Shown here piece after piece: positions 1-64,000 of a stretch of 64,000 nucleotides of DNA. The translations under genes and the position numbers were made by a program. Every line of letters begins with the position of its first letter. Within the stretch, counting starts at the first letter, position 1. Origin of the DNA: Escallonia rubra (Eukaryota; Streptophyta; Magnoliopsida; Escalloniales; Escalloniaceae); assembly GCA_033065855.1 (NCBI GenBank), contig JAVXUO010002027.1, positions 248,001 to 312,000 on the forward strand. The letters run 5' to 3'. Under the pieces are notes generated by a model that was not told the DNA's origin, did no database searches, and saw only the letters and a program-made list of their open reading frames with translations.

Positions 1-235
1 CCCTCGCGGCGGGACGGGCTCCCAACCCTAAAGCCCTCGCCAGCTCAATCAACGGACGGGCTCCGGCCCTCGCCCGCTCAATCAACTGACAGGGCTCCGG
101 CCCTCGCGGCGGGATAGGCTCACAACCCTAAGGCCCTCGCCGGCACAATCAACCGGGGGCTCTGACCCTCGCCAGCACAATCGACTAGGGGCTCCGGCCC
201 TCGCTTGTACAATCAACCGACGGGCTTTGGGGGGT
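1..235. repeat. Degenerate GC-rich tandem repeat
   Basis: A unit of about 33 bp built around GGCTCCGGCCCTCGC and CACAATCAACCG recurs with changes about six times and runs off the left edge. It probably belongs to the LTR-like fragment. Confidence 0.6.
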
Positions 236-870
236 TCCGCTCGTAGTGCTCCAACACAAGGACCCCCGCCACGGACTCTGAGTATCGAGCTGTGAGCATG
301 TACGCTCATGTTACCATTGATCATCAACACCGCCAGAGCAATGACCCTCGGGTCACTCCGGGACGGGAGCAGGTCCTCGGAGGGCATCACGCCCAGCACG
401 CCTGGCAGTTAGCTGCAGGGGATACCCTCACCGCTACCAGGATCTCTGCGCGTCTCATGACGCATCTCGTGGGATTCAGTAAGGGCTTGGACTGGAGGCT
501 GGGGCAACGGGCTACTCTGACCATGCTACCGCGGTGTGGTCAGTCACCTCAGACAGGCAGAGGGACGCTGCAAGGGCAGGACGACACAAACTCGGGGACC
601 GATAATTCGACGGACAATCAATACTGTGGGACCCCCTCTGGCGACGTGTCACTCCCAGAGGACGACACGTGTCGGCTGATGACGCGCTCGCATTTGTGCC
701 TATATATAGTGGATTCTAGAGCTTATTCAAGGACTTCTCTCTCATTTGACATTTTCACTTTCTCTCTCTAAAACCCACTCTCTCTGGATTTCTAGTGAGG
801 GAAAGACATTCGGATTCCTAACGTTGGATCATTGACGCTGCACCCTTGATGCGGACTGTCGACTGTTGAC
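1..870 (+). mobile_element. LTR-like fragment at the window edge
   Basis: GC-rich block unlike the A/T-rich DNA that follows. It has degenerate tandem repeats, then a TATA-like stretch near 701-708, a CT-rich leader and a short GC-rich tail, an order typical of the promoter end of a plant Ty3/gypsy-type LTR. The left end is outside the window, and I see no tRNA primer site or coding domain, so it is a fossil fragment. The family is a guess, and the right boundary is approximate. Confidence 0.35.
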
Positions 871-997
871 TGTCGCCCCTGTTCGTCGTCCCCCTGCTTA
901 TGCGGCGCTGCCAGCCCTCGCAACCTGCCTGGGGAGCCTTGCTGTCAGCCCTTACTCCATCCTTGTTGTCTCCCACTTTGTCTACTTGAAAGCTGAT

Positions 998-1390
998 TCA
1001 GGCTGTATCCTTTGTAGCACCTCTATGTGGCAACGAACCATTTTTCCTCGGCAACACAGACATAATACACCGTCTCCTTGGACCCCTAACCGGCATCTTG
1101 CCCTCAACACCACGGCCCATTGCATCCACCAGTCGGTCCACCTTCATGACCGGCATAGTCGCGTAAACAGTAGATCCAACGATGGCAGGATGGTTGAAGT
1201 CGGGTTGTATTCCTTGATTCGTTGATTCCTCCAGCATCGTCGATTCGTCGTGGTGTACTGCTCTAATGCTCTCCTCATCTATTCTTTCCCAAAATCCTAG
1301 TATCTCACTTAATTTTCTCCACAATCCCTTTAGCCTGAAAATCATGAACAACCCTAGCGTTTTTCCCCAATTAAACCCACCATCCTTCAA
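998..1390 (-). other. Unassigned 130-codon open frame
   Basis: A minus-strand frame opening MKDGGFNWGKTLG with an ATG and ending KDTA. I recognise no family, signal peptide or membrane segment. It lies between the LTR-like fragment and a hAT end, so it may be a captured fragment or chance. Listed only because little else in the stretch reads open. Confidence 0.15.
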
Positions 1391-1454
1391 CTAATTACTG
1401 GAATTGCTCCATCGCCTCCATGCAAAGTCGCAAACCCTAATCCTCCACTTTGAA

Positions 1455-1831
1455 AGCAAGGTAAGATCCAGACTTTAGTTTTTATTCAAAATTTTCTACC
1501 AAATCTTAGTGTTTATTCAAAAATTTCTAATTCCTTGAACTTGAACTTGAACTTGAACCCTTTCTTTTTTGTTTCAATTTAGAATTTGACAATTGGGTTT
1601 TGGAACTTACAATTTGCAATCAGAAATTAGGGCTGATTCTTAACTTTTGATTGATATTTTGTTTTTTTTCCTTCCATATTGCAATTGCTGCTTATGGGTG
1701 GTGGGTGTATAGGTTTCAGATTGAGATTTGTTGGGATCTTTAATTTTGGATTTAGGTTTGTTGGGCATCAAACAAACATATCTTATATGTTTGATGCCCA
1801 CCTCAAAAGATTTTTCATGGCTCCACCATTG
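1455..1831 (+). mobile_element. 3' end of a hAT element
   Basis: The last 380 bp follow, in order, the right part of the intact hAT at 8074-8927: the AAGATCCAG segment, the AATTTGACAATT / GAAACTTACAAT block, the TTGAGATTT block and the terminal TGGCTCCACCATTG. No matching left end or 8-bp target duplication is visible, so it is a truncated or strongly diverged copy. A long hairpin lies inside it (1759-1799). Confidence 0.6.
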
Positions 1832-4518
1832 GATATGACTACTATCTACTAGAGAATGGAGGCGGTATAGACATGTTGCCACATGCATGAATTCATTTAC
1901 ATATCAACCCTTCCTAATTATTGGTTCTAATTAGGAAGAAGGGGCTAAGGGTGAACAATTATTATATAATGGTTCCACCAATCCTAGATGGTCGGGACCA
2001 TTCATCTCGAACCACCCAAGACTTTGTGTACTTTACCACGTTGTTATGGGGGATGACGCTCGTGCCAAGCATCTGATCATGAGCAGTTAGAATTTATTTT
2101 GATGTTTTTAGCAACACTATTATGATCCTTAAAAACAAATGGTCAAATATATATGATAATTATGGTTATGGAGACAAATTCTTATCGTCACAAAAGGTGA
2201 ACGGAAAGAATCTGATTTGAGATAAATCTCAAGATGACAACAAAGATCCTGCTAGGATTGACAATTTGTATAATGCTACATTACCTGCTTGTTTAGCAAA
2301 AATCTTGGGAAGGGGGATTTTAGGTCGAGCGAATAGTTGACTTTATACTACACAAAAATCATAATTTGTTTTTACTTTTTATCTTCTAAAATGGGTCACA
2401 TAGAGAATGAACGGTCACATAGAGAATGAACGTGTAAAAAGGATAAAAACAATTTAAAACTTTGTCTAAAACTTGAATAACCAAAAGTAAAATTTACCCT
2501 TGAAGAGAAAGCAAAAAGAAGAAATAACAGCCACAATTGAAAGGGTCCCAAGTGGTACCATTGCTCTTCCCACATTATTGTACTTATTTTTTGGAATGTT
2601 TTGAACTGCAATTCAATATGGCCCGTCGGTATGGAGAATCGAACTCGGGACATCGATGTCATTCCTCGAGACCCTTTGTCACTTCCATCACCCTTTGGGG
2701 TTCACATTATTGTACTTGTTGTCAAGATTAATGAAAAAATCTAAGACATCTACTTCTTTTAATGTTATAAATGCCCCTGAAGATTCTCTACTTGTGGTTG
2801 TATGGATCCTTTTTGGAGAATAACACATCAAGGTTCCCGTGACTTTGAAGCTTGGAATGTCAATGACTCAATGTAGGTTTCAAGTGTCTAAGAGAATAAT
2901 AAATCAGAAAAGCTTTTTGGATTGGTCTTGTTATGCATCGGAAAAGAATATAAACGGTACGGCGTTGGTCGCAGTACGTTATCGAAAGAAAAAGAGAAAT
3001 CACACTTATGAAAGTTATATTTTGATTTTTGGGTACCAATTCAAATAAGAATTGCATTGATCAGATGGAAAATTTTGGAAAGAGCAAGTAATTTCTTCAA
3101 GAACAACCTCGAGGTTAATATTTGAGTTCTACTTTTAAAGTTCTATTTTTATCGCTAAATTTTTTAAAAAATATCACTATATAATCACCTTAATGACACT
3201 CAAAAAACTCAAACACCACAAAAGATATTCTTCAAATATCACTTTCCTAAAAAAAAATCATGATCATGCTAGTCAAATATAAGTCATTGATGAGTGTTAT
3301 TTCCAAAAGCAGCAAAACTGTACAAAGTGGATGTCTTTCACTCTTTCCTTCCAGGCTTCCAAAGCTACATTACAAAGTACCAGAAAAAGAAAAAGGAAAA
3401 TTAAAGCAAAGGGGTCGTAGAGACAGACTAGCACACATCCCAAAAGTGTTTTTGCCATTAAAAAGGGGAGTAATTGTCACCATAAGTCCATACATAAGAC
3501 AACAAACAGCTAAGGATGACAGGGGTTAATAATGCCTTTAATACCCAATAAATGGGGATGAGTAACAAAGGCAAAAGACAATTGAGCCAATTAAAGGCTG
3601 AGCCATGGTGTTGTGCCTTTTCATGTAAGGGAGAAATTGCTTTTCAAAAGAGACACCAAAAACAAGGACCTCAATCTTTGTGAAATTGTAGTTTAATCCC
3701 ACCATCTACTGCCACTTTCCACATCAGACGGATTGTGTTGTTAAAATCTCACGGGGCACCAAGCAGCTCAGCATTCCACCCAAGAAAAGAGCAGACGTGT
3801 GATGGTGAGAGGCATTTATGTTGATACAAGGCACGTGTGTTGAACTTGTGTGGTTTTTTTTTTTTTTTTGGAAGGCCATGATGCCATCGATGATCGACCT
3901 AAGACGAAGCTCGAGAAATTACATATGATTCCTTGTTATGCCGTGTATTGGGTTTCGAATCTCGCCTCAAACGCTTTGTATATGTGTAGGTTTGATGCGA
4001 TTGTTGTATCTGCAGTTTATCATTTTAGTTTATAAAGCAGAAGGGCTAAGCCTATTGGAACAAATGAAGAAAATCCGCCCTTGTATGAGATTATGCTTGT
4101 AACGAGATTTTTGACCCTCTTCTGCTCTCGAACCCAAGTAGACACTATTAAGTAATACTTTCGTTGCTTCAACTTGGAAATTTGTTATGTCAATACAGAA
4201 AGAATTTTCATGTAATGCAATGAGCCAACCAGGCAACCACGCGGTTTTCTCCTATGAATTCGAAGTATTATTCAAGGAAAAAAATGGAAAAATGCTTCTA
4301 TATCAAAAGTTTATCATGTGAATCAATCTAATAATTCGACCAAAAAAAAAGTGAATCAATCTAATCATTAAAAAATCTTGAGATGCGATCCTTGAAATGA
4401 ATGTTGAGTGATAGGCTGCCCATAAAACACTTACTCGACCCCACAAAAAATAAAAGCTTTCTTGAATAACATTTTCATTTTTGTCCTGTTATTTTCTTTA
4501 ACAGGTAAGGTGGTATCA
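1832..4518. other. A/T-rich spacer without a recognised gene
   Basis: Only short chance frames and low-complexity A/T tracts, apart from a SINE-like segment near 2.6 kb and a 16-base T run near 3854. I see no splice-delimited coding exons. Confidence 0.6.
2590..2700 (-). mobile_element. Possible tRNA-derived SINE
   Basis: Read on the minus strand there is a good Pol III B-box (GAGTTCGATTCTCC at about 2632-2645) preceded at tRNA-like distance by an A-box-like stretch. Ends and tail are not defined. It may be a degraded SINE or an isolated B-box match. Confidence 0.35.
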
Positions 4519-4527
4519 CTAACTACC

Positions 4528-5995
4528 GGATTAAATGCACATAAAACCCTATATTTTAGGGTCATTTACACAGAACACCTTAGGGTTTGAATTTTGATTC
4601 CCACCACCCCAAACTTTCAATTTTGGTGCACATAGCACCATTTGACGGTTTTTAGTCAATTTTTTGGGATGTCTGTTAGAAGCCAAAGGGCATAAATGTA
4701 ACTTCTTCCATAAACACACTGCCGACCTAATATTCTCTCTCCAAGTCAGACTCTCTCTCTCTCCCCCCCCCCTCTCTTTCATTTCATCTGCTAGCTGAGA
4801 GGACTCATCCACGCCCTCCACCTCCCGGCAACGACACGACAACAGTACATCCACCTCCTCCATCTTCCAGCGACGCGATCTACAATACCTTTTTCTTACG
4901 AAAATCGAAGCAGCCTGAAATCACTGCCATGGAAGAACCATCACCCACCGGCGACGACATAGCCGGATGACACATCTTCTGATCTGTTGAACCCTAAATT
5001 ACTGGTGCCGACACCTCCACCTAACGTCGGCGACATAGCAACGTCAATCTAGCTGAACACCGTTCACCGACGATGACACCTCCACCTCCCCCACCTTCCC
5101 GAGACGGCACATCCACCTCTTCCACCTTTCGGCACAACACTGATCGACACTCCTTTTATCCCTCCTCCAAAAACGATCTACGCTGTCATGGAAGAACCAT
5201 CACCAGCAGCTTGGGATGGCATAAAAGAATCTCTCGAATGTGTTAGGGCAAAGGATGTGTGCTTCGGGTGTGCGATAATCTGTAGTTTTGTGTGAATATG
5301 TGATGCTTGTGTGTATTGTGTGTTAATCTGTTGATGGCCGAATGGCTTAAGTTTGTAGAAGTCCCCAGATTTCTTGGCTTAAGTTTGTAGAAGTCCCCAG
5401 ATTTCGTCTTCACAGTCATTTAAAGAGCTCTTTACCCGGAATCATTTGGAGATGGGTTGAGTTGAAGTATTGTTTGTGAGGGTGATGGTTATGCAGTGCA
5501 TCTAGCTGAATAGCTTGGATGAGGGACGAAAGTTGCAGATACAGACGAGTGGGGGAAAGAGATAGGGGCTAAGATGGAAATACATGGATAACATCGTGAA
5601 GCGGCGGGGATTTAGCTATTTGGAGGAATGGCAGTTGACTAATCAGCTACTTTGGATTGTCTTTGAGTCTGTAATATACATACCATTTTAGCTTTCAACT
5701 TGCAGAAACAGGGTTTTCAGCTTTTGGGTGATGTGGCTGCCAACACCTTCGAGAGAGAGAGAGAGGGGTAAAACTCCAACGTTTGGGTGATGTGGCTGCC
5801 AACAAGGACATTTCAGTGAAGTGTCCATTTTGACCTTGAAATTATAACAGTCGTTCTCAGATTTTGAATTTCAACCGTCAAATGGTGCTATGTGCACCAA
5901 AATTGGAAGTTTGAGGTGGTGGGAATCAAAATTCAAACCCTGGGGTGTTCCGTGTAAATGACCCCAAAGTATGGGGTTTTATGTGCATTTAATCC
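4528..5995. mobile_element. Non-autonomous Mutator-like element (MULE)
   Basis: The ends are inverted repeats of about 124 bp (4528-4651 and 5872-5995), starting GGATTAAATGCAC and ending in its complement. They are flanked by a perfect 9-bp direct repeat CTAACTACC (4519-4527 and 5996-6004), the target-site size of Mutator elements. Length is 1468 bp. Inside there is no transposase. The middle has C/A-rich, coding-like DNA in which a block with ATGGAAGAACCATCACC occurs twice (4929 and 5190), and a segment containing AAGTTTGTAGAAGTCCCCAG is tandemly doubled near 5350-5405. The perfect duplication suggests a fairly recent insertion. The origin of the internal DNA is unknown. Confidence 0.85.
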
Positions 5996-6004
5996 CTAAC
6001 TACC

Positions 6005-6477
6005 TTATATTTATCTTCTAAGTCCATCTGTTGCAATAATCAAACCCACGGTTAAATGGGTTCAACTGGCTGAGTTCGATTTTGATAACTACCACTTTTT
6101 CATGCACCATAGCTCACCCCAACTCCACTCCAACCACCATCTCTCAAGGTGATTTCTTTCATTATAGTTACATACATTGCCACCTTTTATTTTGTCACAT
6201 CATAGTAGATACATGTAGCTAAGAAAACTTCCGCCACTATATACTAGTAATAGCGTGTGAATGCTTTTAAAAATGCAACAAGGACTTCAATTACTTGAAT
6301 CGTCAAAAACGACGTCCAAAAACTAGATCTTGAAAGCCACAAATTTGAATATGAAAAGAGATTAAAATTCTAGTCACTTTAAAATTTTCCATCCAAAAAG
6401 GGAAACACCAGCTACTACTTAATAAACCAAACTATTTAACTGATATAACTCAAATATAAACTCTCAATAATTGGGGC
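6005..6477. other. Spacer between two insertions
   Basis: A/T-rich DNA with no open frame, repeat or motif that I can support. Confidence 0.6.
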
Positions 6478-6482
6478 ACATC

Positions 6483-6841
6483 TGACATACCCAGTCAAAA
6501 TGGGCTAATCTTAAGAATTATGATTCTAAAAGAGTCCTAAAAAATCGTGACGTGATCCTCAATATCCTAACGTAATTCTTACATATCTGGCCCGCGGCCC
6601 AGTCCTAATAGGGGTATTATACCTACGACTATATAAAGGGGACTACCCCAGGTACACAGAGAATCACACACACAGAGAGACACACAGTCTTTTCTTACTT
6701 TTTCAGATTTTTACCCTGTAGTTGCGCTCTAACTTAAGTATCAGAGAGTTCTCCGTCGGGAACTCCACCCGACGGTCACTCGTTTTCTATCTTGCAGGTC
6801 ATCATTCCAGATTAGCGTTCCAGAGCATATTTTTAGCAACA
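6483..6841 (+). mobile_element. Solo LTR, Ty3/gypsy type
   Basis: A 359-bp unit starting TGACATACCC and ending GCAACA, flanked by a perfect 5-bp target duplication ACATC (6478-6482 and 6842-6846). A TATA box (6630-6637) is followed by a leader with the TATCAGAGAGTTCTCC..GGGAACTCC pattern seen in plant gypsy LTRs. No internal region or second LTR is present, so it is what remains after LTR-LTR recombination. The exact duplication suggests moderate to young age. Confidence 0.8.
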
Positions 6842-7316
6842 ACATCACATACATTTTCTCTCTTATTTCCTACTCTAGAAACATCGTACCCCCGTGCTTT
6901 GGGGGTGCCTCTAGGCAGGCTCCCTCGTCTCTCTATTGATCTTACATTCCTTCCCCTTTGTCTTAGTAACACTAGATTTGTTTTTCTTGTTGTCATTAGT
7001 GAATTTTATGTGTCACCTACTATGATTGAAAATTTTGTTTTATACAAGGTTAAGACGGTCAATAGCCAGGGAATTCTTATCATACTGGAAGATTTTCCGC
7101 TGCTCGATTTTGCAATCTATACTACTTCCTTGGCATACAGGAGATTAGAATTTAAATTTGACAAAGATTACATATCCGGCAAAGAAGGTTTTAGATTTAT
7201 TCTTTAGGTTTTTAGACAATCACTCTATACAATTTTGTAATTACTTGAAGAAAAATTATAATGGTATGGTTGAATTCTATCTTAATATACTTTTTTTCAT
7301 TGAATAGTATCTTAAT

Positions 7317-9277
7317 GGGTTAAATACAAAATTGTCCATTGTCATATACTCTCATTTGTAATTCACCCCCCGTATTTTTAACTTTGACTATAATGTCCTC
7401 TGTGATCGACAAAATCATTGCAAACGAGTCCAAAACGTAACGTCCGTTCATTTTTAGGCTTTAAGTATATATGTGCAAAGCACATGCCATTTTTTTATGG
7501 GCAAATTGGTAAAATCCACTTTACTTCTTCTTGTTCTTTTCTAATGGTCCATGCATGCCCTGTTGAGATGCCTCTCAAGTTGTCCATCCATGCTCTTGCG
7601 GTCAATCTAACTAGCCCTCACAAACCTATCACTATTATTGTTCTCCGTCATATCTCCCACTTGTTTGTGCCCCTCCACCTTTCTCTATGTGTGTGTGTGT
7701 GTGTGTGTGTGTGCTCCGGCGAGTATATATACTCCGGCCATCACAAACCCATCAGAAGAACAAGCTCATCATAAAATGTGCAATGTTTATCACCCAACTG
7801 CTACTGCAACCAAACGCTGTCGAAACCTCTACTACAGTTTTCACCCATCACAACCTTCTATCGCCGCCCACCTACGGCCACCACCGACCACCAATTCCAC
7901 ATCCACAACCACCAATCTCAGACCTATGAAGCCACAGGCCTAGAAATCAAATCTATGGTCACTGGAGAGAGATTTCAGACTGTTCAAAATAATTTGGAAT
8001 TAGAAGGAGTCGGAATAAGTCAAAACCCAGAAACCCAAAAATCAATTCTTTGATCTTCTTCAATGCTAGTGGTCAGTGGTGGAGGGAGCAGGGGGCACCG
8101 ATAGGCCCGTGCCCACCTGTTTCTCCAGAATTTTTTCTCTTTAGATGGTATATTTTATCCTTAATGGTGAAAGTGCTCACCTAAAAATTTGTAAAATGAT
8201 TAAAGAATATGTATTTGTGGTCATTTTACATGTTAATATACCTAAAAGTTCCAAAGATGGTTAAAAAAAATCCTTTAAGTCATTTAAATGTTAAACTCGA
8301 ACAAATAAACCAAAAAAATAGAAACAAAACTTAATCTACGCATAAAATCAACAAAAAAAATGATTTTTACTTTCATTCTTACGGTTTTCAAAACCTCAAT
8401 ACTTTCAAGGCCTTAATTAAAGGTACATATCTGGACAAGAGAGCACCGCCTCCTCCTCAGTTCTCTCACTGCCCACCGACCTTACCTCCCGCCGGCACGC
8501 CCTCAACGGCCAACACCACTGCCTCCATTGGCCGGTCCACCTCCTGCAGGTCACGGTCTTGCGAGTCACGGCACCCTAAGCCCAAAGGTTACGGCCTCGC
8601 ATGCTTAGGCATGGCCTCAGGGGCGATTCACAGGCTCACCGGCGACGGCGCTCACGGACGGTAGTTGTCAGGTCAATTTTTCAACGATGACACTAATGGT
8701 CACGACAGTCTGTGCAAGCAAGAAAAGATCCAGTGATTGGTTCTTAAATTTTCTACTTCCAAGAACCCTTCCTTTTTGTTATCAATCTAGAATATGACAA
8801 TTAAGTTTTGAAACTTACAATATGCAATTAGAAATTGGTAGAATTTGACAATGACTGCTATTGTGATTATTAATTTTAGATTGAGATTTTGGTGCCTATC
8901 TTAAAAAAAAATTTGGCTCCACCACTGCTAGTGGTGTTGGGTTTTGTTGTAGTTGTTGTGGTAATGGTGTTGGGTGTAAGGATGGGATGGGGGGAAGGTG
9001 CGTAGTAAGGTGGTGGTGATTAGGTTATTATGTGCTGGCAGGCAGATGGTGAGTGGATGATTGGAAGGATATGTGCTAGATTTTACCAATTTGCCCATAA
9101 AAAATGGCATGTGCCTTGCACATGTAGACTTAACGCCCAAATATGAATGGACGTTACGTTTTGGACTCGTTTGCAGTAGTTTTGTCGATTACATGGGACA
9201 TTATAGGCAAAGTTAAAAATACAGGGAGTGAACTGCAAATACGTGTATATTGCAGGAGACCGTTTTGTATTTAACTC
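7317..9277. mobile_element. Non-autonomous MULE carrying a nested hAT
   Basis: Inverted repeats of about 200 bp (7317-7517 and 9079-9277) start G(G/A)GTTAAATAC and share the blocks AACGTAACGTCC, GCACATGCCAT and GGGCAAATTGGTAAAATC. The flanks are a 9-bp direct repeat with one mismatch, TATCTTAAT (7308-7316) and TATTTTAAT (9278-9286). The termini belong to the same family as the Pack-MULE at 43045-44254. There is no transposase. The interior has a GT microsatellite (7688-7712), a C/A-rich segment with short open frames and the hAT at 8074-8927. The corresponding point in duplication copy B lacks it. Confidence 0.88.
8074..8927. mobile_element. Non-autonomous hAT nested in the MULE
   Basis: An 854-bp element with termini CAGTGGTGGAGGGA and TGGCTCCACCACTG, flanked by a perfect 8-bp duplication CTAGTGGT (8066-8073 and 8928-8935), the size made by hAT transposases. 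It contains no transposase, only A/T-rich arms and a GC-rich core (about 8440-8680) without a clear frame. Its right arm is related to 1455-1831. The perfect duplication makes it younger than the MULE it entered. Confidence 0.88.
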
Positions 9278-9671
9278 TATTTTAATATATTGTCGTTTGA
9301 CAAGAAAAAAAATTAGTATATTAAATTCTAAGTTTTGATTTTTTGTTACTAACACTTTATGTTTTACATAGATCACGAAAAAAAAAGTGAAAAATAATTA
9401 CAACTAGAATGAATCCTCTGAGTAACCAATGACCATGGTTTGTAAACGGGTACTAATTTATAGACGAGAGAGACAAGAGGCAATGAGAAACGGGCGACGG
9501 TTCTTAATGATCAGGTTCAATTGTCCGAAACCATCAAGAATTCTTAGTTAACATTATTATGTGTCCTAATAACAAAAAGAAATACACAGATAATGTGTGT
9601 GGGGGCAAGCAAACAACTAAATTAACTTAACAATATATGGGTTTGATTACTGTTACGGAAGCAGCAGAATC

Positions 9672-9840
9672 TTAACAGTTCGGAATCGGTTTGGTTTTTC
9701 TTAGTACTGTAAGGATACCCATCGGTGCTTGTACCAAGGCTATTATAGCAGCTGATTTTATGAGTACAACAGGTTCCGCTACTTTCTTTGCTAGTTGTTG
9801 GTTGCACAATGCTAATTTCTTACAGATTATATTCTTACTC
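9672..9840 (-). pseudogene. Coding-like segment of unknown gene, copy A
   Basis: Read on the minus strand it gives ..VVLIKSAAIIALVQAP..LTVLRKTKPIPNC, then a stop. Copy B (11805-11990) encodes the parallel VVLIESVAIITLVQA..LTVLSKMKPILNCSDSAAN. Retention of one frame in two diverged copies suggests a former exon. I do not recognise the family. Confidence 0.3.
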
Positions 9841-9853
9841 TGTCGATCAAACC

Positions 9854-10246
9854 TGTTGTGGATGAAATCCGGAACTCGCTTCGTGAATAGACCTACACAG
9901 CAAAGACAACACCAGTGACTCACCGGAAGGGTTTTCGGCGGGAGTTCTCCGATGCTTAAGTCAGAAAATGCTTAAGATGGGTTTAGTCTTGACTCAGATT
10001 TAATTACTTACCCTTCAGTTGTTCTCCTCTTTGCCTTTTATAGAGTTACCAGACTAATGGGAGGTTACTCTTACTAGTGGGTAGTTACTGCTATTAAGCA
10101 GGGGTTATTGTCATAATGGATAAATAAATAATGGGAAGGTGGGTGGTTACCACTTCCCACTTCTCCATTAGTGGTGTGACAGTTTTGAGAGTATCAGATT
10201 GTGACATGTGTCACCATCTCCTAGGCAGTATTTTTCTCCCATATCA
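9854..10246 (-). mobile_element. Solo LTR, Ty3/gypsy type, reverse orientation
   Basis: A 393-bp unit that on the minus strand starts TGATATGGG and ends CCACAACA, flanked by a perfect 5-bp duplication AAACC (9849-9853 and 10247-10251). A TATA box (10035-10042 on the minus strand) is followed by a leader with AAGCATCGGAGAACTCCCGCC, typical of plant gypsy LTRs. The paralogous site in copy B (about 11992) is empty. No internal domain or partner LTR is present. Confidence 0.85.
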
Positions 10247-10275
10247 AAACCTAACGACTCAAATGTACAAAAGGT

Positions 10276-10977
10276 AAAAAATTATTTTTGCCTTTTTATA
10301 TGAGTTCTCCTAACAATCTTCGTTGTTAAAAATGAACTTGAGTAATAATTATTACCTTTTAACAACAAATGACGATGAAAAATAGTCTATGAAATTATAG
10401 AAATAGTCTTTCTTAACTAATAGCAATTATAGTGATAATACTAACAACAATTACCCGGTGTGTTTATGTTTGTATTACTCAAGACCACTAAGAAATGAGT
10501 AAAAATATATAATAAATTATTAAAAATAAAATGAGAGAGTAAATTATATATATAAACTTGTAATGAAATAAAAGAAAAGAGATTATGATAGTTAGAGAGA
10601 AAAAAATGATGAAGAATATTGAGATTCTCTAAACAATAAAAAATATTTGAGATCAAAGGGAATATACAGAGAATTATTTTTGGCAAAATCTAGGAACTAA
10701 TGGAATTCTAAAGATATAGATAAAAATTTTGAGTGGAACATGATATAGAAGAGAGAGAAATGTAAAATTTATATAATTGGTTTAATTTCAAATGTCAAAG
10801 AGGAATTCAAATCAAATTGAATATGAGAGAGAGAGAGATCCAAATCATTATTACGAAGGTAAGTAAGTTTTCAAAAAATGAAGATAGAAAAGTCCACATG
10901 ACGAGTTAAGAGAGTGTTCGAGTAAACGATGACTGAACAACATTCTCTAAGTTTCAACTTTCATATATATATATATA
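10276..10977. other. A/T-rich spacer between the duplicates
   Basis: Very A/T-rich with GAGA tracts and an AT microsatellite (about 10962-10978). No coding region seen. Confidence 0.6.
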
Positions 10978-11470
10978 TAGATTTGCAACTGCTTGATTTG
11001 CTTTCTATATATACTAGTCCCTTGGTAACTAGATAGATTATAATTTTATTCGACAAAGATTTTCTATCCAGAGTGTTAATATTTTTAGTTAGGCTTTTGA
11101 GACAATTTTATTTGATTTTTTTCTTCTTAGAATTTTGTGATTGCTTGCAAAAAAATTGTACTACTAGTTTTGTTGAGTTCCATTTCAATATACTCATTTA
11201 ATATCTTGTTAAAACGAAAGTAAAGTTCAACCAATTAAATACTAAATTATCACTCTTTATTATAAACACATTTCTCTTTATTTATTTATTTATGACGTTT
11301 TACATGCATCACGAAAATGAAAATATGAAAAATAGGTACAACTAGATTGAATCCTAGACCAAGCAATGACCATAGTTCAAAAGACCGGAGGCAATGAGAA
11401 ATGACGAGCGACAATTCTTTATGATCAGGTCCAATTTTCCGAAACCATCAAGATTCCCTAGTTAACATTA

Positions 11471-11757
11471 TATATACTATATATAAAGGGAAAACATGGT
11501 TTGGTGGTGTAACACATTTTTCGTGTTACATAACTATCTATTTAGAAATAGTGACAAATGGCATTCCAAGAAATTTTCTAAAATATGACATAAAATATAA
11601 ATCTTAAAACGGTAAATAACTACATATAAAGACATGTTTATTTTACTAAAGTTTAAGGTTCATATTATTGAATATGACAGTAAACACTTATACGTGATTC
11701 TTGATTTTTTAAAAAGAGAATGACATTATCATGTACCACGGTGACTCGTGTACCATA
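11471..11757 (+). mobile_element. Helitron-like insertion, non-autonomous
   Basis: About 285 bp present in copy B but absent from the matching site in copy A (near 9552). It begins with TATACTATATATAAAGGG, close to plant Helitron 5' ends. Near its 3' end is a small hairpin (GTACCACG..CGTGTAC) followed by CATAA, a poor match to the CTRR terminus. There is no target duplication, as expected for Helitrons. Assignment is tentative because the 3' end is imperfect. Confidence 0.45.
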
Positions 11758-11804
11758 ATGACAAAAATAAATACACAGAATGTACCTTTGGGGTAAACAG
11801 ACAA

Positions 11805-11990
11805 CTAATTAGCAGCAGAATCTGAACAGTTCAGAATCGGTTTCATTTTGCTTAACACTGTAAGGGTGCCAAACAGTGCTTGTACCAAGGTTATTATAGC
11901 GACTGATTCTATGAGTACAACATGTTCTGTTATTCTCTTTGCTATTGAGTGGCTGCAAAAATGCTTACATATTGTGTCCTTCTCTCTCAT
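11805..11990 (-). pseudogene. Coding-like segment of unknown gene, copy B
   Basis: An open minus-strand frame of about 60 codons ending NCSDSAAN and a stop, parallel to the copy A segment at 9672-9840. No recognised domain. Possibly the last exon of a lost gene. Confidence 0.3.
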
Positions 11991-12010
11991 TCAAACTTTG
12001 TGACCCATAT

Positions 12011-12536
12011 GCACAATAGAGCTTCGCACTCATATTTTGTACAGGATTACTCATACATAGCTGCAAAAATTTACAGTTGACGACGCATTTCACCCAAAGA
12101 AAAGAAGGTATTCTTCGTCTGCTTTGGCTTCTTTTGCTTGCCGCCGATCAGGAAAGATAATCGGCAGGAAATCACCAACTCTCATCAGTTCTCCTTGCTT
12201 GATTCGGATAATTTCCTTCGTAGTGTTCAATTGCTGCTGCCCCCCCATTTTGATAGTCATCTACTCAAGATGGATAGATGGAGTTGTCTCTTCTGATCTT
12301 GGTAGTTACAAAAAAAAATGGACACTAAAAGAAAGGGCCGTCAAAATGTAAATAGAAGATTAAGAACAAGTACACAATAGGTAGAACCAACCCCCAGTAA
12401 CGAAGGCCCCCTAACCACCTAAAGAGCCCTTTCATTCCTAACCTTGAGTTTATACATTACACACCCTCCAAGAGTTTTCCGCCAATACGAGTAGTATAAG
12501 CCTCCGTATACCCACCACCCAGATGCCAACTCCCGA
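12011..12536. other. 3' flank of the HIPP gene
   Basis: Downstream of the HIPP stop codon, so it probably includes its 3' UTR. No further coding exon is supported. A 75-codon plus-strand frame here looks fortuitous. Confidence 0.5.
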
Positions 12537-13908
12537 TCACATAACCAAGCACCCATTTGGATTTTCATCACTGAACATCTCGAACGAATCCAACGGGTGC
12601 CGGGGAGGATAAGGATCGAAATCCGGCGCCGGAGGTTCTGCCGCGTACGGATACGCATTTCCTGGGTACGCGTACGCATACGAATACGTGTTGGGTTGCG
12701 GTGCGGCGTAGTACGACGCCGTGGAGCTGCTGCTAGGGTGCGCCGTGTTGTAACTCACTGCGTACGCAGGAGCCGGCGGCGCATAGTAGTGCGGTGGGTA
12801 CTGATGCCCGTGATGACGTGGGGGGCTTTGATGAAGTGGAGTAGGAGGTGGGCCCGTGTTGTGGGTTGGGGATCCCCTGCTTGCCGGTGCAGGAATTGAT
12901 GCTTCGCCCTCGACAACGGTGCTCCCAATTTGCACCTTCTTTTTCTTCTTTTTACCGCTGGTGCCACTGCCGCCGGCCCCACCAATACCTTTCTCGGCAC
13001 CTTCGCCGCCCTTTTTCTCCACCGGCGGCGAAGTAGGCTGGTTAACGGCCGCTCCGGTTTCAGGTTTCTTCCCTTCTGCTTTTGTATCCTTCACTACTTG
13101 TGCGGTGACAGCATCAACTTTAACAGCACTTTGAATAACTTTAACAGGAGCACCAACATTAGCACCGCCGGCTCCGTTGTTTTTAACTGGTATACCACCG
13201 CCGCCGACGCCGATAGTTTCTGTGACCTTAGCTGGCTCATCGACTTTTACCGTGGGTTTAACCTCTTTGTCACCGGGATTTTTACCGGCGTCGGCAGGAG
13301 TAGCTTCTTCAGCTTTTTCTTGGTCCTTCGGTTTCTCTTTGTTGTGGGGCTTGCCTGGATTTTTGTTTGCTTTCCGGTCAGCAGGACTTTCCGGCCATAA
13401 CTCGGCATGTTTATTGGACTTATTCAGTTTCCTGAGAAGAGTCCCTGCGTCTATGTTACCGGTTACTACTACTTTCTGTTGCCTTGTATCTATATCAGCC
13501 GTGTAAACACCTACGGCAGAAAGTGACCCAGTAAGGCCCAGAGTGAACTAAAGATACCAGTGAAACGTTTGAGCTGATATTCAAACATACAAGAGAGTGT
13601 GGGGATGTACGTATACTACGCAGATGTTAATGAAGATACACCAGTCGGAAGGAAAGATGGATTAAAGCTTACCATCGATGTTGTGTAGGATCTTCTTGAC
13701 TTTTTTTTTGCAACCTTCGCAGTGGATGGAGACTTTCAAAACCCATGTCTGAGAAATTAAGAGAGGAGAGCTGAGGTTAAAGTAGCTAGATTTCTGCCAA
13801 GAAAGTGATACAGCTAGCGGCGTTAATAATCAGCAACAGAAGGCGGTTTTAATTTCTTACCTTGTAGTTGAGGGGTTCTGACGGTTCTTCTACTTCATGG
13901 CCTGCCAT
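12537..13908 (-). CDS. Heavy-metal-associated isoprenylated plant protein (HIPP)
   Basis: Three exons, 13861-13908, 13673-13748 and 12537-13510, joined at GT..AG introns with consistent phase, encode 365 residues. The start MAGHEVEEPSEP is the first ATG before the HMA domain. One HMA domain (about residues 17-78) has the metal-binding HCEGC motif (Cys26, Cys29). Then comes a Lys/Glu-rich linker, a Gly-rich stretch, a KKKKKK basic patch and a Pro/Tyr/Ala-rich tail. The last four residues, CLVM, form a CaaX prenylation signal. HIPPs bind metals such as Zn or Cd and are held at membranes or plasmodesmata by the lipid; roles in metal handling and stress are known for the family, but the substrate is not deducible here. 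The gene looks intact. A 20-base G run (C on the coding strand) lies 39 bp upstream of the ATG. Confidence 0.93.
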
Positions 13909-13935
13909 TAGAGCAAGAGGAAGAAGAAAAATGGA

Positions 13936-13946
<11 letters not shown>

Positions 13947-13966
<20 letters not shown>
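13947..13966. repeat. 20-base G run upstream of HIPP
   Basis: An uninterrupted G20 preceded by T12, just upstream of the HIPP ATG, so C20 A12 on the coding strand in the probable leader. It could fold as a quadruplex or simply be a slippage-prone tract. Confidence 0.95.
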
Positions 13967-13968
<2 letters not shown>

Positions 13969-15591
13969 TCTGTTGAGGAAGAAGATAGAGGGTAAAGGGG
14001 TTTAAGAGGAAGAGTAATGATGAAATGGCTGAAGGGAGTAATGATGAAGTGACTTTATGTATCACCAAAGTTAGGTGCTTTGTTGGCACACACACTATTG
14101 CTTACGTGGACGGTGCCTCAAAGCTTTCACTTTCTGATTGACACCTGTCACTTTAGTTAGTGGATTCTAACTGTTTTCTTTTGATTTAATTACTCTTTCC
14201 CCCTCGTATTATACCCTAATTTCCACAATAGCCCCTGATTTGATCTTCATTTTTCATCCTCTACCTTAAGTAACTCATGATTATTTTTTTCGAACTCTCC
14301 CTTTTGCCTTTTCAAAATTGCCTCGTATTCGTGTTAAGTCATTTATTTACCTACACAATTTGGCTTGTGAAAGGCCACATTATATATATATATATATTTT
14401 AAAATAAAATGGAGTAACATGATTTTCGTACTTTTTTCAGCATCTTGTTTTTTTTTCCTTAAAGACGCGTGTTCTTTTTTACTACTTTATAACTATACAA
14501 CATGTCATTAAAAGCATGTATATTTTTTCATTAGTGGCAAAAAAATTTAAAAAAACGTGCTAATAACCAACAAAAATGTGTGTACATACATTACCTTTTA
14601 TTTCATATGAATGATTTTAAATTAATCACTTTTTCATAATTAATTCTAACCAAATAAAGTATCTGACTATCCTTATTTATTAGAAAGGCTATTAGCATTT
14701 TTTATTTGAACAATAATTTTTTTGGTCACTTTGCCACATTAATATTGTTTTAGTAATTTTTTTTGTCCAAACACTATTTGTAATTTCAAGTTAATTTTGT
14801 TGAAAATAACTTGCAGCTGAATAAGATTTAATTTGAATTTTGTTATTAGGAATAAATTCTAAACAGGCTATAAGGTGCGGATGCAGCGACGACATAGTTG
14901 AACTAAAGGTTTGTTTGAAATCAATTACAGTTTTGGTTTTCAGTTTCCAAAAGAAATGACAGGAGAGATAAATTTAGGAGAGGGGGACAAGGAAAATGGA
15001 CCGATTGGAGAAAAGTTCAATGCTTATGAAAAGTTATCCATTTTAAGATACTCTCTTTTGAATTCTATGCTTATTCGTATTATGTTAACCCTTTCTACTT
15101 CTGCAATTCAAAAATTATTTGCTTCACTTTGTTGATAAAATGCCAATTTTATGTTTTGGTTATAAGTTTTTCAAAGAGAAAAAACATTATGAGAAATACG
15201 AGTGTGCGTGTGTGTGCGGTGAAAAGAGAGAAAGAACTCCACAAGGAATGTGTTTGTGTGTGTGCGCGCGCGCGTGAGGGTGGGGGGGGGGGTGTTGTAG
15301 CGGGGCTAGATTATAGTTCAAAATAGACTTCAAGCTAATCTGTAAATTACGAAATGACCATTACCAAGTTTTGTTATGGATGGTAATCAATGATTTAAAT
15401 AGATGAAACTCGCTGTAGCATTATCTTGTGAAAAGTTTTCAACTAGTACTTGTGGGAAAAGAAAATTCACTTTGTTGAATATAAAATGCAATTTCGTTCT
15501 TTGACCAGACAAGAAATAAAAAAAATCATCCATATATTTGCCATAGAAAAGAAAAGTTTATGTCAAACTTATAGCTTATACGTGAATAATT
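13967..15591. other. HIPP promoter side and A/T-rich spacer
   Basis: Upstream region of HIPP followed by A/T-rich DNA with AT (14382-14398), GT/CG (about 15244-15275) and G9 (15283-15291) tracts. No gene supported. Confidence 0.55.
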
Positions 15592-15599
15592 CACTACGA

Positions 15600-16285
15600 G
15601 AGAAACGGTTTATGCCTACGGTACTAAAGCGTTGGCATAGCTCAAAAGTACCGTAGGCATAGCCTATGCCTACGGTAGTATACCGTGGGTGCTTCTTCCG
15701 ATGGCATAGACATATGCCTACGGAAGTAAAGACATAAGCCAATGGATGTTCCGTAGGGACATACATATGCTGAGTTTGGCATAAGTCCCTTACGCCAATG
15801 ATTTTTAAGACTTTTGTCTATGGATATATCATAGACTTTTTCATTTATGTGCCTACGGTTATCAGAACTTTTGCCTACAGATGTATCGTAGGCCCTTCTC
15901 GCTCTATGCCTACGATTTTCAAGACTTTTACCTACGGATATAACGTAGTCCTTTTTCCCTCTATGCCTACGATTTTATGACTTTTGCCTACGGTTGCCCC
16001 TTAGGCCTTTTAGACATATGCCTATAGTTTTTTAATTTTTACCTACGGAATTACCATAGCCTTTTCTCTCTATGCCTACAGTTTTTAAGACTTTTGACGA
16101 CAAATATGTCGTTGCCTTTTTTCCTCTTTGCCAATGGTGTTTATACATTTGGCGACGGATATACCGCATGCCTTTTTCCCTCTTTGCCTATGTTTTTTAT
16201 GACTTTTGCCTACGAATATACCGCAGGCCTTTTCCCCTCTGTACCTACAGTTTTTAAGACTTTTGACAACGGATATACTGTCGAC
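15600..16285. repeat. CACTA left subterminal repeat array
   Basis: About 15 degenerate copies of units such as TTTGCCTACGGATATACCG and TATGCCTACGATTTTAAGAC, in both orientations near the tip and mostly one orientation further in. Confidence 0.8.
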
Positions 16286-16767
16286 ATTCCTGGATACATA
16301 TTTATTGTCACTAATTATTAGATCTAATTCATTTTACAACAGTGCACAGAATAAACATCGTCACACCATAACAATATTATAATCCTCAAACACCTAATTG
16401 CATAGAAAAGACATCAATCTGGCCATTAATTGCAATATCATCACAAAAGGTTTCACCACCATCATCTTGACGAAGATTCTAAAAAATTTCATGTTTTACT
16501 CTAACAAATCTTCATGTCCACGAAACAACCTATTACTAATGAAGCATATAAACCAACCACACTCGAGTACAAGCCACGAACAACTCAAGGAAACTCGTCT
16601 TCATTTGCATTGTTTGCTTCTTGCTCCTCGCCATCATAACCATCCTACAAAATGGGACACGCTAATTACTTATTATTCAAGTGGTACAAAACAAGAATGT
16701 ATATCATGTTTTTCATAGACAAAAAGAACATAAGCTGAAAAATAAGAGGCGAAGAGTAACATCTCAC

Positions 16768-16920
16768 TTATCAAATAACCAATCAAATAACAACTCCTCT
16801 CTCTACCTCTCCATGTCACCAATCAAGTAACTAATCAAATAACAACTATCTCTCTACCTCTCCACATCACCAATCAACTAACCAATCACATAACAACTCA
16901 TCTCTCTACCTCTCCATGTT
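16768..16920. repeat. Three-copy 51-bp tandem repeat
   Basis: Three adjacent units containing CTCTCTACCTCTCCA and CCAATCAA / CTAATCAAATAACAACT, with few differences. They lie inside the CACTA element. Confidence 0.8.
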
Positions 16921-17682
16921 TTCAATCAAGCATGGTGGAAGGGCACCTTCGTAGGCAGCATGGTATATAAACTCCCACCAGACCATATTGAGGTAACATT
17001 GCACTTAAGGTCTGGACAAACTGTAAAACCATCCAAACATGACAAAAATAGGTATCAACGCAATAAAAAAATGTATGAAATCCTCAGAGGCTGCCTTCCA
17101 AGTTGACTAACTACTTACTCCACACTGAAAATCACATCAGCAACGGCCACAAGGTACTGGGGTATTCCTATAATCTGGGCAACAAGTGACTTTTCATTCA
17201 TTGAGTTGGCACAACAGTTTTACAGTCCCTGTAAATCATTTGACAACACTCTTAATCCTCTCCAAATAGGGGCTATTTCCACTATTTTGATGATCCATAT
17301 TGGTTTCTTTTGTATGGACAGAAAACCAACTCTATCTTAGGCGCATGACAAAAAGAACATGTTTTTGATGACTACTTGACCAGCACTTTGATGAATATTG
17401 GCAAAAAAAGTGCAACAATTACCCAACAGCAATGTAGATTGGAGGATCAGTTTTCCAAGAAGAAACATACACAAAGTATGGGGCGCTACAACCAGAAAAT
17501 ATAAAGATAACTGTGACTCAAGCAACATGCTAATTTTAACTTCCTACAGTGATGAGCAGCGTTCAATGGGAACGGACAAAGTTAGAAGCTGGAAGCAAGT
17601 CGGAAGCATGGAATATAACTAGTTGACAGAACAAGTGTCTCTAGACAATGAAGAGATGTTGTATAGAACTTACTAGCTATCC

Positions 17683-18133
17683 TTTTGCAGACTCGAGGAC
17701 AGTCCCATCCTTGTGAGTGCGTGAGACTATGTAAATCTCCGTTCGGGAATGAATCTTTCCATCTTTCACGTACTATCAAGTAATAAACAATAGCAAGTAA
17801 GTACACGTCACTGATCCACATATACACATGACATACATTTGTCACGTATTAACAAAGTTTTTACCAGTTCTTGCTGCTTCCTTGGCATAGACTTTGAGCC
17901 TAATGTATGCCCTATGAAGTTTCCTCTTCGGTTGTTTGAGTTTGTTGTCGACTCTTTCTAGTTTTCATTTTCACGTTAGTACATGAAGCATAAACGTCAC
18001 TAAATGTATCATGCAAATGATCACTTACCTTTGCTTCATCAGTTAACCAAAAGTTAACTAATACCTCCCACTGGCTTTTGTCCACCCTCGGATCATTCAA
18101 ATTATGCAGAGATTTTGCTCGATCACCCCCCAC
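17683..18133 (-). pseudogene. En/Spm TNPA-like (Transposase_24) gene remnant
   Basis: Two coding pieces lie in order on the minus strand. The upstream piece (17912-18133) reads DKSQWEVLVNFWLTDEAKVSD, like the W..LV.FW segment of plant Ptta/En/Spm proteins. The downstream piece (about 17683-17763) reads SRTEIYIVSRTHKDGT, the typical R.E.Y..THT.KDG motif of that family, and then meets a stop. The gap between them may be an intron. This identifies the element as CACTA, but the gene is incomplete and probably inactive. Confidence 0.65.
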
Positions 18134-19046
18134 AAAGTACTTTGCTTTAACTCATACCTCCAACATCTCCACATGCTGTCAAGCCTCTCAAATATATGCT
18201 TTTTCGCTAGCGAATGGTCTGTCGTGTAACGTTTCTACAATGATATAGATCATCTTCTCTTGGCATGAGAGCATAGAGACGGCGCAATCAAAAAGAGTAT
18301 ATAGCAGTTGTTGCTATAGATGTAATTCACAATGATGCTAAGGGAGAACAAAGGTGAACAAACATTGTACAGCTTCTTCAGGTAATCCAATCCAATACGC
18401 TGGGCAAGATAGTGAAAAACAATAAAATCTTCTCACAATGAAAGCAAAAAGTAGCTAAAACGACTTGACATATGGGAACTCCATGTGAAAACAATATGGG
18501 AAATCGGGATATATGTAGTATATAGCTCAAAAGTGCTAAGGAATCACATTGTATGTGAAACCATAATGTATAAAAGTAGTATATAACAAAATCAAAATTT
18601 TTGCAGTACCTGTTTCTGGATAAATTGAGTTGTAATGCACCTCTGCCCAAAAGCTCAAGAAAATAACTGCATAAATTAGAAACCAAAGTATTAATTCCTT
18701 GAACTTGCAAAGCACAGCTACAAGCATACCTAAACACATCACTTCATAGGATTGGATACAGAATACCACTTTCCTTTATTGTAAGATGAATAACCTGAAA
18801 GGTTAATGACCTTCCAATAAAAGGATAGCATTGGGGATTTATAGCTGTCGCCATTTAAAACTAAAACGAAAGATACAAACGAACCCACCTCCACAAACAT
18901 AATTGTGATCTAAAAAATGTGCTTAACATAATTATTTCTCATCTCACACCCCCATCCAAACCCACCTTCACAAACAACCCAGAATTGCAAAAAATGGGTG
19001 GAATTAAAACTGGGATGAGGCGGAATTTTTACCTGTGGCAGTGCCG

Positions 19047-19077
<31 letters not shown>

Positions 19078-19254
19078 AAGTGGTGGACTGCAGCGCGGCA
19101 GCGGCAGCGGAGGAGGGCAGTGGCAGCGAGCAGAAAAGCGGTAGCAGCGACGGCGGCGAGAAGAGCAGCGGCGGAGACGGCGTGTGACAGAGGGGCTGCG
19201 TCGTGTTTGTGTGATGAATGAGAGAGAGAGAGGGAGCAGATCTGGTTATCAGAG

Positions 19255-19700
19255 CAAATTTGTGGTACGTACATCCTAATTTTTATGCCCCTAATTTTTC
19301 TCTGATAATGCCCGCCAATTTTTACCCCTAATTTTTTCTGATAAGTTTTCATGCTTGCCTAATTAATTCGCCAATTTTTTCCCACTAATTTTCATGCCTG
19401 CCTAATTAACCCTCCAATTTTTACCCGTTAATTTTTTTTTATAAGTTTTCATGCCCGCCTAATTAACCTGCCAATTTTTACGCCAATCTCCACGATTGTG
19501 AGTCGTGTTTATATGATCAAAACAAAATTATGTTTTTCATACTAATACGTGCTTCCTAATTTTATGCCTATTAATTGTTTTCTAAGTTTTCATGTCCGCT
19601 TGATTAACCTGCTAATTTTTTTTTTTAAGTTTTCATGCCCGCCTAATCTCCACGATTGTGAGCCGCAGGATTTGATCCCGCCGATTTTTACTCCAATCTC
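19255..19700. repeat. Degenerate repeat inside the CACTA element
   Basis: Blocks with CCTAATTAACC(T)GCCAATTTTTA, AAGTTTTCATGCC(C/T)GCC and CTCCACGATTGTGAGCCG recur several times at variable spacing. Confidence 0.65.
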
Positions 19701-20639
19701 CACGATTGTGAGCCGTGGGCTTTGACCCTCATGAATCATCTGGAATATAAGTCAACAGTTTGCATAATAACACTTGTATCAACGGTCATTGACTTTTCGT
19801 CAAAACCCACCTCCTAACCCTTTCCCCCACCATCATGTATGCCCCCCGCTCCCCTTCTTTACCACCTTTCCACCACCGCACAATCCCCCACCCACCTTCA
19901 ACAACTGATCGATCAACCCCACGTCCATACCACCCCTACTCATCACCCACCAACCCCCCCTCCCCACACACACACAAAGAGACACATAAATACCTCGTCT
20001 GGCCCTCCCCCCAACCACCTGATCACCATCATCAACTTTCATGCACGGCCTAATTGTTTGAAATTGGAGACTAGCCGGCCACCATCACAGAAGAATTAAG
20101 TGCAGTGTGTTATGTGTCAGAAGGAAAGAAAGGAGATTGAGGGAAGAAATAACTCTCAGAATAATAGAGGTGGCTGGGTTTCTACTATTGCAGATAGATT
20201 CACCAGAATAAATTGATATACCGGCCACCATCACAATTGCGGTCGTCGAGCATATCACCACCGTCATTGGTGATTAGTTGATGGAGCTCATGGTTGGGCG
20301 ATTAGTGGGTAGTGGGCATGTGCCTAGTGGAGGTAGTGAGTATTGATTGTGGCGGTATAATAGCGATTATTGTCGGTGGGCAGTGAAGGGTAATCGACGG
20401 GTAGTAGAGGTCGATTGGCGGTGATCGTGACTGAGGTGACTACAATTTATGAGGTTGTCGTTGCTGCGACTGTTATTGTTATATAGTAGTGGTCAATATT
20501 TAAGATTAGAGTCATAATTTTAGCCAATTTTTTTGTGACAACTAATATTTACTTTTAAGAAAAAATTAAAAATCTTAAGAAATTAGATTAAAAATTTGGA
20601 AGCATAGTAGCTATCAATCGAACCCAAATACATGTATCC

Positions 20640-20815
20640 ATTGGCATAACAAAACTTATGCCCACAGACCTTTGTTGCCGTTGGCATAATAAGACTTGTG
20701 CCCACGGGCCCTTGTATATCGTTGGCATAACAACACTTATGCCCACGGGCCCTTGTGTACCGTTGGCATAACAACACTTGTGCCTACGGGCCCTTGTGTA
20801 CCGTTGGCTTTTTCG
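20640..20815. repeat. CACTA right subterminal repeat array
   Basis: Four adjacent units of about 43 bp containing CGTTGGCATAA, ACTT(A/G)TGCC and ACGGGCCCTTGT. Confidence 0.85.
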
Positions 20816-20842
20816 TCACTATAGACCTCTTTTCTTGTAGTG

Positions 20843-22514
20843 TAACTTAGTATAATATTCACGTGCACATATCATGTTTTTCAGGTCTATGTCTGAAGTT
20901 TCAAGAAAAGAAATAGAGTGCAACATGTTTAAATGCACGAGAATTTGTGTTCATACTTATTTAAAAGTTTTTAGATCTGATATGTAAATTAAAATAGACT
21001 CTCTCTGTATGGATTATGTTTTATCTGCACTTTGGACTTTTATCAAAAGGCAAGTAAAACGTTCATTTATGAGTTATAAAATGAACGAATGGTGCATGCA
21101 TCGCGTGTGTATGACAGCCATTAATAATAAATGGCATCTTTGTCATTACACTACTAAATGATATTCTTTTAGTTATCCTAAATGCAAAAATCAATTCAAA
21201 CTTCGTTGTATTTTAAAAACTTTTTTTCAAGCTATACCAGCATTAGCTTTTCCCATTTACAAGTTACTATGCAAGAACTAAAAGACCCTCATCCCTCTTG
21301 GAGATATGAACGAGTAAACATTAAGGGTGAGCACCATTCACTTTAGTTCGGTTTGGGATAAACCTTAAATTAAACTGTTATTCATCTGTATGAAAATTTT
21401 TGAACCGAATTGAACCAACACACAAATGGTTTGAATGATTTGGTTTAGTCGGTTTAAACTATTCGATTCACCGACTTAAAAAAAAGTTGTTCATTTGTAC
21501 ACCTATTATTTTGATCCATATATTAGTCTAAATTGAAGTTATATTTCATCTAAATTGCACATAATGTTGTTAAATTTAATATCTAAGTGCTCGCGTTGAC
21601 ACAAGATAATAAGTTTTATTGCAGATATTACAATGAAAACTCAAGTATGCTTTTGTTATTGATGTACAAGAAACAATGAGTGAATATGCAAGAGGTATTG
21701 ATCACTCAACTTTTGTGTTATATAAGTGCTCTCAAAAGTTTATTTTCTTTTAACTTTCAAAGTTTTGTTTAGTATACCATGTATGCGAAAATATATTAAT
21801 GCATGTCACTCAAAATGAATTAATACTATCATAGGCCGGTTCGTATTGGTATGTGATCGATACCAAATCACTTCCGTAGAACGAATTGAACCGAAGTCAA
21901 TTTGAGAAATCTGAAACTAAATCGCTAAGATTTTTGGTTCGAATTGAATGATTTCGGTTTAATCGGTTTAAATGTGAATTCTTTTGTTCGAGATGAATAA
22001 GTTCAGTTTGATCGATTTAAATGTGAATTTGAATTTAATGCTTACCCCAAGTAGCCATCACTAGTGTCCCATAATTTAGAACCGCTGCTCATTCTTTTGG
22101 CCTGTGGTAACAGATTAGTGTGGTCTGGGCACAGATTTGGTAGCCACCCAAAATCCCAGATATCATTACCTAGCTATAATCAGCTATTCAATCTCTCAAG
22201 TATATATATATATATATATGCAATGGTGGCTAAGTTGATACATGCATTATGAAGCTTGTATTGTTGTGTGCTTCACCTTAGTGGAGCTTCATATCAAGTC
22301 TCCCAAAGATGTGATCTCTTGGGATATCTTTAGCTTTATTTTGTTAGGTCTACGGAAATTGGCATCTGTGCATGTACGTTTTTTTGTTTGGTTGGTCACT
22401 ACTCACGGCTTTCTACTTTAATAACTCAAATAAAATGGAGTCAAAGTCACCAAGCATCACATGATCTTATGACCAATGATTCCCATCTCAAAGTGTATTA
22501 GCCATCACTAAAAA
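20843..22514. other. Spacer without a recognised gene
   Basis: A/T-rich, with degenerate repeats of GAATTGAACCGAA / TCGGTTTAAA type (21340-22030) resembling a patch at 42600-42710, and an AT microsatellite (about 22199-22218). No gene supported. Confidence 0.55.
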
Positions 22515-23211
22515 TATAGTTTTGGGTCATTTCTCGCAAAAAGATGATAGTTGCAACTGTAAAAATAGAACAAGAATTTTTTGTTGTACGTAGACGATAT
22601 AACAACTTGGGTCTGTTTGAAATTACTTCCAATTTTGATTTTCTGTTTTCAAAAAAATAAAAATCAGCTTAATTTTTATTTTTTATGAAAATAAATGGGC
22701 GTTTTATTACCCAGTTTTTATTTTGAGTTCTTTTGGGTGTTTGATTATTCAGTTTTTCTTTGGTGGTGGGGCGTGGCGGTCGCCGGCTGTGGCATGCCAG
22801 CGGTGGCTACGGGTGGCCGGCGGTTGGCGGTTGCTGTGTCAGTGGGAGGGGGGGTGGTGGTGGTCTCAAAATAAAACTCAAAACTCCTAAATGAGAGTTT
22901 TCAAAAACAGTCCTCTTTTAAAAAATTGATTTTCAAAATTGAAGGGAAAAAAACGAAAACTGTGTGCCAAATACGTTTTTTTTTTTCTCCAGTTTACAGA
23001 ACTGGAGAAAAAAACAGAAAATCAAATGGTTTTCAAACGCTACCTTCGTTACAAAATATTGTTAATAAAGAATTTTGTTGTCTTGCTAAAATTTTAGGTG
23101 ATGATCTTGTGTCGTTAGAATACATTTAGCACAGCAGAGTTGTTGTACAAGAAAGGATCCTAATCGACAAAAATATTACTTTTTTTAATTAACGTTTTGA
23201 ACCTAGAGATG
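22515..23211. repeat. Tandem duplication unit 1
   Basis: Runs from ATAGTTTTGGGTCATTTCTC to AACGTTTTGAACCTAGAGA and is repeated directly as unit 2. It contains a small transposon-like segment (about 22611-23044) with inverted ends GT(C/A)..GTTTGAAA..GATTTTCTG, a G-rich core and the hairpin CTCCAGTT-TACAG-AACTGGAG. Confidence 0.88.
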
Positions 23212-23945
23212 ATAGTTTTGGGTCATTTCTCGTAAAAAGATGATAGTTGCAATGTGCAACTGCAAAAACGGAATAAGAATTTTGAGACGATATAACAATT
23301 TGAGTCTGTTTGAAATCATTTCCAGTTTTGCTTTTTTGTTTTCAAAAAACCAAAAATTAAAATCAGTTTAGTTTTTATTTTTTACAAAAATAAATGGGCG
23401 TTTTATTACCCAGTTTTTATTTTGAGTTCTTTTGGGTGTTTGATTATTCAGTTTTTATTTTGAGTTTTTCTTTGGTGGTGATTGCGGTGGCAGTGGTGGG
23501 GCCTGACAGTCACCGGCTGTGACCCGCCATCAGTGGCTTATTGTGGCCGGCGGTTTCTGGGAGGGGGGGTGGCAGTGGTAAGTGGTGGTCTCAAAATAAG
23601 AACCAAAACTCCAAAATTGGAGTTTTCAAAAACAGTCCTATTTTAAAAACTGGTTTTCAAAACTAAAGAAAAAAAACAAAAATTGTGTGTCAAATACGTT
23701 TTTTTCTCCAGTTTACAGAACTGGAGAAAAAAACAGAAAATCAAATGGTTTTCAAACGCTACCTTCGTTACAAAATATTGTTAATAAAGAATTTTGTTGT
23801 TTGGCTAAAAAATTTTGTGACGATCTTGTGTCGTTAGAATATATTTAGCAACAGTTTATTATTACAGCAGAACTGTTGTACAATAAAGGATCCTAATTGA
23901 CAAAAATACTACTTTTTTTTTTAATTAACGTTTTGAACCTAGAGA
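23212..23945. repeat. Tandem duplication unit 2
   Basis: A direct copy of unit 1 with substitutions and small length changes. The transposon-like segment and hairpin are kept (hairpin about 23706-23727). Unit 2 is about 37 bp longer. Confidence 0.88.
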
Positions 23946-26030
23946 AATACCAAATAAACTTTGAAGTCCGATCAAGATTGCTTCTGCATTTACTAGTAAA
24001 AAAATACTTTGAACAAAAGTATCTTGAATGCAAAAAAATTGTAATTGAAACATTCTACTGCACAAGGTGTTTTTAGTGAAACATGCCAGGTAAAGTACTT
24101 TTTAGTCGAAAGCAGCCAAAAAATGGTTAACTCTTCGAATACAAAAGGAAAATGGTTAGACTTCTTGCCGTTATTTTCTAAGGCGCCCAAAAAGGAAGAA
24201 ATTCAGCAGTCAAGTTTAGAACGACATAGATGCAGGAGACATCGTTGCCTCTAGATTCAAAATGGGTCGACCTCACTCGGTGTCAAAAGCTTAGATACAA
24301 AAAAGAACGTAATATTCAATGATCCAAAATGCTTTCCATAGCAAGTAATGTCAACGTTGTCGATCTCGCGCTTTCACTTTCGCTCTCACACCTTTTTACG
24401 AAACCGAGATTTAGTTCGATATCTGGGACATTGAAATCACTCAGTTTTTACAGTCTCACTGTTTGCAGTTTCTGGCCAAAGTTTTCCTTTCGAAAAAGCA
24501 TTGGCCGGTGGTTCTTTTCCGGAGAAACCGGCAAGGTCTTGAGCAAGGTGCACCACAGTAAGTCTTGAGCCAAGTGCACCACAGTAATACACTCCTGCAG
24601 TAAGCACAGAATTTCAGCAAAGTCTTGGTTTTCGGTCCTTCACTAAATAACTCATCGCAAGCCGAGTTCGAGGGCCATAGTTTTGTCAAACCAGCACAGA
24701 TAATGGACACACAGTTGGAATGCAGCCAAGGTAGCTGGTTTATCAACACTTAAATAATTTAACAGTGTGTCCTTAATCAAACACGCATGGAGCACGAGAT
24801 AAGCTTGAATAAGTTGTTCATACAGCCATACACACTTGTTTTACAAAAAAATTGGTTGTGTTTACTAATTTGTTGTCTGTAAGGAACATGCTTAAAACCA
24901 TATGGCCGATTATCTCAGGAAGATTTACCCTTTTCCTGAACGATGTCAACTCTATTCTTGGCGTCTTTGATTGATTGAAGCATATCAATGAGAGCCGACT
25001 GGACCTCCCCTTCTTCGTGCATAGGTTAGACAACAAAATTGGGCACATCTAACCCTGCTCTCTACAAACCCTTCTTTTATCCCTTGTTGTTGCTTGATGT
25101 TGCATCTTTTCCTATGCTAATCAAGGAGTTGCATAAAATGCCAAATCCAACAAGGAGGAGAACAACAGACTTCTTGTACTCGTGTGCTGGAGCTTCCTTG
25201 GGGACGTCAATCAAGAGCCTCGGCAACCTGCCAATAAATTGGTGAGCACCATGTTTGCAAGCTTGACTAAGAACCATAAAAGACATGGTGAAAACCTAGC
25301 CATCAAAAATCAATTGATTGCGGAAGTGCAGTAAAATGATGTATGCTATCTACATGCGTAAACCTCAATTCATGGGTTTCATGAACGGACAAAATTTGAT
25401 GCACAGGGTACACCATTTTATGATTCGGCCACAATATGCTTTGTCCGAGACCAGCCTTAGGAGGCTGCATTTTTTAGCTGGTTTGGGGCTAAGAATTGTG
25501 GGGGGGGGGAGTGGTGGCCGCAAGTACATGAGTTACTGGTGAAAAAAAAAAAAAAAAGGATTACCTTAGAGAAGAGAGCTTTGAGTTGTGAAGTCAAATA
25601 ACCAATTTTTCTGGTGTGGATGCTTAAATAATTTCCTGACATACGTTGTCAAACAGTATCACCATTAGTATTTGGTAATGCAATTATAAGGATGAATATA
25701 TTATTCTGAAATTGGATACTGTTGAATAGTTTACGAGAATATAAGAGCTTCACAAAATTTGATTTCTACTTGAAGGAATAGAGTTGGTTCACCATATACC
25801 GTCTATATCCTCGTTGTCTTGGTGTGGACCTAAATAAATGATTCAAGCGATCACAGGTGTACAAGTAACTGGGACAGCACGATACATCCATAGTCTGAAG
25901 CAATATTTGTACAAAGGAACATTAGTGAAGATACTCTGAGAGCATTGCAAATAAAGTCAACAATTCTCATCATAATGATAGGTCGATACCAAATCGAATA
26001 GCCCAAAGAATAACATGTAGTGAAACTGCC

Positions 26031-26050
26031 GGGGGGGGGGGGGGGGGGGG
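26031..26050. repeat. 20-base G run
   Basis: An uninterrupted G20, the same length as the run at 13947-13966. Confidence 0.95.
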
Positions 26051-26534
26051 TTTGAGGGCGGAAATTAGGGCTGCTACTGATAAGGGCCATGATTAATGGT
26101 TAAACACGAGGAGACCCTATGCGCGCCAAGACCCAAATAAAGCCCATGGAGACTAAGCCCAACATAATTATGTTGGTTGAATTCCTAAGGGATCCTAAAC
26201 AGCCTGACTTATTTAATTGGACATAACACAAACATATAAGTACTTTAACTCCAGGAGTTCATAAGAGAACAAGGAAGTTAAAAACCTTAAGAGAAAGATT
26301 TAAAGATTCCTATAACAAGCAAAGAAATAGTCTTAATAGTTGGGTGTGCACATGTACTTCCAAGCATACATAAATGTGAATGCATCAATCCGACAGGCTT
26401 TTAGGCTGGGGAAAGGTGACCCACATATATGTATATTTGACCAAGCCCACCCATTACCAAATGGAAAAGTTGGCCTTCACCAATTCCTCCCCATTTGCAG
26501 TCCTAGTTGCGCTAAGGCGACTGCATCAAAAACA

Positions 26535-26690
26535 AGTTTGTGCGTGCTAGCAAGTTCAGCTGGTAAAGCCTCTTCGCGTCACACCAAGCAACCTCGGATT
26601 GATTTCCAACTACATCCAGGATTTTGGGGGTTGATTGGTGGGGGGAAGAGAGAGGGGCGGGCGGGCGTGCGGGGGGGGTAGTAGAAGGAG
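26535..26690 (+). mobile_element. Possible tRNA-derived SINE
   Basis: An A-box-like AGTTCAGCTGGTAAAGCC is followed at tRNA-like spacing by a B-box-like GGATTGATTTCC. Target duplications and tail are not clear, so this is tentative. Confidence 0.35.
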
Positions 26691-29563
26691 TTTAAAGGAA
26701 GGGAGAGGGCAAGCCTGTCAAGCACTACTTACAGTTCACTTGTACCATTTCTTGGAGAGATGATAAAGACATGGACGATAGCAAATAGGTGGTGGTAGTA
26801 CTTCATGACCGATTTTAAGAGGTTCAGCTATTTCCAGTTGAACCATGGCTGTGCTATTTCCAGTTGAACCAACATCACCACACCAGCCCGACCCTCTATG
26901 ACTTTCACAAGACTCAAGAAGTTGTGCGGCTGCATTTCTTTCATATTCCTCTCCGTCGCATCTAGTAGCCTAAGGAAATTGATTCTTCGACTTTCAGATG
27001 AAGCAATATTTGTACAAATGGAGAGAAACTGATTCGCCCAAAACATCAGTAGAGCTTGATAACAAATTTGGAAAAGTAGAAGGCAACGGTGCCCCTTTCA
27101 AGCCAATCATGCAGGCATTCCTTATGCAGTTATGCCTCTCTACCTCCTCTTTGTGATGGTCCGACTTAGCAGGTGAAAGAATTAACCTTCTTCTAGAAGT
27201 GGTTAGACGCTGAGAATTGCCGGAATATCAGAGTACCTCTTTTGTCTCCATATCTGACAATATTGAACTCAAGCCAATTAAAAGATATGCATTCCTGGTA
27301 TGCCTGAAGGGACAAGAAGACAATCTGGAAACAGAATTCTCTGCGACTGAGATCCGAATCTATATCACCATATAGACCTGTAGAGGAAACAGTTCCATGG
27401 TTAGATACACTTCACAGGTAACATGCATATACCTGAGGTCTATGTCTAAACGAAGTCTGTCTATATAAGAGAAAAGTTCATTCCAAACAAAACATTTGAA
27501 CAACTTTAAGACATTGCAACATCAATACCATGAAAGTTTCTAATCACTTCAGAGAGGGCCTATTAAAATCAGACTATAACATCCAATGTTGTGCATTAAC
27601 ATCTTCGTAAACTTAACTCTACACAACATTACAGCACAAGCTATTTTGACTCCACGTTTAAGTTAATTCAGTTCATACGACCTGCTGAACAGTTCCAGGG
27701 GATGTGCGAAGTGAAACGACTTTCCCTTTTAGCTAGCTACAAGGGGTAGGTTAAACCTACTGCATTTTACTACCAACAAAAAAGAAACAAGACACTTCTT
27801 TCTGATTTATCATCCACCACACTATCTATAGGTTGTCTTCAGGGCCATAACTCGGCCCAAACTCCTAACGAGCAACTACCTGAAGGTTCCTCTTTTAACA
27901 GCTGGAAAAGAGCTAGGAAGACTACTAATTTATTAACTGGTAATCCCTCCCTTCATTGATTCATGTCGTAAGGGGAACTCGGTTGTATTCTCTTTTCATT
28001 AACTAAAATTTCGATATCCATGCCTGAAGCAAATTTGGATTTTGGATGAGAAAGCTGTAATTAATTAATATTAAGTTAAGTCGTTGGCCTGAGTCTCAAG
28101 ATATTTTAATGCACGCAGCCGAACAAAAGTATAGGACAGACCCGGCAATCTCATTCAAATTGAAGTCCCAGTTTCGTATAACCAGTTTGGTTAGTGTCGG
28201 ATATCCTGTGCGACTTAGAAACAAACTAGTAATCAGTTTGGACACAACAGGATCCAGAAATTTTTATTTGGAAAATCAAACCTCAAGCTACAATATCAAC
28301 TTAATTAACAACAGAAAATACCTTATCTTGCGCATATACAGACAGAAAACATAGTTTGTACTAGAGTATTAACTTCATTTGCACCAATTATTGCTATATC
28401 AGCATGCCTTTGTTTTTTAAGCTACAAAACTTTAATTGTACCACCAAATGATTTAAAGATGTGCTACGAATGAATTGGTGTTTACCACTATTCTAAATTC
28501 TATAAAAGTCTAGAGGTATAAGCGTGTTCATATAAATGCAATTGAATCATACTGAAGCAACACAATAATGGATGTAAAGGTGAAGCCTTTAGCTTGACTT
28601 AAAGCATGGGATTATCCATGAATTTCCACTTTGCTTCTATGGACTGAACATCAGTGTACAGGTTCTCCTGAATTTTTTTTGGCTTTTTTGGAGGAATTTC
28701 AGTCTCATATAGCACATAAGTGCATTCCCTTTTGTCTACATGGTTGCGGCCCCTTATTGCCACCTTTTTGCTTGATGAGTATAATTACTTATCAAAGAAA
28801 AAATCTTAAAAGTTAAAAAACTGAACGGACGAATGTGAAAAGCCATCATAAACCCATTCTGAAGAGTTGGTACAAGTATAGGAGAAGGCTGATAGCAAGA
28901 AGAAAAAGATAGATCCAAGTAGGGACCATAAGGATGGTAAATGAGGTCCATATTAAACTTCTAAGAATTTGGCTAAGAGAATACAGTAATACACCCAAGA
29001 TAAAGAAATCCCATCTTGAAGGCTCCATAAAAGCTCTCCACAGAGTTAGACCAGCAGTCAAGACAACGTTCCTAGTCTAAGGAACTCTACTCCTAAGGAA
29101 ATTACGTTCCCACTAAAGTACAGAGACCTATTTCTCCCCAAATGCTAGACTCTCATTGTACTTCTGAGATATTTGACCCTATGAGTACCTCAAGAGGGAG
29201 CCCACCAAGATTACATTACCTGAATAGCTTACTCAGAATTTCAGAGGAGAAGCACAGTGATTATACAGTCACTGAAAACATAAAAAGAATGGTGACCAGC
29301 ATAAATTGAAGATGATGAACCAGCACATTTATCGTCCAGGGAAGAGCTTCAAGCTAATTCAAATTGGCGCACTAGGAAAGATCAGTTGAGATTTCAAGAT
29401 AAAAAACCATGTTTCGAGAAACAATCAGCGATTTCAGGAACATTTTATTAGACAGCCAAAGGATAGAAGATAGTCAGAGACCTTATTGAAAGAGTAGGAT
29501 GATGCACTCCTAACCTTTCCCTTTCTTCTGCCCTGCTAGCTTCTCTTCACTTTTCTTGTTGAT

Positions 29564-32500
29564 CTATTCTACAACTTTCTTTGAATCAATGAATTTGTCT
29601 AACCACTTCTGGGCATCAAACCTTTTTCCTGGCTTAGCAAGTAAATAACCAATATAGAAAAAAGTATTTTTGCACGGACTAAAACCTTTCTCAATCATCT
29701 CTTGTAACAACCTTTTTGCCTCAGCCTGGTATGATACTTTTAGCGGCCTTTCCAGCTCTGGTTGTTTTGATAACTTGCACCAGCCGCTTATTAGTATGTC
29801 ATAAGTCGAAGAATTAGGCAGAATCTGTCTGACTTGCAGCTCATTCATAAGCTCTTTAGCCTCCCTCATCTTTCCCACCTTAGCAAATTCACCAATGAGC
29901 ACATTATAAGTACCGATTCGTGGAACGAATCCTTTAGTTATCATTTCACAGTAAAGTCTCATGGATTCCTTCTGGCTGCCAATCTTCCCATAGCCACAAA
30001 CCAACAAATTATAAGTAATTTCATTGAGAATGAAGCCTCTCTTCTTCATCTCGTTAACTAAGTCGGCCGCCTCCCGCATCAAACCAGCAGCTGACAGACC
30101 TCCTAGAAGAGTGTTGTAAGTTACTATACTTGGGGGAACTCCCTCAATTAACATTTTGGAATACGTCGAGAAAGCCCTCTTCAAATGAAGGCTTTTGCAA
30201 TACCCATGTATCAGGACATTATAAGTGCCGGTGTCCGCTATAAAGCCTCTTTCTCTTATATCTTTTAATACTAAAGATGCCTTTCTAGTCATCCCTAGCC
30301 TGCATAATGTAGTAATAAGAGTGTTACAAACTGTCTGATTGAGCCCAAGTCCCATACCTAAAAGCTGCTCATGCATTAGCAAAATGGTCTCGGCTCTTTT
30401 ACTCTCTGAAGCCGCATCAAGCACAGCTCTATGAGTAGTTGAGGTAGGGTGAAACCCAAAAACCAACATTTCCCTCAACAAATTCATTGCTTTATTAACC
30501 TCACCACATTTACAAAGCCGTCCTACCAAAATATTACACGTTATTGCATTAGGTAAAAATCCATAGCTCTTCATCTCATCCCACAGGCTAAGAGCACTTT
30601 CCAGATCTCCGTCTCTGCAATAAGCACTCATCATGGTGTTGAATGTAGTAAGGTCTGGAGCCAAACCAGAACTCCTCATTCCAGTGTAAACTGATTGCAC
30701 TTCATATTTACCAAGCCCCAATAGTCCCTTGAGCAAAACGTTGTATGTGACAACATCAAACCCTAATTTCTTCTCTGTCATCTCTTGTGCCATGCTAAGA
30801 GCAGCTGACTCCTTGCCTGCTCTAAAGAAACCATCCATCAGGGATGTGTAATTAACACGGTCAGGGTACAATGCCCTGGACACCATGTTTGTAACTAATG
30901 CATCAGCCTCATCTATCCTTCCACCTCTTTTGAAATTGTTGATAAAAGCATCAGCTATGTGATTATTTTCCTCCACGCCTTGCAATTTCATACTTTCATA
31001 GAAGGCAAGAGCAGTTTCTTGTTTCCCGGCTTTCATGTAGCCATCAATAAGCGGACCATAAGTGAAAGCATTTGGCATCACATTCTGGTCTGCCATTTTC
31101 TCCATTACGTTAACAGCAGCATCAAGCATTCCCCTTTTGACATAACCATTAATTACAGAAGAATAAGTTTTAACATTTGGAAGAACCCTGTTTTGGTCCA
31201 TTTCTTGCAGGATAGTTTCCACGCCTTCCATGTCTCCTAATTTGCAGCGCCCATCAATTAACGCAGAATAGGTAATGTCATTTGGAGTTAAATTAAAATT
31301 CATTAGAGTCGTAAACATGTTCTCAGCTTCAGTGGCCCTACCAACCTTAAACAGTCCATCCATCAATGTGGTTAACGCAACCACATCAAAGACAATTCCC
31401 CGAACTACCATCTGACTCTGAAGGTTTAAGGCTCCAAAAGTATTCCCTGCTTTAAGAAAGGAATTGATTAAGATTGAGTAGGTCACATGATTAGGATCAA
31501 CATCCATCCTTCTCATCTCCTCAAACATAACTTTGGCTTCAGCAAGCTGATCATGCTTGCAGAGGCCATTTATGACGGAACTATGAGCAACTACATCAGG
31601 CAAAATCGCATTCCCAAGCATATCCTCATACATGGCAAGTGCTTCCTCAAGCCTTCTGTTCTTACAGTACCAACTGATGAACGTGGTGTATGTGACAACA
31701 TTTGGTTTTAACTCCACCCCTCCTACAACAAAATCTTTACTGTTCTTATCATCGTCCTTCTTCTGTGACTGCAAAATCTCGTCTATAAGACACTTGGCCT
31801 TATCGAAAACCCCAATCCTACAGAACCCATCCATCAGAGTATTATAAGTAACCATATCAGGGTAGAGACCCTCTTCCCTACCACTCTCCACTAACTCAAC
31901 ACCAGCACTCACATCACCCACCTTGCAGTACCCATGTATCAGAGTATTTAAACCCACAATATCACGTGAAATCCCCAAATTTCTAGCCAAGCCATTCATC
32001 ACCCACTCAGCATAATCCAATAAACCCATGTCACAAAACCCCTTAATCAACACATTACAAGTAACAGAATCAAACTCAATACCCTTTTTCATCATTTCAG
32101 ACAACAACCCAAATCCCTGTTCAGCAAACCCATTTCTAAAAAGCCCCCACAAGACAGTATTATAAGTGACAGTGTCGGGATTGAAGGTGCTATGGTCTCT
32201 GAGTAAATCTACGGCTAATTTGACGTTTCCAGCTTTGCACAGGGAGTATATTACGATGTTGCAAGTGGCGACGTTAGTTTTTACACCACAGGAGAGCATC
32301 TCTTGGTAGACAAGCCATACCTGGGGGAGTAAACCGGCGTCCATGAACTGTAAGAGGAGGCGGTTCCAGGAGGGCAGGTCGGGAACGAGACTGTAGTTTC
32401 GCATGGCGGCGAAGGCGGCGGCGGCTCCGGAGAGGCGGCGGTGGGAGAGGAGGAGCTGGATGAGGGTGCAGAAGAGGGAGGCGTGGAATCGGTGAACCCA

Positions 32501-32599
32501 TTTTGCAGGCGACGGGGAGGAGGAGAGAGAAGAGAAGGAGGAAGAAGAGGCGATGCACTGTAGGCGTTTGATGAAATGCCGCAGCCAAATTCTCTGCAT
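29564..32599 (-). CDS. P-class pentatricopeptide repeat protein, At5g14770-like
   Basis: One intronless frame of 1011 residues from ATG at 32599 (MQRIWLRHFIKRLQ) to TAG. A longer open frame upstream has no in-frame ATG, so this start is preferred. The N-terminus is basic and Ser-rich, fitting an organelle transit peptide. From about residue 70 to the end there are about 25 PPR motifs of 35 residues with the usual V(V/T)TYN.L(I/M)DG(F/L)CK.G signature. No E, DYW or SMR domain follows, so it is P-class. Such proteins bind organellar RNA sequence-specifically for stability, splicing or translation. Order and length resemble the mitochondrial-type At5g14770 group; the RNA target is unknown. The gene looks intact. 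A copy of its 3' end lies in intron 1 of the BiP gene. Confidence 0.93.
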   Translation of the reverse strand: MQRIWLRHFIKRLQCIASSSSFSSLSSSPSPAKWVHRFHASLFCTLIQLLLSHRRLSGAAAAFAAMRNYSLVPDLPSWNRLLLQFMDAGLLPQVWLVYQEMLSCGVKTNVATCNIVIYSLCKAGNVKLAVDLLRDHSTFNPDTVTYNTVLWGLFRNGFAEQGFGLLSEMMKKGIEFDSVTCNVLIKGFCDMGLLDYAEWVMNGLARNLGISRDIVGLNTLIHGYCKVGDVSAGVELVESGREEGLYPDMVTYNTLMDGFCRIGVFDKAKCLIDEILQSQKKDDDKNSKDFVVGGVELKPNVVTYTTFISWYCKNRRLEEALAMYEDMLGNAILPDVVAHSSVINGLCKHDQLAEAKVMFEEMRRMDVDPNHVTYSILINSFLKAGNTFGALNLQSQMVVRGIVFDVVALTTLMDGLFKVGRATEAENMFTTLMNFNLTPNDITYSALIDGRCKLGDMEGVETILQEMDQNRVLPNVKTYSSVINGYVKRGMLDAAVNVMEKMADQNVMPNAFTYGPLIDGYMKAGKQETALAFYESMKLQGVEENNHIADAFINNFKRGGRIDEADALVTNMVSRALYPDRVNYTSLMDGFFRAGKESAALSMAQEMTEKKLGFDVVTYNVLLKGLLGLGKYEVQSVYTGMRSSGLAPDLTTFNTMMSAYCRDGDLESALSLWDEMKSYGFLPNAITCNILVGRLCKCGEVNKAMNLLREMLVFGFHPTSTTHRAVLDAASESKRAETILLMHEQLLGMGLGLNQTVCNTLITTLCRLGMTRKASLVLKDIRERGFIADTGTYNVLIHGYCKSLHLKRAFSTYSKMLIEGVPPSIVTYNTLLGGLSAAGLMREAADLVNEMKKRGFILNEITYNLLVCGYGKIGSQKESMRLYCEMITKGFVPRIGTYNVLIGEFAKVGKMREAKELMNELQVRQILPNSSTYDILISGWCKLSKQPELERPLKVSYQAEAKRLLQEMIEKGFSPCKNTFFYIGYLLAKPGKRFDAQKWLDKFIDSKKVVE

Positions 32600-32672
32600 C
32601 GTTTTGCTCCTTGGTGGGGCTAAGAGTTTCCTCCTGGAGCACTGGGCGTAGAGCGCCGATGTCAATCCTCAT
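32274..32672 (-). other. Overlapping upstream open frame of the PPR gene
   Basis: An ATG at 32672, 73 bases before the PPR ATG and in another frame, opens 132 codons (MRIDIGALRPVLQ..) that run 326 bases into the PPR coding region. If it lies in the transcript it would compete for ribosomes. Its G/C-rich protein has no known domain, so the peptide itself is probably unimportant. Confidence 0.4.
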
Positions 32673-32819
32673 TGTCGTCTTTCTGAACCGGTGAGTCCGA
32701 GTTCATTTCAACTTTCACCGTCCAAAGTACCAAGCGTTTAGGTCAGCTGGCAGTTAATTTGTCATAACTTAATTCGAGATTTGGGGTTGGAGTCTTGAAA
32801 ATACAGTTACGTTAATACT

Positions 32820-32925
32820 TGGTAGGGAGATTTTTGCCGCCCATGTGATCCTGCTCGGCTCGAATCCAGACTACTTGACTCACAATATAGTGTCCGGATA
32901 CCGAGTGGTCTAACAAAAAAAAAAC
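32820..32925 (-). mobile_element. Possible tRNA-derived SINE
   Basis: On the minus strand an A-box-like AGACCACTCGGTATCC is followed by a B-box-like GGATTCGAGCC. Ends are undefined. Confidence 0.3.
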
Positions 32926-33219
32926 TTTCACCATCCATTTTTTATGCTTTTACTATCAAACTAAAAGCATGTACCGAAAAAGGGGATAGTTAATTATGAA
33001 GTAGAGAAAGGATGTCATAGGGTGGGACGGTTAGATGTCAGAAGTTTGATATATGACATATTGTAGTTTAGCACTTACTCCGTATGTAGTTGTATTTAAA
33101 AAAAAAAATAGAGGTTTGCAACGCAAAGACCCCATCGATTGAATTCAAATACATATAATATTGATATGTGTTAATTTTGCACTTCCACTAAGCACTTTTG
33201 ATGCTTTTACTGTCAAATA

Positions 33220-33340
33220 TTTCATCCGTCCCAAAAAATGATTATATATATATTATTTTTTACACTTTTATATTCTATTTTTCTATCTACATTTAATTCT
33301 CAAACAACTCATTTTCTCTCTCGTGACTCACTTTCTTCCT

Positions 33341-33372
<32 letters not shown>

Positions 33373-33458
33373 GGGTAAAATAAAAAAACTCATAAAACAT
33401 GAATCACATTCTAAATAAGCGTGCAACAATCATGATCAAACAATTTGAGACGGAAGAA
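33220..33458. mobile_element. Stowaway-like MITE (Tc1/mariner type)
   Basis: A 239-bp A/T-rich element with ends TTTCATCCGTCCCAAA and TTTGAGACGGAAGAA, inverted with three differences, between TA dinucleotides (33218-33219 and 33459-33460). It includes a CT microsatellite (about 33340-33373). There is no coding capacity. The CCGTCCC terminus matches Stowaway-type MITEs. Confidence 0.65.
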
Positions 33459-36315
33459 TACATGTTAATTTTGTCGTTTTCATGCTCTTAGAATGGAGAG
33501 TTAGAATTGTGGTCGATTAATCGATCCAACCCGAGCATAGGACTTGGTTTGTCTAGACGGCTCCACCCAAAAGCCCTGAAAAGAGTATCATACTAACTGT
33601 GAATCCTGTGATAATAAGGGCATATGAAACTTGTGTCCTAGATGCAAGTTGTCGCTTGTTAATTCCCATGGAGCAGCTTCTGTATAAACCCCAGGAGGAT
33701 TTAGTAGGCACTTGGATGTAAGTTGAACCCTCTTTGTCAAAATACTAAAATTGGAAATATGCATTCAAATTTGTTTTCCGTGTATGTATCACTTTAAGCG
33801 ATAAGATCCCAACAACGTAGCAATTTCCTTTTTCTCGACATTGACGATACGTTAACTTACTAGAGTGTCACTCCGTCTTCTTAATGATACAAGTATGAAA
33901 AATTCGTTTACCACTTTTTGTTTTGTGTTTTTGTATTATTTTTGTATCCAGTTAGGAGATATGGCTGTCGTACTTTTAGTATTTTTGCTAGTTTTTTTTC
34001 TAACTATTTTTTGAGTGCTTTGTATACTTGTACCATTTTCAGACACTTTTTGTTTGGGCCAACTCATGAACATTTACCATTTTAATAAATATTTTTATCC
34101 ATTATTTTCCATCTTGCTCGTGCGATTGCTTTTCCTTTTCATATTACCGGTCACGTGTTAGGCTTATTTTTTTTTTTGTTTTTTTGTGCTAACGTGTTAG
34201 GCTTATTTGTGGAGGTATATTTAATGTGAGAAATGAAGAGAGAGAGAGAGAGAGGGGACAAATCCGGTTGTGTTTCAACGGAGATGTGACATTAAAAAGA
34301 AAAAAGGTGAATAGTGGCTTTGTGAAGACTTTGATCTAAAACATTGGATATAAATTGTCTGAAAAAAGTGAAAAAACCTAATTTGTTCGAATAAGGTGTT
34401 TTCACATTTTCCCATTATTTGAGTAAGATTTTTCAAAATAAAAAAAAAAAAAAATTGTAAAAGAACATAACAAAAAAAAAATTGTAAAAGAACATAACAA
34501 AAAAAATCTTTTTATCATCATTACAAAATGATAAACGAACATGCCTAGCTTGCTCAATTAAGGACCGAAACAATTCCATAACAACCTATCTAGCTAACGG
34601 ACCTATAACTACACCCAACTTTCAAACCCTGCCTTGCTTCATGGTAAATGCTGGCTAAGCTATAAGGTCATACTCCATGTTCTTGTTGAGAATATTTTAA
34701 GTAGACAGTTTTTACGACGTCATTAAAGCTCTCCTCTGATGAAAAGTGCAACAAAATCCGTCACCTCTGCTGACGTAGAAAAATTAGAGGTTAGCATAAA
34801 ACCATATGGAGAGACCAACTATTTTTTTTTCCGAGTAGTTGTCCCCGTGTATACTTTGTTGCTAAATCCGTTCCAAAATCTGAGTACATCTTTCTTTTCA
34901 AGCGAAATTAAAGTTCGAGTCCAATATTCGTTCCCAAATCTGAGTACATATTTCTTTTCAAGCGAATTTAAAATCCAAGTCTAATCTCTAAATACAGACA
35001 TCAACTTCAAATAATCATTCCTGCAGGCCCCCTCTAAATTGTTGAATGAATGATACCATATGACAAGAGTCGCAGCTTTTGCTAAGATATATTTAACTTC
35101 CAAGAGGGACTCTAGTTATGATAATTGAATGCATTCTAATCCTTGTGATATAAGTTTGCTTACAATGAAACTCCATCAAAGAAGAACAAAACTGATAGAG
35201 ATGGCCGTTGCCTATAACTTGTTGGGTGTTGCATGTTGTTACAGCATAAATTGTCAGACACATGGCCATGCCAAGGCATAAGATTCCAAGTAGCGGCCAA
35301 GCCAAGCCAGTAGCCCTTGATATTCAGAATATTGCGTATGTCACTATGTTGTCGGTTTGAAGCTCTCTCTCTCTCAATCTCAATCTCAATCTCAATCTCA
35401 ATCTCTCTCATGTGGTTAGATGAGGGACAGGACTAGCAGCAGCCTACACAGCAAGGTGAACCATAAATCTCTAGTCTCCAGCACCAACCCATAAATGCTA
35501 AAAAGAGCAACAATTACCAGTAAGCAAGCGTGTTATGAGAGGCCTGGGAAAGAGACATCAGTCTAACTACCAGCTCCAGCTCCCACATAACTCAACCTCA
35601 AAATCTTGGTTTCACCTTCCTGTCGATGTTTATATTTTCTTAGTGGGAAGATCACATGAGAAAGTGATGGACCATTTCTCTTTCTTAAATGATGTGGGAA
35701 GTTGGAGGAAACTTACAAAAACATCTCTCTCCTAAGATGTAAGGTAGGTTCTACCAATTGGGACCTACCAAGACACTCTTAGACTAGGAGATGACCTTTT
35801 GGTAACATAAAATCTTGAGTCCAAATGTAATACAGTAGTGCCCATGAATCAGAAGATTTTTTGAAGTCTAAATCATGATTGAAAAGTGAAGATGATGAGG
35901 TATATGAGTCATGCAGAGGAAGAAAAAGTCATGCTCAGGTTACTCTTAGCTGAAGATAATTCCTGGTGAAAGAATCAGGTGAAATTTGACCAAATGTACA
36001 AAAAAATGACTAAACAAGAAGGTGATGTGGATTAGCAGTGCTCAGCAGTGGGCATTAATGGAGGAGAGAAGAGGTAAGAGGACCAGAACAAAGAAATAAA
36101 GGAGGCCCAGTACTACAACTGCCAGGCTCAGGGGTTCCTTGGAGTAGCAATAAAGACTTACTGAATTGGACCTTCTTCACTACACAACACACCCATACCA
36201 CCAACAAAACCAGATTTTTACATTTATAAGCAGAAAGAAGAAAAGATGAGCTAGATTTATATACAGAAAGATGCCTGACTGATTTTCCAAATGATTTTGG
36301 GTTGAAAAAGAAAAC

Positions 36316-39300
36316 ATGGATCATGGTTCTCAGAATCTCCACATGATCCTTTTCATCATTTTCTTGCTCATATCATTGAATTGTACCCACACTCTGATTG
36401 TGGATGCCTCATTGAATGCAGCAGAACAGTTCAGTGTTCATGGCCAAAAAGATGCATATCACACACAGGAGAAAAGTGGTGATGAAAAAGAGTATCATAT
36501 AGAGAAGGTTTCAGGTGAGGATGAAAAAGAAGTCTTTGTGTTGGAAAAGTTCAGAACATTGCTTGGGTTCAAGAGCTTTAGCATAAGAAGCCCATCTAAG
36601 GGTGGGTTTGATCACTATGGGTCACCATCACCTTCCCCATCACCTTCCACTGAAGCTGAGGCTCCAGCTCCAGCTCCAGTGATACTTAAGCATGTACATT
36701 CCCATCCTCGGCGGCATCGGTCCAATCTGATTCCGCGGCTTAGGAGGATTCCCAAGGAGGAAAGAGATCAAGGAGGCGTTAGAAGGACTTTAGTAGCAAT
36801 TCTTGTGCCTTCTGGAGCTGTTTTTGTGCTAAGTATCCTTGGAATCATATGGGGATGTAGAAGATTCAGAAAGCAAAGGAGGAGAACAACAAGTACAGTG
36901 TCAATAATACATAGCACCGAAGGAGGAACGAGGAGTAGATCAAAGTATGTCAGTTCTGAAGTTAAAAAGGTAAACTCTGATCCTGGCCCCGACCCATTTT
37001 ACCTTGATTCTATAGGAACTGCATTAGAACCACAGCCATACTCCATCAAAATAAATTCTGGAACTGTGGACAGATTTGTAGTTCAAAACACATCAGATTG
37101 GACATTGCATGAAGCAAAAGAAACACAGAAGCATGTTATAAGATCAGAACACGATAATGTTAGTTCTTCTGCTGTTGGGGAAATTTTGTCTGATCATGAG
37201 ACTGCAGAATCAGTCAGGTATGAACCTGATGGTCGTAGCTCTCCATCGGGTTGTGAAGTGATTCCTGTGGAAGCTCATTCATCTGATGATGAATCCTTCC
37301 ACTCCTTTTGCGATTCTCATTCATCTAATAGGCGTGTTTCGAGTGCTTCCGCCGGTAGTCTTGGTGACACACTGGAATCTCTCTCGACTGAGTCAAAGGA
37401 AGACCCTAGTTCTGTTGGCTCTCCTAGGAACTTGCCAATTCCATTGCAAACTCTAATTTCAAAGTTCCAGCCACAGCCTTCCCAAGGTTCATGTAGTGCA
37501 AGAAAAAGCATACTGACAGGTCCATGTTCTTCCAATACTCGGAAGAGTTTGACACCCCTGGCAGCGCCGCCGCCGCCTCCACCTCCACCCCCTCCGGTTT
37601 CAGGTGTACGCTTGTCTCCTTCCCTCCATTCCTCTTGTTCTACTCAGGTGGCTGCTGAAGGTTTGAGTTTTGGTACATTGCCAGATATGACACTTTCAAG
37701 GAGTTCTGATTCTTCTTCAGGATCAAACCAAACCCCAGATACTGATTGTTCACCAACTCCTCCAAAAACACTAGGAGGAATCCCTCCACCACCGTGCCCT
37801 CCTCCGTTTCCAAAAGGAAATAGTGTCTCCCCAAACGGCCCACCCCCTCCACCACCTCAGCTTCCCCAACATACGCCATTAGGCAAAGATGGAGTCCCAC
37901 TGCCAAAGCTGAAACCACTTCACTGGGATAAAGTCAGAGCTACACCAGATCACTCAATGGTTTGGGACAAGCTGAGATCAAGCTCATTTGAGTAAGCTAT
38001 TTGCTTTTCCTGCTTATAATTTGCCTCCTCTCCTAATCTTTTGGTAATAAGAAGTTATTGAAACACGGAACAGATTTGACGAGGAGATGATCAAGTCACT
38101 CTTTGGTTACAACCTACAAAATTCTATGAAAAATGATGAAGCAAAGAGGAGTCCTTCTCCAGGCAAGCATGTTCTTGAACCGAAGAGACTGCAGAACATA
38201 ACTATACTCTCAAAAGCTTTAAATATGACTGCTGAGCAGGTCTGCCATTCACTTATACAAGGTACATTCGCCAAATTTGTCATAGCTTGTTAAGTGAATA
38301 ATCATAAACAGAGCTCTAATTAGTTTCAATTGCAAACTAGCCACATCAAAATCCAGTACTCGTGCCTCAAATTATTATTTTTCTGAGACAAAGAACTCTT
38401 AACTAAAAGTGACTTCGTGGAATGGATAAGTAAAACCTTTGTCATCACAACAGAGCAATCATCTCACTTGACAGCGGTAAAATTGCATGGAGATCACCCC
38501 ACCAGCAGTCCCCCCACCCTACCCCTCCAACCAAAAAAAGAAAGAAAGCCACATGCACCATGACATTTGTGCTCGGAACTAAGCTCAATAGACTGCCATT
38601 CCTTCATCACAAGATGTGACTACAACCAACGCTATTAGGTTTTTCCTGATTATGCAAAATTTCCTACACACAGGAGGCGGCTTGTGTCTGCAGCAACTTG
38701 AGGCATTGGTCAAGATAGAGCCCACCAAGGAAGAAGAGGCTAAACTCTCTAGCTATAAAGGAAATAAGAATGAATTAGGGTCAGCAGAGAAGTTTGTTAT
38801 GGCAATTCTCAAAATACCCCATGCTTTTCAAAGGATTGAAGCAATGCTTTACAGAGAAACTTTCGAAGATGAGGTAGATGATCTTCGGCAGTCTTTCTTG
38901 ATGCTAGAGGTAAGCAGCTAACCATTGGTCACTGTAAATTTGTTAGGTTCCAATACTATTTTGAAAGACGATTCTGATATTATCCGTACTAGGAAGCATG
39001 CAAAGAACTAAGATCAAGTCGACTTTTCTTAAAATTGCTTGAAGCCGTGCTCAAAACCGGGAACAGAATGAACGTCGGAACAATAAGAGGAGGTGCCAAA
39101 GCATTCAAGCTCGACGCGCTTCTCAAGCTGGCTGACGTGAAAGGAACTGATGGCAAAACCACACTGCTCCATTTTGTCGTCCAAGAAATTGGTCGATCAG
39201 AAGGGATTAGAGTTTCGGAGAGCATTATGGGGAAGATCAGTCAGAAAGGCAAGAGCAAAAAGGTCGAAGACATCGAAGAAGATTACAGAAGGATGGGCCT

Positions 39301-39721
39301 AGATCTTGTTTCGGGTTTGTGCACTGAGCTCTGCAATGTGAAGAGGACAGCCACCATAGACTTGGATGTTCTTGCAAGTTCTGTCTCGAACCTATCAGAT
39401 GGAATGGCCAAGTTGCAGCGTCTTGTGTCCAAAGACTTGTGTTCGGAGGAAAGGAGTAAGAACTTTCTGAGTTCTATGAGATCCTTCCTGAACTGTGCGG
39501 AGAGTGATTTGAAAAAGTTGCAGGAAGATGAACATAGAGTCCTATTACATGTTAGACAGATCACGGAATATTTTCATGGAGATGTTAGTAAAGATGAAGC
39601 CAACCCGCTTCGGATATTTGTGATTGTCAGAGACTTCTTGGGTATGTTAGATCATGTGTGTAGAGAGCTTAGGAGTTTGAAGCTCTCAACGAATTCAAAT
39701 CCCCTAGCTCCATTCCGGTAG
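36316..39721 (+). CDS. Class I formin (FH1-FH2 actin nucleator)
   Basis: Four exons, 36316-37991, 38074-38261, 38674-38909 and 38993-39721, with GT..AG introns in matching phase give 942 residues. A signal peptide (about 1-30) is followed by a short extracellular part with a PSPSPSPS / APAPAP wall-type stretch, one membrane helix (about 157-181, [20 protein letters not shown]), a Ser-rich linker, Pro runs of the FH1 region (about 415-428 and 486-518) and the FH2 domain from [15 protein letters not shown] (about 528) to the end. FH2 hallmarks include [36 protein letters not shown] and TLLHFVV. Class I formins anchor actin nucleation at the plasma membrane and cell wall. FH1 binds profilin-actin and FH2 nucleates and caps filaments. 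Nothing looks damaged. Exact paralogue not assigned. Confidence 0.95.
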
Positions 39722-41044
39722 ATTAGCTGGTTTTGTGTGTGTTAATAGAGTTGTAACATTCCCTTTTGGCCAGAAACTGGAACTCTGTGCAACATCTCTG
39801 ATTTTCATGGAGAGTTTTGAAATGTTTAGATTGGTTTCTTCCGTAAAGGTGTTGTACCCATTATTCAGGTCATCTTCAGTAAACCTAATAAGGATCGCAA
39901 AATCAATTCATCTTAGTGCATTGATAAGATCTGTAAAGGCATGTCAGTGAGTGTATTTGTGTTTTTGATCTGTGCTAAGCAACGACACAAATATCATCAA
40001 GCTTACCACAAGGTAAGATAAAACAACAGCAATTCTTACTATAACAAAGCAAGAGTCATAGTTCTGCTAGACAAACACTGTTCTATTGCATTCAACCACT
40101 AGAAACAAACTCATACAGTCATAGTTACTGTGTGATAACGTTCCACGGCATTGCACAAGCAGTACTGCATGTGTGTGTGTTTCTGTCTGTCTGTCTTGGA
40201 CGTCATCTCTACCCAATTTGCTTTGATGGTCACCTATTTCCTGGCTTTATTTGATTGACATAGTTGTCCGTGAATGCAAGTACTAGCAGATATCATCAGC
40301 AGCAGTATGACTCCTCCCTGGTCAAGATTCTGCCCTCAGCAACTTTTAAGTCTAAGAAAAATCTGAACTCCAACTTAATACATTGAATATTTTTCATGTC
40401 TCATGTGTCACATACATGGTACATTTTCTTATAAGAACATCTCCTCGAAGCGAAATCTTGCTATTTCTCGAGTCAGATATTTTCACATATTTTGGTTGTT
40501 TTCGACATTTCTTTGAAACAATTATTACCCGTTAGAAGAAAGTATGACAAGCCATAGACCGTAGAGACTTCCATTTACCACAATAAAAGCTTTAAATTCA
40601 AACTTAGCTGCATGGGCTATTTGATGAATGGCTTCTACCACAATCAGAGCCTTCAAATGGAACTTAGCTACCTTCCCTACATCTATTTGAGGATTCTAGG
40701 ACTAAAACGATTTTCTCCTTCAAAGTAAATAATCCATACACAATTCCGGCTTTGCACGTTTCCATAATGCTCATAAAAACAATTTACTACCAAGCAGATG
40801 CAAGTGAATTTAAATGCAGCTTCTTGTTGTCCATTTACACATATCAATCGAAAAAAAACTTAACTATATTTGCTTAATAATTAACAGAGATACAATATAT
40901 AATCCAACTCGTTGCTGTCTAATAAGTAATCTGAAACTAAACAAAAACATGATAGGAAGAAGAAAAGAAACAGGAATCAAGGTCCATATGACAGCATTAT
41001 CTTGATGTCCAGTAGGCTAAACGGGAGCAGAAGGGCTTCAATGG
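39722..41044. other. 3' flank of formin and spacer
   Basis: The first few hundred bases probably hold the formin 3' UTR. The rest is A/T-rich with no exon that I can support. Confidence 0.55.
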
Positions 41045-42360
41045 TGGTTTTTAGCGCTCAGTATTGAGCTCTAGGCCATCCCCTGATTACGGATTAAGAA
41101 TTTCCAGCTTTGCTTGGACATTGCTAGCTGCATCATAAGCCACTCTAGCACCATATGTGTTCAGCCAAGGGCCAACAGAGTATTTGACATAAGGATCTTT
41201 CTCCAACTCCAGCTACAGTCCTTTGGAATAGAGTAGCTCCACACACTAGCACCTTTACGACACAAGTGTAGAACCACTTAACCCAGAGGTGTTTAGTGAT
41301 CGTAGCTTTATTCAAGATTTTAATGTTTTTTATCCCCAGACCACCTTCCTTCTTTGTATAGCAGTGATCCTCCTAAGCAACCTCAGCTTTAGATGATTTT
41401 AGCCCAGAATCAGACAAACAGATAAGATTAGAGGGTAATTTAATGTTGCTCAATACCGTTTAGGCATGATAGAAATGCTACTCCAGTAGATTTGGATACT
41501 GTATGACACGAGATGACAAATTGGAGCCTGCCAGCATGAGAGTTTTGGCTGTCCAACTTTGCACTCTTTTTGTGATCTTGTAAACTTATTCTTCACGGTC
41601 GTCTTTCTTCAATCTGCTAGCGATCAAGGGCATACCTAGATATCTATCAGGCAAGGTACCAAGAGAGGTGCCAAGATTCTGGGCAAGAGAATGCTTCTCA
41701 TCCTCTGATATGCCAGAGATAAAAATAGTACTCTTTTGTAAGTTCACTTTGAGACCAGAGAGGGTAGAGCATCCCACCAAGGCTTGTTGAATAATATTAG
41801 TAGATTGAGTATTAGCTCCAGCCAAGATAAACAAATCATCTGCAAAGATTAAACGACTGATGGCAAGCTCAGCACATTTGGGGTGGAAACTGAAACCAGG
41901 AAGAGCAGTGTACTTGTCCATAATCCAAGAAAAAGCTTACATGACTAGAAAGAAAAGATACGGAGAGAGTTGCTAGAGAAGTATCCTTTAATCTGACCAT
42001 TAATGCTTAAAGAGAACATAGGGGTAGTAACACAGTTTTTGATCCAGTGCACCATCTATTGGGGAATTCCATAACTTCTAAAACAACAAGAAGAAAGGAC
42101 CAGTTTACAGTGTCATAAGCTTCATGAGGTCCAACTTAAATTTTCAATAGCTCCTCAATCGCTTTGATAGTTGTGGACTAGTTCTTGCATTAAGAGAATA
42201 TTGTCCATAACAGACGTGCCATGCATAAAAGCTGACTGGTTACTATCGACTAAGCTTGGAATATGATTCTTGAGCCTCTGCATCATGATCTTGGAATGAT
42301 TTGTAAGAAGTGTAGCAACAGGCAATGGGTCTAAAATCCCTCATTCTATTAGGAGATTAC
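41045..42360 (-). mobile_element. L1-type LINE reverse-transcriptase remnant
   Basis: On the minus strand the pieces follow LINE order: DFRPIACC, NQSAFMHGTSVMDNILLMQELV, HEAYDTVNWSFLL, SLSINGQIKGYF, then a 111-codon open piece (41586-41921) with LIFADDLFILAGA, which holds the catalytic FADD, and GLKVNLQKS and DRYLGMPLIASRLKK. After that come GGLGIKNIKILNKA..WVKW and IPKDCSWSWRKIL of the zf-RVT-side region. Several frameshifts and stops interrupt the frame (for example a stop after HNYQSD). The endonuclease part and the tail are absent or unrecognisable. It is a dead, 5'-truncated or eroded copy. Confidence 0.85.
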
Positions 42361-43035
42361 ACTTGATGAGAAGTCAAAACAACCCTTAACTTAACTCTAA
42401 CAAAAACATATATTCTATTAAGAGTATTTTAAGGAAAAGGACTTGATATCCTATGAGAAGTCAAAAGACCAAGGCCCCTGTTCCAGAACTTGATCCCTCA
42501 CTTCAAACATAAAGACATAAACACCAATTTCTAGCAAACTAAATTCTATATCAAACTGAGTTTTACGGTCCCGCAATTACAACATTCAGTTTTTTGAAAG
42601 TTTCAAACTGAATCGGGTTGAGAAACTTGAAACAAAATCGTTAAATTTTTTAATGATTCAAATTGGATCGGTTCAATTCGATCAATTTAAGCGGTCCGGG
42701 TCGATTGAAAAGCTACGATACTCGCTCTTTGAGAGCATCGCTTGACCATTGGGAGTAGTCTTGCTGACCATTTTGCTGAGGTGGATTAATTTGCTGCATC
42801 ATCTGTGATGTGGCATTATTTTCCCCGCTAAGCATTTTTACCCAGCTGAGAAGATTGGATTAGCTACGTTATGTCCCCCAATTCTCCTCCATCTTCATGC
42901 CTCTGAGCTTGTTCCCCAAGCATCTCAAGGCGGTCCACGGAGTCAATCTGACCGACGCCACTCCGCCTTACATGCCGTCGTAGACAATAACATTCCGGTT
43001 TCAACCGCCGCGCTAATATCTAAGAACGAGATTCT
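42361..43035. other. Spacer left of the Pack-MULE
   Basis: Degenerate A/T-rich DNA with a patch of GATTCAAATTGGATCGGTT type (42640-42710). No gene seen. Confidence 0.55.
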
Positions 43036-43044
43036 CTTGTAGAA

Positions 43045-44254
43045 GGGTTAATTACAAAACTGTCCACTAAGGTTTACACGTTTTTGTATTTTACTCCCGT
43101 GTATACAACTTTTGCAATAGTGTCCCCCGAGGTTGACAAAACCATTACAAACAGTTCCAAAATTGGACGTCCGTTCAATTTTGGACATTAAATCCTCATG
43201 TGCGGTGCACATGCCATTTTGGCATGGGCAAATTTGTAATTCCCCTACCCCATCTTCCCCACTGTGTTCATCTCTCTCTCTCTCTCATGATCTACTACAG
43301 GCGAGAAATATATGATCCGGAAACATTACATGCACTTGACGGAAGAGCTTCTGAAAGAGAACCCCAACATGTGTGCCTACATGGCCTCATCCCTCGACGC
43401 CCGCCAAGTGGTCGTCGAAATCCCCAAGCTCGGCAAGGAAGTCGTCGCCAAGGCCATCTAGGTGTGGGTCCAGCCTAAGTCCAAGATCACCCACCTCGTC
43501 TTCTGCACCACCGCCGGCGTCGACATGCTCGGCGCCAACTACCAGCTCACTAAGCTCCTCGGCCTCCGCCCTTCCGTCAAGAGGCTCATGATGAACCAAC
43601 AGGGTTGCTTCGCTGGCGGCACCGTCCTCCGCCTGGACAAGGATCTCTGTACTCCCTCGTTGGGCAGGCTCTTTTCGGTGATGGTGCTGCAGCCGTGATC
43701 GTAGGCGCCGATCCCGATGTCTCCGTCGAGCGCCCGCTGTTCCAACTGGTGTCTGCGGCGCAGACCATTCTGCCGGACTCCGACGGTGCAATAGATGGAC
43801 ATTTGCGCGAAGTGGGGCTCGCATTTCATCTACTAAAGGATGTGCCCGGGTTGATTTCAAAGAACATCGAGAAGTCGCTGAAAGAAGCTTTTGCCCAGTT
43901 TGTAATCAGTGACTGGAACTCGTTGTTTTGGATCGCTCACCCAGGTGGTCCGACGATTCTGGACCATATGGAGGCAAAGCTGTGACTCAAGGAGGAGAAG
44001 ATGGGGAAGGGGAACAGAGAGAGAGAGATGAACACAGTGTGGAAGAAAGAGGAAGAGAAATAACAAATTTGTCCATGCCAAAATGGGATGTGCACTGCAC
44101 ATAAGGACTTAATATCCAAAATTGAACGGACGTCCAATTTTGGAACTGTTTGCAATGATTTTGTCAACCTCGAGGACACTGCTGCAAAAATTGTAAATAC
44201 GGAAACAAAGTGCAAAAACGTGTAAACCTTAAGGGATAGTTTTGTAATTAACCC
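43045..44254 (+). mobile_element. Pack-MULE carrying a chalcone synthase fragment
   Basis: A 1210-bp element with inverted repeats of about 240 bp (43045-43287 and 44016-44254) starting GGGTTAATTACAAAACT. They share blocks with the MULE at 7317-9277 (GACAAAA.CATT, ACGTCCGTTCA, GTGCACATGCCATTTT). The 9-bp flanks CTTGTAGAA (43036-43044) and CTCGTAAAA (44255-44263) match at 7 of 9 positions. Almost all of the DNA between the repeats is a type III polyketide synthase fragment (43301-44003), the definition of a Pack-MULE. It ends about 305 bp before the TATA box of the BiP gene. The mismatched duplication suggests an insertion older than the MULE at 4528. Confidence 0.88.
43301..44003 (+). pseudogene. 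CHS-like (fragment): Captured chalcone synthase exon 2 fragment
   Basis: The fragment begins right after an intron-like acceptor (CTACTACAG), at the point where CHS exon 2 starts inside a Cys codon, then reads [91 protein letters not shown] and [10 protein letters not shown]. It is broken: a stop replaces Lys in KAI(K)EW, about 29 codons including the catalytic Cys region (VVCSEITAVTF) are missing and the frame shifts there, and a stop follows EAKL. The His of FWIAHPGG is kept, but the sequence ends before the catalytic Asn. It cannot make an active enzyme. The source gene is not in this window. Codons are C-ending and GC-rich, unlike the neighbours. Confidence 0.92.
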
Positions 44255-44451
44255 CTCGTAAAATCCTGGTATGTTACCTAGAACGGTTTATCACTGTACT
44301 TAATTTTTTGTCTGGCAACACACATAGTACACAGCAAATTAGGACATCAAATTACAACGTACGAGTAATTCATACGCTATTACGAGTCCTTCTCAGAGTG
44401 TGCTTCTCCTAGCTAGAGATTAATCTGGTTGGATCACTTGGTTGGACTACG

Positions 44452-44469
44452 ATTGGTCATCTGACGTCA
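44452..44469 (+). promoter_or_regulatory. Candidate unfolded-protein-response element of BiP
   Basis: ATTGG (inverse CCAAT) is followed five bases later by the palindrome TGACGTCA, about 90 bp upstream of the TATA box. Plant UPR promoters pair CCAAT with bZIP28/bZIP60 sites such as ATTGGTCCACGTCATC. The arrangement is similar but not identical, so function is inferred. Confidence 0.45.
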
Positions 44470-44558
44470 AACCTTATGATCTTAGGATTACTATGTGGCG
44501 TGCCTCTATTTGTTAAGACACTTCAGCAATACGGTGTTTCCACCGGAGAGACAAAATC

Positions 44559-44566
44559 TATAAATA
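44559..44566 (+). promoter_or_regulatory. TATA box of the BiP gene
   Basis: TATAAATA, 65 bp before the BiP ATG, leaving room for a short leader. Confidence 0.7.
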
Positions 44567-44630
44567 CCCACAAACATTCCTCCCTTTACCTCAACTTTGG
44601 TCTCATTGGTCCGAGGTGAGGTGACAAAGA

Positions 44631-47600
44631 ATGGCGGTCAAGCACACAGCATTCGTGCTTCTTCTTCTCTTCCTTTCAGGTAGCTTAATTAACCAAGTCT
44701 AGTTGTAGTACCCTTATGGGGTTCTTCTTTTTTGTACTTCTCTGTGTTTGTTTTGGTTTTATTGGTTAATCTGCTCCTACTCTTTTCAAAGGAAGGAAGA
44801 CAACGTTTTTGTTTTGACTGAATGATGGTCTTAAAACTGTAAGGAAAAGCTTTTCTTCATGAATTTGCCTAATGGTACCTTTTCAACTTAGAAGTTGAAG
44901 GGTGCTCTGTCCATAGCATACTGTCAACTTTGAATCTTCAAAACGTAAACCAACATACTAACTTTTCTTCTGTGTTTGAAAAGCTTTCCCTTTCTTCTGC
45001 CCTGCTAGCTTCGCTTCCACTTTTCTTGTTGAATCAAAGAATTTGTCTAACCACTTATTGGCATCAAACCTTTTTCCTGGCTTAGCAAGTGTATTTACCG
45101 ATATAGAGAAAGGTAGTCTTGCACAACCTCTCTCATTCATCTCTTGTAACAACCTTTTCGCCTCAGCCTGGTATGATCCTTCTAACTGCCTTTCCAGCTC
45201 TGGTTGTTTTGGTAGCTTGCACCAGTCGCTTATTAGTATGTCATAAGTCGAAGAATTATATGGAACCTGCCCAACTTGCATCTCATTCAGAAGCTCTCTT
45301 GGCTGTCTCATCTTTCCCACCTTAGCAAAATCACATGAAATCAGTACCCACAACATACAAACTTCCCGTATTCAGAGTTCGTTGCACACTAAGACCTACA
45401 AATAATTTGTTCATAAGGTTAGTACGTTTAGCATCACTATTTTTTATGACGTCTCTAAATTTCTGCGTTGCATTGTGAAGAAATTTTGGTAGGAATAGCT
45501 GTAGCAGCCGAGAGCTCGTCAAAGCCTGAAACAGTAATTGGGATTGATCTGGGGACTACTTATTCTGCTGTGGGTGTGTTTCAAGACGATAAATATGAGA
45601 TTATCGCGAATGATCAAGGAAACAGAATCACCCCATCCTGGGTCGCATTTACGGATACGGAGCGTCTGATTGGCGAGGCAGCAAAGAATCAAGCGGCTCT
45701 CAATCCTGAACGCACGATCTTTGATGTTAAGAGGCTAATTGGAAGAAAGTAAGTGATTGTAACTTATGGTGTCTTCTACTTGTAATCTTTTCCTGAGTTC
45801 GATTCTAATGGTTTATATGGTATCATCTGGTAGGTTTGATGATCCTGAGGTCCAGAGAGACATGAAGTTGTTGCCTTACAAGATTGTGAACAAAGATGGG
45901 AAGCCTTATATAGAGGTTAAGATCAAAGATGGTGAGGTTAAGGTGTTTAGCCCTGAGGAGATCAGTGCTATGATTTTGGGCAAGATGAAGGAAACAGCAG
46001 AGTCTTACTTGGGAAAGAAAGTCAATCACGCGGTCATCACTGTACCAGGTAGAGTCTCAATCCTAAATCTTTTACTATTCCCCGTATTTCAGCATATTGT
46101 GGACCAAACAGATTCAATGTTAAAGTTTTCAAATTTTTTCGGTGTAGCGTATTTCAATGATGCCCAAAGGCAGGCCACCAAGGATGCAGGCACCATTGCC
46201 GGTCTCAATGTGGAACGGATAGTAAACGAGCCCACAGCAGCTGCCCTAGCCTATGGTCTTAATAAAAATGAAGACGAGAGTAACATTTTGGTTTTTGATC
46301 TTGGTGGTGGTACATTTGACGTTAGCATCCTGACCATTGATGACGGTGTGTTTGAGGTTCGTTCCACCAGTGGGGACACCCACTTGGGTGGAGAAGATTT
46401 TGATCACAGAGTGATGGACTACTTCATCAAGTTGATTAAGAGAAAATACAACAAAGATATCAGCAAAGATAACAAGGCTCTAGGAAAGCTTAGAAAGGAA
46501 TGTGAGAGAGCCAAGAGGGCATTGAGTAACCAGCACCAAGTTCGTGTTGAAATTGAGGCACTTTTTGAGGGTATTGACTTATCAGAGCCACTGACGAGGG
46601 CAAGGTTTGAGGAACTGAACATGGATCTGTTTAAAAAGACGATGGGGCCTGTAAAGAAGGCTATGGAGGACGCAGGTTTCAAGAAGACGGATATCAAGGA
46701 AATAGTGTTGGTTGGAGGCAGCACTCGGATCCCTAAGGTACAACAGCTGTTGAAGGATTACTTCAATGGAAAAGAGCCTAGCAAGGGTGTTAATCCGGAT
46801 GAGGCTGTTGCCTATGGTGCCACAGTTCAAGGTGGAATCCTCAGCGGTGAAGCCGGTAAAGGTATGGATTTGCTTGGAGTGAATGTGTTCAGCAGATTAG
46901 GTGCAGAGTTAATGCATTTAATATGGTTTAATTTAATGTGGTTTTCTGCGTCTTGTTTTCTTGCAGGTGTTCTTTTGCTTGATATTGCTCCTTTGAGTCT
47001 GGGAATTGAGACGGTCGGTGGGGTTATGACAAAATTGATCCCAAGAAACACCGTCATCCCAACCAAGAAATCTCAGATCTTCAGTACATATCAAGACCAG
47101 CAAACCACAGTGTCAATTAAGGTATAGCAAAGAACATGCACAGAGATACCATGATTTGGAAATTCCAGCTTGTTTCTTGTGATCTTATGTTTTCTTGGAC
47201 CAAAAAATTGTATAGGTTTATGAAGGTGAGAGGAGCTTGACCAAAGATTGTCGTGAACTTGGACAATTTGACCTGTCTGGCATTCCACCTGCTCCAAGGT
47301 AAGAGCAGTCGAACTTTAGCTAGCGTTTATATGAACATAACAAATGTTGTGGTATTTCAAGTAGCATGTGATAATTGGTACATAATGAGGCCTTAGGATA
47401 CATGAAAATATTCTTGGCTTTCTCGCAGGGGAGTGCCACAGATTGAGGTTACCTTTCAGGTAGACGCAAATGGTATACTCCAAGTAACAGCAGAGGACAA
47501 GGCGGCAAAGAAGTCACAATCCATTACCATATCCAACGAGAAAGGCCGTCTCAGCCAGGAGGAGATTGACCAAAAAGTGAAGGAAGCAGAGGAGTTTGCA

Positions 47601-47912
47601 GAGGAGGATAGGATGGTGAAAGAGAGGATTGAAGCCAGAAACAAGCTCGAGACTTACATTTACAACATGAAGAGCAGTGTTGGTGACAGTGACAAGTTGG
47701 GTGACAAGATAGATTCCGATGACAAGGAGAAGCTTGAGAGCGCGTTGAAGGATGCTCTTGAATGGTTGGATGATAACCAGCATGCCGAGAAAGACGAGCT
47801 TGATGAGAAGATGAAAGAATTGGAAGACGTCTTCAACCCTGTCGTAAGACAGGCTTATGCTGAGCATGGGCGAAGCGCTGTTGAAGATGAAGAGGAAGAC
47901 AGTGAATTATAG
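44631..47912 (+). CDS. ER luminal binding protein BiP (Hsp70), with non-HDEL tail
   Basis: Seven exons in consistent phase: 44631-44679, 45493-45748, 45834-46048, 46148-46861, 46967-47121, 47216-47298 and 47429-47912, giving 651 residues. A signal peptide (1-22, [22 protein letters not shown]) leads into the ATPase domain with IDLGTTYS (34-41) and [10 protein letters not shown] (224-233), the linker [10 protein letters not shown], the substrate domain and an acidic C-terminal lid. BiP binds nascent and misfolded proteins in the ER in ATP-driven cycles. Sequence is closest in feel to the inducible BiP3 type (AESSSK start). Odd points: the protein ends EEEDSEL instead of the HDEL retrieval signal, the loop before the linker is a few residues short (SGEAGKG), and intron 1 holds an antisense PPR retrocopy. 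Otherwise no break is seen. Confidence 0.95.
44965..45350 (-). pseudogene. 5'-truncated retrocopy of the PPR gene in BiP intron 1
   Basis: This segment matches the last 110 or so codons and early 3' UTR of the PPR gene (about 29527-29915), at roughly 85% by eye, with shared peptides [16 protein letters not shown]-like, [20 protein letters not shown] and KWLDKF. Small length differences shift parts of the frame. It is flanked by a 14-bp direct repeat with one mismatch, CAACATACTAACTT (44951-44964) and CAACATACAAACTT (45351-45364), as in L1-type retroposition, but only a weak A-rich tail is visible. It is antisense to the BiP transcript, so BiP pre-mRNA carries sequence complementary to PPR mRNA. 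Confidence 0.85.
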
Positions 47913-48290
47913 ATTTTGATTTTTTTTGTTTATTAGTTAACCTGGTTGCTAAATTCAAGTTTTAGTAAATAAATAAGTATTTTATTTTATTTTATTTTTT
48001 CTAAGCAAATTTCATTAACAAACATTACCCATTACAACCTAAAGCGATACCTGAACGGGTATCCTTGGAACAACGCATCCAAACGGATGATCTTGAAAAA
48101 TGGCCCACATGACCTTTGAGGAAAGCACAGTAAACATATATAAGGGTTACTTGTATTTGGGATTACCAAATTAAGGGGTAGCTAGAGGCGGGAAGATACA
48201 AAAAATTGCATCAAATTCCTAACTCCCACTGAAACAGGGGCGAGAGCCATGGGCCTCTTTAGGTGGCAGTTTACATTACTGCCGCGGCTT

Positions 48291-48716
48291 TCATCGGAGC
48301 TCCAACAGCTGAAGGGGGGGTCCTCCCAAGGCCGGATCGAAGCGATCTGCAGCTCGAAGGGAGTGTGCATCCTCCAACTCTCGCAAATCCGGCATCTTCA
48401 AGCCACGAGTTCTCCATTTCTGATTTATATTGGATGTATCTAACCAAATCAACCGGATCATAGATCCGGCAACAATCATGACAGATCTGAGAAAAATTCT
48501 CAGATCAGAGGAAATTAGAAGGATGGGAGATACCTCGAGGCCGGAGGAGTTCCGATCTGAGGGTGAAATGATGATCGGAGCATGGAGGAAGTCGGTGATG
48601 GGCGGCACGATTCGGCTGAGATGGAGTGCCGAGGGAGCAGGAGAAGAGTATGCCAAAGAGAGGAAGAGCAGGAGGAGGAGAATAGGGAGGGCCTCCCCTT
48701 CCATCCTCACAGCCAT
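48291..48716 (-). pseudogene. Coding frame of the retroposed transcript, unknown product
   Basis: 141 codons starting MAVRMEGEALPILLLLLFLS, which looks like a signal peptide, followed by SPAPSALHLSRIVPPITDF and HAPIIISPSDRNSSGLEV. After SGLEV the sequence resembles intron read-through, so only the first 65 or so residues may be genuine. The ATG context (TTCCATGGC) is good. I do not recognise the family. It is a retrocopy of a secreted or membrane protein transcript; whether it is expressed is unknown. Confidence 0.35.
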
Positions 48717-48810
48717 GGAAGCTGAAGGAGGAAGGGGCAGCGGAAGAGATCTAGGGTTTTGGTCGGTTGAGTGGAGATGGCGCAGGCGGGCTCTGTCTGT
48801 TGATTAGTAC

Positions 48811-49891
48811 TAGACCTGGCAGAAAGTGATCCGGACCCGCGGGTCTACTCGTACCCGTGCAAAAATCCCAGGTACGGGTACATCTATTGAAGACCCGCTG
48901 AAATCAAACCCGTACCCGAACCGACCCGTAAAATCCGGGTAAGTTCGGGTCGGTTACCGGGTACCCGGGTTTACCCGGTTATATGCCTATATATATGTTT
49001 TTTAGGTTAAAACATCTCATTCTCTCCTCACCACTTGCATCCGCCGCCCTCTGGCTCTCAACTCTCCCTCACATATCCCTTCTCAATTCTCACAGGTTCC
49101 CTCACCCAAGTGGCCAAGTCTCTATTTCTCCCAGATCTACCAAGTCACGACCACCCTACTCCACTCACGGTGCCTCGTCGCCCGTCGGTCACTCTCGTTC
49201 ACAGTCTCCCCGTCGCCGATCGTTCAGTCTCCTCGTCGCCATCGATCGTTCACACCGTGGCCACGTCGCCACCGATCGTTCTCACCGTGGCCACATCGCC
49301 ACCGATCGTTCTCACCGTGGCCACGTCGCCACCGATCGGTCCTACCATGGCCCCGTCGCCACTGATCGGTCCTACCATGGCCCCGTCGCCACCGATCCGT
49401 TGCCACCATGGCCCCATCACCACCGATCGGTCATCACCGTGGCCCCATCGCCACCAATCTGTCGCCACCATCGCCGACCGTCACTCCGTCGCTTTGTGGT
49501 GGTTGGGTAGACTTTCAGTCAGTGGATATTGATGGTTGTGTGTTGTCGTGGATGTGCAGATTGTTTTTTTTTTATTCTTATTATTATTCAAAAATGTTCA
49601 GATTGGTTTTTGTTTTAGGGAAAGATGTTCAGATTTGTGAGTAATGAAATTTGATGTAGAAACGATGAATAATATGATTGTTGGAGGTTAAAGTGTGTAA
49701 TTAGTAAGAAATTGAAGTTTATTTATTTTAAAAAATAATCAATCAGAAATTGGTGATTTACCCGCGGGTAATACCCTACCCGCATGGGTAGGGTACGGTT
49801 TCCCAAAAAGCTTACTCGGAAAATTTTGGGTAATTTTTACCCGACCCGGATTTACCCGTACCCGCGCGGGTCGACCTGTTTGCCAGGTCTA
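48811..49891. mobile_element. Non-autonomous hAT with internal minisatellite
   Basis: Ends TAGACCTGGCA and TGCCAGGTCTA are inverted. The subterminal regions are rich in ACCCG / CGGGT repeats, a common hAT layout. A perfect 8-bp duplication ATTAGTAC flanks it (48803-48810 and 49892-49899). Length is 1081 bp. There is no transposase; the centre has a 30-bp minisatellite. It is inserted into the leader of the retroposed transcript. The perfect duplication suggests it is young. Confidence 0.9.
49231..49470. repeat. 30-bp minisatellite, eight units
   Basis: Units such as CACGTCGCCACCGATCG plus GT.C.ACC(G/A)TGG repeat with period 30, so they stay open in all frames of one strand and would encode decapeptide repeats (VATDRSHRGH). 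Later units vary more. Confidence 0.9.
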
Positions 49892-50605
49892 ATTAGTACC
49901 CCTAACGTTTCTCATTAAGTATTTTATTTTGAGTTGTGGCTAGAGATTCCCGTATTCAAATTTACTGTATTCATTTAGGACAACCAAAAGAGGTCAAAGA
50001 TGTTATACAGTGAAGATTTGCTTTCTTCCCACATAACAGTAAATAGCACAGTGTAGATTTACTTTCTTCCCATTGCGATCAACAAGCCGTAACACTGATG
50101 ATGGGAATTCAACTCAAATCTCTGGCAAATTTTGCAATTTTCCCACAGAACAATAAATAGCACAATGAAGATTTACTTTCTTCTCATTGTGATCAACTGT
50201 AACACTAATGATGGGAATGCTACCGAAATAATGTGTACAACGGCAAGAGTAATGTGTAACTCTTCGTGATGGGAACGCTACCGACATAACGTGTACAACA
50301 GTAAGAATAATGTGTAGCTACCGGAACACAAAGGAGGTAATGTCTATTTTTCATCTTAAAAAGAAAATTAACAAAATCTTGTTTTCTACCTCAACAGGCC
50401 ATATCCTTGGCTGCTGTAAACACAGCAAAATCGTGTTCCATTTTAAGATATTTGTAGGCTGCTTTAAACGCAGCAAATAATAACGTGTAGGCTGCTTTGG
50501 TTAAGGCTTTCTTATGTCTAAACTAGAAAAAAGAGCCTTGTAGTTTCTTTCTATCTCCAAATTGATGGTGAGGGCGGCACCTTTCCTGATTGGTGTGCAG
50601 CTCCA

Positions 50606-50790
50606 GATACTAGGTTTTTTATTTTCAAAAAAAATAATAATCAAAATCAGTTTAATTTTTATTTTTTACAAAAATAAATAGGTGTTTGATTACTCAGTTT
50701 TTATTTTGAGTTTTTTCTTTGGTGGTGGTTGCGGTGGCCGTGGCGGGGGCCCGTGGCGGCGGGCAGTGGAGGGGTGGTGGTGGAACCCTG
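50606..50790. repeat. Partial third copy of the 22.6/23.3-kb transposon-like segment
   Basis: Shares the TTTTTATTTTTTACAAAAATAAAT..GTTT block, CAGTTTTTATTTTGAGTTTT and the TTTGGTGGTGG G-rich core with the segments in the tandem duplication. The right arm is missing. Confidence 0.7.
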
Positions 50791-52876
50791 GTTGCCAATG
50801 GTAATGTCTAACACTCTTTTTTTCTGTTCCTTGTCTTGTCTGGTTGCTGACTTAAGTTTGAATATATCAATTTACGGTAAGAATAGGTTTTTAGCGACAA
50901 AGTAATATCACTGATCAGTTTATGCCCCAATAATAAGTGTATCTATTTGGTAAAATAAGGTCCTTCACCTCAGTCTAGACTATTTGTAAAGATTTAAGTG
51001 TTTGTGGCCTAACAACTTGAACTGAACAACTCAAGAATAAATCCTGAAAAAAAATTATCAGTTGAGCAATCCCTTGTATATGTATAGTAGAATAAAAAGA
51101 TTGTCAAGCGCGTCTTGTTAAACATCTTAAGAATTAAGTCTATTTTTTTATTTTGTCCGCTGCATGCCTCGAAATGAATAAATAGCTCAACGACGTAAGA
51201 TGAAATTTTTTTTTTTGGAATAAGGTGGTATCCTAGTTAGCTTGTGTGTCTTGCAGTAAATCCATTTATTTGGTCAAAAGCATGTCATCCACGCCCGGTC
51301 TATAAAAGTCGTAACAAATTAAACTTTTGTAGCCTAAAGACACAAATTGAAGAACTCAAGGATAAACCCCAAAACTCTTTATTGGTTGACCTAGTCCTTG
51401 GAATAAAAAAAAATTAGGCGCAACTTGTTAAATTGTCGAGGAGGTGGAGAAATTTAATAAAGTTGAGATACAAAGTAAATAATTCATCTTAAAGTTTAGC
51501 TAGAAAATCTATTATATCAGTAATCATTCGAGCTAAGCATTAGAACTCATGTACAAAATAATAATAATAAATAAAAGGATGAAATTAGGAATCTGCGTTG
51601 CTATTTTTCACTAATTAGATTACTCCCATATGGGCGAGGATTAATGGAAAAGGTTGTCAAACATTATCATCGGTGTCCACTTGTCAAACAAGATGGTAGT
51701 TAATCTCTTTTTTAATATTTAAAATGTTTTTTGTTGCAACCTGAACATGAACATGAACATGAAATGAACATGAACATCTATTTACAAAAGCAGGTGGTCA
51801 ATTGACAGACTTGGGCAAAGGGTCCTCTGACCATACAACCTTGAGAAATGGGTACAGTCAAGAGTGGCTAATAAATTGGAAGCCAAGATACATATTTTTG
51901 GCTTGGCATCTTTTGCATGATGATAATGGTCATACTTCTTGCATACACTAAGGCACACTCTTCAAATGAACTTGATCAACATATGTAGTTGATATATGTT
52001 GTTGCCCGAGATAAAATGGGACGACCATGCATTGGTCTTGTATTCTGAGATACTTCAGCCATTCAGATAATTCAAGTAACTTCAGCAATACGATTTTTTT
52101 TAATGGATTATGCGAGATCAGTGAAAAACTGGCAGCCCAGCTTATAAATGAACTAACCAAAAAGGTTGTCCAAGAGACATCATGGGGATACATTGAGTGA
52201 GCGGTACGTGATGGCAACGCAATCCATACTATTGAAGATCCCGTGAATTGGGTTCAATGGATAGTAAGACGTTAAGGAGTTGCTCAATGGTGCACAACTA
52301 GTGTTTATGTCTCTTTACCTATGGTGTAAGCAGTGCTTAACTACCTATTTGTGTGAGGCTGAATCTTGATGATTTTTAATGATACTCATAGGCTCATGGC
52401 CCTTATGGGAGGTGTGTCGGAGGACAGTAACAACACTCGATGAGATCACATACTTGGTGGGTGGAGGTTGTGGTGGCCTTCTATGAGAGTTTCGGCTAAC
52501 TCTCTAAAGCTCGCTAAAAATCTGAATTCAGGTACATGGTCGAAAACGCGCCAAATTACGAACTTGCATGTATTGAAAATGGGTGAGTGTGCAGGTTAGA
52601 GACTTGGAGTGGTTGTAATAAAGAAGGTAGATTCAGGGCTTTCACGTTCGCCTATCATCTGCAAAAACTAGCTTGCATAGCTGTGTTAGTTCCAACACAC
52701 AAGGTACAAGCATTATACATCCTGCTTCTTGCCCTACTCATCCTCTGTCTTTATATATCTTTTCAAAACTGTTAAATCATGTCCTTAATTATTTGTGTTA
52801 CTTCAAAACCTCTTCAAAGAACTTACGTGGTGTGGTGTAGTGTGATGTGTTGTGGTCCAAGATTGTGAGTTTGGTC

Positions 52877-53543
52877 CATAATTATTAAAGGCGTAAGCAT
52901 ACCTAAGACGCAAAAGGTCCTTAGAGTTTAGGCGCAAGGCGCAGACGCGCGTCTTTTCGAAGTGAGGCGCAAAATAAAAATGAGTAAACATTAGTGCATT
53001 AAACTAATAAAATCACGTAAAAAAAATTCAGAACATGGTAATTTAACAAATTTTGAACACTAGAAAAAGTTTCAAATTCAATGAGAAGTAGTTGATCCTA
53101 AGTGAATATGACAACGTCATTCTCATCATTAGCGAGGACTAACGCAACAATGTTTTAAAGCTTCAAGTCTGGTAGAGATTCCTCTTCAATTTCATCTTCT
53201 TTGTCTACAAGGTGAAGTGAAGGAGTAGAATTACTTAAAAAAGAATAACAATTGGAAACATGACACTAACACAATGAACAACAATACGAGAATCGATTGA
53301 TTAGGGATTTTAGATTTTTTTTGTGATTTAGATACTAATTTACTATGTTATGAAATAAAAAATAAAACATAATGAACTGTTGAGATTATGTCATGAATCA
53401 AAAATTAAGATTTTTTGGCTTTTCTTTACACCTCCACTACCACCTTGCGTCTGAGCGTCTGAGCGTCTAGGCGCACGCCTTTTCGAAGGGCCTAGGCAAG
53501 GCGCAAGGAGTGCGCCTAGGCACACCTTTGTTAACACTGGTTT
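52877..53543. mobile_element. Fold-back element rich in GGCGC, tentative
   Basis: The left part (TTAAAGGCGTAAGCATACCTAAGACGCA..TTTAGGCGCAAGGCGCAGACGCGCG) is roughly the inverse of the right part (..AGGCGCACGCCTTTTCG..CCTAGGCACACCTTTGTTAA), with A/T-rich DNA between. No clear target duplication was found. Superfamily uncertain, possibly hAT-like. Confidence 0.4.
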
Positions 53544-53679
53544 GGTCTGAAATTTTTTCAATAAAAATTTATTTTTCACATGTTTCGATTTTAGTCAAAC
53601 TTCCGATTGAAGAACTTTTGGACCAAAAAATTTCATTAAAAATTCTTTATGTGAATGCTAACAGGGAAACGCGAATTAA

Positions 53680-53730
53680 CATGAATGCGCATATGTTAAT
53701 TCGCATCTGATGTTGTGGTATCATCGTCGT
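53680..53730 (+). repeat. Partial tRNA-Gly-like sequence beside the true tRNA
   Basis: GCATCTGATGTTGTGGTATCAT resembles the 5' half of the tRNA-Gly gene in opposite orientation, and just before it is ACATGAATGCGCAT, identical to the bases around the tRNA 3' end at 53798-53810. It looks like a broken local duplication. Confidence 0.45.
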
Positions 53731-53803
53731 CGTCCACATTAAAGTCTCCTTTATAAATCCAAAAAAAAAAGGCTGCTGACAGGAAAATGCAAGAAGACAT
53801 GAA

Positions 53804-53874
53804 TGCGCATCCAGGGAATCGAACCCTGGTCAGTACCGTGGGAGGGTACTATGATACCACTACACTAGATGCGC
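53804..53874 (-). tRNA. tRNA-Gly (anticodon CCC)
   Basis: The minus strand folds into a full cloverleaf of 71 nt with discriminator A: acceptor GCGCATC / GATGCGC, D-arm with TAGTGGTAT, anticodon stem GTACC / GGTAC around CTCCCAC (anticodon CCC at 53840-53842), and T-arm CAGGGTTCGATTCCCTG. A T-rich terminator (the A12 run at 53759-53770) lies downstream, and CAA upstream fits a plant tRNA start. No intron. Confidence 0.96.
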
Positions 53875-54276
53875 TTCTTTTGTTGTCGTGCCTAGTTCAA
53901 ATGTATTTGTCTAATTCTATTCTAATTTGAGAAAAGGTACTCGAGTCCGAATTATTATCAGGCCGTGTTCAAGAGAACGGATACCACCCCTTCTTCCGTA
54001 TTTTCTTTCCACATTCCGTCTGTTGTCTTGTCAATCAAAAGCAGTTTCGCGATCATTACGTTGTAAGAATCCATTACACAGGTACCGAAGATAATTTACA
54101 TAAAAAAAAAGTAAGTCGCAGTATCCCGCTATTTTATGGAGTTATTATTCTTAGTATGTAACACGGATACATCATAAATGTTACATCTCAAATCATTCAA
54201 TGGCCTTGATTAATCATTTCTGTTTTGTGAGCTTTGCGGCTAATACATGTCAAATCATCCAAAGGCCCTTGGTTAA
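53875..54276. other. Spacer between tRNA and RecQsim 3' end
   Basis: Includes the probable RecQsim 3' UTR. A 28-base block with CAAATCATYCAA.GGCC(C)TT is doubled (54189-54236 and 54250-54300), the second copy reaching into the last exon. Confidence 0.5.

Positions 54277-64000
<9,724 letters not shown>

Follow-up and report, generated by a model that had tools for sequence, protein, structure and literature searches.

The window analysed here is a stretch of 64,000 nucleotides of Escallonia rubra DNA which carries, at positions 43045-44254, a 1210-bp non-autonomous Mutator-like element (Pack-MULE) with a fragment of a chalcone synthase (CHS) gene between its termini. The element has GGGTTAATTACAAAAC at one end and its complement at the other. 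Its terminal inverted repeats (TIRs; 43045-43283 against 44254-44016) are 239 bp long and 87% identical, which lies within the range of about 100-500 bp for the long TIRs of MULEs and bears out the repeats of about 240 bp given in a preliminary description of this DNA. The left TIR begins with GGGTTAATTACAAAACTGTCC and, together with the CT-rich tract at its inner end, occupies 43045-43288 on the forward strand, and the right TIR plus an inner GA-rich tract occupies 44001-44254 on the reverse strand. Each TIR contains a near-palindrome (43156-43185, running from TCCAAAATTGGACG to CGTTCAATTTTGGA, and 44115-44144), the left one of which served as the marker of the family. Between the TIRs, on the forward strand, are the final 12 nt of CHS intron 1 (GATCTACTACAG; 43289-43300) and a pseudogenised fragment comprising only the 5' part of CHS exon 2 (43301-44000). 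The TIRs and the CHS segment account for all 1210 bp, and there is no internal transposase. The element is flanked by the 9-bp sequences CTTGTAGAA (43036-43044) and CTCGTAAAA (44255-44263). Downstream, outside the element and on the forward strand, lies a gene running from ATG to stop at 44631-47912 (exon 1 and its splice site placed by eye), which we take by its sequence to be that of the luminal-binding Hsp70, BiP. Its TATA box (TATAAAT, 44559-44565, forward strand) lies 304 bp past the element end at 44254, as the earlier estimate of about 0.3 kb had it, and the element ends 376 bp upstream of the ATG with the CHS fragment in the same direction as BiP. To the left of the element, a stretch of about 95 bp (42371-42466) recurs many times genome-wide, often several times within a few kilobases.

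The two flanks match at 7 of 9 positions, CTCGTAAAA differing from CTTGTAGAA by two changes, and had been read as a target-site duplication. By itself a match of this size is weak evidence: when flanks from two different elements were paired as a control (n=2756), 7 or more matches were found in 6.1% of pairings, and never 9, although shifted positions of the elements' own flanks gave 7 or more in only 35 of 4823 comparisons. The point is settled by an empty site. A search with the flanks led to a paralogue of BiP which lies on the same contig but the other way round (C2539:141611-142139; L067). At this paralogous site in the same genome both flanks join at a single CTTGTAGAA, identical to the left copy in the window, and the element is absent. 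The window flanks are therefore a true 9-bp target-site duplication; evidence to the contrary was looked for and was not found. The single copy at the empty site also places the insertion after the two BiP paralogues had parted, perfect excision from the paralogue being an unlikely alternative.

The cargo, window positions 43289-44000, matches a CHS gene on contig C2913 (L009) at 92-93% identity. This gene, the parental gene whose identification had been proposed as a check, begins with an exon that holds the ATG, followed by an intron and a second exon, which is open for 334 codons counted from its first whole codon and scores as Chal_sti_synt_N and Chal_sti_synt_C; the intron-exon junction is the same as in the element. 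No TIR of the element family was found around it in the 9 kb read. The captured segment corresponds to gene coordinates 4177 to about 4979, the final three bases to 4982 matching partly. The presence of a CHS exon 2 fragment, as first described, thus stands, but the fragment does not start exactly at the exon boundary: capture began 12 nt 5' of exon 2, within intron 1, and ended inside exon 2 at window position 44000. Because intron 1 bases stand at its start and its end lies inside exon 2, the CHS segment was captured as DNA. The 12 intron 1 nt are present at the left junction in all five of the aligned copies of the same structural type (type A, below), the window's included, and two of the 12 are changed in L011. 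GC makes up 58.7% of the captured stretch but 36.2% of intron 1 and 38-40% of the kilobases on either side, in agreement with the GC bias of Pack-MULEs mentioned in PMC8277862. Two stretches of the gene, of 6 bp and 85 bp, are missing from the window copy; the 85-bp deletion, whose junction is at 43646-43647 (forward strand) with ends that overlap by TC, is found in none of the other five type A copies. In the CHS frame of the gene, the window copy has a TAG (43459-43461, forward strand, where the gene has a lysine codon) and a TGA. At five sites (101, 166, 213, 538 and 590) the CHS gene differs from the elements covering them, and the elements match the outgroup, with a third base at site 213 in 4 of 36 elements. 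Strictly, therefore, the source is the ancestor of the C2913 gene or a lost close relative.

Copies elsewhere were sought by searching the genome at the protein level with CHS exon 2 as query, which gave 109 matches from 133 candidates, 120 of these being scored. By hand count the CHS fragment is present at 52 places, the window included, a number that excludes the CHS gene clusters on C2913, C1477, C1127, C1128 and C2708, two distant type III PKS-like loci (C1716 and C1926) and the weak matches on C1987, C1202 and C1407. Sequence was read at 37 of the 52 places; the CHS fragments there are 78-94% identical to the gene, and at least one TIR of the window element's family is present in all 37, so that a CHS fragment free of these termini, which if found at the orthologous site had been named beforehand as adverse to a Pack-MULE, was not met with among them. 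Both element ends are present at 35 of the 37, the remaining two (L047 and L054), with one TIR found each, standing outside the set of 53 elements described below. The flanks are common to L012 and L015 and to L016 and L017, which leaves 33 independent insertions among the 35, and the element has accordingly been mobile after capture. These two pairs, and likewise L044 and L045, have the same flanks on different contigs and represent unmerged haplotypes or segmental duplicates, so that raw copy counts overstate the true number to some extent; the right flank that L015 shares with its partner is interrupted after about 48 bp.

Perfect 9-bp duplications flank 23 of the 35 CHS elements, and 32 have at least 7 matching positions. 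The three below this value are L014 and L027, with one eroded end each, and L053, which reaches 8 of 9 only with one end moved by a base. A further 18 elements, chosen by their TIRs, include 12 with perfect duplications and 17 that reach 7, so that among all 53 elements with both ends located the match is at least 7 of 9 in 49 and complete in 35. Together with the empty site, these counts give the family the target-site duplication of 9-11 bp that is characteristic of MULEs.

The TIR family extends well beyond CHS. The near-palindromic marker has 263 and 264 matches in the genome at up to two mismatches, against 0 for the control, so the proposed search for the same termini uncovered a large family; the count would fit some 260 elements or more. 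The 18 elements chosen by their TIRs fall into ten cargo groups, among them fragments matching a PROPPIN-type autophagy protein (7e-9), an LRR protein (1.6e-13) and a glycosyltransferase (PDB 6lzx, 5e-27), and an F-box protein match below the cut-off. Seven of ten cargo proteins submitted to Pfam had no family match, including the glycosyltransferase fragment identified via PDB 6lzx. An autonomous partner was sought through the transposase domain PF10551, which is abundant in the genome (3309 first-look candidates, 150 scored); by eye and on partial lists, none of the 150 scored matches lay within 18 kb of listed TIRs. Nor was a transposase seen by eye among open reading frames of at least 60 aa in the wide TIR pair L068 or of at least 70 aa in the wide pair L070; one of these reading frames was put to Pfam and had no match. 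L068 (C1060:539450-543050) is a 3.5-kb element of the family with a reading frame that matches no Pfam family but by eye resembles the start of an LRR-type protein. L070 (C1749:324150-327000), which also belongs to the family, has three copies of the TIR and recalls the multi-TIR MULEs treated in PMC3310237. The window itself holds a second, related TIR pair at 7317-9277, about 1.96 kb apart and 72-73% identical to the TIRs of the family; its flanks, TATCTTAAT and TATTTTAAT, match at 8 of 9 positions with the right end placed at 9277, and it is a diverged relative.

The CHS elements read are of five structural types, defined in gene coordinates with starts that vary by a few bases: type A (4177-4982; the window copy and five others), type B (4358-4982), type C (4358-4738), type D (4264-4677 or 4264-4800) and type E (4278-4499). 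Exceptions are L051 and L063 (type D), which are interrupted, L028 (type C), which is shorter, L062 (type E), which ends earlier, and L015 (type A), which has a 1.4-kb insert. The right junction between CHS and TIR is common to types A, B and C, and in 11 of 12 type C elements the last captured CHS bases (from about 4958) adjoin the TIR while 4739-4957 are lost; the twelfth, L053, does not show this. Since the right junction is the same and type C keeps the terminal CHS bases, types A, B and C descend from one capture. A fragment resembling a carboxylesterase, which scores 7.2e-13 against PF07859 in L064, is common to types B and C; an LRR N-terminal fragment (PF08263, 1.4e-5) is present in at least one type D element, L052. 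Four type E elements (L055, L056, L057 and L061) contain a tandem repeat of about 77-82 bp in mid-element (element positions 864-1022 in L055).

Whether types D and E go back to the same event is less clear-cut. The same CHS exon may have been captured twice independently, once for A, B and C (4177-4982) and once for D and E (4264-4800), a reading with a substantial chance of being right, if somewhat short of an even one: the junctions of D and E are different, the LRR-gene fragment of L052 lies on the left, and the D and E TIRs match those of the window element over a shorter length at 72-86%. On the other hand, the D and E segments read lie nested within the type A segment, and a single clade of all elements was not rejected by the AU test (p 0.33); none of the four groupings tried was rejected. 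The tree of the CHS segments is star-like, with a gene branch of 0.016, element end branches of 0 to 0.08 and well-supported inner branches in 6 of 37 cases.

Selection on the captured CHS was assessed from private substitutions in 33 of the 37 rows (L017 and L056 being left out as near-duplicates, L028 and L053 as short or gappy) at sites where most elements agree with the gene. Among 242 private substitutions, 167 are non-synonymous or stops, against 165.5 expected (sd 6.2), and 9 private stops compare with 7.6 expected. The substitutions fit neutrality, as for cargo not kept for its protein, and a coding function is unsupported. Raw dN/dS against the gene ranges from 0.32 to 1.11, mostly below 0.8, and alone would suggest constraint; we attribute the low values to the gene branch being constrained and to third positions being rich in GC, which the spectrum-matched test allows for. 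In one element, L012, the CHS frame is free of stops and frameshifts, which alone does not show function.

At BiP, the insertion splits a block conserved between the paralogues (left 127 bp, 93%; right 337 bp, 93%), and on the right side the duplication and the ATG are 367 bp apart, an interval of which these 337 bp align to the uninserted paralogue. The first introns are 97% identical over the 432 bp comparable, and an 11-bp stretch and some 24 bp near the ATG of the window promoter are absent from the paralogue. Both paralogues end in DSEL (47901-47912 in the window; L069), where HDEL is the usual C-terminal end of plant BiP, so that their ER retention may differ from the usual. An alteration of BiP transcription by the element, through a TIR promoter or through chromatin, which the preliminary description had raised with due caution, would draw on its position so close upstream of the ATG with co-oriented cargo, on the interruption of the conserved block, and on the promoters documented in MULE TIRs (PMC3310237). 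Against it, neither paralogue has lost the TATA box or the TGACGTCA site, which lie beyond the downstream end of the element, most of the sequence up to BiP is preserved as in the uninserted copy, and the window element is decayed. Between the element and the ATG no exact match to the canonical ER-stress motifs ERSE, ERSE-II or UPRE was found. An effect on BiP is possible but unsupported, and we consider it improbable; our preferred account takes BiP to be unaffected.

Equally doubtful is an action in trans, likewise suggested at the outset, in which the dispersed fragments would give rise to CHS-homologous small RNAs that tune the CHS gene. The number of CHS places and the identity of those read to the gene would favour it, and Pack-MULEs as regulators of their parental genes, and as sources of small RNAs, are discussed in PMC8277862 and PMC3310237. 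From the layout, however, the CHS part would form the loop between the TIRs and not a hairpin stem, the fragments evolve neutrally, and a divergence of at least 6% would leave few long perfect matches. A wider version, in which the whole high-copy family with its carboxylesterase-CHS and LRR-CHS chimeras would be a dispersed source of CHS small RNAs and would spread regulation into promoters such as that of BiP, seems a shade less likely again. Least likely of all is that the CHS segment arose as a processed (retro) copy, or that it is some CHS pseudogene which has come to lie between inverted repeats by chance: it is an exon fragment with stops, but the intron bases and the junctions rule out a retro-copy, and further copies of this segment lie between these TIRs at other places, with 9-bp duplications of their own.

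The interval 43045-44254 is thus almost certainly a decayed Pack-MULE whose CHS DNA was captured and amplified, and which was inserted beside BiP and then eroded, and the identification made in the preliminary description is upheld by the TIRs, the duplication with its empty site and the CHS match. The course of events was as follows. An ancestral element of the TIR family copied GC-rich intron 1-exon 2 DNA of the C2913 CHS gene or its direct ancestor, probably by a repair or template-switch mechanism, and the resulting chimera multiplied by transposition, presumably with transposase supplied in trans by an autonomous relative, insertions generating 9-bp duplications. Further divergence within the family came from deletions inside the elements and from other pieces of host sequence that were acquired or brought in by recombination. 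A copy that inserted 376 bp upstream of the ATG of one BiP paralogue, after the paralogues had separated, afterwards lost 85 bp and acquired stop codons.

In its long TIRs, 9-bp duplications, lack of transposase and host gene fragments, and in the occurrence of multi-copy and multi-gene elements with GC-rich cargo, the family resembles the Pack-MULEs of rice and other plants as presented in PMC3310237, PMC8277862 and PMC8903248; it differs in that its cargo is CHS exon 2. No published description of a CHS-carrying Pack-MULE was found, judging by titles and abstract openings. The tomato Pack-MULE PM-ZIBP is likewise a gene-carrying MULE group amplified within one genome (PMC3310237), and L070 with its three TIR copies is a further parallel, but the CHS elements read have no tandem TIRs and their cargo is different. 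The CHS group (52 places, fewer after merging of duplicate contigs, in five types) exceeds the copy numbers of 13 for a gene-carrying element and 29 for another given for tomato. The KI-MULE with its ULP-like protease is also a MULE that duplicated a host gene (PMC8277862). The CHS cargo, in contrast, is a neutrally evolving fragment. KI-MULEs, also named Kaonashi, are an amplified group as well. Extra CHS sequence is also present in the soybean genome, where CHS inverted repeats at the I locus silence CHS and the CHS genes themselves form the repeat, whereas here CHS is transposon cargo between TIRs and silencing is only hypothetical.

The element is a good example, though not an exceptional one, of a known class. 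New are the empty site, the source gene together with the limits of what was captured from it, the spread to about 50 places, chimeric derivatives included, and the neutrality of the cargo. Together they make an unusually complete history of gene capture: the source gene is still alive, the boundaries are known to a few bases, the target exists both with and without the element, and the derivatives form a series. At present the CHS copies look like neutral debris. Were the small-RNA reading true, a pigment-pathway gene would be tuned by transposon cargo. The family lends itself to the question whether copies of a pathway gene that are carried by transposons affect the parent gene.
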